Source: Filimonas lacunae (GTDB taxonomy: Bacteria; Bacteroidota; Bacteroidia; Chitinophagales; Chitinophagaceae). Taken from it: 64,000 nt of DNA. Both the position numbers and the translations under genes were made by a program. Position 1 is the stretch's first letter. The number at the start of each line of letters is the position of its first letter. The stretch lies in contig NZ_AP017422.1 of assembly GCF_002355595.1 (NCBI RefSeq), positions 5,398,823-5,462,822 on the forward strand, given 5' to 3'. The notes beneath the pieces are model-generated. The model was not told the origin of the DNA and did no database searches. It saw only the letters and a list, made by a program, of their open reading frames with translations. This document shows positions 1 through 64,000 of this stretch, in pieces.

Positions 1-844
1 CTATTCTATCTGCCATACGCCCGAGCACAGAACCCAATAACAAACCCGGTATGCCATACCCTAGAAGCGCCAATCCAATCTCGCGCTCATTTAAATGAAA
101 ATAGTGATAGAAATAAACCCCTAACCAGGCAAACACCCCGCTATGAAACAATCCATTCTCAAAAACGAAAAAGTAAGTACCCCTTGCTCTTGACGTGGAT
201 AGTATTTCTCTGAAAGTGGCTACCAGGGAGGTTTGTTGCGAAAGGCGGGGCACCTGCAGAAAAATGCGACGCCGGTAATACACATTCAACAACAATACCA
301 TACACCCGGCAAATGCAACAACCACAAACAACACTCTCCATCCCACTACACCAGCCAACAACGCCCCGGTACTAGAGCCTAAAGCCGTTCCTCCTGCCAT
401 ACAACCAAAGAACACACCTAACGCATATCCCCTTTCTTTATAAGGAAAGCGATCGCTGATCCAGCTAATGGTGGTAGGCGCTATACCGGCAGCACTGATG
501 CCCGTTAACAGCCGTAACAAAATCATTTGATGCGCATTTGCTACCCATGCCGTACTAAAAGTAAAAACAACAAACAGGGATAAAGAAAACGCTATGATAG
601 CAAACCTGCCATAACGATCGCTCAACGGAGCATACACAAGTGTAAACAAACCATATCCTAATAAATAAACAGGCTCTATAAAACTCATTCGCCGGACAGA
701 GGTGTGAAAAAAATCTGCCAGTTCCGGCAATAAAGGAGCCACCATAAAACCCTGAAAGAAAACAAGGAAAGTGGCAAGCGACACCAGCACCACCTCCCCC
801 TTTGTGGCCCTGGCAGGCTGAATAGCTATTGATGGGTTACTCAT
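1..844 (-). CDS. MFS transporter, N-terminal part (runs off left edge)
   Basis: Major facilitator superfamily permease; about 281 residues are visible and no stop is reached before the window edge. I translated it from the ATG at 844, after which a short polar N-terminus leads into a series of hydrophobic helices. The loop after helix 2 reads PLSDRYGR, the D-R-x-G-R signature of MFS loop 2-3. A second copy of the motif, LGRMADR, appears at the edge, where the loop 8-9 repeat of a 12-helix MFS should be. The substrate cannot be told from sequence; a drug or metabolite exporter of the DHA1 type is the likeliest class (inference). It lies 25 bp downstream of the GNAT gene on the same strand and may be co-transcribed with it. 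Confidence 0.85.
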   Translation of the reverse strand, partial: MSNPSIAIQPARATKGEVVLVSLATFLVFFQGFMVAPLLPELADFFHTSVRRMSFIEPVYLLGYGLFTLVYAPLSDRYGRFAIIAFSLSLFVVFTFSTAWVANAHQMILLRLLTGISAAGIAPTTISWISDRFPYKERGYALGVFFGCMAGGTALGSSTGALLAGVVGWRVLFVVVAFAGCMVLLLNVYYRRRIFLQVPRLSQQTSLVATFREILSTSRARGTYFFVFENGLFHSGVFAWLGVYFYHYFHLNEREIGLALLGYGIPGLLLGSVLGRMADRI

Positions 845-869
845 ATCTGATACTAAATTGCAGGTATGT

Positions 870-1388
870 TTATGCTTGTTTAATCAGGTAAACAGATGGT
901 AATAACAACTCATCCGGAGCGGCTGCTTCTTCCTGTTGGCGAAAACCTTGCGATTCAAAAAAAGCGATCAGTGGATTTTCGGCATATTCATGCATCCAGA
1001 TGGCTTCATAGGATTTGCAAACAGCACAGCACTTATCCCATAACGATTGCCTTACCATTTCGTTGGCACATGCATTCAGTATTCCAAAATCAGCAATTCT
1101 TACTACACGCTTTTGAGCGAGCATTTCTGGTCTTTCTCCTTTAGAAGTAATCCTGGCAAAGCCTGTAGGCTTATCATTCACATACACCACCAGCCATTGA
1201 TTAGACAGGTTGTTCACCTCATCAATCAACGCCTGCTTGCTATACTTTGCAGCGAGGTACTTGTCTGTTTTTTGTGGAGATAACAGGGAAGCAAACTTTT
1301 CCCGGGTAATGGTTTGCGCAAGTTCCAGCAATGCCTTCACACCTTGCTCTGAGGCCACTACAAATTGAGTAACAATTTTTGAGTCCAT
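870..1388 (-). CDS. GNAT-family N-acetyltransferase
   Basis: 172-residue protein with the layout of a GNAT acetyltransferase. A strand around residues 64-80 (WLVVYVNDKPTGFARI) is followed by a strand-loop-helix near 93-118 and a C-terminal segment NPLIAFFESQGF, which matches the family's closing helix and beta-bulge. The usual acetyl-CoA pyrophosphate loop (Q/R-x-x-G-x-G/A) is not obvious: the equivalent stretch reads ILNACANEMVRQSL. Activity is therefore plausible but unproven. The gene lies directly downstream of the MocR regulator on the same strand, with its own promoter and a dyad in the 80-bp gap. The acceptor substrate is unknown. Confidence 0.75.
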   Translation of the reverse strand: MDSKIVTQFVVASEQGVKALLELAQTITREKFASLLSPQKTDKYLAAKYSKQALIDEVNNLSNQWLVVYVNDKPTGFARITSKGERPEMLAQKRVVRIADFGILNACANEMVRQSLWDKCCAVCKSYEAIWMHEYAENPLIAFFESQGFRQQEEAAAPDELLLPSVYLIKQA

Positions 1389-1390
1389 TA

Positions 1391-1414
1391 TTTTGTGTTA
1401 ATACACCAAAATTA
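1391..1414 (-). promoter_or_regulatory. Promoter -7 box and overlapping dyad of the GNAT gene
   Basis: On the minus strand TAATTTTG (1407-1414) is an exact match to the Bacteroidota -7 element TAnnTTTG. Immediately downstream is a dyad with 8-bp arms, TTTTGTGT (1391-1398) and ACACCAAA (1403-1410), matching at 7 of 8 positions with spacer TAAT. It sits 2 bp before the start codon, so a bound protein would block transcription initiation. A small GGAGC-C-GCTCC palindrome (1415-1425) abuts the upstream side of the -7 box. Confidence 0.5.
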
Positions 1415-1468
1415 GGAGCCGCTCCCACCACGGCTTGGGTACACATCTTTTAAAACTAACCAGTACAG

Positions 1469-2875
1469 TTAACGGGAAGCCCATGCCCCCGCCAACTCCA
1501 GCGCTTTTATCTTGGCAGCAGCGTATTTATCAGCAAATACAATCCGGAAACATCTTTCAAACATCCCGGAAAAAGAGAAGGTATAACCGGGCGTAAACTT
1601 CACCCCTATTTTCTCGCAGTGTTTATAAAAGCCATCCATATCTATATTATCCGGCATTTGCACCCAGATATTGTAACCACCGGCAGGTAGCACCACCCGT
1701 GTTGCGGCAGGAAAATACGTAGACAAAAGCTGTAAGGTAAAGTGGGCGTTTGTAGCAAGCTGTGTTCTGAAAGCCCGGATGTGACGGGCATAACTATTGG
1801 AAGACAATAAATGATTTACGGTTTCCTGGTAAACAGGAGAAACAGAACTCCCCATCGAGAACCTGATCTGCTCGGCCTGTTTAAAAAATTTACCTGCCGA
1901 CAACCACCCCAAACGAATACCCGGCGCCAGCGTTTTTGCGTAGGATGCTATAGTTAGCACCAGTCCGCTTTCATCAAAGCTTTTGAGTGTGACCGGTCGC
2001 TTGCTGTTAAAATGAAGATCGCCATAAATATCATTCTCTATCACAGCTACATCATGTTGCTGTATAATAGCAACCAATTCTTTCTTTTGTTCATCGGCCA
2101 GCAACGCACCTGTGGGATTATGAAAGTTCGGCGTAATAACCAGTGCTTTGATCTTCTTTTTTGCACAGGCTTTTTTGAAAAAATGTATATCAAATCCACT
2201 CGTACTATCTACAGGCACTTCAATCACCTTAAGTCCCAACACCCTTATCACCTCTAATACAGAAAACACGCAGGGACTTTCTACTGCTATAATATCCCCG
2301 GCCTTGCAAATGGCAGCCAGTGCAATATGCAGCGCCTGTAAGGCTCCATCTGTAATTAATAACTCCTGTGGATGAATACGGGTTTGATAGCTGGCTGCAT
2401 GCTTTATAATATTAGCTTTTAATTCTTCCGAACCGCTGGTAGGATAGTACCTCAACAAGGCCACTCCGTTTTCCCGGATAACCTGTTGCATGGTTCGTAA
2501 CAATAGCTTCTGAGAAATGATCAGATCGCCCGGCATAGCCACATTAAACTCGGCTATCTTCTTTTTCCCCCGCGAAGAAGTGGTCAACTCTACATGGCGT
2601 TCAAAAGTAGCATCGCGCACCACCAACGGAAGTGAGGTGACATTTTCTTCGGGTTTATGAAGCAGCGAAGCCACATAATACCCCGATTTAGGAATACTTA
2701 CCACCAGACCTGTTGCCATTAAATGCTCATAGCCACTTTGTATGGTATTCACGCTTGTTTGGTACTGCTTTTTCAGCTCCCGCACAGAAGGCAGTTTGTG
2801 ACCTGGCTTATATACCCCGTTAAGGATATTTTGCTCGATGTCTGAGGTAAAGACTTCAAATTTATATACTCTCAC
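1469..2875 (-). CDS. MocR-type PLP-dependent transcriptional regulator (GntR family)
   Basis: 468-residue fusion of a GntR winged helix (about residues 5-72, with LPSVRELKKQYQTS as the recognition region) to a fold-type I aminotransferase domain (about 108-460). Visible PLP-site features are NFHNPTG (250-256), the ENDIYGD motif (280-286) and SYAK with the Schiff-base lysine at K314, followed by R321. MocR/PdxR proteins sense PLP or amino-group ligands and switch neighbouring genes; many control vitamin B6 or amino-acid genes, but no B6 gene is adjacent here. The likely target is itself and perhaps the GNAT/MFS genes downstream (inference from position). It is divergent from the HD hydrolase gene. 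A nested dyad lies over its predicted transcription start. Confidence 0.92.
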   Translation of the reverse strand: MRVYKFEVFTSDIEQNILNGVYKPGHKLPSVRELKKQYQTSVNTIQSGYEHLMATGLVVSIPKSGYYVASLLHKPEENVTSLPLVVRDATFERHVELTTSSRGKKKIAEFNVAMPGDLIISQKLLLRTMQQVIRENGVALLRYYPTSGSEELKANIIKHAASYQTRIHPQELLITDGALQALHIALAAICKAGDIIAVESPCVFSVLEVIRVLGLKVIEVPVDSTSGFDIHFFKKACAKKKIKALVITPNFHNPTGALLADEQKKELVAIIQQHDVAVIENDIYGDLHFNSKRPVTLKSFDESGLVLTIASYAKTLAPGIRLGWLSAGKFFKQAEQIRFSMGSSVSPVYQETVNHLLSSNSYARHIRAFRTQLATNAHFTLQLLSTYFPAATRVVLPAGGYNIWVQMPDNIDMDGFYKHCEKIGVKFTPGYTFSFSGMFERCFRIVFADKYAAAKIKALELAGAWASR

Positions 2876-2884
2876 AACTATACC

Positions 2885-2920
2885 GGATACATTTCAACAA
2901 CACCGTTGTATCCAAAAATA
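2885..2920 (-). promoter_or_regulatory. MocR promoter and nested operator-like dyad
   Basis: Minus-strand TATTTTTG (2913-2920) fits TAnnTTTG. Directly downstream is a dyad with perfect 7-bp arms, GGATACA (2885-2891) and TGTATCC (2907-2913). Nested in it is ACAAC-ACC-GTTGT (2897-2909). The structure covers the predicted transcription start and the 5' leader of the MocR gene and is a good candidate for an autoregulatory site (inference). Confidence 0.5.
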
Positions 2921-3000
2921 AGGAATAATGAGAAGGTACATCAGGGCCACCAAACACTACGCAACACCATTGCGCACCTCTTCTTTTATTTTGTACACGA

Positions 3001-3537
3001 ATGATGAATAAAGTATTAGAACAGATAAAAAACTTTGCCGATCAGGCACATGGTACCCAGCAAAGAAAGTTTACAGCAGAACGTTATATAGTACATCCTA
3101 TACGGGTAATGGAAATATGCAGAGAGTATACATCAGAGCTGCCCGTGCTGGCAGCCGCGCTGCTACATGATGTATTGGAAGACACCCCTGTAACCGAACA
3201 AATGATTCAGGAATTTCTGCTAACGGTACTATCCCCGGCAGACACTGGCAAAACCATGCAACTGGTAATAGACCTAACCGATGTGTATGTAAAAAATAGC
3301 TACCCGCATTGGAAAAGACGGAAAAGAAAAGAACACGAATGCCTGCGCATGGAAAAAACCTGCGCTGACGCACAGACCATTAAATATGCCGACATACTGG
3401 ACAACGGTATGGAGATTATGCTACAGGAGACCGATTTTGCCGAAGTGTATTTGCGGGAATCCAGGCAGCTATTAAAACACATCCCTAAAGGGCATCCTCA
3501 ACTGTATGCAAGAGTACTGGCAGCAATCCATCCTTAA
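3001..3537 (+). CDS. Stand-alone HD-domain ppGpp hydrolase-like protein (Mesh1/SAH type)
   Basis: 178 residues, all of it an HD phosphohydrolase domain of the RelA/SpoT hydrolase type. Visible motifs are AHGTQQRKF (16-24), a metal-ligand HP at 32-33, LLHDVLEDT with H56, D57, E60 and D61, and a late KYADILDN with D131, equivalent to the K-x-A-D-x-x-x-N segment of SpoT. Length and motif spacing match small alarmone hydrolases (Mesh1, about 179 residues), which lack the synthetase, TGS and ACT domains. Predicted role: Mn-dependent hydrolysis of (p)ppGpp or, as shown for Mesh1, of NADPH 2'-phosphate. A near-consensus -7 element (TTATTTTG) ends about 7 bp before the start codon. Confidence 0.82.
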   Translation: MMNKVLEQIKNFADQAHGTQQRKFTAERYIVHPIRVMEICREYTSELPVLAAALLHDVLEDTPVTEQMIQEFLLTVLSPADTGKTMQLVIDLTDVYVKNSYPHWKRRKRKEHECLRMEKTCADAQTIKYADILDNGMEIMLQETDFAEVYLRESRQLLKHIPKGHPQLYARVLAAIHP

Positions 3538-3600
3538 CCCAGGTTCTCACCCTGCAACACTCAATCCCAGCCTGCCTTTTTCACATATGCGAAAATAAAA

Positions 3601-3625
3601 AGCCGTATACATGACATATACGGCT
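3601..3625 (-). terminator. Terminator of the subtilase gene
   Basis: A perfect 9-bp stem, AGCCGTATA (3601-3609) with TATACGGCT (3617-3625), has a 7-nt loop. On the minus strand it is followed by TTTTATTTT. It lies about 20 bp past the subtilase stop and could also stop transcripts from the convergent HD gene. Confidence 0.75.
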
Positions 3626-3646
3626 TCTCTGTAAATAAAGTTATTA

Positions 3647-5230
3647 CTACATACCTGCTGCCATTTTAAGCGCATAGTAAGCATTTACAACACCACCTGT
3701 GCGGCATAAGTCCAGCATAGAAACCATGGCTGGTTCTTCGTTGCCCTCTGCAGCAATAGCTACCGGGTGCTTTACAGGCACAGCCGATTTCAATATAATA
3801 TCTTTTACCTGCACAGCAGTTAAATTAGGATAGTAAGAACGGATTAAAGCGGCTAAACCACTTACCACCGGAGCAGCCATACTGGTGCCATCGTGATAAG
3901 CATATTTAGAACCTGGTACAGAAGAATAGATAGCCACTCCCGGCGCAAACACGTCTACCGTATTTTTACCATAGTTAGAAAAAGAAGCTACCAGATTTTC
4001 GTCATCTGCCATACCAGATGCGCCTACCTCTATCCAGGCGTTGGCAACAGTGCCATCTAAAAACTCGCGACGTGGGTAAAATACATTGATGCTGTCAATG
4101 TTTTCGCCATCATTACCCGCGGCATGGATAAATAAAATATCTTTTGACAATGCATATTTCACGGCATCATCCACTTCTTTCTTATCAGGTGAATAAGGCT
4201 TACCAAAGCTCATGTTAATGACTTTTGCGCCATTATCTGCTGCATAACGGATAGCGTTGGCAATATCTTTATCTCTTTCATCACCGTTAGGCACTGCTCT
4301 TACAGCCATAATCTGTACCTGATCGTCAATGCCATCTATACCCAAACCGTTATGACGGATACCACCTATAATACCAGCTACGTGTGTACCATGATCTGCA
4401 TCGGGCCCACACACATCACTGCTACCATAGTAACGCTGCGTAACATTGTTATAATCGTCGCCTACCACAGGGCGGCTATCGTAGGATAAATTCAATTGAT
4501 AATCTACTAGTTCTTTAAAATGATCTAAAGCACCCTGAATTTCTCTTTCTTTGAAAGTAGCCACATCCGGATAACGTTCCAGCTGTTGTTCCAGTATACC
4601 TTTAATGCGCGCTTCCGCACCATTGGTGGCTTTGTAAGCTTTTAAATCAGCCAGCGTAACAGGGGTTTTGCCTATATGTGCCACTAACGAATCCAGCACA
4701 GTAGCAAATTGAGTAACACCTTTCAGTTGTTGCTCTGCCTGTAGTAACTGCCTGTCGTATTCGGTGCGTAATTGTTTGTAAGCGCCTAAGCCGGTAGTAT
4801 CTTCCGGAACGCTGTTCAGGCTGCCAAAGCGGGCCTGTTGCTTACGTATAATGCGGGTAAGTTCCAGGTTATCGTATACTACATTGCCTTTGTCACTGCC
4901 AATAAAACTCCAGCCATTGATATCGTCTGCATAATGATTACGATCGTCGTCTTTATTGTTACCGGCTTTTTCTTTGGCGTTGATCCAGAGAACCGACTTC
5001 AAATCTTCATGGGCAGTATCTACCCCGCTATCTATTACTGCTACAATTACTTTAGTGCCTTTTTTGTTTTTCAGCAATTCATTGTAGGCCCTTTCTGTGC
5101 TAATGCCAAAAACCGAGTCCTTTTGTAAATCAAGGTTTTGCCAATTAGGCATCTGGGCGTGGGCTATTGTAAGTGTGCCACATATAGCTAGCAACACATT
5201 CCATTTTTTCATTCTCAACCTGCTTTTCAT
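3647..5230 (-). CDS. Secreted S8 family serine peptidase (subtilase)
   Basis: 527 residues with an N-terminal signal peptide (basic MKSRLRMKKW, hydrophobic core, AHA-Q cleavage region near 25). Catalytic triad: Asp67 in AVIDSG, His280 in DHGTHVAG, Ser450 in DGTSMAAP; the oxyanion Asn is N373 in AAGNDG. The gap between Asp and His is about 210 residues, far longer than in subtilisin, and holds a charged, Gln-rich stretch (about 130-240) that looks helical. There is no obvious propeptide domain and no C-terminal sorting domain, so it is probably periplasmic or outside by another route. The start could instead be Met7 (5212). It stands alone, downstream of the NDH-2 gene on the same strand. Confidence 0.93.
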   Translation of the reverse strand: MKSRLRMKKWNVLLAICGTLTIAHAQMPNWQNLDLQKDSVFGISTERAYNELLKNKKGTKVIVAVIDSGVDTAHEDLKSVLWINAKEKAGNNKDDDRNHYADDINGWSFIGSDKGNVVYDNLELTRIIRKQQARFGSLNSVPEDTTGLGAYKQLRTEYDRQLLQAEQQLKGVTQFATVLDSLVAHIGKTPVTLADLKAYKATNGAEARIKGILEQQLERYPDVATFKEREIQGALDHFKELVDYQLNLSYDSRPVVGDDYNNVTQRYYGSSDVCGPDADHGTHVAGIIGGIRHNGLGIDGIDDQVQIMAVRAVPNGDERDKDIANAIRYAADNGAKVINMSFGKPYSPDKKEVDDAVKYALSKDILFIHAAGNDGENIDSINVFYPRREFLDGTVANAWIEVGASGMADDENLVASFSNYGKNTVDVFAPGVAIYSSVPGSKYAYHDGTSMAAPVVSGLAALIRSYYPNLTAVQVKDIILKSAVPVKHPVAIAAEGNEEPAMVSMLDLCRTGGVVNAYYALKMAAGM

Positions 5231-5319
5231 TTAAAATAAGGGTACTTACGAAAAGTTCCGTTTTACAAATATGATAGTATTTTTCGCGAGATGAAGATAA
5301 GGAGGGAAATTTTAACGAT

Positions 5320-6600
5320 TCATTCCTGCTTTGTACCGGCGGCCCAATCGTTTTTAGGCCTTATGATAAGGCGCAAATTGGGGTCGTTACTGATAAAACT
5401 CCATATCCAGTTATTCAGCAGCTTTAACTTATTACGAAAACCAGCAATAGGAAGAATATGAATGAACAACCATATCAACCATGCAAAAAAGCCTTTTAAG
5501 AACACATTTTTTGATAAATCAACCACCGCTTTATTTTTGGAGATGATAGCCATGCTGCCTTTATCATTGTAAATAAATGGCTTCATAGGCTGGCCTTTTT
5601 GCTCGCGGGCCAGGTTTTGCGCCAGCAATTGACCGTGCTGTATGGCTACCTGCGCCAGCTGCGGATGCCCATTGGGAAAAGCCGTGTCGGTTGTTTGCAA
5701 AGCCACGTCACCGATGGCGTAGATGTTAGTAGTGCCATTCACCTTATTAAAAGCATCTACCATAATACGCCGCCCCTTGCCAATGCTTTCTTTGGGCAGC
5801 CCTGGCGCTTCGCAGGCTATTACACCCGACGCCCATATAAGTGAATAGGTAGGAATAGTAGTGCCATCACCAAACACAACTTCATCATTCACATAATCTT
5901 TTACACTGCTGTTCAGCTTTACTTTCACCCCCATACTATCCAGTACGTTATAGGCTTCAGATTGCGACTTCCTGCTCATAGGCCCCAACAACACAGGCAA
6001 CATATCTACCAGGTATATGTTGGCGCGGCGGGCAGCGGGCAAATCGGGATAATCTTTTTTAACAATATGCTTACCCATATAAGCCATCATTCCCGCCAGC
6101 TCAACCCCGGTAGGGCCACCGCCGGCTATAACAATATTTAACAGTTTTTCTTTTTCATGTTTATCATTGGTAAGGGCTGCTTTCTCTAACACCTGCAGTA
6201 AATGGTTGCGCAAATCCAGGGCGTTGTTAATCGTTTTCATAGGAATGGCGTGCTTCTGTACGTTTTGCATGCCAAAGTAATTGGTTTCGGTGCCCAGGGC
6301 CAGCACCAGCTTATCGTATGTTACTTCGCCCGATGTAGTGATGATTTTATTTTCGTCCTGCACCACCTGTAACAAAGCGCCATAATGAAAGCGCAGGTTC
6401 TTTTTATGTTGAAACAGTTTACGGAACGGATAGCTGATATTACTGGCTTCAATAAAAGAAGTAGCCACCTGGTAAATTAATGGCGGGAAGAAATGATAAT
6501 TATTTTTATCAACCAGTACCACCTGTGTATGCTCGTTATCGGCCAGCTTTTTGGCCATATTAATGCCCGCAAAGCCACCTCCCACAATTACAATTTTCAT
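5320..6600 (-). CDS. Type II NADH dehydrogenase (NDH-2-like FAD oxidoreductase)
   Basis: 426-residue two-dinucleotide-fold flavoprotein. FAD-binding GGGFAG is at 7-12, close to the N-terminus. A second Rossmann motif IAGGGPTGVELAG (about 158-170) binds NAD(P)H, and YAIGDVA near 300 is the ATG-type motif contacting FAD. The C-terminal 60 residues contain a hydrophobic stretch (FFAWLIWLFIHILPIAGF), as in the membrane-attaching tail of NDH-2. Predicted reaction: electron transfer from NADH to menaquinone without proton pumping. No respiratory genes are adjacent. Ferredoxin or sulfide-quinone reductase-like roles are less likely, given the paired GxGxxG sites and the tail. Confidence 0.9.
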   Translation of the reverse strand: MKIVIVGGGFAGINMAKKLADNEHTQVVLVDKNNYHFFPPLIYQVATSFIEASNISYPFRKLFQHKKNLRFHYGALLQVVQDENKIITTSGEVTYDKLVLALGTETNYFGMQNVQKHAIPMKTINNALDLRNHLLQVLEKAALTNDKHEKEKLLNIVIAGGGPTGVELAGMMAYMGKHIVKKDYPDLPAARRANIYLVDMLPVLLGPMSRKSQSEAYNVLDSMGVKVKLNSSVKDYVNDEVVFGDGTTIPTYSLIWASGVIACEAPGLPKESIGKGRRIMVDAFNKVNGTTNIYAIGDVALQTTDTAFPNGHPQLAQVAIQHGQLLAQNLAREQKGQPMKPFIYNDKGSMAIISKNKAVVDLSKNVFLKGFFAWLIWLFIHILPIAGFRNKLKLLNNWIWSFISNDPNLRLIIRPKNDWAAGTKQE

Positions 6601-6715
6601 AGTGTATATTTAAGCTACGGTTAAAACTTACTATGTCGGCTGCAATTCCTTTGCCAATAACCTTATATACATACAGGGGTATTTTTTCCCTCCTTTTTTT
6701 ATTGTAGTTTGCAGC

Positions 6716-7261
6716 ATGCCTATCAACCAAAACAAGAAGAAACTGCTTATTATTATTGCCACTGTTGTGATAGCAGCAGCCGGCGCTATTCCCATTTATC
6801 GTATTTACAGCACACCACCAGCTTATACAGGTCCTATACCTATGCCTGTACAAACAACTACTTTAAAAGATAGTTCAGTAGTATGGCTGCAAAAAGATAC
6901 CCGCATCACGCCTGTTGATGGATTTCCGCAGAAACGCCAGCTTACCGTAGATGGAGATGCCTTCCTGGATGTGGCAGACGAGCCTACCCCGTTAATCATT
7001 AACACACGCCTGCTACAGCTGACTGTACAAGGCAAAGCTTCTTTTCGTGTAATAGCCTTTTCTAAAGAAGATGGAGAAGAAGTACAGGTGATCAGTGGCA
7101 ATATACTGGTAGATAAAAACTATGAATCGCCCTTTAACGAGCAAGACACACTGCACAACAGCCAGATGGTAATGATTAACAAAACCATTGACCTGATGGA
7201 AAAAGAAAAGTTCGACGCTACGGATTTAACCGCCTGGCGCGCTGTACAACACAAACCATAA
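6716..7261 (+). CDS. FecR-domain membrane protein, orphan
   Basis: 181 residues: a short basic N-terminus, one transmembrane segment (about 9-27), then a beta-rich ectodomain resembling FecR. The FecR landmarks are DSSVVWLQKDTRI (about 52-64), QLTVDGDAFLDVAD (about 75-88) and VQGKASFRVIAFSKEDGEEVQVISG (103-127; compare the V-x-G-T-x-F-x-V core). Usual FecR anti-sigma proteins carry an 80-residue cytoplasmic sigma-binding domain before the membrane helix. That domain is missing here, and no ECF sigma factor is adjacent. The role is therefore unclear: a divergent anti-sigma partner acting in trans, or a repurposed periplasmic beta domain. Confidence 0.65.
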   Translation: MPINQNKKKLLIIIATVVIAAAGAIPIYRIYSTPPAYTGPIPMPVQTTTLKDSSVVWLQKDTRITPVDGFPQKRQLTVDGDAFLDVADEPTPLIINTRLLQLTVQGKASFRVIAFSKEDGEEVQVISGNILVDKNYESPFNEQDTLHNSQMVMINKTIDLMEKEKFDATDLTAWRAVQHKP

Positions 7262-7277
7262 TATCCTCTCTCCAATA

Positions 7278-7329
7278 AAACATCAGACGTTATTACCTAA
7301 AAGCCGTACCTTTGAAACATCAGATGTTT
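7278..7329 (+). promoter_or_regulatory. Promoter and paired operator-like palindromes of the GntR/TauE operon
   Basis: TACCTTTG (7307-7314) is an exact -7 element. Right after it is the perfect palindrome AAACATC-A-GATGTTT (7315-7329). A second, imperfect copy, AAACATCAGACGTTA, lies at 7278-7292, 37 bp upstream start to start. The two copies flank the promoter core, as expected for a GntR/FCD repressor that controls its own operon (inference). Confidence 0.6.
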
Positions 7330-7342
7330 AAATGAAGGTATT

Positions 7343-7987
7343 ATGGCAAAACTTTCTGATAAAGTCATTGCAGCTATACAACGTGATATAGCCAAGGGTA
7401 CGTTTAAAACCGGCGAAAAAATTCCTGCCGAGCCGGAGTTAATGCATTTATATAATGTAGGACGCTCTACGGTACGGGAAGCCGTGAAAACGTTAGCCAT
7501 CAGCGGCATACTAAGTGTAAAGCAAGGCGACGGCACCTATGTAAACGGTGCCATACAACGCGAAACGCTGGATGAGCGCCTGCGTCGCGCCGATGCTGTT
7601 GACATTAACAGCGTGCGTGTGCTGCTGGAAGAAGAAATTGTACGCTTAGCCGCATCACACAAAACTCCGGAAGATATTATTGCTATCAGCCAATGGCTGG
7701 ATAAACGGGCTAAAGCCATTGCGCACGAGCAGGCAAAAGAGTGCGCTGATGCAGATATAGGCTTTCACCTGGCCCTGGCCACCGCTTCGGGCAATGCCGT
7801 ACTGGCCGATTTATACAAAGGCTTTACCGTAGTAATGCGGGAATACTTCGACAAACGCGATGCTACTACGGTTCGTTTTTTTGCGGCGAGCCACGACCTG
7901 CATGTGGAGCTTTTTGAAGCCATTAAAAATGGTAAGCCCCGGCAGGCGGTTTCGGTGGTAAAGCAAATTATAGCTAATAACAAATAG
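7343..7987 (+). CDS. GntR family regulator with FCD domain (FadR subfamily)
   Basis: 214 residues. The N-terminal winged helix (about 5-70) shows IPAEPELMHLYNVGRSTVREA, the classic GntR recognition helix, followed by the wing VKQGDGTYV. The C-terminal all-helical FCD ligand domain (about 85-210) has the metal-site pattern D-x3-H (DADIGFHLAL) and a later His in SHDLHVELFEAI. FCD regulators bind carboxylic acids and usually repress the operon they head. Here it is the first gene, 7 bp ahead of a TauE/SafE permease, which it probably controls. The ligand may be the permease substrate (inference). Confidence 0.92.
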   Translation: MAKLSDKVIAAIQRDIAKGTFKTGEKIPAEPELMHLYNVGRSTVREAVKTLAISGILSVKQGDGTYVNGAIQRETLDERLRRADAVDINSVRVLLEEEIVRLAASHKTPEDIIAISQWLDKRAKAIAHEQAKECADADIGFHLALATASGNAVLADLYKGFTVVMREYFDKRDATTVRFFAASHDLHVELFEAIKNGKPRQAVSVVKQIIANNK

Positions 7988-7994
7988 GTACCCT

Positions 7995-8828
7995 ATGTAT
8001 ATTCTCACTTTTACACTCATTTTACTGGCAGGTGCATACCTGGCCGGGTTGGTAGGTTCGTTAACAGGTTTAGGCGGTGGTGTGGTTATTATCCCCCTGC
8101 TAACACTGGCATTTCATATTGATATGCGTTATGCCATTGGTGCAGCGCTGGTAAGCTCTATTGCCACTTCATCGGGCAGCGCCAGTGCTTATGTAAGGGA
8201 AGGCATTACCAATATAAGAGTAGGTATGTTTTTAGAAATAGCTACTACCATAGGTGCAGTTACCGGTGCATTAATAGCCGTGTACACACCCGTGAACCTG
8301 GTAGCTATATTATTTGGCGCCACGCTTATATTTTCGGCAGCTATGACCCTGCGCAAAAAACATGAAGATGCAGAAAGCAACGGCAGCCCATGGGCCGAGA
8401 AGTTAAAGCTGAATGGCAGCTACCCTACTAAAGATGGCGTGGTGCATTACAAACTCAGAAATGTGGGCGGCGGTTTTTCTATCATGACACTGGCCGGCGT
8501 TTTATCAGGCTTATTGGGCATAGGTTCCGGTGCATTAAAGGTGCTGGCAATGGACACTGCTATGCGCATTCCTTTTCGGGTAAGTACCACTACCAGCAAC
8601 TTTATGGTAGGTGTCACCGCTGCTGCCAGTGCTGTGGTGTATTTACAGAGAGGTTATATAGATCCTGCATTGGCTATGCCGGTGATCATTGGTGTGCTGG
8701 CAGGCGCTTTTACTGGCACAAAGCTGCTGATGCGCATTAATCCTAAGAAGCTGCGCCTGATATTCAGCATCGCTATCACCCTGGTGGCCCTGCAAATGAT
8801 TTATAACGGCCTGCAGCAGAAGTTTTAA
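7995..8828 (+). CDS. TauE/SafE family permease (sulfite/organoanion exporter-like)
   Basis: 277-residue polytopic membrane protein with about eight hydrophobic helices in two repeats. It has the glycine-rich family signatures GSLTGLGGGVVIIPLL (about 21-36) and, in the second half, GVLSGLLGIGSGALKV (about 168-183). TauE/SafE proteins export sulfite, sulfoacetate or related small anions, but the substrate cannot be assigned here. It lies in an operon with the FCD regulator upstream and a DUF1634 protein 24 bp downstream, a recurrent pairing for this permease family. Confidence 0.9.
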   Translation: MYILTFTLILLAGAYLAGLVGSLTGLGGGVVIIPLLTLAFHIDMRYAIGAALVSSIATSSGSASAYVREGITNIRVGMFLEIATTIGAVTGALIAVYTPVNLVAILFGATLIFSAAMTLRKKHEDAESNGSPWAEKLKLNGSYPTKDGVVHYKLRNVGGGFSIMTLAGVLSGLLGIGSGALKVLAMDTAMRIPFRVSTTTSNFMVGVTAAASAVVYLQRGYIDPALAMPVIIGVLAGAFTGTKLLMRINPKKLRLIFSIAITLVALQMIYNGLQQKF

Positions 8829-8852
8829 TTCATACACCCAATTACACCTGTT

Positions 8853-9251
8853 ATGAAACAAGAAAGCAAAGCAATTATAGACGATAAAAACATAGAGATT
8901 TTTATAGGCAGGTTTTTACGCCTGGGAACACTGGTATCGTGTGGGGTAGCCCTGGTAGGCGGGCTGCTGTACCTGGTGAGTAATGGTATGCAGCAAATGC
9001 CCGACTATGGCACTTTCCATGGCGAAGAGGCAGGCTACACCAGCCTGCCCGGCATTATCAAAGGACTTAGCAGCGGCAGCGCCCGTGAAATTATACAATT
9101 GGGGGTGTGCATTCTTATTGCCACTCCTATCCTGCGAATAGTACTATCCCTCATTTCTTTTATGCTGGAGAAGGATAAGATGTATGTGGTGATTACATTG
9201 ATAGTGCTATGTATCATTCTTACCAGCATGTTCGGCGGGCTGAAGGTGTAA
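8853..9251 (+). CDS. DUF1634 small membrane protein
   Basis: 132 residues with three predicted membrane helices (about 25-46, 76-98, 108-130). An N-terminal cytoplasmic arm ends in GRFLRLGTLVSCGVALVGG, typical of DUF1634. The family has no established function but is repeatedly found beside TauE/SafE permeases, as here, suggesting an accessory subunit. The last gene of the GntR-TauE-DUF1634 operon. Confidence 0.82.
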   Translation: MKQESKAIIDDKNIEIFIGRFLRLGTLVSCGVALVGGLLYLVSNGMQQMPDYGTFHGEEAGYTSLPGIIKGLSSGSAREIIQLGVCILIATPILRIVLSLISFMLEKDKMYVVITLIVLCIILTSMFGGLKV

Positions 9252-9275
9252 TTATTTTACGCTAACTTCGTTAGC

Positions 9276-10481
9276 ATGAAACGCTCAGGAACAGCTGATT
9301 TGCCTTTACATTCCGGTGCCGTGCCGCCCTGGCTGGCACAACGGATGGCGAAGCTGGGTTTGGCTATTACAGAAGCTATTATCACCGAATATGGTAAAGC
9401 AGAAGTGTTACGCCGCCTGAGCGATCCTTTCTGGTTTCAAAGCCTGGGTGCTGTAATGGGCATGGACTGGCATTCCAGCGGCATTACCACTTCGGTAATG
9501 GGTGCCTTAAAAAAATCGATCAATCCTCTTTCCAAAGAACTGGGCATTTATATCTGTGGCGGCAAAGGCAAACACTCCCGTCAAACTCCTGCCGAGCTAT
9601 TGGCCATTGGTGAAAAAACAGGATTAGATGGCCATTACCTTTCGCGTTGCAGTAAGCTGAGCGCCAAGGTGGACAATACCGCCATACAGGATGGGTTTCA
9701 GCTATACCTGCACAGCTTTATTGTAAGCGACGAAGGACATTGGGCTGTGGTGCAGCAAGGCATGCGCGAAAACAGTGGCACCGCACGACGTTATCACTGG
9801 CACTCGCCCAGCATTCAGTCTTTTGTAGAAGAACCACATACTGCTATCTGTGGCGGTGCTAATGCAGGCATGATATTAAACATGACGCACCACCAGGCGG
9901 CCAGTGCGCGGCAAACCGTATTACAAATGGCGGATGAAAGACCGGAGAAAATAATACTGGAAACACAACGCCTGCTTATGCCTGGCCATCATGAAGTAAG
10001 AGCCAAAGATGTGGATTTAAAACGCCTGGGTAGCGTGTTATGGCTGGCACATGATAAACGGCCTGCCGACTTTGCCGAACTGCTGCTACTGGAAGGTGTT
10101 GGCCCACGTACCCTGCGATCCCTGGCACTGGTAAGCGAAGTGATCTATGGTGCTCCTTCCCGTTTCAAAGACCCTGCACGTTTTTCTTTTGCACATGGCG
10201 GTAAAGACGGACATCCTTTTCCAGTTCCGGAGACAGTGTATGACGATACCATCCGTGTATTGCAGAACGCGGTAGAAAAAGCTAAAATAGACCGCAGCGA
10301 TAAACTACAGGCTATTAAAAAGCTCACCGAAATAGCACAGCAGGCCGAACAGGATTTTACCCCTAACGCCCGCTTTGACGAACTGATTGAAAAAGAACGT
10401 AACGACTCGTGGAAATACCAGGGCCGTACAGTGATGGGTAAGGCACAACCTCCTGCCAGTCAACAACTGAACCTGTTTTAA
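9276..10481 (+). CDS. DUF763 domain protein
   Basis: 401 residues. The sequence opens with RSGTADLPLHSGAVPPWL and continues with YICGGKGKHSRQTP and AICGGANAGMILNMT, the conserved glycine/cysteine-containing blocks of the DUF763 family. Near 270-290 a segment LLLEGVGPRTLRSLALVSE has the L-x-G-V-G-P-x-T-x-x-x-L form of a helix-hairpin-helix, suggesting DNA binding. No enzymatic function is established. It follows DUF1634 by 25 bp and may be read from the same transcript, but a hairpin sits exactly in front of its start codon. The C-terminal ~70 residues are charged and helical. Confidence 0.85.
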   Translation: MKRSGTADLPLHSGAVPPWLAQRMAKLGLAITEAIITEYGKAEVLRRLSDPFWFQSLGAVMGMDWHSSGITTSVMGALKKSINPLSKELGIYICGGKGKHSRQTPAELLAIGEKTGLDGHYLSRCSKLSAKVDNTAIQDGFQLYLHSFIVSDEGHWAVVQQGMRENSGTARRYHWHSPSIQSFVEEPHTAICGGANAGMILNMTHHQAASARQTVLQMADERPEKIILETQRLLMPGHHEVRAKDVDLKRLGSVLWLAHDKRPADFAELLLLEGVGPRTLRSLALVSEVIYGAPSRFKDPARFSFAHGGKDGHPFPVPETVYDDTIRVLQNAVEKAKIDRSDKLQAIKKLTEIAQQAEQDFTPNARFDELIEKERNDSWKYQGRTVMGKAQPPASQQLNLF

Positions 10482-10602
10482 CTTTCTACACTATAAGATG
10501 GCATAGTTTTTTCATTTATGTCGGTTGCGGCCCTTCGTTATTATTGATTTACAGCCTGTTCACTCATTTTTCATACATAAAAAAGGACACCGCACTACGT
10601 AC

Positions 10603-11028
10603 TTGAGAAAACACCTGCATATACTCGTAGCGGAGGACGATGAAGACGATCGTTACTTTATTAAAACCGCTTTTGAAAGCTTTACCAATGACGTACAACT
10701 AGACTTTGTTGTTCATGGTGCAGAATTAATTCATCACCTGCAACAGTTATACGCCACAGAAAGCGCCATGCCATCGTTAATTCTATTAGACTTAAATATG
10801 CCCGTAATGGGCGGAAAAGCAGCATTGGACCAGATAAAAAAGCACCCTGTTTTTAAATCTATTCCCGTGATCATCTTTTCTACCACCACCAATAAAGTGG
10901 ACATTTCCTATAGTTATGATGCAGGCGCCAACACCTTTATCACTAAACCATCTACCTATCAATCGCTGGAAGATATGATGAAGTCAGTGTATAAATACTG
11001 GCATAGCATCGCTTCCCTCAAACATTAA
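10603..11028 (+). CDS. Stand-alone response regulator (CheY-like receiver)
   Basis: Single REC domain of about 141 residues: acidic pocket AEDDEDDRY near the N-terminus, phosphoacceptor Asp in LILLDLNMPVMGG, Thr/Ser switch in VIIFSTTT, and the conserved Lys in FITKPSTY. There is no output domain, so it probably acts by protein interaction (Rcp1/CheY type). No ATG fits; I place the start at TTG 10603, 7 codons before the first acidic pair. The reading frame is open upstream to another TTG at 10525, which would add 26 residues not expected in this family. There is no adjacent histidine kinase. Confidence 0.85.
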   Translation: MRKHLHILVAEDDEDDRYFIKTAFESFTNDVQLDFVVHGAELIHHLQQLYATESAMPSLILLDLNMPVMGGKAALDQIKKHPVFKSIPVIIFSTTTNKVDISYSYDAGANTFITKPSTYQSLEDMMKSVYKYWHSIASLKH

Positions 11029-11065
11029 TTACCAACATTTATTTATCGTTTTTCAATAAACAATA

Positions 11066-11094
11066 TACCTTTATGGACAAATAATACTGTCCAT
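11066..11094 (+). promoter_or_regulatory. Promoter and dyad over the DUF2975 start codon
   Basis: A near-consensus -7 element TACCTTTA (11066-11073) is followed by a dyad with perfect 7-bp arms, ATGGACA (11073-11079) and TGTCCAT (11088-11094), whose right arm contains the start codon at 11093. A candidate binding site for the XRE regulator encoded by the second gene (inference). Confidence 0.45.
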
Positions 11095-12073
11095 GAAAAA
11101 ATTCACCCGAATCCTTAAAATTGCCCCGGTTATCTTTTTTTCTATTGTTTTCATCTATAATTATCTTCCCAAATATGTCCGGAATAATTTACCGCGGGAT
11201 GCCAGTGATTATATACTTGGGCAAATACGTGATCCTGATTCCGCTTTTCTGGATACCTTATCAGTTGACCTTCCTCATTATCTATATAAAAGGCTAACAG
11301 ATAGTGTTCGGGCAGTGGAACAACATAAAAAATTCAGCTTCTTTATTAGTGAAGCCTTTTCGATAGGTAATGGGGTAGCAGGCATCAGCGGCTCTCTTAA
11401 ATTTCCCAATTACCACATGGAAGAAAACACCAGGGTGGAAACGCCTACATTCCCTTCGGTAAGTGACTTTAAAGATCCCGTTTTTTACATGGGCATATCC
11501 GGATACGAGATAAATAACCAGATTAGTATTGCAGACAAACCTGTCTTCTTTCACAACAACGGAAAAGATTCCATTAAATATTGGGATCTGGTGCCTGCCA
11601 GAGGACAATATGAACATGTAGAAGACAGTTTGGTAACCCGTAAAAAAGCATCCCCCTTCTACTATTATGAAAGTCAAAAAGCTATACTTTTTCCTGCCAG
11701 CAAAGCCGGTTATATAACTTTTAAAATCCTCTTTTATCTTTCCATGTTCTCTTATGGCGTGGCTTTTTTCTGTGTGCTGTTTTGTGTGATAAGATTATGC
11801 CTGGCTATTGCTGATGGTCAATTTTTCACGCCTAAAAACCTTGACCGGTTATACATTATAGCTGCTGCCGTTTTTACTCCCTTCTTTATTAACTGGCTTG
11901 TAAGCACTATCATGACATGGATTTACCTACCTAAGGCTGGCGGCGACGTCTTCCTTATTAACAAGGAGGGCCCCAACATTCTATCGCTGGCTCCGGGCTA
12001 TTTGCTTTTTTTATTTGCCGGCGCATTTAAACGCGGCCTGGAATTACAGGAAGAGCATGATTTAACGGTATAA
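11093..12073 (+). CDS. DUF2975 membrane protein
   Basis: 326 residues. An N-terminal membrane helix (about 9-26) is followed by a roughly 180-residue extracytoplasmic region and a cluster of three C-terminal helices (about 205-232, 247-275, 293-308). The C-terminal helical cluster and the XRE gene 21 bp downstream are the hallmark of DUF2975, whose members typically have about 160 residues of membrane helices. The large soluble insert after the first helix is longer than usual. Function is unknown; pairs of DUF2975 and a short XRE protein are common and probably form a membrane-linked regulatory unit (inference). Confidence 0.75.
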   Translation: MKKFTRILKIAPVIFFSIVFIYNYLPKYVRNNLPRDASDYILGQIRDPDSAFLDTLSVDLPHYLYKRLTDSVRAVEQHKKFSFFISEAFSIGNGVAGISGSLKFPNYHMEENTRVETPTFPSVSDFKDPVFYMGISGYEINNQISIADKPVFFHNNGKDSIKYWDLVPARGQYEHVEDSLVTRKKASPFYYYESQKAILFPASKAGYITFKILFYLSMFSYGVAFFCVLFCVIRLCLAIADGQFFTPKNLDRLYIIAAAVFTPFFINWLVSTIMTWIYLPKAGGDVFLINKEGPNILSLAPGYLLFLFAGAFKRGLELQEEHDLTV

Positions 12074-12094
12074 AACTTTAATTACTTTAGCACC

Positions 12095-12328
12095 ATGCCC
12101 ATAGTAGTGAACCTGGATGTAATGCTGGCTAAACGCAAAATGAGCCTTACGCACCTGAGCGAACAGGTTGACATTACACTAGCCAACTTAAGTATATTGA
12201 AAAGCGGCAAAGCCAAGGCCATCCGATTTTCAACCCTCGAAGAAATTTGTCGTGTACTGGACTGCCAGCCCGGCGAAATTCTCGAATACATGACGGAAGA
12301 AGCTTATGATAAGTTGATGAATAAGTAA
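12095..12328 (+). CDS. Short XRE-family HTH regulator (DUF2975 partner)
   Basis: 77 residues, entirely a Cro/CI-type helix-turn-helix: MLAKRKMSLTHLSEQVDITLANLSILKSGKA covers helices 1-3 in two parts (residues 9-39), followed by FSTLEEICRVLDCQPGEILEY. This is the compact form that accompanies DUF2975 membrane proteins. It ends 2 bp before the next gene, so it is translated in one unit with it. Probably autoregulates at the dyad around 11073-11094. Confidence 0.88.
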   Translation: MPIVVNLDVMLAKRKMSLTHLSEQVDITLANLSILKSGKAKAIRFSTLEEICRVLDCQPGEILEYMTEEAYDKLMNK

Positions 12329-12330
12329 CT

Positions 12331-12993
12331 ATGAATAACTTAATAAAAAGGATAGAAAACGATGTACAGGATAGAAATTCCCCTGCATGGATTGCCTTAT
12401 GTGATTACATAGATAAAGTTGCAGAAGAAGGTAATGAAACATTTTCACCAGCAGAAGCAATTGGTCGTGAGCTATTTTCCCAGATATATACTTTACCCGA
12501 ATCCATTTCAAAACTTACCAAAGTAAAAAAGGTGAATTTGTATGGTAGCAATCTAAAACGCATTCCACCAGAAATAGGCTATATGGAGCATATGGAAAAC
12601 TTTATTCCATATACCTCCTACAATTTATTCTGGTTTCCTTATGAAATCACAAAATGTAAATATCTTAACGACAGTTGTGTCAGCACACGTGTTTTGTATG
12701 GCAACTATAAAAACAGGAAGGGGTTTCCTAACCTCGAAAACAATCCTGTTCGCTATCATGGGAACCATGTACAATGCAGTATTTGCAATAAAGAGCTGAC
12801 ATATGCAGCAACCAATCAACTATGGATTTCATTAGAAGTGGGTACTGATGTATTACCTTTGCTGGCAAATATATGCTCAGCAACGTGTGAAGTCCAACTA
12901 CCATCACCGGCAGACGGATATATCCCCTATCCACATAAGGGTGGCGTTCAAATAAGTAGATCACAATCATCATTGAACTCAGATGCAATCTGA
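12331..12993 (+). CDS. Leucine-rich-repeat protein with Cys pairs
   Basis: 220 residues. After a helical N-terminus (1-50) come two to three LRR units (LPESISKLTKVKKVNLYGS, LKRIPPEIGYMEHMENF, about 55-95). A C-terminal part has two cysteine pairs, C149-x2-C152 and C182-x3-C186, spaced like a zinc knuckle. There is no signal peptide, so it is cytoplasmic. It starts 2 bp after the XRE stop, and its end overlaps the next gene by 11 bp, so all three are probably co-translated. I do not recognise a named family beyond the LRR; a protein-binding role is the safest reading. Confidence 0.6.
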   Translation: MNNLIKRIENDVQDRNSPAWIALCDYIDKVAEEGNETFSPAEAIGRELFSQIYTLPESISKLTKVKKVNLYGSNLKRIPPEIGYMEHMENFIPYTSYNLFWFPYEITKCKYLNDSCVSTRVLYGNYKNRKGFPNLENNPVRYHGNHVQCSICNKELTYAATNQLWISLEVGTDVLPLLANICSATCEVQLPSPADGYIPYPHKGGVQISRSQSSLNSDAI

Positions 12994-13516
12994 TAATAAC
13001 AACTATCTCACACATACACTTCCTGTTATATATACAGCTTTAACACACGGACTTTTGACTAAGGAGGATGTGATGAATTGGGCCTATCACATTATAGACC
13101 AGGAAGAACAACCCGATATCATTATTATTGACTTAGTACTTTCTGGCTCTAAAAGCATACAGGAGACTTACCATTATCTCGGTCAGGGTGATGCTGATAC
13201 AATTCACGGCCGGCCTTTATTAGGGTTACTACATCACCAATATAAATCCAGCAATTTTGACCTGGCCAAAACCATCCAAACTCTCTATAGTTTAACAATC
13301 ACTACCAATTTAAATGGCATCGAAACCAACACTATTTACTACATTGAGTATATCAATGACGATTACCTGGAAGGCTATGTTACGCCGGAAGAACTCAGCC
13401 AAAAAATCAGGCAATTTTTAGAAACTTACCAACACTACACCATCTACAATAATGACCAATGGCCTGAGCTGGACAAAAAAATAGACGAAATACAGGCAGC
13501 AGCGCAACACCCCTAA
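12983..13516 (+). CDS. Hypothetical protein overlapping the LRR gene
   Basis: 177 residues, acidic, soluble, without signal or membrane segment. The N-terminal part is helical (YTALTHGLLTKEDVMNWAYHI), then DIIIIDLVLSG and a block of short strands. The C-terminus is Tyr- and Asn-rich and helical (VTPEELSQKIRQFLETY). I do not recognise the family. The size, acidic character and position at the end of a tight cluster are like bacterial immunity or helper proteins, but no toxin is adjacent, so this is only a hint. The start ATG lies inside the end of the LRR gene, implying translational coupling. Confidence 0.6.
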   Translation: MQSDNNNYLTHTLPVIYTALTHGLLTKEDVMNWAYHIIDQEEQPDIIIIDLVLSGSKSIQETYHYLGQGDADTIHGRPLLGLLHHQYKSSNFDLAKTIQTLYSLTITTNLNGIETNTIYYIEYINDDYLEGYVTPEELSQKIRQFLETYQHYTIYNNDQWPELDKKIDEIQAAAQHP

Positions 13517-13559
13517 GCAGATTCCCGCCCATCCCCTCTCTTTTTTGCCTATTTAAAGA

Positions 13560-13567
13560 TATTTTTG
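13560..13567 (+). promoter_or_regulatory. Promoter -7 element of the radical SAM gene
   Basis: TATTTTTG matches TAnnTTTG exactly and lies 19 bp ahead of the TTG start, giving a predicted leader of only about a dozen bases. No clear -33 TTTG is seen at the expected distance. Confidence 0.45.
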
Positions 13568-13586
13568 CGGCTTAAATCACTAGAAT

Positions 13587-15785
13587 TTGAGCGCTTCGGT
13601 TTTTCTGATCACGCCTCCGTTTACGCAGCTGAACACGCCGTACCCGGCCACCGCCTATCTGAAAGGTTTTTTGAACACAAAAAACATCTCTTCATTTCAG
13701 GCCGACCTGGGTATTGAGGTTACCTTGGCCTTATTCTCTCAAAAGGGCCTGCAACAGCTGTTTGAACAGGTGAACCAGCAAACCGGCACTTTATCGGACA
13801 ATATTCGCCGTATCCTGGCCTTACAGGACGATTACCTGCAAACCATTGACGATGTGGTATTATTCTTACAAGGCAAAAATCCAACACTGGCGCACCTCAT
13901 CAGCAAAAGGGATTTTTTACCGGAAGCCAGCCGTTTTGCCCAACTGGATGATTTAAACTGGGCTTTTGGCAGCATGGGCATACAGGACAAGGCAAAACAT
14001 ATTGCCACGATGTACCTGGAAGACCTCTCTGATCTGATCACTGAATGCGTGGACGCTCATTTTGGTTTTAGCCGCTATGCAGAACGCCTGGGACGCAGCG
14101 CCAACAGCTTTGACGAGCTGTACAGCGCCCTACAACAGGAACATACTTATATAGACCGTATACTGCTATCCCTCCTTTCTGAACGCATGCAAACCGTGCA
14201 ACCTTCCCTGGTAGCCATTTCGGTTCCTTTTCCGGGCAACCTGTATGCATCATTACGTTGTGGACAATGGATTAAACAACATTACCCCGGTGTAAAAGTG
14301 GCCATGGGTGGCGGCTTTGCCAACACCGAACTGCGCTCACTTTCAGATGCACGGGTGTTTGAATTTTATGATTTTGTAACGCTGGATGATGGGGAAGCAC
14401 CTTTTGAAAATCTGATACAGCATGTAAAAGGAGAGAAAACAGTAGAAGAGCTGAAACGCACTTTTACATTGGTAAACGGGCATGTCACTTACATCAACAA
14501 TAAGGCCTGTAGCGATTACAAGCAAGGCCAGGTAGGCACTCCCGACTATAGCGACTTTTTATTGGACCAGTATATCAGTGCCATTGAGGTGGTAAACCCC
14601 ATGCACAGTATGTGGAGCGATGGCCGCTGGAACAAGCTTACGATGGCGCATGGTTGCTATTGGGGCAAGTGTACCTTTTGCGATATTTCATTGGATTACA
14701 TAAAGGTATATGAACCTATTGCCGCTTCATTGCTATGCGACCGGATGGAAGAGATTATCCGCCAGACCGGGCAAACCGGTTTTCACTTTGTAGATGAAGC
14801 AGCCCCTCCTGCCCTCATGCGTGCATTAGCCCTGGAGATCATCCGCCGTAAAATGACCGTTTCGTGGTGGACAAACGTACGCTTTGAAAAAAGCTTTACG
14901 CGCGATCTGTGTCTGCTGTTAAAAGCATCTGGCTGCATTGCTATTTCGGGCGGTTTAGAAGTGGCCAGTGACCGTTTGCTGGAGTTGATTCAGAAAGGTA
15001 TTACAGTGGCTCAGGTAGCACGTGTAAACCGCAACTTCACAGAAGCTGGCATTATGGTACACGCTTACCTCATGTATGGCTTTCCTACACAAACAGAACA
15101 GGAAACCATAGACTCATTGGAAATGGTGCGGCAAATGTTTCAGGCCGGCATTTTACAAAGCGCCTTCTGGCACCAGTTTGCGATGACAGCACACAGCCCT
15201 GTGGGCCTGAATCCTGAGAAATTCGGCGTTAAAAAAGAATCTGATCTCATAGGCACCTTTGCCAATAATGATATAGTACATGTAGATCCTACCGGGGCCG
15301 ATCATGATTCGTTTGGATATGGTTTAAAAAAATCATTGCTCAACTACATGCACGGCGCCTGCTTTGATTATCCCCTGCAAAAATGGTTTGAGTTTAAAGT
15401 GCCTAAAACAAAGGTGGCGCCCGACTTTATTACCAATGCCCTGCTAGAACCTGAGATCATCAATTTTAAACCCACTACCAAAGTAGTGTGGCTGGGCAAA
15501 AAGCCGCAGGTGGTAAACTTCACCAAAAGCAAAAAAGGCAATACCTGGGAAATGTCTACCCTTACATTTCAGGGCAAGAAAGACAGCATGGAGATAAGTG
15601 TAAACCAGCCACAAGGCATATGGCTGGCAGATATGTTGCAACAGCTTTCTTCTGCCAACATGAAAGTGCATACACTACAGGAAGTGAAAGACAGTTATGA
15701 AGCTGCCGGCCTGGAAGATTTTGAACTGTTTTGGGATAACAAACCGGTAAACACTTTACACAAGTATGGATTATTAAAACTATAA
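13587..15785 (+). CDS. B12-binding-type radical SAM protein
   Basis: 732 residues starting at TTG (MSASVFLITPPFTQLNTPYP). The N-terminal ~300 residues resemble a cobalamin-binding domain: LITPPF opening, and PSLVAISVPFPGNLYASLRCGQ with VKVAMGGGFANTELR, the Rossmann-like second half. The radical SAM barrel follows, with its cluster cysteines in HGCYWGKCTFCD near residues 357-365, i.e. C-x4-C-x2-C rather than the standard C-x3-C-x2-C. FHFVDEAAPP and ISGGLEVASDRLLELIQKG are the typical barrel strands. A C-terminal ~150-residue domain is unassigned. Likely a methyltransferase or rearrangement enzyme; the substrate is unknown. It stands alone, convergent with the GAF-PAS gene. Confidence 0.85.
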   Translation: MSASVFLITPPFTQLNTPYPATAYLKGFLNTKNISSFQADLGIEVTLALFSQKGLQQLFEQVNQQTGTLSDNIRRILALQDDYLQTIDDVVLFLQGKNPTLAHLISKRDFLPEASRFAQLDDLNWAFGSMGIQDKAKHIATMYLEDLSDLITECVDAHFGFSRYAERLGRSANSFDELYSALQQEHTYIDRILLSLLSERMQTVQPSLVAISVPFPGNLYASLRCGQWIKQHYPGVKVAMGGGFANTELRSLSDARVFEFYDFVTLDDGEAPFENLIQHVKGEKTVEELKRTFTLVNGHVTYINNKACSDYKQGQVGTPDYSDFLLDQYISAIEVVNPMHSMWSDGRWNKLTMAHGCYWGKCTFCDISLDYIKVYEPIAASLLCDRMEEIIRQTGQTGFHFVDEAAPPALMRALALEIIRRKMTVSWWTNVRFEKSFTRDLCLLLKASGCIAISGGLEVASDRLLELIQKGITVAQVARVNRNFTEAGIMVHAYLMYGFPTQTEQETIDSLEMVRQMFQAGILQSAFWHQFAMTAHSPVGLNPEKFGVKKESDLIGTFANNDIVHVDPTGADHDSFGYGLKKSLLNYMHGACFDYPLQKWFEFKVPKTKVAPDFITNALLEPEIINFKPTTKVVWLGKKPQVVNFTKSKKGNTWEMSTLTFQGKKDSMEISVNQPQGIWLADMLQQLSSANMKVHTLQEVKDSYEAAGLEDFELFWDNKPVNTLHKYGLLKL

Positions 15786-15789
15786 TGCT

Positions 15790-16647
15790 TCAGAAAAAAA
15801 AGAGTGTAACATTATCAAACACCCATACTTTGCCAGAAAACTGAACTGTTTTCAAAGGCGTACAGCTAACGCTATACACCACTTTTTCAGGTTGCTCAAA
15901 ACGCCATATCCAGTCTTTAATAGCACTACCAGGTTTAGCAAAAAAGGCAGCTGCCTGCTGGTTGATATCCGTAATGTTTGTGGCAGCGTTACGCCAGGCA
16001 GCCAATGCGCCCGCAAATTCACTGGGAGGTAATTCGCCCGACATAGGCAGCTTTAATAAACGTGCCGCCTGCTTGTTCACCCAACCGGTGTATCCATTAT
16101 CATCAATAAATATCACCGCCTGCGACAGGCTTTCCAGTATAGCACTCAGGTAAGCATTGCTTCGCTGTAACGTTTCGGTGCGGCTGCTTTGCTCTAAAGC
16201 ACTTTCCAATGCTTCTTTGATAATACGTGCACCTTCTGCAAAGCCAGCATCAAAGTGTTGCGGCTCGCTCCAGCCTAATACGATCACACCTGATTGCTGA
16301 TGAAAATTAACCGGAATGATCACTGCGGAAGATAAAGCGGTAAGCAGCTCCTGAAATACGTTTTGCTTGGCAGGAATATCGGGCCAGGCAAATGGTTTGT
16401 TGAGATAAGCTTTTAATAATTCTTGTATAGGCGCTGGATTCAACACCAGCTCATCCAGAAAAGAGGGGGTAGTATATTTTACTTTAGCGGTTACCTTATC
16501 AGCAAACATTACCTGCATAGAGGCATAGGCACCGGTTAAATTACGCAGTAAAGTAATGCCTGCGGGCAAAAGGTCTTTACCATGTTTATCACTTTCCCTG
16601 GTGATACCGTTTACAAAGCTTGCAGCAAGAGCTTTCCAGTTAAGCAC
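15790..16647 (-). CDS. GAF-PAS sensor protein without output domain
   Basis: 285 residues. The N-terminal half (about 20-150) looks like a GAF domain (hydrophobic strands around SSAVIIPVNFHQQSGVIVLG). A helical linker with LEQSSRTETLQRSNAYLSAILESLSQAVIFID leads (in two parts, about 153-184) into a PAS domain to the C-terminus (IDDNGYTGWVNKQAARLL, PEKVVYSVSC, KVWVFDNVT). The protein stops right at the end of the PAS fold: no kinase, phosphatase or GGDEF. It lies 37 bp downstream of an RsbQ-like hydrolase on the same strand, the same order as rsbQ-rsbP in Bacillus, where RsbP is a PAS protein carrying a PP2C phosphatase. That phosphatase is absent here. Confidence 0.7.
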   Translation of the reverse strand: MLNWKALAASFVNGITRESDKHGKDLLPAGITLLRNLTGAYASMQVMFADKVTAKVKYTTPSFLDELVLNPAPIQELLKAYLNKPFAWPDIPAKQNVFQELLTALSSAVIIPVNFHQQSGVIVLGWSEPQHFDAGFAEGARIIKEALESALEQSSRTETLQRSNAYLSAILESLSQAVIFIDDNGYTGWVNKQAARLLKLPMSGELPPSEFAGALAAWRNAATNITDINQQAAAFFAKPGSAIKDWIWRFEQPEKVVYSVSCTPLKTVQFSGKVWVFDNVTLFFF

Positions 16648-16684
16648 TGATAAATGTTGGTTGTGTTATAGGTTACGAAAATAA

Positions 16685-17485
16685 TTACAGAAACTGCTGC
16701 ATGGCCGAAATTACTTCGCCAGGCGAGCTCATATGCGGAAAATGTCCTTTTGAATTAATATTAGCCAGGCTACTACCCGGAATATGCTGATGCAGATAAT
16801 TGGCTACATAAGCAGGTACGGCTATATCATCACTGGACTGCACAATCAAAGTTGGCTTTGAAGTTTTACCCAGATCATTGCGGTGGTCTGATTCAAAAAT
16901 AGCCCGCGCTACCGCCAAACCTATATCCGGCCTGATGGCAGATAAAGTGCTGGCAAAAGCCTCTGCCAGTTGCGGACGATCGGGATTATTCATTGCCAAA
17001 GCCGAAAAACCACTGGCCCAGGCATAATAGTTATTGCTCATTGCCTGGTATAACCCTTCCAGATCCTCTTGTGCAAAACCTCCGATATAACCAGTCGCTT
17101 CCTCATTCAGATACCGTGGACTAGCCCCCAATAACACCAGCTTGCTAAAATATTCGGGGTTTCTGATAGAAGACAACATACCTACCATGCCACTAACAGA
17201 ATGTCCTACAAAAATGACATCTTTCAAATGTAAATAATTGCATATATCCAGCAGATCGGCCACATAGCCATTGAGCGTACTGTAACGCTCAGAACTATAA
17301 GCCGCCGGATCAGCATTTCCACCACCCACATTGTCATACAGGATCACCCTGTAATCTTTACCAAAAAACTGTACTAACTGGTTAAAAGATGTTTGATCTA
17401 CACCAAAGCCATGGCCGAAAAGCATTGTTTGCGTTGCGCTGTCGTTGCCAAATACTTTGATATTATTCCGTTGTATTACATCCAT
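16685..17485 (-). CDS. rsbQ: RsbQ-like alpha/beta hydrolase
   Basis: 266 residues, same length and plan as Bacillus RsbQ and the plant receptors D14/KAI2. The triad can be placed at S96 (VGHSVSG), D219 (QSSDDIAVP) and H248 (SKGHFPHMS). The opening MLFGHGFGVDQ, RVILYDNVGGGNADP and LVLLGASPRYLN are close to RsbQ. In Bacillus, RsbQ hydrolyses or binds a small hydrophobic signal and activates the PAS phosphatase RsbP during energy stress. Here the downstream gene is a GAF-PAS protein, so a ligand-relay to that sensor is likely (inference). It could also be a general esterase, but the specific match to RsbQ makes this less likely. Confidence 0.85.
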   Translation of the reverse strand: MDVIQRNNIKVFGNDSATQTMLFGHGFGVDQTSFNQLVQFFGKDYRVILYDNVGGGNADPAAYSSERYSTLNGYVADLLDICNYLHLKDVIFVGHSVSGMVGMLSSIRNPEYFSKLVLLGASPRYLNEEATGYIGGFAQEDLEGLYQAMSNNYYAWASGFSALAMNNPDRPQLAEAFASTLSAIRPDIGLAVARAIFESDHRNDLGKTSKPTLIVQSSDDIAVPAYVANYLHQHIPGSSLANINSKGHFPHMSSPGEVISAMQQFL

Positions 17486-17625
17486 TTTCTAGCGTGTTGG
17501 TCATGAATAGAGGTTGCTAAAGTACATATAACTGATTGGCAACTACTTAAAATGAGATTCAAATACCCTTAAAATAACTGTAAATTTATCCGGCCAGCAT
17601 ATTTTTTGGTTCTAACGATACATTT

Positions 17626-19254
17626 ATGACCATACAATTTAACCGGAACGAAGATTGGATGCGTCTGTTACTGAGTGAAATGAAACAGCAGACAGGACGC
17701 ATTAAACAGGGTGGTGGTAAAAAAGCCATTGAAAAACAAAAAGAGCGCAACAAACTTACTGCGCGGGAACGTATTGATTACCTGATTGATAAGGGTAGCC
17801 GTTTTACAGAACTGGGGCTTTTTGCCGGCTTCCAGATGTATGAAGAACATGGGGGTTGCCCCGCCGGCGGCACCGTAGCTGGTTTAGGCTATGTCAGCGG
17901 CCGGCAATGCGTGATAGTGGCCAACGATCAAACAGTAAAAGCAGGCGCCTGGTTTCCCATCACCGGCAAAAAAAACCTGCGCCTGCAGGAAATTGCCATG
18001 GAAAACCGCCTACCGGTTATTTACCTGGTAGACAGTGCCGGGGTATACCTGCCCATGCAGGATGAAATTTTTCCGGACAAAGAACATTTTGGACGCATTT
18101 TTCGCAATAACGCGCAAATGAGCGCCATGGGCATTACACAAATTGCAGCTGTAATGGGTCCCTGCGTAGCCGGGGGAGCCTATTTGCCCATTATGAGCGA
18201 TGAAACACTAATGGTAGAAGGCAACGGCAGCATTTTTTTAGCCGGTCCCTACCTGGTAAAAGCAGCCGTTGGCGAAGAAGTCGATGCCGAAACACTGGGC
18301 GGCGCCGCCACACACACTGAAATAAGCGGCATTGCCGATTATCGCTTTACCACGGAAGAAGAATGTCTTGACCATATTAAAAAACTGGTAAGTAAAATAG
18401 GACACTCCCCCACTGCCGGGTTTGACCGTATTGCAGCAGTAGCTCCTGTCAAAAGCCCCGACGAGTTGTATGGCATTATCCCCGAAGGCAACAGTAAACC
18501 CTATAACGTGGTAGACCTGATTGAGCGATTGGTGGACAACAGTGAATTTGACGAGTTTAAAAAAGAATATGGCCAAACCATTGTATGTGGCTATGCCCGT
18601 ATTGAAGGCTGGGCCGTAGGCATTGTAGCCAACCAACGCCTGGTGATCAAAAATAAAAAAGGCGAAATGCAGATGGGTGGCGTTATTTATAACGACAGCG
18701 CCGATAAGGCTGCCCGCTTTATATTAAACTGCAACCAGAAAAGAATACCCCTGGTGTTTTTACAGGATGTAACCGGCTTTATGGTAGGCACCCGTAGCGA
18801 ACATTCAGGCATTATTAAAGATGGGGCCAAACTGGTGAACGCAGTAGCCAACAGTGTAGTGCCTAAAATCACTATCATCACCGGCAACAGCTTTGGCGCC
18901 GGCAACTATGCCATGTGTGGCAAAGCCTACGACCCACGTTTTATTTATGCGTGGCCCAGTGCTAAAATAGCAGTGATGGGAGGCGATCAGGCAGCTAAAA
19001 CATTGTTACAGATACAGGTGGCCAGCCTTAAAAGCCAGGGAAAAACCATTACAGCTGAGGAAGAGCAGGAGTTATTGCAAACCATTAAAAACCGTTACAA
19101 CAGCCAAACCAGCCCCTACTATGCAGCAGCAAGGCTATGGGTGGATGAAATTATTGACCCGGCCGATACGCGAAAAGTAATCAGCGAAGGCATTGCAGCA
19201 GCAAATCACAACCCGGTAATAAATGATTTGAAGCTGGGCGTTTTTCAGGTATGA
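17626..19254 (+). CDS. Acyl-CoA carboxylase beta subunit (carboxyltransferase)
   Basis: 542 residues of the biotin-dependent carboxyltransferase family. The N half has LTARERIDYLIDKGSRF, CPAGGTVAGLG and PVIYLVDSAGVYLPMQ. The segment GPCVAGGAYLPIMSDE (about 183-198) with GSIFLAGPYLVKAAVGEEV and LGGAATHTEISG reads like methylcrotonoyl-CoA carboxylase. The C half shows LVFLQDVTGFMVG and GNSFGAGNYAMCGKAYDPRF, the oxyanion-hole glycines. Predicted reaction: transfer of carboxyl from biotin to an acyl-CoA, with methylcrotonoyl-CoA (leucine breakdown) the best guess and propionyl- or geranyl-CoA alternatives. The biotin carboxylase/BCCP subunit is not next to it and must be elsewhere. Confidence 0.9.
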   Translation: MTIQFNRNEDWMRLLLSEMKQQTGRIKQGGGKKAIEKQKERNKLTARERIDYLIDKGSRFTELGLFAGFQMYEEHGGCPAGGTVAGLGYVSGRQCVIVANDQTVKAGAWFPITGKKNLRLQEIAMENRLPVIYLVDSAGVYLPMQDEIFPDKEHFGRIFRNNAQMSAMGITQIAAVMGPCVAGGAYLPIMSDETLMVEGNGSIFLAGPYLVKAAVGEEVDAETLGGAATHTEISGIADYRFTTEEECLDHIKKLVSKIGHSPTAGFDRIAAVAPVKSPDELYGIIPEGNSKPYNVVDLIERLVDNSEFDEFKKEYGQTIVCGYARIEGWAVGIVANQRLVIKNKKGEMQMGGVIYNDSADKAARFILNCNQKRIPLVFLQDVTGFMVGTRSEHSGIIKDGAKLVNAVANSVVPKITIITGNSFGAGNYAMCGKAYDPRFIYAWPSAKIAVMGGDQAAKTLLQIQVASLKSQGKTITAEEEQELLQTIKNRYNSQTSPYYAAARLWVDEIIDPADTRKVISEGIAAANHNPVINDLKLGVFQV

Positions 19255-19290
19255 TAATGTGCTTACTTTGCAGCCCGAAAATTTGCATAC

Positions 19291-19761
19291 ATGTCTGAAG
19301 GCCATCAACTGATTATTTATACCGACGGAGCATCCAGGGGCAACCCCGGACCGGGCGGGTATGGAGCTATTTTAATGTGGGGTGAGAAAGTAAAAGAACT
19401 TTCTGCCGGCTACCGTCGCACCACCAATAACCGGATGGAGCTGTTGGCCGTAATAGTTGCATTGGAAGCCCTTACTAAAAAAGGCGTAGCACTTACCGTT
19501 TTTACCGATAGCCAATATGTAGTAAACAGCATCGAAAAAAAATGGGTAGATGGCTGGATTAAAAACGATTTTAAAGGTGGCAAAAAAAACAAGGATCTGT
19601 GGACACGTTTCTATAAACTGTCTAAAGACTTTAACATTAAAATGCGTTGGGTGAAAGGCCATGCCGATAACCCTTACAATAACCGTTGCGACCAACTGGC
19701 CACACAGGCTGCCGATGGCAAAAACCTGCTGGTAGATGTAGGCTACGAAGCGGAGAATTAA
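19291..19761 (+). CDS. rnhA: Ribonuclease HI
   Basis: 156 residues, usual length for bacterial RNase HI. It cleaves the RNA strand of RNA-DNA hybrids with two metal ions. All catalytic residues are visible: D12 in YTDGASRGNPG, E50 in NNRMEL, D73 in FTDSQYV, H124 in VKGHADNPYN and D134 in NRCDQLA. The basic handle region (KKWVDGWIKNDFKGGKKNKDLW, spanning about 83-104) is present. Starts 36 bp after the carboxylase gene; a near -7 element (TTACTTTG) lies in the gap, so it may have its own promoter. Confidence 0.96.
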   Translation: MSEGHQLIIYTDGASRGNPGPGGYGAILMWGEKVKELSAGYRRTTNNRMELLAVIVALEALTKKGVALTVFTDSQYVVNSIEKKWVDGWIKNDFKGGKKNKDLWTRFYKLSKDFNIKMRWVKGHADNPYNNRCDQLATQAADGKNLLVDVGYEAEN

Positions 19762-19776
19762 CGCAATACCTTCTTT

Positions 19777-19818
19777 AAAAACTCCTGAAACACACTATGG
19801 TTTCCAGGAGTTTTTTTT
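19777..19818 (+). terminator. Rho-independent terminator of rnhA
   Basis: Inverted repeat AAACTCCTGAAAC / GTTTCCAGGAGTTT, one bulged base, short loop, followed by a run of eight T. Strong intrinsic terminator 15 bp after the rnhA stop. Confidence 0.88.
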
Positions 19819-20095
19819 ATTACAAGCCCTGCCTACGCTATATAATATTTTCACTACAACCTCACCGGGAACACAGCTGCAGAAAGCAGGAACATCAATA
19901 CATCATTTTTATTATACTTTATTCTGCGCCTATATCACCTTCAACTTTTTTCAGCATTTCTTTTTGTCGAATGCTATAATTTACTATCTTTCTTATCTAT
20001 TAACAGCCACAGGCTGTTTCCCGATCCAATCTTCTCTGTTAAACCCTTGCAGCGTATATGCTGCACGCTTTTCCTATTTATAACTAGTCAATGCT
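19819..20095 (+). promoter_or_regulatory. Leader region of the first unknown paralog
   Basis: No gene is seen in this stretch. Two small perfect hairpins precede the coding start: AACAGCC-ACA-GGCTGTT (20002-20018) and TGCAGC-GTATAT-GCTGCA (20048-20065). Neither has a T-tract, so they are more likely part of the transcript leader than terminators. Confidence 0.35.
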
Positions 20096-20998
20096 ATGAT
20101 TAACAGAGCACATACACCAGTACAATGGCGAACGTTAACCGTACTGGAAATATTTGTAAGGGATATAATAACCAATTCCTCCCCCCTTCCTCCGGAATCG
20201 GTGGGTCAAAATGTAAGTTTATTGAATAAACCACTGATTGAAGATTTTCGTGCATCCATTGAGTCCATCACAGAGCACGATGATATGATGCAACTAATGC
20301 ATCAATACCTGGAAGCTATTCGTAAAATCAGCGACGATTTATACAAGTATAAAAAGCTTATTCAAAGAAAATTTAAAGGAAAGGCAGCCGTTATCGAAGC
20401 CATTCATCAAAACCTGATGGTAATGATTATGATGATGGCTTATCACTGGCCACGTTTTGATCCGCTTGCCGGCCGCGTGCACCTGGCTGTTATAGCCAGC
20501 GATATGAAAGCGAACCGTCATAAATGGCACTCCATACACCAGCAACTGGTAGCACGCATCATTGACCCGGAAATAAAGCTGGTAGCAATGAACATGGTAA
20601 GAGAATGCCGCCCTTCACTGGATAATGAATTATGCTGGCGCAGATTAATGTATAACAATCATTTACTGGATAAGCTGCAAACCCTGTTGGCTACCGTTGA
20701 CCGTAACATTCCTGTGGATGAAGTTTTCACCGACTCGCTGCTGTATTGGGAATATTATGATGAGGAATTTATTTGTTATTACATAGAGCATATTGAAAAC
20801 AGCATTGCTAATGCTGACAGTTACCAGGATAAAAAAGAACTACTTACCCACTTTTATAATAAAACAGACCTGATGCAACCTACTGAACCAGCTTTTTGCT
20901 TTCACATTGCAACAGACGAAAACGATAGCTTACCCCCTATCAAAGATTTTATATTACAGGTATTGGATTTTCATTCGGAAGCCATTGAAAATTTCTGA
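20096..20998 (+). CDS. Hypothetical protein, member 1 of a tandem paralog pair
   Basis: 300 residues, mostly helical, no signal peptide or membrane helix, no catalytic motif I recognise. Landmarks are a coil-prone YLEAIRKISDDLYKYKKLIQ, then NMVRECRPSLDNELCWRRLMYN (about 165-187) and EFICYYIEHIENSIANA followed by KKELLTHFYNK. The next gene carries the same landmarks in the same order, so the two are diverged duplicates. Family and function unknown. Start ATG at 20096 is the first in frame after two hairpins in the leader. Confidence 0.65.
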   Translation: MINRAHTPVQWRTLTVLEIFVRDIITNSSPLPPESVGQNVSLLNKPLIEDFRASIESITEHDDMMQLMHQYLEAIRKISDDLYKYKKLIQRKFKGKAAVIEAIHQNLMVMIMMMAYHWPRFDPLAGRVHLAVIASDMKANRHKWHSIHQQLVARIIDPEIKLVAMNMVRECRPSLDNELCWRRLMYNNHLLDKLQTLLATVDRNIPVDEVFTDSLLYWEYYDEEFICYYIEHIENSIANADSYQDKKELLTHFYNKTDLMQPTEPAFCFHIATDENDSLPPIKDFILQVLDFHSEAIENF

Positions 20999-21071
20999 TA
21001 CAATTATGATCCTGCTCTCCTAATAACCGGCTGACATTGATATTATTTTATCTCCTGAGCCAACCAGGCTA

Positions 21072-21106
21072 CTACTCATTTTTAGTAGAAAGCCCCTATT
21101 GGGGGC
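21072..21106 (+). other. Two short hairpins between the tandem paralogs
   Basis: CTACT-7 nt-AGTAG (21072-21088) is followed by GCCCC-TATT-GGGGGC (21092-21106). The second is a tight GC stem without T-tract. They lie in the 260-bp gap before the second paralog, which otherwise holds no gene; the first paralog also has two hairpins in its leader. Confidence 0.35.
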
Positions 21107-21258
21107 AAAATACTTATCCCCATTTCTTTTAATAAGTTTTTTTTAGTTAACTTAGCCCTCCGCAGTAATCACCGTAAGGCATTATTGCTCTATCTCCCCT
21201 CAAAAAGCCATTTTACATAACTTTTTTATTGGTAACCAAAACGTATTTGTACCTGTTT

Positions 21259-22212
21259 ATGTATAACATGGAATATTTTTTCGACGAAACCCAATGCCCA
21301 TCACTGATGCGGTTACATTGTCTGGCTGAAAAAATAACGGGGCCGGAAAAAATGTGTTTAGGCCTGCAAACCCTGGTAGAATTTAAAGAAGTACGTCAGA
21401 ATATAGTAAAAGAATTAGGTGGTTATATAGCTGCACAGCAAATAGCCCAGCCGGCTGCTATTGTTAACCAATACCTGAAAAGTATTACACGCAGTTCGGA
21501 CAAGCTACATCATTATAGCATGCTTATCAAAAAGCATGTACCCCAGAAAATTACTTTTCTAGGTAACATTACAGATAATCTTAGCCATACCATTACTACC
21601 ATCATTTCCAAATGGCCTTCCTGCAATTACCTTCAGTTAAAAGTGCCTGCTGCTTTTTCATATAAAAAAATGCGCAACCTCACTCCACGCTGGCTTTGGG
21701 TACAGCAGCGCATGAGCCAGATGATTACACAGGATGAGTTGTATGCAGTGATGCGCACACTGGTAAGAAAATGCAAGCCTGAAAAGCATACCCGCATTAG
21801 CTGGCAACGTTTTTTATATACAGAAGACCTGTTAAAGAACCTGGAAGATCTGCTGCGTAAGCACCAAAGCAGCATCACCTTTGAAGATGCCTTTATTGAG
21901 CTGCTGGTGTCTATGGATTATAACGAAAAGGACTTCCTGTCTTTCTATACCTGCCATATTGAAGAAAGCATTAAAAGCGCCGCCAGCTTTTATGATAAAA
22001 AGAACGTGCTGAATGCCTATTTCGACAAACTGGAAAAACTGCCCGCCAGCGTTATTCCTTTTACGCCATTGCACCCCAGCCCGCACACAAAAGAGCACCT
22101 TCCGTTAAAAGGAAGGCTTTTGCAGGAATTGACCACACACACTTCCGTCATACACCAAAAACAGCTACTTATCGAGCACGAAATGAGACAGTTAATTTGG
22201 AAAAATAATTAA
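21259..22212 (+). CDS. Hypothetical protein, member 2 of a tandem paralog pair
   Basis: 317 residues from ATG 21259 (the frame is open to a TTG at 21229; ATG 21268 is also possible). Helical, soluble, of no recognised family. It aligns by eye with the upstream gene over most of its length: YLKSITRSSDKLHHYSMLIKK with YLEAIRKISDDLYKYKKLIQR, LVRKCKPEKHTRISWQRFLY with MVRECRPSLDNELCWRRLMY, and FYTCHIEESIKSAASFYDKK with YYIEHIENSIANADSYQDKK. The C-terminal tail is unique. Two copies side by side suggest a duplicated regulator or adaptor; no neighbour clarifies the role. Confidence 0.65.
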   Translation: MYNMEYFFDETQCPSLMRLHCLAEKITGPEKMCLGLQTLVEFKEVRQNIVKELGGYIAAQQIAQPAAIVNQYLKSITRSSDKLHHYSMLIKKHVPQKITFLGNITDNLSHTITTIISKWPSCNYLQLKVPAAFSYKKMRNLTPRWLWVQQRMSQMITQDELYAVMRTLVRKCKPEKHTRISWQRFLYTEDLLKNLEDLLRKHQSSITFEDAFIELLVSMDYNEKDFLSFYTCHIEESIKSAASFYDKKNVLNAYFDKLEKLPASVIPFTPLHPSPHTKEHLPLKGRLLQELTTHTSVIHQKQLLIEHEMRQLIWKNN

Positions 22213-22282
22213 ACCTCCATTTTATGAACCGTTCTGCGCGTTAAACACTATCTTGTACCTAATTTTATACATCAATACAATT

Positions 22283-22486
22283 ATGAGCACAAAAATTCAA
22301 GGAACTGTAAAGTTCTTTAATGACGAAAAGAGATTTGGGTTTATCAAGCATAACGATTCAGAAAAAGAAACTTTCGTACATTCTAATGGTTTAATTGATC
22401 AGATTAAGCAGAACGACGTAGTTGAATTTGATATAGAGCAAGGCAAGAAAGGGCCGAACGCAGTTAACGTAAAGGTGATTGGTTAG
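22283..22486 (+). CDS. Cold-shock domain protein (CspA family)
   Basis: 67 residues from ATG 22283 (MSTKIQGTVKFFNDEKRFGF); an in-frame ATG at 22253 would add ten hydrophobic residues foreign to the family. RNP1-like motif KRFGFI and RNP2-like ETFVHS are in place. The usual K-G-x-GFI core is altered to E-K-R-FGFI, and the second hydrophobic site is shortened. Cold-shock domains bind single-stranded RNA/DNA and keep mRNA unfolded. It is followed by a strong terminator, so it is monocistronic. Confidence 0.93.
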   Translation: MSTKIQGTVKFFNDEKRFGFIKHNDSEKETFVHSNGLIDQIKQNDVVEFDIEQGKKGPNAVNVKVIG

Positions 22487-22510
22487 CCACAAACTCTTTA
22501 AATTGTTTGA

Positions 22511-22537
22511 AGCCGTTGCATAGCAACGGCTTTTTTT
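22511..22537 (+). terminator. Terminator of the cold-shock gene
   Basis: Perfect 9-bp stem AGCCGTTGC / GCAACGGCT with an ATA loop followed by T7: a textbook intrinsic terminator 24 bp past the stop. Confidence 0.92.
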
Positions 22538-22651
22538 ATGCGCTTAACATTCAAGACAATATTGGGCTACAAAGGGATAAAAATGGTGTAGACAAGCGTG
22601 ATTCTCATTGCTAGCTTTAAACTCAACACAAACTGCAAACTATTTGAGAAT

Positions 22652-24082
22652 ATGACACAACACGCTTCTTCTTTCAAACCTTCTCTTTCTTTACTGGATG
22701 CCACCATGCTGGTAGCGGGTAGTATGATTGGTTCGGGCATTTTTATAGTGAGCGCCGATATCACCCGAAACACAGGCAGCGCAGGCTGGCTGATGCTTAC
22801 CTGGATTATTACCGGTTTTATGACCATTATTGCTGCATTAAGCTATGGAGAACTCAGTGGCATGTATCCGAAAGCAGGCGGACAATATGTATATCTGAAA
22901 GAAGCGTACAACCCACTTACCGCCTTTTTGTATGGCTGGAGTTTTTTTGCCGTGATTCAAACTGCTACCATAGCCGCAGTGGGCGTGGCCTTTGCCAAAT
23001 TTGCCGCTTACCTGGTACCCGCCTTAAGTGAAGATCATATTGTGCTGCAGGCTGGCAATTTTAAAATAGCCGCTGCACAGCTGGTATCCATTGTGGTAAT
23101 TGTGTTTCTTACCTGGCTCAATACCCGTGGGGTAAAAACAGGTAAAACACTGCAAACCTTTTTTACGCTGACGAAGCTGGTAAGCATTTTCGGGCTTATC
23201 ATTTTTGGCTTTTTAGCCACCAATTCCGGCGTACTCAAAAGTAACTGGACCAACGCTTTTACCCTGCAAAAAATGGCACCTGATGGCTCGCTTTCTTCTT
23301 ATACCACCATTGTTGCCCTGGGCGCTATTGCTTCCGCTATGGTGGGTTCTATTTTCAGCAGCGACTCGTGGCATAACGTGGCCTTTATTGCAGGCGAAGT
23401 AAAAAATCCCAAACGCAATATCGGCTTAAGCTTGTTTCTGGGCACCCTCATTGTTACGCTTATTTACCTGCTTACCAATATCATGTACACAGCAGTATTA
23501 CCGTTACAGCAAATTGCTGCTGCCGATAAAGACCGGGTTGCCGTTTCGGCCGCACAGGTCATTTTTGCACAGTACGGCACCATGATTATGGCGCTACTGA
23601 TTATGGTATCTACTTTCGGCTGCAACAATGGTTTAATAATGGCTGGTGCACGGGTATATCATACCATGGCATCGGACGGCCTTTTCTTTAAAAAAGCCGG
23701 CAATTTAAACCAGCAGGCGGTGCCCGGCTTTGCATTGTGGATTCAGTGCGCGTTTGCCTGTGGCTGGAGCCTTAGCGGTAAATACGGCGATTTGCTGGAT
23801 ATGATTTCATTTGTGGTAGTAGTGTTTTATATGCTTACCATTGCAGGTATTTTTATTTTACGCAAAAAGCAGCCTGCGGCTGAACGTCCTTATAAAGCCT
23901 TTGGTTACCCCGTGTTACCGGTAATCTATATTATCATGGGCCTGGCTTTTTGCCTGTTGCTGATAGCTTATAAGCCCACTTACACCTGGCCAGGATTGCT
24001 GATAACCCTTTCGGGCATTCCTATTTACTATTTTGCCATCCATGCTAAAAAGAAAGCAGCCTCTGCTCTGCCAGTCCTTTAA
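22652..24082 (+). CDS. APC-superfamily amino acid permease
   Basis: 476 residues from ATG 22652 (the frame is open 18 codons upstream, but MTQHASSFKPSLSLLDATML fits the family start). Twelve or so hydrophobic helices; helix 1 has the APC glycine motif AGSMIGSGIFIV. The cytoplasmic loop GEVKNPKRNIGLSL is the consensus between helices 6 and 7, and RPYKAFGYPVLPVIY marks the end of the transporter core. Predicted LAT/APA-type uptake or exchange of amino acids; the substrate is unknown. It is alone, bounded by the cold-shock terminator and its own downstream hairpin. Confidence 0.92.
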   Translation: MTQHASSFKPSLSLLDATMLVAGSMIGSGIFIVSADITRNTGSAGWLMLTWIITGFMTIIAALSYGELSGMYPKAGGQYVYLKEAYNPLTAFLYGWSFFAVIQTATIAAVGVAFAKFAAYLVPALSEDHIVLQAGNFKIAAAQLVSIVVIVFLTWLNTRGVKTGKTLQTFFTLTKLVSIFGLIIFGFLATNSGVLKSNWTNAFTLQKMAPDGSLSSYTTIVALGAIASAMVGSIFSSDSWHNVAFIAGEVKNPKRNIGLSLFLGTLIVTLIYLLTNIMYTAVLPLQQIAAADKDRVAVSAAQVIFAQYGTMIMALLIMVSTFGCNNGLIMAGARVYHTMASDGLFFKKAGNLNQQAVPGFALWIQCAFACGWSLSGKYGDLLDMISFVVVVFYMLTIAGIFILRKKQPAAERPYKAFGYPVLPVIYIIMGLAFCLLLIAYKPTYTWPGLLITLSGIPIYYFAIHAKKKAASALPVL

Positions 24083-24111
24083 CTGATTCAATTACAGTCA
24101 CTTTTGCAAGT

Positions 24112-24139
24112 GCCAATGCTAAAATAGGTTAGCATTGGC
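24112..24139 (+). terminator. Hairpin after the permease gene
   Basis: Perfect 11-bp stem GCCAATGCTAA / TTAGCATTGGC around AATAGG, 30 bp past the stop. The T-tract is weak, so termination is likely but not certain. Confidence 0.6.
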
Positions 24140-24256
24140 GCTACGGTTAAAAAGGTTTAAGCCTATTTAATGGGTTATCAACATTCTTTTAAGTGGTTTT
24201 AAACCCCCTATTGTGCAGATGTGGCGTAATCTTGTACTGTAATTAAACAGCTACAT

Positions 24257-24496
24257 ATGCCAAACGAAATATTGCTGGTTCAATACAACAACAACACCAG
24301 CACACAGAACCTGGAATTGGAAGCAAGACGAATCAATGACATCACTGCATTCGCTTCATCGTTTTTCATGTTTCGTAACGCGTACGAAATTTTCGATATG
24401 CGCAAGCATAAAAAAATTACCAGTCGCAAAAGAAGTTTCGATTTGTACCAGGCAGCTGAACTACCGGCTTTCCATTTTATTATGGGAATGAACTAA
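24257..24496 (+). CDS. Small hypothetical protein
   Basis: 79 residues, basic in the second half (DMRKHKKITSRKRSFDLYQ), no signal or membrane segment, no family recognised. Support for it being real is limited: an ATG start, a -7-like element TAATCTTG about 28 bp upstream, and its position as the only open frame in a gap of about 500 bp. It could be a lineage-specific orphan or spurious. Confidence 0.4.
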   Translation: MPNEILLVQYNNNTSTQNLELEARRINDITAFASSFFMFRNAYEIFDMRKHKKITSRKRSFDLYQAAELPAFHFIMGMN

Positions 24497-24585
24497 TACA
24501 ACAGAAGATTACTCCACCATATTTGGTGCTTTGTTCATAGGATTTTTGATTTTTTCATAGTTATAGATTGGTTGGTTTATTAAAG

Positions 24586-24620
24586 AAAAAATCCCGCTTT
24601 TCCAAGCGGGATTTATCTTT
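24586..24620 (-). terminator. Terminator of clpC
   Basis: Perfect 11-bp stem AAATCCCGCTT / AAGCGGGATTT with a TTCC loop. On the minus strand it is followed by TTTTTCTTT, about 20 bp beyond the clpC stop. T-rich on the plus side too, so it may work both ways. Confidence 0.85.
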
Positions 24621-24641
24621 TATGGATGTTTGCTCCTCTGA

Positions 24642-27179
24642 TTATTTGACGTCTGCAGCTTCTTCTTTCCTTCTGCCCAGTTCAAAAACAATCTTATTGT
24701 TTTCTTTATCCAGGTTGGCTATTAACACATCACCCTGCTTCACATTCATATTCAGAATTTCTTCTGCCAATGGATCTTCCAGGTATTTCTGAATAGCTCT
24801 GTGCAGCGGACGCGCACCAAACTGAACATCATAACCTTTATCGGCAATGAAGTCTTTCGCTTCAGGCGTAATTTCCAGTGTAAAGCCTAATGTGGTCAGG
24901 CGTTTTAACACACCTTGCATCAGGATATCGATAATCTGGAAGATATTGTCTTTGCTCAGTGAGTTAAAGATCACCACATCATCTATACGGTTCAGGAACT
25001 CTGGAGAGAATGTACGTTTCAGTGCTTTTTCAATCACTGCTTTGTTGTTCTCATCCTGACTTTGAACGCGGGCAGCAGTAGCAAAACCTACACCATCACC
25101 AAACTCTTTCAACTGGCGTACACCAATGTTAGAGGTCATAATGATCAATGTGTTTTTGAAATCTACCTTTCTGCCTAAACCATCTGTTAACTGGCCATCG
25201 TCCAGCACCTGTAACAGAATGTTATAGATATCCGGGTGTGCTTTTTCAATTTCATCCAGCAGAATTACGCTATAAGGCTTACGACGTACTTTTTCAGTAA
25301 GCTGACCACCTTCTTCATAACCTACATATCCGGGAGGCGCACCTATTAAACGGCTTACAGTAAATTTCTCCATGTATTCACTCATATCAATACGCACCAG
25401 CGCATCTTCTGAGTCGAACATATAGCGGGCCAGTGAACGGGCTAACTCTGTTTTACCCACACCGGTTGGTCCCAAGAAAATGAAAGTACCAATGGGCTTT
25501 TTAGGATCTTTCAAACCTACCCTGTTACGCTGAATGGCTTTCACCACTTTAGAGATCGCATCTTCCTGGCCTATTACCATACCTCTCATATCGTCAGACA
25601 TCTTGCGCAGTTTCTCGCTTTCAGCCTGAACCATACGTTTAACAGGAATACCAGTCATCATGCTTACCACTTCTGCGATGTTCTCTTCATCAATAGGGTA
25701 ACGCTTGTGTTTGCTTTCTTCTTCCCAGATACCTTTCGCTTTTTCCAGGTCTTCGCCCAGGCGCTTTTCCGTATCACGCAGTGCAGCAGCCTCTTCAAAA
25801 CGCTGACTTTTTACCACTTTGTTCTTTTCCTGTTTGATTTCTTCAATCTGTTTTTCCAGGTCAAGAATATTTTGTGGTACGTTGATGTTTTTGAGGTGAA
25901 CGCGTGCGCCCACTTCATCCATTACATCAATTGCTTTATCAGGTAACAAACGGTCGGTCATATAACGATCGCTCAACTTCACACAAGCTTCAATTGCTTC
26001 GTCGTTATAAGCTACGTTGTGATACTCTTCGTATTTGCTTTTGATGTTGGTTAAAATCTGGATGGTTTCGTCCACGGTTGGTGGGTCTACCATTACTTTC
26101 TGGAAACGACGGTCTAATGCACCATCTTTTTCAATGTACATGCGGTATTCATCCAGTGTGGAAGCACCAATACATTGCAGTTCGCCACGAGCCAGCGCTG
26201 GTTTAAAAATGTTGCTGGCGTCTAATGATCCGCTGGCACCACCTGCCCCTACGATGGTATGAATTTCGTCAATGAACAGAATTACATCCCTGTTTTTTTC
26301 CAGTTCATTCATGATCGCTTTCATACGCTCTTCAAACTGGCCACGGTATTTGGTACCTGCCACCAGGGCTGCCAGGTCTAAAGAGATAACCCTTTTATCA
26401 AACAATACACGGCTTACCTTACGTTGTACTATACGCAGGGCCAGGCCTTCTACGATAGCAGTTTTACCCACACCAGGTTCACCGATGAGTATAGGGTTAT
26501 TCTTTTTACGACGTGATAAAATCTGAGAAACCCTTTCAATTTCTTCCTCACGGCCTACAATCGGGTCTAATGCCCCTGTTTCGGCCAGCTTGGTGATATC
26601 GCGCCCAAAGTTATCCAGCACCGGAGTTTTGCTTTTAACATTGCCCGGTTGTTTGCTGCGTTGTTGTGAGGAAGAGAAACTTCTTTTTTCGTCTTCGAAT
26701 TCGTCGTCATTGTCTTCCGTATACTCGCTACGGGGATCGTTGCTTCTTACCATACCTAATTCAGTTTTAAAAATGTCATAATCAACATCAAACTGGCTCA
26801 GAATCTGAGTAGCTATGTTCTCTTTATTCTTCAGTATAGAAAGCATCAGGTGCTCTGTTTCCACCAATGGACTTTTTAGCGCCTTTGCCTCTAAAACGGT
26901 TACGCGTATCACCTTTTCGGCCTGCTTGGTTAATGGCAGACTATTGATGTTGGCAATATTTTTACCGGTTTTGTCTTTAACAGCTAGTTCTACCTCTTTT
27001 CTAAGTTCATACAAATCAACATTCAGCTGTTTTAGAATCTTAATAGCTGTATTTTCGCCTTCCCGAATTAAACCTAATAATAAATGCTCGGTACCAATAA
27101 AATCATTCCCCAGCCTAAGTGCTTCCTCTCTGCTAAACGAAATGATCTCCTTTACCTGGGCTGAAAAGTTATTATCCAT
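24642..27179 (-). CDS. clpC: ClpC AAA+ unfoldase, ATP-binding subunit of Clp protease
   Basis: 845 residues, full ClpC plan. The N domain has two Clp-N repeats (about 1-145), then a charged Ser/Gln linker (150-190). AAA1 has Walker A GEPGVGKT (233-240) and Walker B DEIH (304-307); a UVR-type coiled M domain lies about 430-475. AAA2 has GPTGVGKT (570-577) and [10 protein letters not shown] (641-650). The ClpP-docking tripeptide VGF is at 697-699, so it should partner with ClpP; clpP is not nearby. It feeds unfolded proteins to ClpP and in other bacteria controls stress responses through adaptors. Divergent from the STAS gene. Confidence 0.97.
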
Positions 27180-27279
27180 GATAAAATAATTATGTTAATT
27201 AGCGGTGATACAATTATAACGAATATTTTTGAGCCTTGACACGCTGCTTTTGTGCACCCCGTGTTAATCATTTAATAAT

Positions 27280-27699
27280 ATGAATATGCAGGTCAAAATT
27301 GATACCAAGGAAAAATTTACAGTTATTACGCCTGTAGACCCTGTGTTATATGACAATTTAGCAGAATCGGCTACCCAAATGCTTTTGCCTTACCTGCAAA
27401 AAGACATAAAAAACATTGTACTTAACCTGAAAGAGGTAAAGCACATGGAAGCAGATTTTGCTGGTACGCTGGCTTCATTGCAACAAAAATTTTACGAGTA
27501 CAACGTTTCTTTTGTGATTTGTTGCCTGAACGAAAAAATGGAAGACTTTCTGGAAGAACTGGAAATACTGGAATTTTTAAATGCAGCACCTACTGAAACA
27601 GAAGCCTGGGATATTGTTCAGATGGAAGAAATTGAACGTGAATTGCTGGACGACAGCGAGCCACTGTTTAATGATCACAGGGAAAAAGACAGGGATTAA
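27280..27699 (+). CDS. STAS-domain protein (anti-anti-sigma factor-like)
   Basis: 139 residues: a STAS domain (about 5-110) with the strand-helix pattern IKNIVLNLKEVKHMEADFAGTL, where SpoIIAA-type proteins have the phosphorylatable D-S-S-G loop. Here the aligned positions read A-D-F-A, with no Ser or Thr. The acidic C-terminal tail (115-139) is an extension. Classic STAS factors free sigma factors by binding an anti-sigma kinase when dephosphorylated; this one cannot be switched that way, and no kinase or sigma gene is adjacent. It is divergent from clpC with a 100-bp shared promoter region. Confidence 0.65.
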   Translation: MNMQVKIDTKEKFTVITPVDPVLYDNLAESATQMLLPYLQKDIKNIVLNLKEVKHMEADFAGTLASLQQKFYEYNVSFVICCLNEKMEDFLEELEILEFLNAAPTETEAWDIVQMEEIERELLDDSEPLFNDHREKDRD

Positions 27700-27897
27700 T
27701 ACTGAAAAAGGAATAAAACCAACAAATGAGGAACAAAATTGCAGGTAAAGCAACTCCCTATCTGCAATTAGCGAGAAAAACCAATAAAACTACCACTACA
27801 ACAATGACCAGAGTTAAAAATAGCGCCAATCAAAAAGACCTTCAACATAGTAGTTTATTCACCAATACGTCAAAGGTCCTTTCTGATCGTACCATTT

Positions 27898-28305
27898 TTA
27901 ATCTTTATGCTCCATTACTCCCTTTGCCAGCAGTAACCAGCCGGCAATAAAAAATAAGCCGCCTACAGGCGTTACAGGACCAATCACTTTGCCTATTGCA
28001 GGTAATGGCCCTCCTTCAGAAGCAGCAGTTAACCACGTAAGCACATACAATGATCCGCTAAATAAGATAATTCCTAATACGAATAAAGTTCCTGCATATT
28101 GCAACCACTTATTGGGGAACTCTTTCCACGCTAGTGCCGTAATCAATAAGGCAAAAACGTGGTAAAACTGGTATTTTACTCCGGTTTCAAAAATAGCCAA
28201 TGCAGGTGCGGGAACTATTTCTTTAAGCTTATGCGCTCCAAATGCTCCCAAAATAACTGCCAGCGCCCCTAAAAAAGCCGCTAGTTTAAAAAATGGCTTA
28301 TGCAT
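27898..28305 (-). CDS. DUF423 membrane protein
   Basis: 135 residues, four predicted membrane helices. AAFLGALAVILGAFGAHKLKE near the N-terminus (in two parts, 8-28) and YQFYHVFALLITAL with LFSGSLYVL are the family hallmarks. DUF423 proteins (YwdK/YgdD type) are small inner-membrane proteins of unknown function. The gene overlaps the start of the region 3' of aroK by 8 bp, so it is translated with the shikimate kinase. The 198 bp between it and the STAS gene hold no convincing gene. Confidence 0.88.
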   Translation of the reverse strand: MHKPFFKLAAFLGALAVILGAFGAHKLKEIVPAPALAIFETGVKYQFYHVFALLITALAWKEFPNKWLQYAGTLFVLGIILFSGSLYVLTWLTAASEGGPLPAIGKVIGPVTPVGGLFFIAGWLLLAKGVMEHKD

Positions 28306-28804
28306 GCTGTTTTACAATTTTTAAAAGGGCAGCTTCTGTAATTCCCTCTCCCTTCAGGTGATACTGTGCCTGGCTGTAGTATTGTGTTCTTTCAGCCAGT
28401 CGTTTCTGAAACAATTGCAGAATTTCATCATCAGACAATCCCTGAATAGCCGGGCGATGCTCTATTTGTTGTTTGGCGCGATCTACTAATGTTTCCACCG
28501 GCTCATCAATCCAGATAGTCACCCCTTCTTTATTCATCCATTGGATATTATTCGAAAAACAAGGAGTGCCACCACCGGTAGCCAACACATAAGCTTTCTT
28601 TTCACCAAACCAACGCAACACTTTCGCTTCTGCTTTACGGAAATGATCTTCGCCGTCTTCTGCAAAAATTTCTGTAATCGTTTTCTCTTCGCTGGTTTCT
28701 ACCAGGTAATCCAGGTCGTAACAACCGGTTTTTACTTTTTTAGACAGGTATTTTGCCCAATGGCTTTTTCCGGTACCCATCATTCCAATTAAAAATAACT
28801 TCAT
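28298..28804 (-). CDS. aroK: Shikimate kinase
   Basis: 168 residues; phosphorylates shikimate with ATP in the chorismate pathway. P-loop GMMGTGKS (7-14), the substrate acids in YDLDYLVE, the FRKAE segment (x-F-R-x-x-E) that binds shikimate, and Walker-B-like LATGGGTP are all present. The last 8 bp overlap the DUF423 gene and the upstream acyl-CoA dehydrogenase ends 5 bp before its start, so it is part of a same-strand run. Confidence 0.94.
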   Translation of the reverse strand: MKLFLIGMMGTGKSHWAKYLSKKVKTGCYDLDYLVETSEEKTITEIFAEDGEDHFRKAEAKVLRWFGEKKAYVLATGGGTPCFSNNIQWMNKEGVTIWIDEPVETLVDRAKQQIEHRPAIQGLSDDEILQLFQKRLAERTQYYSQAQYHLKGEGITEAALLKIVKQHA

Positions 28805-28809
28805 CCTCT

Positions 28810-29994
28810 TTATTTAAACGCATTCAATCCTGTTACGTCCATGCCGGTAATCAGCAAATGAACATCGTGCGTGCCCTCATAGGTTATTACACTTTCCAGG
28901 TTCATCATGTGTCGCATAACACTGTATTCCCCCGTTATACCCATGCCCCCCAGCATTTGCCGGGCGTCGCGTGCAATATTAGTAGCTATTTCGCAACTGT
29001 TTCTTTTAGCCATGCTTACCTGTGCCGGTGTGGCGGCGCCTTTATCCATCAGCACACCCAACCTCCATACCAGCAGCTGCGCTTTGGTAATTTCAGTGAT
29101 CATTTCAGCCAGCTTTTTCTGCTGTAACTGAAATCCGCCAATAGCCCTGTCAAACTGAACACGCTCTTTGGAATAACGTAAAGCAGTATCGTAGCAGTCC
29201 ATAGCAGCCCCCAATGCCCCCCAGGCAATGCCATAACGGGCTTTGGATAAACAGCTTAAAGGGCCTTTCATGCCTTTTACACCGGGCAGTATGTTTTGCT
29301 TAGGCACTTTAACATTATCAAACACCAGTTCACCGGTAGCGCTGGCACGCAGGCTCCACTTACCATGTGTAGTAGGCGTGGAAAAACCTTCCATTCCCCT
29401 TTCTACAATCACCCCTCTTATATCTCCCTGCTCATCTTTAGCCCACACCACAGCCACCTGTGCAAATGGCGCATTACTGATCCACATTTTAGCACCGTTG
29501 AGTATAATATGGTCGCCTGCCTCTTTAAAACTGGTAACCATACCGGCAGGGTTGCTGCCGTGATCGGGTTCGGTTAAGCCAAAACATCCCAGCCATTCGC
29601 CACTGGCCAGTTTAGGCAGGTATTTCTTTTTATGTTCTTCGCTGCCATAGGCATAAATAGGAAACATCACCAGCGAGCCCTGCACGCTGGCAGTACTGCG
29701 CACACCGCTATCGCCACGTTCCAGCTCCTGCATCATTAAACCATAACTAATATAGTCTAACCCGCCACCTCCATATTCCTGCGGAACAGTGGGACCAAAA
29801 CATCCCAGCTCTCCCAACTGCTTTACTATCTGTTCGGGAAATGCTGCACGCTGCGCATAGTCTTCTATGATAGGGGAGATTTCCTTTTTTACATAAGTGC
29901 GCACGGTGTCACGTATCAGCTTTTGCTCTTCGGTAAAAAGCTCATCCAGCTGGTAGTAATCGGGCGATTGAAATAAGTCTGTACGGGCAGCCAT
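28810..29994 (-). CDS. Acyl-CoA dehydrogenase, glutaryl-CoA dehydrogenase type
   Basis: 395 residues from ATG 29994 (the frame is open 46 codons further into pyrF, but the true start matches the family). Flavoenzyme: FAD-site segments GCFGLTEPDHGSNP and KMWISNAPFAQVAVVWAKD, middle domain, and the catalytic base Glu in VITYEGTHDVH close to the C-terminus, followed by GLNAF. That ending, and the overall layout, match glutaryl-CoA dehydrogenase (lysine/tryptophan breakdown, oxidative decarboxylation to crotonyl-CoA) better than short-chain enzymes. It lies 11 bp downstream of pyrF on the same strand. Confidence 0.85.
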   Translation of the reverse strand: MAARTDLFQSPDYYQLDELFTEEQKLIRDTVRTYVKKEISPIIEDYAQRAAFPEQIVKQLGELGCFGPTVPQEYGGGGLDYISYGLMMQELERGDSGVRSTASVQGSLVMFPIYAYGSEEHKKKYLPKLASGEWLGCFGLTEPDHGSNPAGMVTSFKEAGDHIILNGAKMWISNAPFAQVAVVWAKDEQGDIRGVIVERGMEGFSTPTTHGKWSLRASATGELVFDNVKVPKQNILPGVKGMKGPLSCLSKARYGIAWGALGAAMDCYDTALRYSKERVQFDRAIGGFQLQQKKLAEMITEITKAQLLVWRLGVLMDKGAATPAQVSMAKRNSCEIATNIARDARQMLGGMGITGEYSVMRHMMNLESVITYEGTHDVHLLITGMDVTGLNAFK

Positions 29995-30005
29995 CGTATA
30001 TAGGT

Positions 30006-30812
30006 TTATTTGTTCAGGTATAACGCCATTTCCTGCTGGTATTCTTCCGATACCTGTTGTGCACGAACGGCAAAGTCTTCTCCACTGCTGGCATAGATAA
30101 CAGCACGGCTGGCATTTACCAGTAAACCGCATTGTGCATTCATGCCATAGGAAGATACTTCTTTTAAACTACCGCCCTGTGCGCCCACACCCGGAACCAG
30201 TAAAAAATGTTCAGGAACAATGTTGCGGATATTAGCCAGTTCAGAAGCCTGGGTGGCCCCTACCACAAACATCAGGTTATCGGATGTTCCCCAGCTGCTT
30301 ACAGTTCGCAATACTTTTTCATACAACTTTTCGCCACCGGCCTGTTGCAGTTCAAAATCTTCTGCGCCTTTGTTAGAAGTCAATCCCAACACAATAGCCA
30401 CCTTGTTTTCGTATTCCAGGAAAGGACGTACACTGTCTTCCCCCATATAAGGTGCTACCGTAACAGCATCAAAAGGTAAGGTTTCGAAAAAAGTGCGTGC
30501 GTATTGGGCTGAGGTGTTGCCAATATCCCCTCTTTTGGCATCGGCAATGGTAAAATGGGTATCAGGTATGTAATGCAATGTTTTTTCCATGGCTTCCCAC
30601 CCCTTCAATCCCATGCTTTCGTAAAAAGCAGTGTTGATTTTATAGCTTACACAAGATGCTTTGGTAGCATCAATAATCGCTTTATTAAATAAAAAAACAC
30701 CATCAGGATGCTGTTTCAGGTGTGCAGGTAATTTAGAGATATCTGTATCCAGGCCAACACAGAGATACGATTTGGACGACTGTATGGCTGCAACCAGCTG
30801 TTGTTTGTTCAT
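30006..30812 (-). CDS. pyrF: Orotidine 5'-phosphate decarboxylase, long form
   Basis: 268 residues; makes UMP from OMP, the last step of de novo pyrimidine synthesis. The active-site signature [10 protein letters not shown] sits at 91-100 (D91, K93, D96), with [10 protein letters not shown] (56-65) and [10 protein letters not shown] near 205-215 lining the phosphate pocket. The length is that of the group-2 bacterial form. No other pyrimidine gene is adjacent. Confidence 0.95.
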
Positions 30813-30841
30813 TTTATTGTACGCGGTTATAGTATGTTTAA

Positions 30842-30887
30842 CAATGCTTCTTGCCTAAGCGCCCAAGCACCCGAACAAGAAGCATTG
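30842..30887. repeat. Long inverted repeat between pyrF and mrp
   Basis: Perfect 12-bp arms CAATGCTTCTTG (30842-30853) and CAAGAAGCATTG (30876-30887), separated by 22 bases rich in C and G. It sits in the 109-bp gap between pyrF and mrp (both minus strand). There is no T-tract on either side, so it is not a canonical terminator; it may be a mRNA-stabilising hairpin. Confidence 0.6.
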
Positions 30888-30921
30888 AATGGTATAAAGT
30901 ATATCTTGTATGTCAACGGAA

Positions 30922-32019
30922 TTATGCAATTGACGCTAACACCTGTGAAGGCGCTGCTGATGCATTACGGATGGCAATGTTACGTGCTGCTGCACCTGCA
31001 AAAGCCTCAAATGCCGCTACGGTAGCCGGATCATTGTTAATGATAGCCGGTATGCCTTCGTCACCTGCTTCGCGGATACTTTGCACCAGTGGAATTTGTC
31101 CCAGGAAGGGCAGATCATATTCCTCAGCCAGCTTACGTCCACCTTCTTTGCCAAAGATGTAGTATTTCATATCAGGCAGTTCGGCCGGGGTAAAGTAAGC
31201 CATGTTTTCTACCAGTCCAATGATAGGCACTTTAATCTGCGCCTGCCCAAACATCGCAATACCTTTTTTAGCATCTGCCAGGGCCACGTTCTGCGGAGTG
31301 GTTACAATTACCACGCCCGTAACAGGCACTGTTTGCATTAAGCTGAGGTGAATATCACCGGTGCCGGGCGGCATATCAATAACCAGGTAATCCAGTTCGC
31401 CCCAATCTACATCGGTAACAAACTGCCTGATAGCACTGCTTACCATCGGGCCACGCCAAACCACTGCATTTTTTTCATCTACCAGCAAACCAATGCTCAT
31501 CAGTTTAATGCCGTGTTTTTCCATCGGCACAATAATGCCTTTGCCATCTACTTCACGCATCATCGGACGCTGGCCACGTACGCCAAACATAATAGGTACG
31601 CTGGGGCCGTAAATATCCGCATCCATTAATCCTACACTGGCGCCGCCTTTGCTCAGGGCCAGTGCCAGGTTGGCAGCTACCGTGCTTTTACCCACGCCAC
31701 CTTTACCGCTCACTACTGCTATAATATTTTTTACACCCGGTAACAGCATCTGCGAATCTTTACGGTTGGAGCTGGTATTGGCGGTAAAGTTCACCTTCAC
31801 CACTGCCTCCCTATTCACCAGTATTTTAACCGCGTTAACACATGCTGTTTGCATCATGTCCTTCATAGGACAGGCAGGTGTGGTAAGTACTACTGTAAAT
31901 GATACATTATTCCCTTCTATTACAATGTCTTTCACCATATTCAGCGTCACAAGATCCTTACCTAAATCGGGTTCCTGCACGTTGCTCAAAGCCTTTAGAA
32001 TATCAGATTCAGTCATCAC
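30922..32019 (-). CDS. Mrp/NBP35-type iron-sulfur carrier P-loop ATPase
   Basis: 365 residues. The N-terminal MIP18/DUF59 domain (about 1-90) contains EPDLGKDLV and TTPACPMKD. The P-loop ATPase has the deviant Walker A GKGGVGKST (105-113), then DADIYGPSVP and YLVIDMPPGTGD. Mrp/ApbC proteins carry Fe-S clusters to apo-proteins. The C-x-x-C cluster pair usually found after the ENM motif is replaced by ENMAYFTPAELPDMKYY, with no cysteine. The start codon is preceded by a good -7 element. Confidence 0.92.
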   Translation of the reverse strand: MMTESDILKALSNVQEPDLGKDLVTLNMVKDIVIEGNNVSFTVVLTTPACPMKDMMQTACVNAVKILVNREAVVKVNFTANTSSNRKDSQMLLPGVKNIIAVVSGKGGVGKSTVAANLALALSKGGASVGLMDADIYGPSVPIMFGVRGQRPMMREVDGKGIIVPMEKHGIKLMSIGLLVDEKNAVVWRGPMVSSAIRQFVTDVDWGELDYLVIDMPPGTGDIHLSLMQTVPVTGVVIVTTPQNVALADAKKGIAMFGQAQIKVPIIGLVENMAYFTPAELPDMKYYIFGKEGGRKLAEEYDLPFLGQIPLVQSIREAGDEGIPAIINNDPATVAAFEAFAGAAARNIAIRNASAAPSQVLASIA

Positions 32020-32050
32020 CCATAATTTTGTTAAAAAAGAAATTCTGCCG

Positions 32051-32058
32051 CAAAGTTA
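32051..32058 (-). promoter_or_regulatory. Promoter -7 element of mrp
   Basis: Minus-strand TAACTTTG matches TAnnTTTG, 32 bp before the mrp start. Confidence 0.45.
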
Positions 32059-32138
32059 ACCCATGAGGGGGTTACTTTGTTATGTTAGTATAGATTACTT
32101 AGAAATACGTATCATTGAAGAATAATTAACTGTTTGGC

Positions 32139-32789
32139 ATGAAGCGACTTTTACAGTTTTTTCTTTTAGGTTTTATTTTTTTGTCAGTAACCCAATCCGA
32201 AGCACAAACCAAAACGGTTTCAAAAGATTCGGTTGTACAATTGTATGGTGTTATTATGAGTGCCGACAGCCTTCGTGCGCTTGCTCAGGCCAGTGTGATT
32301 GTAGAGGGTACCGGACGAGGTACTTTAAGTAACGATCAGGGTGTATTTTCTATTGTGGTGCTACGCGGCGAACAGATCCGTTTTTCCAGTACCGGTTTTA
32401 AAGACAAGATCATTACCGTTCCTGACACATTGTCTGGAAACGATTATTATGTGTTTCAGTTACTGGTGAATGATACGGTAAACCTTCCCGCCACCATCTT
32501 AAAACCCCGCCCCAGCCGGGAACAATTTGAGCGGGATTTTGCCAATACCGACATTCCGGCCGATCAGCTGGAAATTGCCCGCCAGAATACTGACGAAGCT
32601 ACCCGGCGCATTTTAGCAGCTACCCTGCCTAAAGATGGCCGCGAAGCAGTAAACATGCAATTGCGCCAGCAGGCCACCAAATATTACTACAATGGCCAGC
32701 AGCCGCCTATCAATTTATTTAACCCGTTTGCCTGGGCTGACTTTATCAAGGCCTGGAAACGAGGTGATTTTAAGAAAAAGAAGTACTAA
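32139..32789 (+). CDS. Exported CarboxypepD_reg-like domain protein
   Basis: 216 residues with a signal peptide (basic start, hydrophobic LLGFIFLSV, cleavage after SEA). The mature N-terminal ~95 residues are a CarboxypepD regulatory-like beta domain: VQLYGVIMSADSLRALAQASV, the IVEGTGRGTLSNDQGVFSI turn, and IRFSSTGFKDKII. In Bacteroidota this domain usually heads TonB receptors; here it is free-standing with a helical C-terminal half (TTLPKDGREA... about 165-190). Role unknown; probably periplasmic or outer-membrane-associated. Gene order suggests it is transcribed with the dehydrogenase 12 bp downstream. Confidence 0.7.
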   Translation: MKRLLQFFLLGFIFLSVTQSEAQTKTVSKDSVVQLYGVIMSADSLRALAQASVIVEGTGRGTLSNDQGVFSIVVLRGEQIRFSSTGFKDKIITVPDTLSGNDYYVFQLLVNDTVNLPATILKPRPSREQFERDFANTDIPADQLEIARQNTDEATRRILAATLPKDGREAVNMQLRQQATKYYYNGQQPPINLFNPFAWADFIKAWKRGDFKKKKY

Positions 32790-32801
32790 GTCATTTGCCA
32801 T

Positions 32802-33689
32802 ATGAAAAATGTTGCTGTTATTGGTGCAGGTACAATGGGCAACGGAATAGCCCACGTATTTGCCGAGAAAGGTTTTATTGTTAGCCTGATTGATGTGAAT
32901 GCCAGTCAGCTGGAAAAGGCAGTGGCCACCATTGGCAAAAACCTGGACAGACAGGTAACCAAAGGGCTGATAACAGAAAACGGGAAAAACGAAGCCTTAT
33001 CACGTATTATTACTTATACCGATATGCAGGCCGGACTAGCCGGTGTGCAACTGGTAGTAGAAGCAGCTACTGAAAACATCGATTTAAAACTGAAAATTTT
33101 TACACAGCTGGATCAGCTGGCTGCTCCGGAAACTATATTAGCCACCAATACCTCTTCTATTTCCATTACTAAAATTGCAGCTGCCACCCAACGCCCCGGT
33201 AAGGTAATAGGCATGCATTTTATGAACCCGGTGCCAGTGATGAAACTGGTGGAAATTATTAATGGCTATGCTACTACGCAAGAGGTAACAGAAACCATTA
33301 CACAACTAAGTGTACAACTGGGTAAAGAGCCTTGTGTGGTAAATGATTATCCTGGTTTTATTGCCAATCGTATTCTGATGCCCATGATCAACGAGGCTAT
33401 TTACAGCCTGTTTGAAGGTGTCGCTGGTGTATCGGAAATTGATACCGTAATGAAATTGGGTATGGCCCACCCTATGGGGCCTTTGCAACTGGCCGACTTT
33501 ATAGGCCTGGATGTTTGCCTGAGCATTATGCGCGTACTGCACGATGGGTTTGGCAATCCTAAATACGCGCCCTGCCCGTTATTAGTGAATATGGTAACCG
33601 CCGGCAAACTGGGTGTAAAAAGTGGGGAAGGTTTTTATGTTTACACCGCCGGATCAAAAGAACTGGTAGTGAGTAAAAGCTTCCAATAA
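32802..33689 (+). CDS. 3-hydroxybutyryl-CoA dehydrogenase-like
   Basis: 295 residues; NAD-dependent oxidoreductase of the 3-hydroxyacyl-CoA family. Rossmann motif GAGTMGNGIAHVFAEKG (8-24) at the N-terminus, VEAATE near 87, the catalytic His-Asn area GMHFMNPVPVMKLVEII (about 138-154), and the C-terminal helical dimer domain with PGFIANRILMPMINEA and KLGMAHPMGPLQLADFIGLD. It interconverts acetoacetyl-CoA and 3-hydroxybutyryl-CoA, in fatty acid or butyrate metabolism, and would pair in function with the acyl-CoA dehydrogenase at 29 kb. Short gap after the exported protein. Confidence 0.93.
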   Translation: MKNVAVIGAGTMGNGIAHVFAEKGFIVSLIDVNASQLEKAVATIGKNLDRQVTKGLITENGKNEALSRIITYTDMQAGLAGVQLVVEAATENIDLKLKIFTQLDQLAAPETILATNTSSISITKIAAATQRPGKVIGMHFMNPVPVMKLVEIINGYATTQEVTETITQLSVQLGKEPCVVNDYPGFIANRILMPMINEAIYSLFEGVAGVSEIDTVMKLGMAHPMGPLQLADFIGLDVCLSIMRVLHDGFGNPKYAPCPLLVNMVTAGKLGVKSGEGFYVYTAGSKELVVSKSFQ

Positions 33690-34301
33690 CTATTTCTGCA
33701 AACGTTGTACAGTTACATAATGCATGTCTTTTAACCGGTACAGCATTTCTTCCAGACGCGCTTTGGGAATGCCAATAGTTAACAGCATAAACAGCTGCTG
33801 CTGCTGGCTCTGAATAGAGCAATCGTGCTGCTTTACCAGTGTCATCACTTCATTCATGCGGGTGTAATCGAATTGCAGTTCGTACAATACTTCAATGGGC
33901 TTTTGTATAGTAGGGGTTAGCTGTAAAGCCATTACCGTAGCCGTTTTATACGCATTGATCAATCCCGGCACGCCCAGTAAAGTGCCACCGAAATAGCGTA
34001 CCACAACCACCGCTACATTTGTTAGCTTTTTACTGTCAATCTGCCCCAGTATGGGTTTACCTGCACTGCTGCTGGGTTCACCATCATCGCTGGCGCGAAA
34101 GTTATTACCATCAATGCCCAAACGATAGGCAAAGCAATGGTGATTGGCTTTGGGATGTTCTTTTTTCAGTTGCTGCAGTTTTTCTTTAAACTGCTCTGCA
34201 CTGGAAACAGGATAAGCATAGGCCAGGAAGCGGCTTCCTTTGTCTTTAAACTCAGCAGTGGTGGGTTGGGCAATAGTTTGAAAAAATTCAGGGTCCGTCA
34301 T
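33690..34301 (-). CDS. YigZ/IMPACT family protein
   Basis: 203 residues. N-terminal UPF0029 (IMPACT) domain with KDKGSRFLAYAYPV, DDGEPSSSAGKPIL and VVVVRYFGGTLLGVPGLI (blocks conserved in YigZ/YvyE). The C-terminal ferredoxin-like DUF1949 half carries YTRMNEVMTLV. The family binds nucleotides or RNA and influences translation, but the biochemical role is unsettled. Its stop abuts the convergent dehydrogenase gene (1 bp). Confidence 0.9.
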   Translation of the reverse strand: MTDPEFFQTIAQPTTAEFKDKGSRFLAYAYPVSSAEQFKEKLQQLKKEHPKANHHCFAYRLGIDGNNFRASDDGEPSSSAGKPILGQIDSKKLTNVAVVVVRYFGGTLLGVPGLINAYKTATVMALQLTPTIQKPIEVLYELQFDYTRMNEVMTLVKQHDCSIQSQQQQLFMLLTIGIPKARLEEMLYRLKDMHYVTVQRLQK

Positions 34302-34320
34302 AACCTTTTATGCAATTCCT

Positions 34321-35397
34321 TTATTGTTGATTGTTAATGTAAGTATCGATACGGTCGTTTTGTAATTGACAAGTAGCTACCGGTGTAGCAGTTTCCAGCT
34401 TAGGAGCAGCCAGCCCCTCCTTTACCCATAGCTGTTCGTTGGTAATAACACGGGCTTCATCCCAGCAGTTTTCCGCTATAATAGACTGTTGCAAATAAGC
34501 CCCCCCTTCTACCAGCACACTTTGAATCTGTAATAGATAACAGGCATTCAATACCTGGTGCAGCAAACTGGTATCATTGTTCACCTGGTAATAATACACA
34601 CCTTCGATGCGGGCATTCACTAATTTAGCATCCAGTTCCTCACTGTGCTTTTGCGTATTGAACACAATGGTTACCGGGCTGCCCTGCATCAGATGCAGGG
34701 AGGAAGGCAGTTTCAGGTCTTTATCAATCACCATTCTTACCGGGTGCTTTCCCTGCCACAAGCGGGCTGTCAACTGCGGATTATCTACCCGTGCAGTTTG
34801 CGTACCTACCAGTATACCCGTTTCTTCGGTGCGCCATTTGTGCACCAGCCGGTTAGTGAATTCGTTACTGATAATAAGCCTGGTATTGCTATAAGATGCT
34901 ATTTTGTCGTCAGCGGTTTTGGCCCATTTCAATATCATATAGGGCCTGTGCCGGGTGTGAAAAGTAAAGAAGCGTTTGTTCAATTCCAGGCAGTCCTGCT
35001 CCAGCACACCTGTTATTACGGTAACACCCGCCTGTTGCAACTTTTCAATGCCTTTGCCATTCACCTCTTTAAAAGGATCGCGACAGCCCACCACTACCGT
35101 TTGAATGCCGTGTTTAATAATTAAATCAGCACAAGGTGGGGTTTTACCAAAATGCGCACAAGGCTCCAGTGACACGTAAATGGTAGCAAGCGGTATCAGA
35201 TGTGCATCTTCGGGGCGTACACTGTTTATACAGTTTACCTCAGCATGCGCTTTTCCATACACTTCGTGGTATCCTTCGCCTATAATACGATTTTCATATA
35301 CCAGCACCGAGCCTACCATAGGGTTGGGCGCTACTCTGCCCGCCCCCAGCTTTGCCAGCTGCAGGCATCGTTGCATATATGATTCGTGGCTGAACAT
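34321..35397 (-). CDS. ribD: Bifunctional riboflavin biosynthesis protein RibD
   Basis: 358 residues from ATG 35397. Deaminase domain: KAHAEVNCI (zinc His and catalytic Glu) and SLEPCAHFGKTPPCADLI (zinc Cys pair). The C-terminal reductase domain (about 150-355) has MILKWAKTADDKI and VEGGAYLQQ. It converts the diaminopyrimidine from GTP into the 5-amino-6-ribitylaminouracil phosphate. The frame runs open to 35475, but that start would overlap the divergent prmC; ATG 35397 lies just behind a -7 element. Isolated from other rib genes, as is usual in this phylum. Confidence 0.93.
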   Translation of the reverse strand: MFSHESYMQRCLQLAKLGAGRVAPNPMVGSVLVYENRIIGEGYHEVYGKAHAEVNCINSVRPEDAHLIPLATIYVSLEPCAHFGKTPPCADLIIKHGIQTVVVGCRDPFKEVNGKGIEKLQQAGVTVITGVLEQDCLELNKRFFTFHTRHRPYMILKWAKTADDKIASYSNTRLIISNEFTNRLVHKWRTEETGILVGTQTARVDNPQLTARLWQGKHPVRMVIDKDLKLPSSLHLMQGSPVTIVFNTQKHSEELDAKLVNARIEGVYYYQVNNDTSLLHQVLNACYLLQIQSVLVEGGAYLQQSIIAENCWDEARVITNEQLWVKEGLAAPKLETATPVATCQLQNDRIDTYINNQQ

Positions 35398-35403
35398 TTT
35401 GTG

Positions 35404-35411
35404 CAAAAGTA
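35404..35411 (-). promoter_or_regulatory. ribD promoter -7 element, almost no leader
   Basis: Minus-strand TACTTTTG fits TAnnTTTG and lies only 6 bp before the ribD ATG (35397), so the transcript would start at or within a few bases of the start codon. Confidence 0.5.
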
Positions 35412-35436
35412 GTTGAAATGGTGCTAACATTGCAGT

Positions 35437-36294
35437 ATGACCGTTCAGGAGGCTTACAAACGCACGCAGGAACAATTAGCGGGGTTATACGACAGCCGGG
35501 AGGCAACCAACATAGCCGAGCTGGTAATAGTGCATATTACGGGGCTAAGCCGTACCGACAGGCTGATACATGGCACACGGTCTTTAACGCATTCCGAAGC
35601 CAACCAGCTTACTTTGTACACCCTGCAACTGCTACAATCCATGCCGTTGCAGTATGTGCTGGAAGAAGCCTGGTTTGCCAATATGCCCTTTCTGGTAAAT
35701 GCCCATGTGCTTATTCCCCGTCCCGAAACAGAAGAACTGGTAGAATGGATTGTACAGGAAGCCACTCACTTACCGGCCCCTGCTCTGCTGGATATTGGCA
35801 CAGGAAGCGGCTGTATCCCTATTGCTATAAAAAAACAATTGCCACAAGCGCAGGTTCATGCGCTGGATATATCGCTACAGGCGCTTGCCGTGGCCAGGCA
35901 AAATGCGGCTAAGCTGGAAGCCGCGGTTACCTTTCACCAGGCCGATATTCTGCAACCCGCCAACTGGACTACCTTTCCGGTTTTTGACGTGGTGGTAAGT
36001 AACCCTCCTTATATCCGTGAGATGGAAAAAGTAGCCATGCACTCCAATGTGCTGGAGCACGAGCCCCACCTGGCTTTGTTTGTACCGGACAGGGATGCGC
36101 TGTTGTTTTACCGCACTATTGCCGTTTTTGCACAACAACACTTAAAAGCACAGGGCCTGTTGTTTTTTGAAATTAATGAAGCACTGGGAGAAGAAACAGT
36201 GCAACTACTTGCCCATAATGGCTTTACCCAAATAGAGTTAAAAAAAGACATGCAGGGTAAAGACCGGATGATAAAGGCAGTAAAAGCCGGTTAG
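35437..36294 (+). CDS. prmC: Release factor glutamine methyltransferase PrmC
   Basis: 285 residues; methylates the GGQ glutamine of RF1/RF2. N-terminal helical domain (1-75), then YVLEEAWFANMPFLV and LIPRPETEELVEWI, the SAM motif I LDIGTGSGCIPIAI (about 114-127), and the signature catalytic NPPY in VVSNPPYIREME (about 188-199). The C-terminal half keeps FFEINEALGE. Divergent from ribD across 39 bp. Confidence 0.94.
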   Translation: MTVQEAYKRTQEQLAGLYDSREATNIAELVIVHITGLSRTDRLIHGTRSLTHSEANQLTLYTLQLLQSMPLQYVLEEAWFANMPFLVNAHVLIPRPETEELVEWIVQEATHLPAPALLDIGTGSGCIPIAIKKQLPQAQVHALDISLQALAVARQNAAKLEAAVTFHQADILQPANWTTFPVFDVVVSNPPYIREMEKVAMHSNVLEHEPHLALFVPDRDALLFYRTIAVFAQQHLKAQGLLFFEINEALGEETVQLLAHNGFTQIELKKDMQGKDRMIKAVKAG

Positions 36295-36313
36295 CACGGC
36301 TATACGTACAGTT

Positions 36314-36712
36314 TTATTGCACGTTGGCAACCACTTTAGCACCCGATTTTTTAGCTACCCGCATAATACGGAATACCTCGCCATAAAACGCGATGCTATC
36401 GGCATTGATCACCACAGAAGGGGTGTCAATATTAGTGGTATATTTTGTCACTTCCATTTTCAATAAAGAGTCCAGCATTTCACGGGGCACCTCTGTTTGT
36501 CCCATGTACACCTTCTGATCTTTATCAATAGAAATTACGATGTTTTGTTTGGCTTTGGTGTCTTTCTGGCCTTTGGGGTTATTCACCTTTACTACATTGG
36601 GATTGGCCAGGGTAGATACGATCAGGAAAAACAACAGCAGTATGAACAGAATATCATTTAATGCACCTGTATGCACTTCGGTATGAGACTTTTTACGCTT
36701 CCTTATATTCAT
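36314..36712 (-). CDS. exbD: ExbD/TolR-type biopolymer transport protein
   Basis: 132 residues: one transmembrane helix (LNDILFILLLFFLIVST, about 18-34) with the functional Asp at its cytoplasmic end, then a periplasmic domain (about 45-130) ending in IMRVAKKSGA. Works with ExbB/TolQ as a proton-driven motor on a TonB or TolA partner. Follows the channel gene by 44 bp. Likely energises TonB receptors such as that at 50-52 kb (inference). Confidence 0.9.
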   Translation of the reverse strand: MNIRKRKKSHTEVHTGALNDILFILLLFFLIVSTLANPNVVKVNNPKGQKDTKAKQNIVISIDKDQKVYMGQTEVPREMLDSLLKMEVTKYTTNIDTPSVVINADSIAFYGEVFRIMRVAKKSGAKVVANVQ

Positions 36713-36756
36713 ACTACTGTTTGGAAATAATCAATTAATAAACGCTTCTACAACTA

Positions 36757-37449
36757 CTATCTTGTCGGCTCCTGCAAAATATCTATGAATTCAGCACTGG
36801 CCGCTTCCATTTTATTAGCTGTTTTATCTACCTGTGTAGTGAGGAAATTATGTAACACGTAGGCAATTAAGCCAATGATTAAACCGGTACCGGAAGTAAC
36901 CATTTTCACGTAGATACCACCTGCAATAACACTTAACTCGAAATTACCGGTGCTGTTGATTTCATAAAACAACTGAATCATACCTACAATGGTACCCAGA
37001 AATCCGAACATGGGTGCAATACCAGCCACCAGTGACAAAATGTTCAGGTTTCTTTCCATTTTATACATTTCCAGCTGCCCTACGTTTTCCATGCTTTTCT
37101 CAATCACATCAATAGGCTTGCCTATACGCTGTAAGCCTTTGTCGATAATACGCGCCACGGCATTGTCTGTATTGCGGGCCATATTGCGGGCAGCAGACAA
37201 ATTATTGGTCATGATATTATCCCGTATAATGCTCATAAAATTGGAATCAATCCTGGAAGCTTTGCGAATGGCAATCAATCTTTCAAAGAAAACAAAGATG
37301 GATGCTACCAGCAGTAAATACAAGGGATACATGATCCAGCCCCCTTTATTCAACAAACTCCAAAGTGATATTTGCTGAGGTGCCTGTTGCACAGCATTGG
37401 CTGCTGCATTCAACAATTTGGCACTATCCACCTGTAACAGTAATCCCAT
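36757..37449 (-). CDS. exbB: MotA/TolQ/ExbB proton channel protein
   Basis: 230 residues. N-terminal periplasmic stretch, membrane helix 1 (WIMYPLYLLLVASIFVFF, about 38-55), a cytoplasmic loop with the helix NMARNTDNAVARIIDKGL, then two closing helices: APMFGFLGTIVGMIQLF and MVTSGTGLIIGLIAY. The GxxGT segments are the signature of the channel. Forms the pentameric stator with ExbD, encoded 44 bp downstream. Confidence 0.93.
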   Translation of the reverse strand: MGLLLQVDSAKLLNAAANAVQQAPQQISLWSLLNKGGWIMYPLYLLLVASIFVFFERLIAIRKASRIDSNFMSIIRDNIMTNNLSAARNMARNTDNAVARIIDKGLQRIGKPIDVIEKSMENVGQLEMYKMERNLNILSLVAGIAPMFGFLGTIVGMIQLFYEINSTGNFELSVIAGGIYVKMVTSGTGLIIGLIAYVLHNFLTTQVDKTANKMEAASAEFIDILQEPTR

Positions 37450-37549
37450 TCTTACAATTTTATATGAGCGCTAAAATAGAGTGTATGGCAAAACAACGCT
37501 CTGAGTGTTAATAAATTTCGTTGTCTTGCCATTTTAAGAAGAATTTATC

Positions 37550-38479
37550 CTATTTTTTGTCCATCCCCATCTTCATCATGCCCATAATCTGGTTCATGTT
37601 GTTTTCCATACCGGTGGGACTGCCATCCAGGAAAATGATATTTCCCTGACCTGCTTCCGCAAAGTTTTTCACGGCTTCTGTCCACATACTGAAAAGGATG
37701 ACATTGGTATCGAGGTTAGCCTGCTTCATTTGTTCAGCAGCATGACTCATACCACGTGCCACTTCTTCACGGAACAGCGCCACACCCTGACCACGTAATT
37801 TGGCGGCTTCTCTTTCTGCTTCCGCAGCAATTTTAATAGCATTACCTTCTGCTTCGGCAGCTTTGGTTTTGGTAATCAGTAAAGCCTGACCTTCGTTTTC
37901 AGCTGCGGCTTTCAGGTTATTACTGGCCACCACTTTGCTCATACTTTCCATTACTGCTTTATCAAACGTGATATCGTTGATCTGCAAGTCCATCAAATGA
38001 TATCCCCACTCTTCCAGCACATGGTCTACCTCCGACTTTACAGAATCTACAATCTCTCTTCTGGAGCCCAGTATTTCTGCCTGCTTTTTAGTGGCTACAT
38101 AAGAACGTATGTTACCTTCAATAGTTCTGATGAGCGCCTGCATAAGATCGCGGTCACTAATAAACTTAAATGCTACCTTTTTAATAGTTTCTTCGTCGGC
38201 ATTTAACACAGCATACAGCAGCATACTTTTAAAGTACACATTAGCCTGATCAATAGTAACAGCCTGGAATTCCAGCTCTACCGATCTGTTCTGGATACTG
38301 ATGCGACGATAGATGTTTTCAATAAACGGGATCTTTACATTCAATCCCGGGCGAAGAATACGGTTATACTTTCCAAATACGGTAGTTACCGCAATGGTAG
38401 CCTGGTTCACTGTAGCCAGTCCGCTTAGTAGAATAAGCAGAATTACTACAAGAATTACAATTGGAACGGTCATTTTCAA
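37550..38479 (-). CDS. SPFH/Band 7 (stomatin-like) membrane protein
   Basis: 309 residues. N-terminal membrane helix (5-25), then the SPFH domain with GKYNRILRPGLNVKIPFIE (about 36-54) and RNIRSYV-like segment IRTIEGNIRSYVATKK. A long charged helix (KTKAAEAEGNAIKIAAEAEREAAK, about 205-228) is the typical stomatin coiled coil; the C-terminus is Met-rich (NQIMGMMKMGMDKK). Scaffolds membrane microdomains and often modulates a membrane protease or NfeD partner; no NfeD gene is adjacent. Confidence 0.9.
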   Translation of the reverse strand: MKMTVPIVILVVILLILLSGLATVNQATIAVTTVFGKYNRILRPGLNVKIPFIENIYRRISIQNRSVELEFQAVTIDQANVYFKSMLLYAVLNADEETIKKVAFKFISDRDLMQALIRTIEGNIRSYVATKKQAEILGSRREIVDSVKSEVDHVLEEWGYHLMDLQINDITFDKAVMESMSKVVASNNLKAAAENEGQALLITKTKAAEAEGNAIKIAAEAEREAAKLRGQGVALFREEVARGMSHAAEQMKQANLDTNVILFSMWTEAVKNFAEAGQGNIIFLDGSPTGMENNMNQIMGMMKMGMDKK

Positions 38480-38520
38480 CGAGTTTAGGGTAACAAAATA
38501 CGAAACATTCTATAATTACG

Positions 38521-38548
38521 GCCTGCGGAGCTAATTTGATCCGCAGGC
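38521..38548. terminator. Hairpin between pepT and the SPFH gene
   Basis: Perfect 9-bp stem GCCTGCGGA / TCCGCAGGC with a 10-nt loop. It lies 13-41 bp downstream of the pepT stop on the minus strand; the T-tract is weak. Confidence 0.55.
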
Positions 38549-38561
38549 GGTTATACCAGCA

Positions 38562-39806
38562 TTACTTTTCGGCCCATACCTGTGCCAGGTGTACCAGCAC
38601 CTCTACAGCCTTATGCATATCCCTTACCCCAATCCATTCGTGCTTGCTGTGAATAGCCTGCATGCCGGTGAATACGTTAGGGCAAGGCAGTCCCATAAAA
38701 CTTAAACGACTGCCATCAGTGCCGCCACGGATAGGCTCTTTGGTTACCTGTAAACCGGCTCTTTGATATGCTTCTTCGGCATAAGCACCTACCTGGGGAT
38801 GGTTTATCAACACCTCTTTCATATTACGGTATTGCTCATGTACTTCAAAAGTCATGGTAGCACGGGGATGCTTTTTCAGCACCTCTTCTACAATACCTTT
38901 TAACCTGGCTTCGTGTTTGACCAGGTTGGCAGTAGTGAAGTCGCGTACTATAAAATCAATAGTAGCTTTTTCAGCAATGCCACCTATAGCCACAGGGTGC
39001 ACAAAACCTTCCCTGCCGGAAGTAGTTTCGGGGCTAAACTCACCTGCAGGCAGTGCAGCCAGTATTTCACCTGCTATTTTTAAGGCATTTACCAGTTTAT
39101 CTTTTGCATAGCCCGGATGCGCTATTACACCATTCACGGTAATTTTAGCAGCATCGGCGCTAAAGGTTTCATCTTCAAAGGTGCCCAGCTCGCCGCCATC
39201 CAATGTATAGGCAAACTCCGCTCCCAGCTTTTTCAGGTTTACATGAGCAGTGCCCTTGCCTACTTCTTCATCTGGTGTAAACAGTATTTTAATTTCACCA
39301 TGCTTTACCTCCGGATGTTGTAACAGGTAGTTAGCCATATCCATGATTTCCGCTACACCGCTTTTATCATCTGCACCTAATAAGGTTAAGCCGCTGGCAG
39401 TGATAATATCCTGACCTATATGTTGTTGTAAATATGGGTAATCCTTTACAGAAATAACCTGGGTGGCATCGTCAGGTAAAACTATGTCTGCACCATTATA
39501 TTGTTTATGCAGGATAGGCTTTACATGAGTGCCGCTGCAATCAGGGGCCGTATCCACATGGCTGCAGAAACAGATCACCGGAACTTGCTTCGTAATATTG
39601 GAAGGTATTGTTGCATATACATATCCATACTCATCCATATGCGCATCGGCCAGCCCCATTGCTTTTAATTCCTCTGCCAGCACACTGCCCAGGTTCTTCT
39701 GCTTTTCTGTGGTAGGAGCAGCAGCAGATGCCGGATCGCTCTGTGTATCCACCTGCACATAACGCATGAACTTTTCAACAACTGTAAATGTATAATTCGT
39801 AAACAT
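38562..39806 (-). CDS. pepT: Peptidase T (tripeptide aminopeptidase)
   Basis: 414 residues; M20 di-zinc peptidase. Zinc ligands and catalytic acids are visible: SHVDTAPD (about 80-87), GADDKSG (about 142-148), TPDEEVGKG (about 174-182), YTLDGGELG, and the C-terminal HSKHEWIGVRDMHKA (about 383-397). Removes N-terminal residues from tripeptides in the cytoplasm. Starts 66 bp from the divergent nuclease gene. Confidence 0.94.
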   Translation of the reverse strand: MFTNYTFTVVEKFMRYVQVDTQSDPASAAAPTTEKQKNLGSVLAEELKAMGLADAHMDEYGYVYATIPSNITKQVPVICFCSHVDTAPDCSGTHVKPILHKQYNGADIVLPDDATQVISVKDYPYLQQHIGQDIITASGLTLLGADDKSGVAEIMDMANYLLQHPEVKHGEIKILFTPDEEVGKGTAHVNLKKLGAEFAYTLDGGELGTFEDETFSADAAKITVNGVIAHPGYAKDKLVNALKIAGEILAALPAGEFSPETTSGREGFVHPVAIGGIAEKATIDFIVRDFTTANLVKHEARLKGIVEEVLKKHPRATMTFEVHEQYRNMKEVLINHPQVGAYAEEAYQRAGLQVTKEPIRGGTDGSRLSFMGLPCPNVFTGMQAIHSKHEWIGVRDMHKAVEVLVHLAQVWAEK

Positions 39807-39913
39807 AACCTAAATTTAATGCGGCAAATTATCGTATAAAAACCTATTTTATAGCCTAACTGTTTATTTCTTTGCACTTTTTATCCAATGCCTTACTTAT
39901 TTTAATTACACAC

Positions 39914-40870
39914 ATGAACAAGCAGAAATTTTTACCAGGGGCATTAGTAGCATTATTGTTTACTATATCCTGTACCAAACAAACCGTAAACAAAGCGGAA
40001 GAGCCACCAGCCACTACTCCCGACACTATTAATGTAACTATCCCTGTAGAGGTTAAAGATACCATTACAGCGGGTGATAACAACAACCTGTTGCTGGGTA
40101 ACCCCACCAATGCATTACCCAACAGCGCTTATCCCAACAACTACCTGATCAACCAAACCTATTACGCAGAAGCGTATAGCCGCGACAGAGGTATCCCGGT
40201 ATGGGTGAGCTGGCATTTACAGGCTTCAGATGTAGGCACTGCCAGCAGACAGGATGATTTCAGACCGTATACAGGTTTACCCAGTGGCTGGTATCAGGTA
40301 GGTGCATCCAGTTATAATGGAAGCGCTTCCGGCTTTGACAGAGGACACAACTGTCCTTCCGGCGACCGCACCAGCACCACTGCCGCCAACAGCACCACGT
40401 TTTATATGACCAACATGATTCCACAGGCAGCCTACCTGAACCAGGGACCATGGGAAGGTTTGGAAGACTATATCCGCAACACCCTGGTAAGCACTTCGGG
40501 AGAAGCTTATATTATTATGGGTAACTACGGCAGCGGTGGTTTAGGCCGTAACCATACCGACACAGTTAGTACTTTAGACGAAGGCCGTGTAGCAGTACCT
40601 AAAAAAGTATGGAAGATAGCGGTGATATTGCCAGCTGGTAACAACGATCTTAACCGTATTACCGAAAGCACAACCATATTGGCTGTTAACATGCCTAACT
40701 ATGACAATTTATATAGCACCAACAGCGCTGGTAAAAGCGCATGGCAAAATTATACTACTACCATTAACGATCTGGAGGCTGATGCTAAGCTGTATGGTGT
40801 AAACTTAGACTTATTGTCTAACCTGAATGCTACTGTAAAAGCAGCATTGAAAAAGAAAAAATATAATTAA
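39914..40870 (+). CDS. Lipoprotein DNA/RNA non-specific endonuclease
   Basis: 318 residues from ATG 39914 (MNKQKFLPGALVALLFTISC; lipobox with Cys20), so anchored in the outer membrane or its periplasmic face. A Pro/Thr-rich linker (25-55) precedes the beta-beta-alpha-metal nuclease domain. DRGH motif GFDRGHNCPSGDRT holds the catalytic His145; the metal Asn is in MIPQAAYLNQGPWEGLE. EGRVAVPKKVWKIAV marks the core strand. Predicted to cut DNA and RNA outside the cytoplasm, for food or phosphate. Isolated by a strong terminator downstream. Confidence 0.93.
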   Translation: MNKQKFLPGALVALLFTISCTKQTVNKAEEPPATTPDTINVTIPVEVKDTITAGDNNNLLLGNPTNALPNSAYPNNYLINQTYYAEAYSRDRGIPVWVSWHLQASDVGTASRQDDFRPYTGLPSGWYQVGASSYNGSASGFDRGHNCPSGDRTSTTAANSTTFYMTNMIPQAAYLNQGPWEGLEDYIRNTLVSTSGEAYIIMGNYGSGGLGRNHTDTVSTLDEGRVAVPKKVWKIAVILPAGNNDLNRITESTTILAVNMPNYDNLYSTNSAGKSAWQNYTTTINDLEADAKLYGVNLDLLSNLNATVKAALKKKKYN

Positions 40871-40892
40871 TAGTTTATGCTGTAGCGATAAT

Positions 40893-40929
40893 AAAAAAGC
40901 AGCTTCCTGGTGGGGAGCTGCTTTTTTTT
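40893..40929 (+). terminator. Bidirectional terminator between nuclease and ompA-like gene
   Basis: Stem AAAAAGCAGCTTCC / GGGAGCTGCTTTTT with a short TGGT loop, T-rich on both sides; serves the nuclease (+) and the OmpA gene (-). Confidence 0.88.
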
Positions 40930-40954
40930 ATGGATTTAGGGTTGATGGGGGGCT

Positions 40955-42790
40955 TTATTGTTTTGTATACTTTACTTTAATCTCCACTCTCCTGTTTTCC
41001 TGTCTTCCGGTAGGGTTATCTTTCTCTCCTATTTTATTAGCTGCCACCGGGCGGGTATCTCCATACACATCCTTGTTAACGCGGGTAGTATCTATTCCTT
41101 TTGTTTTCAGGTATTCCAGGCAGCTGTTTACCCGGGCGCGTGATAACCGGAGGTTATAAGCTGCTGCACCTTCCGCATCTGTATGGCCAGTGATATCAAC
41201 AATTGCCGTTGTATCTTCCTTCATCATTTGTACCAGAGAATCTAATACAGTGCGGCCGCTTTTATCCAGCGTTGACTTATTAAAAGCAAAACGAACTGCC
41301 ATTTCCAACGTAACACTTTTTAACCCTACCTGCTCAGGTGTTACGGGTGTTGCTACCGTGTCCGGCACAGCCATCGGCGTTTCCGGCGTAACAGGTACCT
41401 TTTCTGCTACAGGCGGCGCAGGCTTCACCGACGCAGGCTTTTGAGTAACAGCATACAGTTGCAAGCAACAATCAGATTCCCTGTCAGAACTGATCAATGC
41501 ATGCTGTAATATGTCATTAGTTGCATTGCTGAAAAAGTAAATGTCGTTTTTTAGCGAGTTTACAGGATAGCCCAGGTTCACAGGTGTTTGCCAATGAACA
41601 CCTTCGCCTTTACTGCTGTATAAATCAAAGCCGCCCATGCCAATACGGCCATTGCTGGCAAATACCAGTGTTTGTGAATTCGCCTGATAAAAAGGCGCTT
41701 CTTCATCAGCAGGCGTATTGATAACAGATCCCAGGTTGTTAGCCTTTACTACTTTACCGGCAGCATCTATATCAGCCATCCACAAGTCGTTACCACCTAT
41801 ACCTCCAGGCTGGTTGCTGGAAAAGAGAAGACGGTTGCCTTCGGCATTGATAAAAGGCTGCATGCTATTGTAACCAGGCACATTCACTATTGCATTTAAT
41901 GCAACAGGAGTGCTCCAGTTTCCTTGCTTGTCTTTTATAGCCACCATTATACAGCTACTATTCGTTCCCTTGACTTTTTTAGCCGTTAAGTACATGTATT
42001 TGCCATCACTGGTAAAAGAAGCCGTTCCATAATGCCATTCATCACTATGCTGTAATACAGCAGGAGCTGCTGTTATGCTGTCATTCCATTGTACCGCATA
42101 AATACCATTGATATACAACGGCGATTGCTTAGCCTGTTCTTTACTGATAGCTGTAAATACCAGCTGCCCGTTAAGGTTAGTTATAAAGGGGGCATAGATA
42201 CCATTGGCAAAGTTGCTGCCTGCATTCAGTTTACTAACAGTAGCAAACGGCTCGCTATTTTGCAATTGCTGCTTTGTCCATTGCAAACTTTCCAATGCTT
42301 TAGCAGCCTGGTTACGCAATGATGCATCAACCTCTTTGCTTGCTGCTAGTTGATTCAGATGTTTTTCAGCATCCGCTAATTTTCCATTCGACCACTCGCA
42401 TACTGCCAGTTTTAAAAACGCCGGCATTTGTTGTATACTATCCAGTTGTATAGCCTGCCGGTAACTTTTTTCTGCCAGCGTGTACATGTTCAGTAATAAA
42501 TAACATTCTCCCAGTTTATACCATATATCCGCAGGTTTGCTGGTAGTGGCTGTTTTATCGGAGTAGCTTATTTTACGTTGTACATAAGGTTCGACGGCTC
42601 CGTTGCGTAAAGAAGGATTCAAAAATTTCTCGTAGCACTGCGCTGCTTCATAATAACTATGGTTTTCAAAATGCAAATCGCCTTTGCGAATGTAGCTTCC
42701 AGATTGGGCTGATGCATTATTGCCGGTTGCCAGCAATAGCATGCCCCACACAAGCCATTTTTTATATAGAGTTGTATTCTTCGTTGTCAT
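40955..42790 (-). CDS. OmpA-family protein with TPR and PD40 repeats
   Basis: 611 residues from ATG 42790 (a further Met at 42817 would overlap porP/sprF). Signal peptide, then a helical TPR-like region (about 30-170: YYEAAQCYEKFL, AEKSYRQAIQLD), a WD40/PD40-like beta-propeller region (about 180-450: SDGKYMYLTAKK, NRLLFSSNQPGGIGGNDLW, FASNGRIGMGGFDLYSS), a Pro/Val linker, and a C-terminal OmpA peptidoglycan domain (ITGHTDAEGAAAYNLRLSRAR). Typical of the cell-surface partner of PorP/SprF in type IX secretion; it lies 11 bp downstream of that gene. Confidence 0.92.
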   Translation of the reverse strand: MTTKNTTLYKKWLVWGMLLLATGNNASAQSGSYIRKGDLHFENHSYYEAAQCYEKFLNPSLRNGAVEPYVQRKISYSDKTATTSKPADIWYKLGECYLLLNMYTLAEKSYRQAIQLDSIQQMPAFLKLAVCEWSNGKLADAEKHLNQLAASKEVDASLRNQAAKALESLQWTKQQLQNSEPFATVSKLNAGSNFANGIYAPFITNLNGQLVFTAISKEQAKQSPLYINGIYAVQWNDSITAAPAVLQHSDEWHYGTASFTSDGKYMYLTAKKVKGTNSSCIMVAIKDKQGNWSTPVALNAIVNVPGYNSMQPFINAEGNRLLFSSNQPGGIGGNDLWMADIDAAGKVVKANNLGSVINTPADEEAPFYQANSQTLVFASNGRIGMGGFDLYSSKGEGVHWQTPVNLGYPVNSLKNDIYFFSNATNDILQHALISSDRESDCCLQLYAVTQKPASVKPAPPVAEKVPVTPETPMAVPDTVATPVTPEQVGLKSVTLEMAVRFAFNKSTLDKSGRTVLDSLVQMMKEDTTAIVDITGHTDAEGAAAYNLRLSRARVNSCLEYLKTKGIDTTRVNKDVYGDTRPVAANKIGEKDNPTGRQENRRVEIKVKYTKQ

Positions 42791-42801
42791 GTAAAATGTC
42801 T

Positions 42802-43803
42802 TTAAAACCTGGGGCATTTAAAATAGTCAACTGTTTCTGTTTTTTTACCCAGCAGCGTTAATGATATCTCAAAGCTGTTGCTGCCCCGAGCCATTTTGCC
42901 CAGTTGCGACATGTTGATATCGTAACTGGCTCCAATAGCCAGGTTGTTATATACCAACCCTACATAGGGCGCTATCGCATCTTTAAAGCGATAGTTTACC
43001 CCAAACATAAAGTCGGTAACTTCGTTGGCAGCCAGCTGCATGTACCCACCCACCATTTTTTCACTGGCATTGCCCTGGATGGTGTATAAAGCGTTGGGCA
43101 CAAAGTAGGTTCCTTCCGACACATATATCCTGGCGCCGGCATGCAAACTGTATCGTACTGGTAAGGTCATTTTATTGCCACCTTGTAAAAAAGGCTCTTC
43201 CGGGCGGGTAAGGTGCGAAGCAGAGAAACCGGCAAAGAAATTTACTTTTTTATCAACAGAAGCATCATAATAAGCAATACCAGCACCTGCATCAAATACA
43301 GTAGCAGAAGTTTTTGACAACATTTCATTTAACGGCAAAGTAGAGGTATAACCAATTAACGGCACCCACTGCTCCCCGCCTTTAAATTTCGTAACATCAA
43401 ATCTGCGGCCTATAAAACCTCCCTGTAAGGCCAGGGAGATTCTATGGTTACCGGCTGCACCGAATTTAATACCTGTGTAAGACACAGAAGCCATGCCATT
43501 GGTATAAGTGTATCCACCATCACCCGCAGTTTGCCTGAGTATGTTTACACCAAAATTGATGTTCTTTTTTGTAGCAAAATCGGCCGATACACCCGCTGTA
43601 GAAAAGGCATTGGTAATGTTGTTCCACTGGTTACGGTAAATAGCCGTAACCCTGTAGTCGCCATTCATGGTGCCAGTCAATGCAGGGTTTAACTGCATAG
43701 GGTACACATAGTATTGTGAAAAGTGTGGGTCAACCTGCGCATTCAATGCACCTGTGTACCCTATCATGAATACAGTGAATAAAACTGTTACTATCTTTTT
43801 CAT
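42802..43803 (-). CDS. PorP/SprF family type IX secretion membrane protein
   Basis: 333 residues, signal peptide (MKKIVTVLFTVFMIGYTGALNA), then a 14-strand-like outer-membrane beta-barrel. The opening DPHFSQYYVYPMQLNPALTGT is the recognised PorP/SprF start; repeated aromatic strands follow (YRVTAIYRNQWNNI, YSLHAGARIYVS). PorP/SprF proteins pair one-to-one with large secreted proteins carrying type B sorting domains and attach them at the surface; here the 1121-residue protein ends 5 bp before its start. Same-strand unit of three genes. Confidence 0.93.
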   Translation of the reverse strand: MKKIVTVLFTVFMIGYTGALNAQVDPHFSQYYVYPMQLNPALTGTMNGDYRVTAIYRNQWNNITNAFSTAGVSADFATKKNINFGVNILRQTAGDGGYTYTNGMASVSYTGIKFGAAGNHRISLALQGGFIGRRFDVTKFKGGEQWVPLIGYTSTLPLNEMLSKTSATVFDAGAGIAYYDASVDKKVNFFAGFSASHLTRPEEPFLQGGNKMTLPVRYSLHAGARIYVSEGTYFVPNALYTIQGNASEKMVGGYMQLAANEVTDFMFGVNYRFKDAIAPYVGLVYNNLAIGASYDINMSQLGKMARGSNSFEISLTLLGKKTETVDYFKCPRF

Positions 43804-43808
43804 GTTCC

Positions 43809-46800
43809 TTAGCGTATTAAGTTAATTGAACCTTTTTTCTGCACACTGGCGCCATTGTTAAGTGTAATATTCGCTACGAATATGTACACCCCTGCAGGCT
43901 GCTGTTTGCCTTTGAAAGTGCCATCCCATGGCACATTTTTATCTTTGGCCGCAAACACCAGCTCTCCCCACTGATTAAAGATTTTTAAGTCAATGGCGTT
44001 AATCACCGTTCCATATATATAATACAAGTCGTTCTTTCCATCACCGTTAGGAGAAAAGAAGTTAGGAGCAAATACGTCATATTCATTTACTGATACCTGC
44101 AGCATCACACGGGCCGTATCTATACAGCCATTGGCAGACTTGCCTACTGCATAGTACTCTTTAGAATCGCTGGCTACAATAGTTTGTGTATTGGCTATCT
44201 GGCTCGAAAAATCAGTATAAGGCTGCCATGCAGTTACCGAATAACTGGTATTGGCCGAAGTAGCAAAGGCCACATATGTGCCCTTCGCCACTGGGTTGGG
44301 CGTAGCTGTAAGTTGCATACTGAAAGCATCAACAGACACAGTTACCTGTTTGGTAGTGGTACAGCCATTACTGGTGGCTGTTACCGTGTAGGTAGTAGTA
44401 GCTTCTGGTTTTACTTCCACATTGTTACCCGCTGCCTGTCCCTGCCATTGAATGGTACCTGCACCAGATGCCTGCAATGTAGTAGCAGCGCCTTTACAGA
44501 TGGTTACATTATTACTTACTGTTAAAGCAGGAGCTTCATTTACCGTGATAGAGAAATTAGCGCTTGCCTGACAACCGCCGTTGTTTACAGTGTATGTGAT
44601 AATGGCAGGTCCGCCGGCAATACCGGTAACCACGCCGCTGGTAGCATTTACGGTTGCTATTGCAGTGCTGCCACTGCTCCACGTTCCACCCGTAGTTGCA
44701 TTACTCAAAGCGGTAGTTTCATTCGCACATACATTGTTATTACCTGTAATAGCCGGCACCACAGGAACCTCTTTTACGGTAATATTGAAAGTTGCCTTGG
44801 CAGAACAACCGTTGCTGGTTACTGTGTAGCTGATGGTGGCGTTACCGGCAGTCATGCCCGTTACTTCCCCACTGGTGTTATCTACAGAAGCCGCGGCAGT
44901 ATTACTGCTACTCCAGGTACCGCCGCTGGTAGCATTCTGTAACGTAGTTTTTGATCCTACACAAATAATATCGTTACCGGTAATGGCCTGTACTACAGGT
45001 TTCGCATTCACGGTTATAGCATAAGTGGCCGTTGCAGAACAGGTACCGCTGGTTACGGTGTAGCTGATAGTGGCATTGCCGGAAGCTATGCCGGTTACTT
45101 CACCGCTGCTGGCATCGATGGTGGCCGCTGTTGTATTATCGCTGCTCCATGCACCACCGCTTGTGGCGTTAGATAAAATAGTTTTTGCTCCTACGCACAC
45201 TGTATTGTTACCTGAAACAGCATCTACTACAGGTAAACCCTGTGCAGTAACAGCATAAGTAGCCGTTGCAGAACAACTGCCACTGGTAACTGTATAGCTG
45301 ATAGTAGCATTACCGGAAGCCACACCGGTTACTTCACCGCTGCTGGCATCGATGGTTACCGCAGTGGTATTATCGCTGCTCCATACACCGCCACTGGTAG
45401 TATTGGATAAAGTTGTTTTTGAACCCACACATACCGTTTGGCTGCCTGAAATAGCTGCCACTGTTGGCAAGCTCTGTACAGAGATGGCATAAGTAGCCGA
45501 TGCTGTACAGCTACCACTGGTAACTGTGTAGGTGATAGTAGCGTTTCCGGAAGCCACGCCGGTTACTTCACCACTGCTGGCATCTATAGTAGCCACTGTA
45601 GTATTACCACTGCTCCATACACCACCCGTGGTAGCGCTTTGTAAAGTAGCATTTGAACCTACACATATAGTATTATCACCCGAAATAGCGCCTACTGTCA
45701 GCAGCGCCTGCACAGTAACAGAAAAAGTAGCCGTTGCAGAGCAGGTTCCACTGGTTACCACATAGCTGATGGTAGCATTACCAGGTGTTACACCTGTTAC
45801 TTCCCCATTGCTGGCTATAGTAGCACCAGCACTATTACTGCTCCAGGTGCCACCTGTTGTGGTATTTTGTAATGTAGTGGTAGAACCTACACACAATGTA
45901 TTATTTCCGGATATAGCATCTACTGTAGGCAAAGCCTGCACAGTAATGGCATAAGTAGCCGATGCAGAACAACTGCCACTGGTAACCGTGTAAGTGATGG
46001 TAGCATTTCCAAAAGCTACGCCGGTTACTTCACCACTACTGGCATCGATAGTAGCTACAGCGGTATTACTACTGCTCCATACGCCACCACTGGTAGCGTC
46101 GGCTAAAGTGGTTTTAGCGCCTTCACATACCTTATTATTACCGCTTATAGCTGCCACAGTTGGTGTCGCAGTTACAGTTACAGCATAGGTTGCCGTAGTT
46201 GAACAAGTACCACTCGTTACTACATAACTAATAGTAGTGTTGCCGGCAGCTACGCCGGTTACTTCACCAGAACTGGCATCAATGGTAGCTGCAGCAGTAT
46301 TACTGCTGCTCCATACACCACCGCTGGTAGAATTAGATAAGGTAGTTTTCGCACCTGCGCATACGGTATTGTTGCCACTGATAGCCCCCACAGTTGGTGG
46401 GTTCACCTGCACACGCATGCTGTTAATCCAAATAGTGTTATCACCACCATTAGGCTTGCCTGGTGTTTCATTAGCCGGAGCATCACCTACAATCCAACTG
46501 GCTGTAGTGGTATAGTTAGCGTCACTTAAATAACAGTTCTTTTGAGCCGCCATGCTTGTTTTATAGATAGTTGCCGTAGCAGCACTACCAATAGCAAAAG
46601 CAAATGAGAAATAGGCTTTAGAAAGATTGTCTGGTTTTACAATAATTACGCCATCCCCGCCATTGGCAAGTCCAACCGGATCCCAGGAACCTGTAGTTCT
46701 GCTCGCATACCCGGTTGTACCATAAGTAAACGTGGCACTGGAGGGTGAAACCGGCGTAGCAGTATTCACTTCTATGTAAGTAGAACTGGTAGGTAATACA

Positions 46801-47174
46801 TACGTATAATCATGGTTAGCATCAGTAGCATCATCCGCTATAGTAATACTTGCGTTTTTATCAGTAGGATTGTAAATAAGGATAACTGAACCGTATGGCA
46901 CTTTAGCCCAGTTGCTTACATTGGCAAAGCGTATATTTCCCTGCGCTATACCATTGCCACTGCCGGCTTGAATCCATCCGTTGTTATCGTCAATAATCCA
47001 GCCACGCAAATCGGCTGTACTGTCGGTGCAGGTGCGGGTACCTACAACCACAAACTCAAAGTATTCTTTTGTACCACTGCTTCCCTGCGATACTTCATTC
47101 AAAATAAGCTGGGAATAAGCAAAGTTCGCGGCAAGCAAAAAGAATACCAGTAAGGGTAAAATTCTTTTTCTCAT
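43809..47174 (-). CDS. Giant type IX-secreted adhesin-like protein: lamin tail + 8 Ig repeats
   Basis: 1121 residues from ATG 47174 (signal peptide MRKRILPLLVFFLLAANFAYS). An N-terminal lamin-tail domain (LILNEVSQGSSGTKEYFEFV, about 23-160, with GWIIDDNNG), then eight near-identical ~78-residue BIG2-type Ig repeats (about 258-880: AISGNNTVC..., GGVWSSSNTA..., SGEVTG), then a separate Ig-like domain and a gliding-type C-terminal sorting domain (FFSPNGDGKNDLYYIYG, IFNQWGELVFAAK, GVYIFVA). The last marks type B T9SS export. Acts at the surface or outside; the Ig array is a stalk and the lamin-tail end the likely functional tip. Confidence 0.9.
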   Translation of the reverse strand: MRKRILPLLVFFLLAANFAYSQLILNEVSQGSSGTKEYFEFVVVGTRTCTDSTADLRGWIIDDNNGWIQAGSGNGIAQGNIRFANVSNWAKVPYGSVILIYNPTDKNASITIADDATDANHDYTYVLPTSSTYIEVNTATPVSPSSATFTYGTTGYASRTTGSWDPVGLANGGDGVIIVKPDNLSKAYFSFAFAIGSAATATIYKTSMAAQKNCYLSDANYTTTASWIVGDAPANETPGKPNGGDNTIWINSMRVQVNPPTVGAISGNNTVCAGAKTTLSNSTSGGVWSSSNTAAATIDASSGEVTGVAAGNTTISYVVTSGTCSTTATYAVTVTATPTVAAISGNNKVCEGAKTTLADATSGGVWSSSNTAVATIDASSGEVTGVAFGNATITYTVTSGSCSASATYAITVQALPTVDAISGNNTLCVGSTTTLQNTTTGGTWSSNSAGATIASNGEVTGVTPGNATISYVVTSGTCSATATFSVTVQALLTVGAISGDNTICVGSNATLQSATTGGVWSSGNTTVATIDASSGEVTGVASGNATITYTVTSGSCTASATYAISVQSLPTVAAISGSQTVCVGSKTTLSNTTSGGVWSSDNTTAVTIDASSGEVTGVASGNATISYTVTSGSCSATATYAVTAQGLPVVDAVSGNNTVCVGAKTILSNATSGGAWSSDNTTAATIDASSGEVTGIASGNATISYTVTSGTCSATATYAITVNAKPVVQAITGNDIICVGSKTTLQNATSGGTWSSSNTAAASVDNTSGEVTGMTAGNATISYTVTSNGCSAKATFNITVKEVPVVPAITGNNNVCANETTALSNATTGGTWSSGSTAIATVNATSGVVTGIAGGPAIITYTVNNGGCQASANFSITVNEAPALTVSNNVTICKGAATTLQASGAGTIQWQGQAAGNNVEVKPEATTTYTVTATSNGCTTTKQVTVSVDAFSMQLTATPNPVAKGTYVAFATSANTSYSVTAWQPYTDFSSQIANTQTIVASDSKEYYAVGKSANGCIDTARVMLQVSVNEYDVFAPNFFSPNGDGKNDLYYIYGTVINAIDLKIFNQWGELVFAAKDKNVPWDGTFKGKQQPAGVYIFVANITLNNGASVQKKGSINLIR
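44535..46403 (-). repeat. Eight in-frame 234-bp Ig-like (BIG2) repeats
   Basis: The landmark CCGGTTAC-like codons recur at 44623, 44857, 45091, 45325, 45559, 45793, 46021 and 46255: a 234-bp period, with one 228-bp unit. Units encode the GxISGNN...CxGxxTTL...GGxWSS...IDASSGEVTG...ISYTVTSGxCSATATY pattern (positions shared, no unit reproduced in full). DNA similarity is high between neighbours, so copy number is likely to change by recombination. Confidence 0.93.
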
Positions 47175-47334
47175 TACGTTTAAAGTGTGTGTGTGTGTAA
47201 AAATCGAAGGCAAAGTTGCAGGTTATATATATTGATTAGAGGATTCTATCATTATTATAATATTATCAAAACAAATAATAGATCAATATCATTTCTATAG
47301 ATGATCAAGGTCATATATGCCTGATATATGCACA

Positions 47335-47371
47335 AAGAAAAGCCCCGCCAATATTGTTGACGGGGCCAGTT
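47335..47371 (-). terminator. Terminator of the DUF5689 gene
   Basis: On the minus strand a GC stem GGCCCCGTC...GGCGGGGC (a pair of 8-9 bases, 9-nt loop) is followed by TTTTCTTT; 20 bp after the stop. Confidence 0.75.
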
Positions 47372-47390
47372 ATATAAAAACTATTATTAC

Positions 47391-49457
47391 TTATTGCTTT
47401 GCAGCAGAACCGTAGAAAGCAGCTTTATTTAAGCTGAATGTACCACCTGTACCTTCTGCATTAAAGCCATAGAAGCGAAAGGTAACAGCACCTGTTAGAT
47501 TAGTAAAACCAGTGCTGAAAGTGATTTTACTTCCTTCCTGTGCAGTAGAGATAGCATCATCTACCTGGAACACATCAGTGCTTACCACAGAAAGATTTGC
47601 ATTACCATTGCTGATAGAAGCAGCTAAATTGCTGGCATATCCATCAACGCTGGAACGAACGGCCCACTGACGAACCCCAGTACCAGAGCGCTGAACAGTA
47701 AATGCCAGTGAATCGAAATTCAGTTTATAACCTGAAGCCGGCGTAATAGTTACTTCATAATATTTGGCTGCATCCAGTGAACCGGTAAAGGTATTAGAAC
47801 CGTTAGTTGCGCCAGTAGCCCATGTAGTGAATGAGAAACGACCACTCGTATTAGGATTAGCACTTACACCATTAGCAGTGAAAGAACCAAAGGTCATATT
47901 ATCAGCTGTAGGAACAGCAGTAGGATCGGTAGTGCCTGAAGTTGCTGTTACAGAACCAAAGCCATACAAACCAGTAAAATTAGCGGTTGTAACTGGCGGT
48001 GTAGTAGAACCCATTACAATATCAGCCGTGTTACGGATAGTCAGCTGTGTAGTGGTATCAACACCAGCAGGCTTATAAATAGACACATAACCCGTTACAG
48101 AAGTAGCAGTACCAGGCGTTACAGTAATATTAGCTGCGCTTCTCACGAAAGTTACCAGTGAACCGGTAGCATCTGTTAAAGTGTAGTTAGTACCTGTGCC
48201 GTTAGTGGTAGAAGCAGCAATGGTAACATTATTAAGGGTAACCATTGTAGATGACCACTGGCTTCTGTTTGCGTTGATAGCTGCAATAGTAGTTACACGT
48301 GGCGTTACAGAACCTGTACCTAAAGTAGTGAAGTTGGTAGTGGTAAAGCTTTTATATTCGAGATCACCATTGTAAGTAGTAAGCGTATCCGCATTTGTTA
48401 AAGTCAATTGTACTTTAGTGCCTAAAGCTAAGCTGCTGTTAGCGCTTTTAGTGTACACCAGAATACCAGCTTGGTTGTTTTCCTGGGCAATTCTATAGTT
48501 AGCAGAAGATTCGTTGCTGATGTTAGAAATTACCACACCGGTGATAGTACCAGAAGCTATTACATCACTACCCACATATAAATTTCTCAGCGCTCTGATA
48601 GAATCAACTTTGGTGCCAGTGCTGGGAGCAGTTCCGCCGGTAGAACCGTCGCAACGGGTACCTGTCATAGCAGCTACGTCAGTAGTATCGCGAATTACAA
48701 ACTGAGGTGTAGTGTTATAGAAAGTATAGATACCTACGATATCACCTTTACCTTGTTTCACTTTACTTCCTGCAAAGTTAGCATAGCTGCTGGAACGTAA
48801 AACAATGCTACCACCGTTACAATCTTCCAGGGAAATGTTTACAGCAGTGCTCACTAAAGAGGTATCTGCATATGCTTTGCTTAAATCAGCCTTAGCCACT
48901 TCCACTCCTTTTAATTTTACCAGCATGTTCTGGTAAGCGTTTTTTACATCGGCAATGTTCAGCTCAATAGGATTTACTACGTTTTCAGTGCTACCTGCTA
49001 CCAGGAAGTCAGCAATCTGCGCCTGTGGAATACGGGCAGGATAACCTGCAGATGCCACACCTAAACCCAGTTCCAGCATGCCACCATACGTACCCAATGT
49101 TAAGCCTTTTGCTTTGATAAAAACTCTGCGACCTACAGGGTAAGTTGCATTCAGGCTGGAAGCATCCAGCTGAACGTTCATACCTGCAGTGCTATCCTGG
49201 ATAACGATATACTTAAATATGTTACCAGAAGCATCATCACCTACAACCACACCTGCAATAATTACATCATCCGTAATGGTAAGGGCAGAGCCCTTGTATA
49301 AATCCTGAAATTGCTTAATGGTGTGCGTTATTTTTAAATCAGGGTCTCCGCTTCTGTAAGGCGGCTCGTCAAATGTTCTTTTACAGGCGGTTACTATTAC
49401 AACCAGGGCAAATAAAAGAGCCGACAGCTGCATCAGTTGTTTACTAAACTTTTTCAT
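47391..49457 (-). CDS. DUF5689 lipoprotein
   Basis: 688 residues, lipoprotein signal peptide with Cys25 (VVIVTACKRT). The N-terminal ~230 residues are a DUF5689 domain (TIKQFQDLYKGSALTIT, VIIAGVVVGDDASGNIFKYIVIQDSTAG, VFIKAKGLTLG). A second OB-fold-like DUF5689 copy follows (about 275-480, SIRALRNLYVGSDVIASGTI, LTDATGSLVTFVR) and a C-terminal beta-sandwich (about 490-688). DUF5689 proteins are Bacteroidota surface lipoproteins often next to TonB receptors and nucleases; OB folds suggest nucleic-acid or sugar binding (inference). Lies 42 bp downstream of the receptor gene. Confidence 0.88.
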   Translation of the reverse strand: MKKFSKQLMQLSALLFALVVIVTACKRTFDEPPYRSGDPDLKITHTIKQFQDLYKGSALTITDDVIIAGVVVGDDASGNIFKYIVIQDSTAGMNVQLDASSLNATYPVGRRVFIKAKGLTLGTYGGMLELGLGVASAGYPARIPQAQIADFLVAGSTENVVNPIELNIADVKNAYQNMLVKLKGVEVAKADLSKAYADTSLVSTAVNISLEDCNGGSIVLRSSSYANFAGSKVKQGKGDIVGIYTFYNTTPQFVIRDTTDVAAMTGTRCDGSTGGTAPSTGTKVDSIRALRNLYVGSDVIASGTITGVVISNISNESSANYRIAQENNQAGILVYTKSANSSLALGTKVQLTLTNADTLTTYNGDLEYKSFTTTNFTTLGTGSVTPRVTTIAAINANRSQWSSTMVTLNNVTIAASTTNGTGTNYTLTDATGSLVTFVRSAANITVTPGTATSVTGYVSIYKPAGVDTTTQLTIRNTADIVMGSTTPPVTTANFTGLYGFGSVTATSGTTDPTAVPTADNMTFGSFTANGVSANPNTSGRFSFTTWATGATNGSNTFTGSLDAAKYYEVTITPASGYKLNFDSLAFTVQRSGTGVRQWAVRSSVDGYASNLAASISNGNANLSVVSTDVFQVDDAISTAQEGSKITFSTGFTNLTGAVTFRFYGFNAEGTGGTFSLNKAAFYGSAAKQ

Positions 49458-49499
49458 TATAATCAGTTTATAAATATGTTTAACAAAGAGTAGTTGTAA

Positions 49500-52037
49500 T
49501 TATAATTTTAAACCAAGGGTTATGAAGTAGTTGATACCATAACCGTAGTAGTACTTTGGCGGAAACTTGTTTACGTTTTTGTCTGTGTAGTCGAAACGTA
49601 ATTGCTCAAAACCACCGGTAATCAGGTTGCGCTTATTCAGCAGGTTGTTGATACCAGCAGATAAAACCACCGTAGAAGATTTTCTACCTGTTCTTACGCG
49701 GAATGTTTTACCACCATAGAAATCGACAGTGTACTGGCCGTTAATCTCTTGCTGTTTTAAGATGCTCTTCCACTGATCAGAACCATTTTTCACCCCTTCC
49801 GTAGCACGATCGGTGAGTTTAACCGGGTTAATATCTATCCACAGGCTATTATAATAGTTCCAGTTAATGTTCGCAAACCAGTTGCCTTTGCCAGAGTAGT
49901 TCAAACCCAATGAATAGGCTTCCTGTGGAGTTTGACCAACACGGTAGTTTTTAGCATACACGGTTTCTTTAGCCACCACTGCTGCACTGTTATCTACAGT
50001 TACAATAGCTTCCTGACGGGTGGTGTAGTAGTAACGACCAATGTTGGCAGCACCTTTAGCAGTAAGTCCTTTATATAAAGGCACTTCAAAACCAATTTCC
50101 AAACCAAAGTTTTCTTTGCCTATGTTAGATAACGCATAGTTTACAAAGTTCTGCTGGCTGTCATCATAATAGCTCATTACATCCACTGCATGTGCAAAGC
50201 GGGCATAATAACCATTCAAACGAAACTTCAGTTTTTCCCAGTTTAATACATAACCTGCTTCTGCACTGATCACCTGCTCGTTACGCACGTTATCCTGGAT
50301 AGTGTTTCTGATACGTGGCGATACAAACACGTTTTCAATAAAAGGAGCGCGTGAACCGTACGATCCGTTGGCAAAGATGTAGTTTCTGCCATCTATCTTA
50401 TAGGTAACACCTGCTTTTGCTGAATAGTTCAGGAAGGTTAACTCCTGTGATTTGCCCTGAGAGGTAGTAGGGAACAAACCGTTACGTGCATAACCCTCGC
50501 GCCACATAGTAGTAGCAGCATAAGAACCCGCTACAAAAAAGTCAACATGGTTAAAAGTAAAGTTGGTTTGCATAAATGCCTTCGCCTCGTTCAGGTTCAG
50601 GCTGTAGTCGTTACCATACTTATCACCCACTCTTTTAATCGGATTAGGATCGTCCAGGTTAGGGTTGCCTTTAGCAGAATCACCGGGGTAAGAACGCTCA
50701 CCAAACTGGTTTCTGTTCACATAGTAATCACCACCCAACAAATCGTTTACCCTGTTATAGTTATGATCTTTCTGAATGCTGTAAGTAATACCGGCAGTAA
50801 AGTCGGCATGCTTATCCAGCTTGGAATTATATACACTGTTGAAAGAAGCACGATCGGTATGTGTTACCCTGTCTTGTAACAGGTAACGTGATCTGCGTCC
50901 GGTAACACCGTTCACCGTTTGCTTGTTAATACGGTTGGCATCATATAGTTGGTCCCATTTCACCTGGCGTATATACTCGTCGGTGCTGAAACGATCTGCT
51001 ACCAGCTTAGCTGTGGCAGCATCATCAGTCTGATAACTAGGTAGATTGCGGTAGTAATCAGGTCTTGGATCCGGCGAGTTATACCAGTCTAATGTAGTAC
51101 GGGTTCTGTTTCCAAAAGAATAAGATACCGACGTTTTTAAATTACTGGTACTGCTGATAGTCCACTCGTGGTTAAGAATAAAGTAAGGCTGAAAAATAGT
51201 GTAATAGTTGCTGCTTCTCACCTTTCCATTCTGATAACCCCACGATGGGTTATAGTAGTTGGAACCTGCCAGGTTATATGCTTCCTGCGTAGCAGCTGTA
51301 GGCATACCATTTTGTGTAGGCGTTCCAAAAGTGGTGAAAGACAGCAGGTGCTTACTATTGATCTTCTTATCCACTGAAAGGAAATAAGAAGCACCATTAT
51401 AGAAAGTGCCTTTAACATAGCCCTGATCGGCATAGCGGTAAGAAGCTGATATTGCAAAAGCCCAGCCCTTTTTGCTCATGCCCGAGGCCCAGCTGGCCAT
51501 AACACGATGGTTAAAGTTACGGTTAGAGTAAGCGTAGCTTACATTTAAACCCGGACTTTGCTTAGAAGCCCTGGTGTCGATGTAGTTGGTACCGCCAATG
51601 TCGCCAAAAGCGTAATCTACCGGACGCAGGCCGTTAGAAGTAACACGGCTGCGCATTACATCGTTCAATCCTCCCCATAAACTCCAGGAGGTGTAACCGT
51701 TGGTAAGTTTTTTTACGGGCGCGCCATTAATGTAAGTTTCCGTGTAAGAACCATCGTAACCGCGGATTTTAAACCTGGCGGCACTCCAATTAAATACGCT
51801 GGAAAAATAAGGGTCGCGACCACCATAAAGGATAGATGAGATACTTTGTCCCGAGGAACTGGAACCGTTTTCTGCATCGTTGTCGTCAAGTACGATCACA
51901 GGAATGTTACTTTTAATTTCTTCCTGTAGCTCTGTACTGTCTTTTTTTACCTGTGAATAACTCCGCGAAGTACCTAATAGTAGCAAACTACAGGGCACGA
52001 GCATAGTTAAACAGGCACGGGCAGTTTTTTTAATCAT
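49500..52037 (-). CDS. TonB-dependent outer-membrane receptor
   Basis: 845 residues, signal peptide (MIKKTARACLTMLVPCSLLLLGTSRSYS). After the signal a TonB-box-like IPVIVLDDND (about 45-54) and a plug domain (about 60-170: RFKIRGYDGSYTETYINGAPV, GLNDVMRSRVTSNGLR). A 22-strand-type barrel follows to the C-terminus (NYFITLGLKL). It lacks the CarboxypepD domain that heads most Bacteroidota SusC proteins, and no SusD gene is adjacent, so it is a classical receptor rather than a SusCD pair. DUF5689 follows on the same strand and an EEP hydrolase is divergent. Substrate unknown; a nucleotide or nucleic-acid-derived product is a guess from the neighbours. Confidence 0.92.
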   Translation of the reverse strand: MIKKTARACLTMLVPCSLLLLGTSRSYSQVKKDSTELQEEIKSNIPVIVLDDNDAENGSSSSGQSISSILYGGRDPYFSSVFNWSAARFKIRGYDGSYTETYINGAPVKKLTNGYTSWSLWGGLNDVMRSRVTSNGLRPVDYAFGDIGGTNYIDTRASKQSPGLNVSYAYSNRNFNHRVMASWASGMSKKGWAFAISASYRYADQGYVKGTFYNGASYFLSVDKKINSKHLLSFTTFGTPTQNGMPTAATQEAYNLAGSNYYNPSWGYQNGKVRSSNYYTIFQPYFILNHEWTISSTSNLKTSVSYSFGNRTRTTLDWYNSPDPRPDYYRNLPSYQTDDAATAKLVADRFSTDEYIRQVKWDQLYDANRINKQTVNGVTGRRSRYLLQDRVTHTDRASFNSVYNSKLDKHADFTAGITYSIQKDHNYNRVNDLLGGDYYVNRNQFGERSYPGDSAKGNPNLDDPNPIKRVGDKYGNDYSLNLNEAKAFMQTNFTFNHVDFFVAGSYAATTMWREGYARNGLFPTTSQGKSQELTFLNYSAKAGVTYKIDGRNYIFANGSYGSRAPFIENVFVSPRIRNTIQDNVRNEQVISAEAGYVLNWEKLKFRLNGYYARFAHAVDVMSYYDDSQQNFVNYALSNIGKENFGLEIGFEVPLYKGLTAKGAANIGRYYYTTRQEAIVTVDNSAAVVAKETVYAKNYRVGQTPQEAYSLGLNYSGKGNWFANINWNYYNSLWIDINPVKLTDRATEGVKNGSDQWKSILKQQEINGQYTVDFYGGKTFRVRTGRKSSTVVLSAGINNLLNKRNLITGGFEQLRFDYTDKNVNKFPPKYYYGYGINYFITLGLKL

Positions 52038-52139
52038 GTGTGTGTAATGTGGTTTATCATCAAATACTGACAGTGCATGCCTCCCCTAGGTTAACAGTTA
52101 GGCGGTATAGAACATAAGTAGCAACTTCTCAAACGGCAG

Positions 52140-52147
52140 CAAAAGTA
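52140..52147 (-). promoter_or_regulatory. TonB-receptor promoter -7 element
   Basis: Minus-strand TACTTTTG, with TTG 17 bases upstream as a possible -33 site. The predicted leader is about 100 bases. Confidence 0.5.
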
Positions 52148-52243
52148 GACAAACATTGACGGCGCAACATTAACAAATAGTGATCATTTAATTAACAAAT
52201 TAAATACAAAAATTAACATATTCAATGTTTTTTGTACATTGAC

Positions 52244-52251
52244 TACCTTTG
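52244..52251 (+). promoter_or_regulatory. EEP-hydrolase promoter -7 element
   Basis: TACCTTTG, 28 bp ahead of the ATG at 52280. The octamer ACATTGAC occurs just ahead of it (52236-52243) and again beside the divergent receptor promoter (52153-52160), a possible shared regulatory site. Confidence 0.5.
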
Positions 52252-52279
52252 CAGCCTTAATTAATCCCTGGTATCCAAT

Positions 52280-53338
52280 ATGTTTATTAAGAAAAGATTA
52301 TTACACACACTACTTGCATTTGCTCTTTCTACTTCGGTTTTACACGCACAACAAAAACAGTACAAGGTGGTTAACGTGGCATTTTATAACCTCGAAAACC
52401 TTTTTGATACAGTACATGCGAAAGGAAAGAACGACTTTGATTTTTTACCCACCGGCGTTAAAAAATATACCCCGGCTGTGTACTTCGACAAATTAAAAAA
52501 TCTGTCCACTGTTTTACGTGACATTGGCACCGATGTAAGTCCGGATGGCGCCGCTATCATCGGTGTAAGCGAAGTAGAAAACAGAAATGTGCTGGAAGAC
52601 CTGGTAAAACAGGAAGCTATTGCCGGCAGAGGTTACAAAATAGAACACTACGAGTCGCCCGATTTCAGGGGCATTGATGTAGGCTTACTCTACAATCCCA
52701 AATACTTTACCGTTGAGACCAGCTTTCCCGTTCCTGTAGTATTGCCCGGCTCGCCCAACGACACCACACCGCACACTACCCGTGACATATTGGTGGTAAA
52801 AGGTAAACTGGATGGCGAATATTGCTATGTAATGGTAAACCACTGGCCTTCACGCCTGGGTGGCGTAGGCGCAGCGGACAACCGCTCACTGGCTGCAGGT
52901 ATTGTACGCCGGGTTATAGATTCTATCACCCGTTTGGATGCCAAAGCCAACATTATTGTAATGGGCGATTTGAACGACAGCCCCGATAACGTAAGCGTAA
53001 CCAAAGTATTAAAAGCAGGCGGCAAGATGGATAAGCTGAAAGAGGATATGCTGTTTAATCCATGGGCCGATTTCTACAACCGTGGCATTGGCACGTTAGC
53101 TTACCAGGATGCCTGGGCATTATTCGATCAGATTATCCTATCGCAATCATGGCTGGATAAAACCATGCCTAAGCATTTCCGTTTTTACAAGGCCAATATT
53201 TTTAAGCGGGACGACATGGTGCAGACTACCGGAAGGTATAAAGGTTATCCTAAGCGTACCTACGATTTTGATAACTATATGAGTGGTTTCAGCGACCATT
53301 TCCCTACTTATATCACTTTAATCAAGCCAATTGAATAA
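52280..53338 (+). CDS. Secreted endonuclease/exonuclease/phosphatase-family hydrolase
   Basis: 352 residues, signal peptide (MFIKKRLLHTLLAFALSTSVLHA). EEP fold landmarks: VVNVAFYNLENLFDT (metal/catalytic Asn-Glu), GVSEVENRNVLEDL (catalytic Glu), MVNHWPSRLGG (His), VMGDLNDSPD (Asp-Asn) and FSDHFPTYI (catalytic Asp-His) close to the C-terminus. Cleaves phosphodiesters; DNase-like, but nucleotide or inositol phosphatase activity is possible. Exported, without sorting domain. Divergent from the TonB receptor over a 242-bp shared regulatory region. Confidence 0.93.
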   Translation: MFIKKRLLHTLLAFALSTSVLHAQQKQYKVVNVAFYNLENLFDTVHAKGKNDFDFLPTGVKKYTPAVYFDKLKNLSTVLRDIGTDVSPDGAAIIGVSEVENRNVLEDLVKQEAIAGRGYKIEHYESPDFRGIDVGLLYNPKYFTVETSFPVPVVLPGSPNDTTPHTTRDILVVKGKLDGEYCYVMVNHWPSRLGGVGAADNRSLAAGIVRRVIDSITRLDAKANIIVMGDLNDSPDNVSVTKVLKAGGKMDKLKEDMLFNPWADFYNRGIGTLAYQDAWALFDQIILSQSWLDKTMPKHFRFYKANIFKRDDMVQTTGRYKGYPKRTYDFDNYMSGFSDHFPTYITLIKPIE

Positions 53339-53380
53339 ATGGTTGTATCTTGACCCGGCGAATTCACAACCCGTAAGAGA

Positions 53381-54247
53381 ATGAATAAGAAACCCCTGAT
53401 TAAGCACGGTTGGTTACGTGTAGTAGTTTTTGTGATCCTTATTGCCACGCCAGGCTTACTGGTGTTTTTGCCGGCGACACAACAATATATTCCATTTAGG
53501 GAGCTGTATGACACTACCGGGATGAAGTTTCCGATGTTATATCTATCCTACCTGGTCACCAACGGCTTTATGCTGATTCCCGCTTACCTGTTTTGCAGGT
53601 TCGTAGACCGCAGATCTTTTTCAAGCCTGGGGTTTGAATGGGGCGAGTATGAAGCCGATGCGTGGACAGGCTTTTTTGCAGGCATTAACCTGTTATCTAC
53701 CGGAACGTTAATACTGCTGATAACAGGTACTTTAAGCTTATCTATCGTATTGCCTAATTTCCTGCAATTGTTATATGCCATCATCTTTTTTGCCATTGTA
53801 GCATTTGTAGAGGAGATTGTAGGTCGCGGTTATATACTCCGCAACCTGATGCAGAGCCTGCCACCCATGTATGCTTTGGTTATCAGTGCGCTGATATTTT
53901 CATTACTGCACCTTCCTAACCCTACAATCGGTATTTTACCATTGGTGAACTTGTTTGCCTTGGGTTTATTACTGGGCATCAACTTCATTTACACACAAAA
54001 CCTTTGGTTTGGTATATTCCTGCATTTTAGCTGGAACCTGGTTCAGGGTCCATTGCTAGGCTATTCCGTAAGCGGCATTAGTGTAAACAGCGTACTGCAG
54101 CAATCACTGGATGGTTCTGATATTATCACCGGAGGAAGCTTTGGCTTTGAAGGTTCGGTGGTAGCACTGGCTACAGTAATTGGTGTTACTTTCTGGGTGG
54201 GCGACATGTACAGAGGTAACAGTACGAAGTTGCAAAGGATCAAATAA
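53381..54247 (+). CDS. CPBP-family intramembrane glutamic protease
   Basis: 288 residues, about eight membrane helices. The CPBP (Abi/CAAX) motifs are VEEIVGRGYI (E-E-x3-R, about 142-151), LIFSLLHLPNP (His, about 170-180) and FLHFSWNLVQGP (His-x3-N/x, about 208-219). The family includes CAAX-prenyl proteases and bacteriocin-immunity proteins; in bacteria the substrate is mostly unknown. Sits 43 bp after the EEP gene; the sequence does not show whether they share a transcript. Confidence 0.9.
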   Translation: MNKKPLIKHGWLRVVVFVILIATPGLLVFLPATQQYIPFRELYDTTGMKFPMLYLSYLVTNGFMLIPAYLFCRFVDRRSFSSLGFEWGEYEADAWTGFFAGINLLSTGTLILLITGTLSLSIVLPNFLQLLYAIIFFAIVAFVEEIVGRGYILRNLMQSLPPMYALVISALIFSLLHLPNPTIGILPLVNLFALGLLLGINFIYTQNLWFGIFLHFSWNLVQGPLLGYSVSGISVNSVLQQSLDGSDIITGGSFGFEGSVVALATVIGVTFWVGDMYRGNSTKLQRIK

Positions 54248-54302
54248 TTACATAATTCGTTGGCAATCATAACCTGTTTGTCAAATGAAACATTTACTTG
54301 TA

Positions 54303-54334
54303 GGAGGTATCGTTTGCGGTTCCTCCTTTTTTTA
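54303..54334 (+). terminator. Terminator of the CPBP gene
   Basis: Stem AGGAGG / CCTCCT with a 14-nt loop, followed by T7, about 55 bp past the CPBP stop. Confidence 0.75.
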
Positions 54335-54390
54335 TGACAATTCCTGTCGACTCCCCTACACGTTAAGTCATGTAAGCTGGTATAAAAGAC

Positions 54391-54423
54391 AAACCGTCTC
54401 ACTGGAAACAGTTGAGACGGTTT
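54391..54423. repeat. Hairpin A at the 3' side of the Rpn gene (inverted copy of the rRNA terminator)
   Basis: The outer stem AAACCGTCTCA / TGAGACGGTTT is perfect over 11 bp; CTG-GAAA-CAG forms an inner stem with a GNRA-type tetraloop and one bulged T. On the minus strand it is followed by GTCTTTTAT and so can terminate the Rpn transcript. The 25-base core (54395-54419) equals the rRNA-terminator hairpin at 55498-55522 in inverted orientation, except one compensated base pair. Confidence 0.8.
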
Positions 54424-54444
54424 GCTTTAAGTATCATTATAAAC

Positions 54445-55233
54445 CTAAGCTTCCAGTTGCTTTTTCAGTTCCTGTAATTTAGCCATTTCAAGACCAGTAA
54501 TTCGTTGTATTAAAGGAAGGTTTAAGCCTTCTTCTATCATTTTTTGGGCATCCAATAAGCGCCCTTCCTGTACCCCTTCCTGGAATCTCAGGTCTTGTCT
54601 TATATCTAATGTAATAGGCATATTCTCCTCCTCTTTTATTACTTGTTTTTGTAATTCATTTCCACGTAGTTGAGATAACACCTCCAGGTGTCTCACTTTT
54701 TCTTTAAAATAAACCTGATCTCCTTTTGTTAGTACTTGCAATTTAATCAAAATTTCCCGGATCATCCGCTCTGGTTCTTTTCCGGTTAGAATAGCCAGTA
54801 TTAGCTCCCCAGGGTCTTTTGAAGATAAAAATACGTTGGGAGGAACATCGCGGATGTCTATGACCGGACATTCGTAATGCAAGCCAAAAGACTGAATATT
54901 TCCCCTCATACTCATCGCTTTATTACCTACGTAAATCACGATACCCATTACCTCACATTCATAGCTTTCCATCAGTAAAATGTCATACTTAGCCATCCGT
55001 AAAGCCATGCTTTTGTCATTCGTAGATTGCCACTCAATGTGGCATAGAAATTTGCGGCCATCAATAGTTTCCACTTCCAGTGCCGTATCAGCTTCTCTTT
55101 CTACAATCGTTTGCTGTATTCGTGGTGGGGCAGCTCTCACATACTTTGTGTCTATGCCCAGTAACTGCTTTAATAAGTTTAGCTTAGGTTCTCTAACACT
55201 CTCTTTAAGAATTTTATCATATTCATTTGCCAT
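54445..55233 (-). CDS. Rpn-family recombination-promoting nuclease / putative transposase (PD-(D/E)XK)
   Basis: 262 residues from ATG 55233 (MANEYDKILKES; the frame begins 5 codons earlier). N-terminal PD-(D/E)XK nuclease core: EREADTALEVET with the first Asp, then GRKFLCHIEWQS with the catalytic E-x-Q pair; the later YDILLMESYECEVMGIVIYVGN strand completes the fold. The C-terminal ~80 residues are charged and helical (EEGLNLPLIQRITGLEMAKLQELKKQ), as in RpnA-type proteins. These promote RecA-independent recombination in vivo and are mobile in Bacteroidota genomes. No transposon ends were found, but two inverted hairpins flank it. Confidence 0.85.
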   Translation of the reverse strand: MANEYDKILKESVREPKLNLLKQLLGIDTKYVRAAPPRIQQTIVEREADTALEVETIDGRKFLCHIEWQSTNDKSMALRMAKYDILLMESYECEVMGIVIYVGNKAMSMRGNIQSFGLHYECPVIDIRDVPPNVFLSSKDPGELILAILTGKEPERMIREILIKLQVLTKGDQVYFKEKVRHLEVLSQLRGNELQKQVIKEEENMPITLDIRQDLRFQEGVQEGRLLDAQKMIEEGLNLPLIQRITGLEMAKLQELKKQLEA

Positions 55234-55248
55234 AGGCACAGCAATCAT

Positions 55249-55497
55249 TTAGCTAATGAATATACAGCGCTATTATATTCAGAAGTTATTCATTTTGTTC
55301 ATTTTCAACAGATTAGCATTTCGTTGAATGAAATAATTGACTGGTAGTTTAAAAGAAAGGTATAAGAATGGAAGGGTAAAATACACGCTTGAGTAGCAGC
55401 AATAAATACAATAAAATAGGATATAATTGGGAAGAGTCAAGCAAGCAGGATATGTTGGGATAACCCCAGTCAAGATGGGATATATACAAAACAAAAA
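55249..55497. other. Non-coding spacer between Rpn and the rRNA operon
   Basis: About 250 bp, AT-rich; no gene, promoter or repeat recognised besides the hairpin that begins at 55498. Confidence 0.5.
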
Positions 55498-55522
55498 CGC
55501 CTCAACTGTTTCCAGTGAGGCG
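55498..55522 (-). terminator. rRNA-operon terminator hairpin (copy B)
   Basis: On the minus strand, downstream of 5S: stem CGCCTCA / TGAGGCG, inner CTG-GAAA-CAG stem with tetraloop and one bulged T, then TTTTTGTTTTG. Strong terminator at the end of the operon. Its core is an inverted copy of hairpin A (54395-54419) with a T-A pair changed to C-G. Confidence 0.85.
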
Positions 55523-55534
55523 CTTTCAATAAAT

Positions 55535-55644
55535 ATGGCAACTACCTACTCTCCCGCATTTCTTTGCAGTACCATCGGCCATGAGGGGCTTAACTTCTCT
55601 GTTCGGTAAGGGAAGAGGTGAACACCCTCGGCATAATCACCATA
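55535..55644 (-). rRNA. rrf: 5S ribosomal RNA
   Basis: About 110 nt. The minus strand reads TGGTGATTATGCCGAGGGTG at the 5' end and GGGAGAGTAGGTAGTTGCC at the 3' end, with the conserved AGTTAAGCCCCTCATGGCCG core. Last gene of the rRNA operon; ends are approximate. Confidence 0.92.
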
Positions 55645-55803
55645 AGATCTTAAATTGTTAGTTTGTAGTCGTTTCTTATCAGTTACTCTATTCACTGACT
55701 TGCACTACAATCTCTCAACCGTAATAAGATACATATTGGGAAGCTCAACTAAAGAGTATTAATATCTATTTACTCTCCATTGCTTTTGAGCGATATTAAA
55801 AAA

Positions 55804-58602
<2,799 letters not shown>

Positions 58603-58849
58603 AAACTTACATGTTTTTATTCAGCATTTGTTCATCCTAAAATGAACTCCACTATATAAAATCTCTCTTTAGTAATTTTGCTTTCCCAATATGTCAAAGA
58701 ACTCTATTCATCCCATCCTCTCTTGCGATCGAATGGAAGAACTTTAGTAGATAATAAGGTTACGAACCTTTAGGCCATTATGCCGTATCTCATTAATTTC
58801 AAAAGAACTTGTGTTATTGCTGTTTGCATCCTGCTTACAGCTTTTAAAG

Positions 58850-58923
58850 TGGAGGATATCGGAGTCGAACCGATGACCCTCTGCGTGCAAGGCAGATGCT
58901 CTAGCCAACTGAGCTAACCCCCC
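58850..58923 (-). tRNA. tRNA-Ala (anticodon TGC)
   Basis: Minus strand opens GGGGGGTTAGCTCAGTTGG, anticodon arm CTGCC-TTGCACG-C..., TGC read by the loop, T-arm GGTTCGACTCC, and acceptor closing ATCCTCC. 74 nt without the 3' CCA. Lies in the 16S-23S spacer. Confidence 0.95.
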
Positions 58924-58937
58924 AGTAAAACATTAAG

Positions 58938-59011
58938 TAGACCCGACCAGAGTTGAACTGGTGACCTCTACATTATCAGTGTAGCGCTCTAACCAACTGA
59001 GCTACGGGTCT
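58938..59011 (-). tRNA. tRNA-Ile (anticodon GAT)
   Basis: Minus strand opens AGACCCGTAGCTCAGTTGG; anticodon loop CTGATAA gives GAT, T-arm AGTTCAACTCT, acceptor closing CGGGTCT. 74 nt, no encoded CCA. The pair Ile-Ala in the spacer is the usual bacterial arrangement. Confidence 0.95.
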
Positions 59012-59137
59012 GTACGAGTCATACTATTCAGTATCTGAAAGATCTTTATTTTTTAGTTACGTTTTTTATTTATCTAATCAGACAAATAAAAATTGAAAGA
59101 AGAAGGAAACAACAATTAAAAAGTATAGCGTCGCTCT

Positions 59138-60668
<1,531 letters not shown>

Positions 60669-60908
60669 AAATGAGTTTTGATCACTAACTTAATTTCTCT
60701 CGAAATTGCGTCTGTGAATTTTAATTTTGTTACGTTGCTTACACTTACCTACTATTTAAAGTAGTACTGTTGCTTCCATTCTTTCAAAGAACTTAAAAAT
60801 TGCTGATGGTCAGGTTTCGATCCCGTAGGCCTTAGAGCCGGTCATCATTTTCAAAGTAGAAGAGCTTTTTTTGCGTTTCCGTCTGTCACTTTCGTTTCAT
60901 TCGGGTTG

Positions 60909-60941
60909 CAAAGGTAGCAGTTTTTATTTCAAATTAGCAAA
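60909..60941 (-). promoter_or_regulatory. rRNA promoter P1
   Basis: Minus strand TTTG at 60938-60941, 21-base spacer, then TACCTTTG (60909-60916): both Bacteroidota promoter elements match. Nearest to 16S. Confidence 0.8.
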
Positions 60942-61021
60942 TTTATTTTTGAATTATTTTTGAAGTTAATTCTTTGTAAACCGCTGATTTTCAATGAACT
61001 GTTCCCGTTTTATTGGGAGTG

Positions 61022-61052
61022 CAAAGGTAACAGTTTCGAAACATTCACCAAA
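61022..61052 (-). promoter_or_regulatory. rRNA promoter P2
   Basis: TTTG (61049-61052) and TACCTTTG (61022-61029) on the minus strand, 19-base spacing; an A/T-rich stretch lies upstream, as in UP-like elements. Confidence 0.8.
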
Positions 61053-61128
61053 TTTATTTTTAGTTATTTCTCAACCTTTTTTACCGCTTGCTGTTTAAAG
61101 AACTGCCCGCTATTTGTGTAGTGGGCGG

Positions 61129-61159
61129 CAAAGATAAGAACCTTTGTTACGCTACCAAA
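61129..61159 (-). promoter_or_regulatory. rRNA promoter P3
   Basis: TTTG (61156-61159) and TATCTTTG (61129-61136) on the minus strand, 19-base spacing; the most distal of three tandem promoters. Confidence 0.75.
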
Positions 61160-61479
61160 TATAATTACCCCTTTTTGCAAATATTTTCCAGAGAAGAAGA
61201 CTGATAAGCAGTCAATTGTTCCATGAAGCAGCTGGGAATAAGTTATTGCTTTGGGGAGAGGGTACGGAAGTAGGGCCGGTTACCATCTGCCAGCCACCTA
61301 AAATACAATATCCCGACTGAGGGTTTTGGCTATTTTTAGGTCAGTGTATATTTTAATACTAGAGTCCGACCTTTTTTTAAGCTAAACCTTTTGGTCAGCC
61401 CCATACCAGGAAAAATAAAGCGCAATGGCGACAAGCTTCCTGAATACCTGCATAAAGAAAAGTAGCATTTTCTGCCCTC

Positions 61480-61840
61480 ATATTCTAACAGACGGGTACT
61501 TCGTCCTAGCGTACGAGCTGCTCGCTCTATAGGACGAGGCCTGGGAAAGCACTTTCGAGCACCTGAAGCGTGCTTTTTTCGTGCCCATACTATCGGCCAG
61601 GCTGCTGATTCGTGCAACCCCAATGCTCATTCTATAGAGCGAGCAACTCGGCCGCAGTGACGGGCAACTCGCTCTATAGAACTTTTTGCTCAGCACAACA
61701 GACGAGCAGCCCATCCTACAGAGCGGGCTGCTCGTCCTACAGAGCGGGCCGCTCGTCCTATAGAGCGGGCTGCTCGTCCTATAGAGCGGGCTGTTCGTCC
61801 TATAGAGCGGGCTGTTCGTCCTATAGGACGAGGCTACGGA
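61480..61840. repeat. Minisatellite with CTATAG-centred dyads
   Basis: Non-coding region between rrn and FKBP genes. Five 21-bp units GAGCGGGCTGCTCGTCCTAYA start at 61721, 61742, 61763, 61784 and 61805. The array ends in a perfect 14-bp palindrome CGTCCTATAGGACG (61817-61830). Related dyads lie upstream: CTCTATAGGACGAG near 61525, and TCTATAGAGCGAG (61631-61643) with its exact reverse complement at 61668-61680. Because 21 is a multiple of three, long spurious frames run through on both strands (heptads such as YRAGCSS). Confidence 0.85.
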
Positions 61841-61954
61841 AAGCTCCTTTTTGAAGGGCAACCAGTCACTTCCAAACAGCTGTTTTCGAAACCAAACTCC
61901 TTGCTATCACTGCATTGGAATGATGCACCCCGAAGAATGTAGCATATATATAAA

Positions 61955-61977
61955 TGGGCCGGTGAAACACCGGCCCA
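61955..61977 (-). terminator. Terminator of the FKBP gene
   Basis: Perfect 10-bp GC-rich stem TGGGCCGGTG / CACCGGCCCA with an AAA loop, about 40 bp past the stop; followed by TTTATATATA on the minus strand. Confidence 0.8.
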
Positions 61978-62015
61978 CATTATAATATATCACCAGAAAT
62001 TTTCTGGCAGATGAA

Positions 62016-62471
62016 TTAAGGCATAATAATTAAAGGACTGCCGCCTTTAATTTCTACCAGCTCAATGTCGAATACCAGATCCTGACCGGCTAATGGCGGG
62101 TTTGCATCCAGTACCACCACATCTTCTCTTACATCAGTAATTACCACAGGCATTTGCTGCCCTTCGCCATTGCTCATGTTCAACACCATTCCTTTTTCAG
62201 GAGTCAGGTCGGCCGGGAAACGGTCTAATGGAAACTCCATAAACAGATCATCTCTTTTAGGACCATATGCCTGATCTACCGGAATATGCACAGTTCTTTT
62301 TTCACCTGCTGTTAAACCCAGTACTCCATTATCGAAGCCCTGGATAACCATACCGCTACCCACTTCAAATTCCAGTGGTTCGCGTCCTTCGCTGCTATCG
62401 AAAGTGGTGCCATCAGTTAACTTGCCATGATAGTGCACTTTTACTGTGTCACCTTTTTTTACTTGTTGCAT
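62016..62471 (-). CDS. FKBP-type peptidyl-prolyl isomerase (SlyD-like)
   Basis: 151 residues. FKBP domain with an insert-in-flap domain: [26 protein letters not shown] at the start (in two parts, 4-29), [20 protein letters not shown] (in the FKBP pocket), [13 protein letters not shown] and the closing [19 protein letters not shown]. It lacks SlyD's metal-binding His/Cys tail. Likely a cytoplasmic chaperone with prolyl isomerase activity on ribosomal or nascent proteins. Confidence 0.92.
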
Positions 62472-62636
62472 AAATGTTTGTTTTATTCGTTATCCGCAGT
62501 TTTTTACACTTTTCCGCTTTGCAACGGCGGTAAATAATTGTTTCTTTAAGGTGCGAAAATCATTATACAGGCGGGCAAGGTAGGAATTTATTTTGTGAAT
62601 CGTAACCACCATGCAGCACCAGTAAATTAATTGTAC

Positions 62637-63851
62637 ATGAAAAAAATAACCGTTCTTTTTCCGGTGTTTCTTTTTATTTTCCTGGCAGGCAATGGCCAGG
62701 GAAACACTGTTTATCCCGGTGCCTGGCAGTTAAATAATTATCTCCCACTGCTGAAAGGGAAAAAAATAAGTGTTTTTGCCAATCCTACTTCTGTTATTCA
62801 TCATACACATCTTGTTGATACGCTTTTACACCTGGGTGTTTCTATTGTGAAAATATTCGGTCCTGAACATGGGTTTCGCGGCACAGCCGATGCAGGTGCG
62901 CACGTAGCCAATTATACAGATCAACAAACAGGAATACCAGTTGTTTCGTTGTATGGAAAAAAAGTAAGGCCTTCGGAGGATGATTTGAAAGATGTAGAGG
63001 TGATGCTGTTTGATTTACAGGATGTTGGGGTACGCTTTTACACTTACATTAATGCTTTACAGGAGTATATAGAAAGCGCTATTATCAATAATAAACCGCT
63101 GATAGTGCTGGACCGGCCCAACCCTAATGGCTTTTACGTAGATGGCCCTGTGCTGAATAGAAAATATTCCAGTGGCATTGGCATGCAACCTGTGCCGGTG
63201 GTATATGGTATGACCATTGGCGAGTATGCTAAAATGCTGGTGGGTGAGCAGTGGCTTACACACAAACCTGCCACTGGCAAGGGTTTTAGCTTAACGGTAA
63301 TACCTTGTAAAAACTATACACACAAAAGCCTGTACCGTTTGCCGGTGAAGCCCTCTCCCAACCTGCCGGATATGACTTCTATTTACCTGTATCCTTCTAC
63401 CTGCTTTTTTGAAGGCACGGTATTGAGTGAAGGAAGGGGCACCGAACATCCGTTTGCACTATTCGGCCATCCTTCTTTACCCGATACCTTGTATGCATTT
63501 ACGCCACGCAGCAAGGAAGGCGCAACTGCTCCTAAGTTAAAAGATGTTACCTGCTATGGATGGAATGTATATACCGATGAGCAAAGCACTTTACAAACCC
63601 TGAAAGGACAACTGCATCTTAGCTGGCTGCTCAACGCTTATGCTTTATTTCCTGACAAGGAAGACTTTTTTATCAATGCCCCAAGCGGAAAGCCCGAGGA
63701 TTATTTCTTCAATAAACTGACAGGCAATAGTAACCTGATGCAACAGCTGATTCAGGGATTTACGGAAACCGAAATTCGTAACAGCTGGCAGCCCGATCTT
63801 ACGGCGTTTAAAAAGATCAGGAAGAAATACCTGTTGTACGCCGATTTCTGA
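62637..63851 (+). CDS. namZ: DUF1343 exo-beta-N-acetylmuramidase (NamZ-like)
   Basis: 404 residues from ATG 62637 (signal peptide [20 protein letters not shown]). DUF1343 landmarks: [18 protein letters not shown] (about 37-54), [14 protein letters not shown] (about 66-79), [17 protein letters not shown] (about 118-134), [17 protein letters not shown], and [15 protein letters not shown] near 255-275. The family (GH171, NamZ) removes MurNAc from peptidoglycan fragment ends. Predicted periplasmic cell-wall recycling enzyme; only 16 bp before fmt. Confidence 0.88.
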
Positions 63852-63855
63852 TGAT

Positions 63856-63863
63856 TATTTTTG
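63856..63863 (+). promoter_or_regulatory. fmt promoter -7 element, almost no leader
   Basis: TATTTTTG, only 4 bp from the fmt ATG at 63868, so its transcript would start at or near the start codon. Confidence 0.5.
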
Positions 63864-63867
63864 TGCT

Positions 63868-64000
63868 ATGAGTTATAAAGATACCAGGATTGTTTTTATG
63901 GGTACACCCGAGTTTGCCGTAGCATCTCTGGATGCTTTGGTAGAAGCTGGCTGTACTATTGCAGGCGTAGTAACTGCCCCGGATAAACCGGCAGGCAGGG
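63868..64000 (+). CDS. fmt: Methionyl-tRNA formyltransferase, N-terminal part (runs off right edge)
   Basis: First 44 residues visible: [20 protein letters not shown] and [11 protein letters not shown] match the formyltransferase fold start (FMGTPEFAV and TxPDxPxGR). It formylates initiator Met-tRNA using 10-formyl-tetrahydrofolate. Follows namZ by 16 bp. The rest lies beyond the window. Confidence 0.93.

Follow-up and report, generated by a model that had tools for sequence, protein, structure and literature searches.

An Rpn-like nuclease gene (rpn) of Filimonas lacunae, located in the 64,000-nucleotide stretch of DNA analyzed here (the window), stands between the terminator hairpin of an rRNA operon (rrnC) and an inverted relative of that hairpin, and the block formed by the 5S end, terminator, rpn, and far hairpin is present at three rrn ends of the genome (rrnC, rrnD, and rrnE). 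The favored explanation, which is considered fairly probable, is that rpn acquired its terminator as an inverted copy of that of rrn, that copying driven by rrn then carried the block from one rrn end to others, and that two of its copies decayed. The locus contains the following features (window positions).

54302..54334, + strand: terminator-like hairpin (AGGAGG..CCTCCT-T) beyond the convergent CAAX protease gene at 53381-54247, read by eye and absent from the hairpin scan listing
54390..54424, - strand: hairpin A, which probably acts as the 3' terminator of rpn and is an inverted relative of the rrn terminator; its GAAA loop reads on the + strand
54445..55248, - strand: rpn gene, 267 aa, distant Rpn/YhgA-like nuclease
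54445..54621, - strand: probable internal RpnS-like frame, 58 aa from the conserved Met210, with GAGGAGGAGAAT just before it, proposed by analogy to the genes described in PMC10327210
55287..55303, - strand: ATGAACAAAATGAATAA motif upstream of rpn (by eye)
55378..55493, - strand: spacer after the rrn terminator, common with rrnE, and with rrnD down to about 55435
55494..55526, - strand: hairpin B, rrn operon terminator (core 55498-55522), with TTTTTGTTTTG directly after it
55533..55644, - strand: 5S rRNA gene (Rfam), last gene of the rrn operon, followed by hairpin B

Hairpins A (CGTCTCACTGGAAACAGTTGAGACG, + strand, 54395-54419) and B (CGCCTCACTGGAAACAGTTGAGGCG, - strand, 55498-55522) are inverted 25-base hairpins that share a GAAA loop and a bulged T, and their single difference over these 25 bases is one compensated pair (T-A vs. 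C-G). All of this had been described in the first-pass annotation and was found in place, except that A is longer than had been described; its full extent (54390-54424) comprises 15 pairs with one bulge and starts 20 bases beyond the rpn stop codon. Both hairpins fold far better than shuffled sequence, and the folding energy of A is -26.2 kcal/mol on the + strand and -24.2 kcal/mol on the - strand (z of -8.0 and -7.8, respectively); therefore, A could serve transcription in both directions. The CAAX protease gene has its own T-tailed hairpin (54302-54334, by eye), so A was rejected as the terminator of that gene and is probably not needed by it. Hairpin B ends the rRNA operon, as had been proposed, since it lies directly beyond the Rfam 5S gene, and its core is identical in all five rrn operons of the genome. 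The region at 61478-61861, upstream of the rrn operon, is repetitive, and its open reading frames on both strands give SSYRAG-like and SPLYRT-like repeats.

The proposal that an Rpn-type nuclease is encoded between the inverted terminator copies held for the open reading frame at 54445-55248, but with distant, sub-threshold scores. Its protein matched the NCBIfam models RpnA (3.1e-6) and TIGR01784 (4.3e-5), both below the curated cut-offs, and no Pfam family was listed for it at E up to 0.001. With the limit raised to an E of 1, five of five aligned paralogs matched Transposase_31 (PF04754), the best at 4.6e-6 and the window copy at 0.001, below the gathering score. PADLOC returned no match for the window protein. 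These significant yet sub-threshold family scores make the protein look like a distant relative of the Rpn/Transposase_31 nucleases. Residues D11, D54, E72, Q74, and R84 are invariant across the five aligned rpn copies, and, when matched by eye to the residues of RpnA that have been examined by mutagenesis (D11, D63, E82, Q84, and R94; PMC5350276), they follow the same order, with equal E-x-Q and Q-to-R distances and a D-to-E distance of 18 vs. 19. A Met at 206-210 follows GGAGG in all six full-length rpn copies read in the genus, and the C-terminal part of the protein weakly matches the solved RpnA-S (7th0, E 0.04). Judged from these sequence features, the gene looks like that of an Rpn nuclease with an internal RpnS-type start. 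Rpn genes have been reported as phage-defense toxin-antitoxin genes with an internal small product, RpnS, and RpnS genes that stand on their own have been described downstream of rpnE and rpnC (PMC10327210). By analogy, the window rpn probably encodes a DNA-cutting, phage-fighting protein. The window copy thus resembles the known Rpn genes (YhgA-like, Transposase_31, PF04754; RpnL/RpnS) in the order D, D, E-x-Q, R with similar spacing, in an apparently conserved internal start for a small C-terminal protein, and in the occurrence of several paralogs per genome, whereas it differs in its divergence below the curated cut-offs and in its position beside rrn, with a hairpin that appears to be rrn-derived and to have been copied with rrn.

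A motif like TGAAYAAAATGAACA was recognized by eye upstream of the six full-length rpn copies read (window, L043, L044, L045, L095, and L096) and of one small open reading frame, and a TATWTTTA-like sequence follows it after approximately 22 bases (by eye). This motif is probably part of a shared promoter or operator. The small open reading frame is a stand-alone RpnS-like one of 59 codons (L044; window genome G000, C1:3145654-3145839, - strand) that lies directly upstream of a full-length rpn paralog, begins at a Met matching the internal start of the long rpn genes, and carries the rpn-type motif upstream.

The hairpin shared by A and B is rare in the genome. The 15-base core CACTGGAAACAGTTG has six exact copies in 7,814,405 bases, namely one in A and one after each of the five 5S genes; an Rfam search of the genome gave these five 5S genes, with B after every one. 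Four further copies of the core with one mismatch all lack the stem, and one of them (L009) has seven pairs. The shorter core CTGGAAACAG has 94 genomic copies, all of them examined in context; the 94 are distinct when wider context is included, and those of rrnB and rrnE are identical in the narrower one. Nine of the 94 lie in hairpins with at least 11 further pairs, and these are the five rrn terminators, A, E' (the far hairpin at rrnE), L073, and L083. Likeness to B was also scored among 41 terminator-like hairpins from 410,874 bases of this genome, a biased sample of overlapping loci in which hairpins with 16 common bases were merged and B was thereby included within A; A scored 21 and E' 18-19, and the next best scored 12. 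It could be argued that CTG-GAAA-CAG is simply a favored terminator apex in this genome and that the likeness arose by chance, and L073 and L083, two other strong hairpins with T-rich tails, do carry the shorter core. However, the small share of core copies in such hairpins and the scores of L073 and L083 against B (12 and 10, compared with 21 for A and 18-19 for E') make such convergence very improbable. The possibility, raised beforehand in the first-pass annotation, of a common terminator unlinked to Rpn was contradicted by the confinement of the exact core to the five rrn terminators and A, and the census of the 94 shorter-core copies led to its rejection. On these sequence counts, the likeness between A and B is neither chance nor that of a common terminator.

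A protein search of the whole genome found seven rpn places, comprising the window gene, three other full-length genes (54-56% identity), and three C-terminal pieces. C-terminal pieces stand directly after the terminators of rrnD (32 residues, 78%) and rrnE (42 residues, 79%), on the rrn strand, and each is followed by a hairpin related to A (D' and E', respectively). The 1.6 kb downstream of 14 rrn ends in six genomes contained an inverted terminator copy in two cases, rrnC (score 21) and rrnE (18), whereas shuffles reached at most 13 and 12, respectively. An rpn remnant with an inverted relative of the hairpin after it thus occurs at one rrn operon besides that of the window, which also contradicts a common terminator unlinked to Rpn. 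The pieces at rrnD and rrnE are unlikely to be live RpnS genes, since the internal Met is missing in both; the rrnE piece has an in-frame TAA, and the rrnD piece has no in-frame upstream ATG or GTG, only a TTG within the rrn tail.

Alignment showed that the homology among rrnC, rrnD, and rrnE starts inside rrn and continues without interruption through the terminator, the spacer, and the 3' end of rpn up to the far hairpin. Identity in the spacer is 92% of 48 bases between rrnC and rrnD and 89% of 107 bases between rrnC and rrnE, and that of the rpn 3' end is 80-85% over the three pairs. Past the far hairpin, over 60 or 200 bases, no pair of the three was clearly above shuffles; the closest was rrnC with rrnD over 200 bases, which was equaled by 57 of 300 shuffles, and these two may share approximately nine more bases past the hairpin (by eye). 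Convergent genes, which we take from their translations to be amylase-like at rrnD and DUF4397-like at rrnE, end 27 and 21 bases from the hairpin, respectively. Likeness to rrnA or rrnB stops 35-42 bases past the start of the terminator core (80 and 87 bases of the sequence under comparison). Sharing follows another pattern in the 5' flanks, where rrnA and rrnE have approximately 530 more common bases than other pairs. Copies of the bounded block occur in this genome beside rrn only, and no target duplication was seen around them by eye.

rrn operons are known to undergo concerted evolution and duplication. The present case is similar in that the terminators are kept alike in five copies and the identity extends past the terminator, but it is unlike in that the tract contains a protein-coding gene and ends at an inverted terminator copy, in flanks that are otherwise dissimilar. 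Gene conversion between rrn ends, one of the origins suggested earlier, fits the data, the block at the three ends being continuous with rrn. Under the favored explanation, an rpn gene would have come to sit beside one rrn operon, and the intrinsic rpn terminator A would descend from an inverted rrn terminator copy that arose in this lineage, for example by template switching. Recombination begun in the 5-kb rrn homology may then have run past the terminator, copying the block to the ends of rrnD and rrnE, and would have ended at or in the far hairpin, where the convergent neighbor gene ends. Only the 3' end of rpn would have survived later decay at rrnD and rrnE, while the hairpin there persisted through paired changes. 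What we infer from this arrangement is how the inversion arose, which way the copying went, and that A now acts in termination. Template switching has been reported to make or rewrite hairpins (PMC8794818), and the mutations described there resemble the present case in reverse-complement copying and paired stem changes, but differ in that the distance here is approximately 1.1 kb and the mechanism is an inferred one. One point against the favored explanation is that the copying would have to resolve in non-homologous flanks.

The paired changes among the hairpins bear on the history of the inverted copy. In the orientation of the GAAA loop, pair 5 is C-G in B and T-A in A, and pair 8 is G-T or G-C in B and C-G in A; the T-A pair is common to A and D', and E' has G-C at pair 3. 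The rrn terminator of a second species of the genus (G002) has C-G at pair 8, as in A, and is without the bulged T. A, which combines the bulged T of this genome's rrn terminator with the outer C-G pair of the relative's, thus appears to have been copied, in inverted orientation, from an earlier version of the rrn terminator of this genome. On the other hand, the stem of D' resembles A (score 15) and scores only 11-12 against B (9 when inverted), within the range of shuffles (up to 12). D' (L041, G000 C1:5594918-5594954), which follows the rpn piece at rrnD, also has an apex, CTTGGAGAAAG, that resembles the apex of A turned round, as if flipped. Both its weak likeness to B and its flipped-looking apex count against the favored explanation. 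Furthermore, the likeness between A and E' is 13, below those of A (21) and E' (18-19) to B, so that each is nearer to B than to the other, which also fits a later overwriting by B. In such a history, rpn would originally have had its own terminator hairpin, and template switching, or conversion between the inverted repeats at their distance of 1.1 kb, would later have replaced its apex and inner stem with those of the nearby rrn terminator. The retention in D' of an A-like stem with a different apex and the reported rewriting of hairpins by template switching (PMC8794818) agree with this history, but the outer stem of A is also common with the rrn terminator of the relative, which fits copying of the whole terminator, and overwriting is considered unlikely.

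The draft genome of G002 was read over the 20-kb ends of contigs 1-8, all of contigs 9-20, and two rpn stretches, a sample that could lack small contigs. It contained five rrn 3' ends, four of which match rrnA, rrnC, rrnD, and rrnE by neighbor genes; the match to rrnE is based on an FtsX-like second gene, the first neighbor being absent there. The fifth showed no match to rrnB in the 1.8 kb compared. Neither rpn (tblastn at 1e-4) nor an inverted terminator copy was found at any of the five ends. The comparison with an empty site proposed earlier thus succeeded in part: rpn and the hairpin are absent at the sites matching rrnC, rrnD, and rrnE, but, with approximately 870 bases of other DNA in it, the one matching rrnC does not represent a clean empty site. 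The site matching rrnD has a hairpin that belongs to the amylase gene itself. At these three sites, blastn between the two species gave no match between the rrn tail and the neighbor genes. The spacers are still alike within the window genome and none matches across species, and the copying is therefore probably younger than the species split. Alternatively, the absence of the block in the draft G002 could reflect three losses. A third genome of the genus (G001) gave no rpn match, and its rrn terminator is also different.

Two further observations were made in G002. The amylase-gene hairpin (L109, about 160-205) and E' of the window genome (L042, about 2621-2658), which lie at different rrn loci, both contain CCGCAGCTGTT, by chance or through terminator exchange. 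In addition, three rrn ends of G002 (L111, L126, and L102) share approximately 20 bases past the terminator tail, CTCAGGCAAACACTGC, so that identity past the terminator occurs in the relative too.

No such hairpin occurs in the 300 bases after each of the other five full-length rpn copies in the genus, where the best likeness to B is 7, 8, 12, 8, and 9, compared with 21 at the window gene (shuffled stretches of approximately 1.6 kb reach 12-14), and their own hairpins look unrelated. No rRNA was detected by Rfam in the 6.5-13.5 kb stretches around these five genes. This Rpn subfamily was found in seven of 244 genomes drawn from the family (E up to 1e-10; 15 matches), including the window genome and G002. 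No rRNA (Rfam) was found in nine of the 15 loci, seven from more distant genomes with flanks of approximately 1.5 kb and two from G002; the loci outside that check were L199 (the other half of a split gene of G176) and five of the window genome. A protein scan of further genome contigs added two loci, distant relatives on one contig of one metagenome-assembled genome. A general link between Rpn and rrn was rejected, since rRNA was absent near the other rpn loci searched. In the loci examined, the hairpin thus accompanies rrn and does not accompany Rpn genes as such.

A mobile unit that targets or carries the hairpin, the other origin suggested in the first-pass annotation, accordingly found no support. 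Such a cassette, in which the rrn terminator hairpin would be recognized or cut by Rpn and the gene, with an inverted hairpin on either side, would insert beside rrn, would account for three copies that all lie beside rrn with homology ending at the far hairpin in each, and for the missing block at the matching sites of the relative, and two separate entries of rpnC into one genomic locus have been suggested for Enterobacteriaceae (PMC5350276). However, neither the hairpin nor, in the stretches read, rRNA was found at any of the other five full-length rpn copies in the genus. Moreover, the DNA common to the three ends runs on from rrn without a break and shows no target duplication by eye, and RpnA of E. 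coli reportedly shows little if any sequence preference (PMC5350276). The cassette is regarded as quite improbable. RAYTs are REP-associated tyrosine transposases, Y1 HUH enzymes accompanied by many dispersed REP hairpins. The window locus resembles REP/RAYT systems in having a nuclease gene beside inverted hairpins, whereas its protein matched Rpn families only in these searches, and its hairpins are rrn terminators, not a dispersed repeat. It is also rather doubtful that the rpn gene rides on rrn operons as a hairpin-bounded module that spreads from end to end, with the inverted terminators acting both as terminator and as a stop for rrn-primed copying, perhaps helped by the nuclease.

A search of titles and the beginnings of abstracts in open-licence PMC found no paper on rpn beside rrn with inverted terminators. 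Under the favored explanation, a protein gene would have been drawn into the copying unit of the rRNA operon and would have acquired a terminator derived from rrn; the paired changes are informative about the age of the inverted copy. If the hairpin boundary is general, defense genes could increase in number at rrn ends with no need for a transposase, and the limit of such copying would be marked by terminator hairpins.
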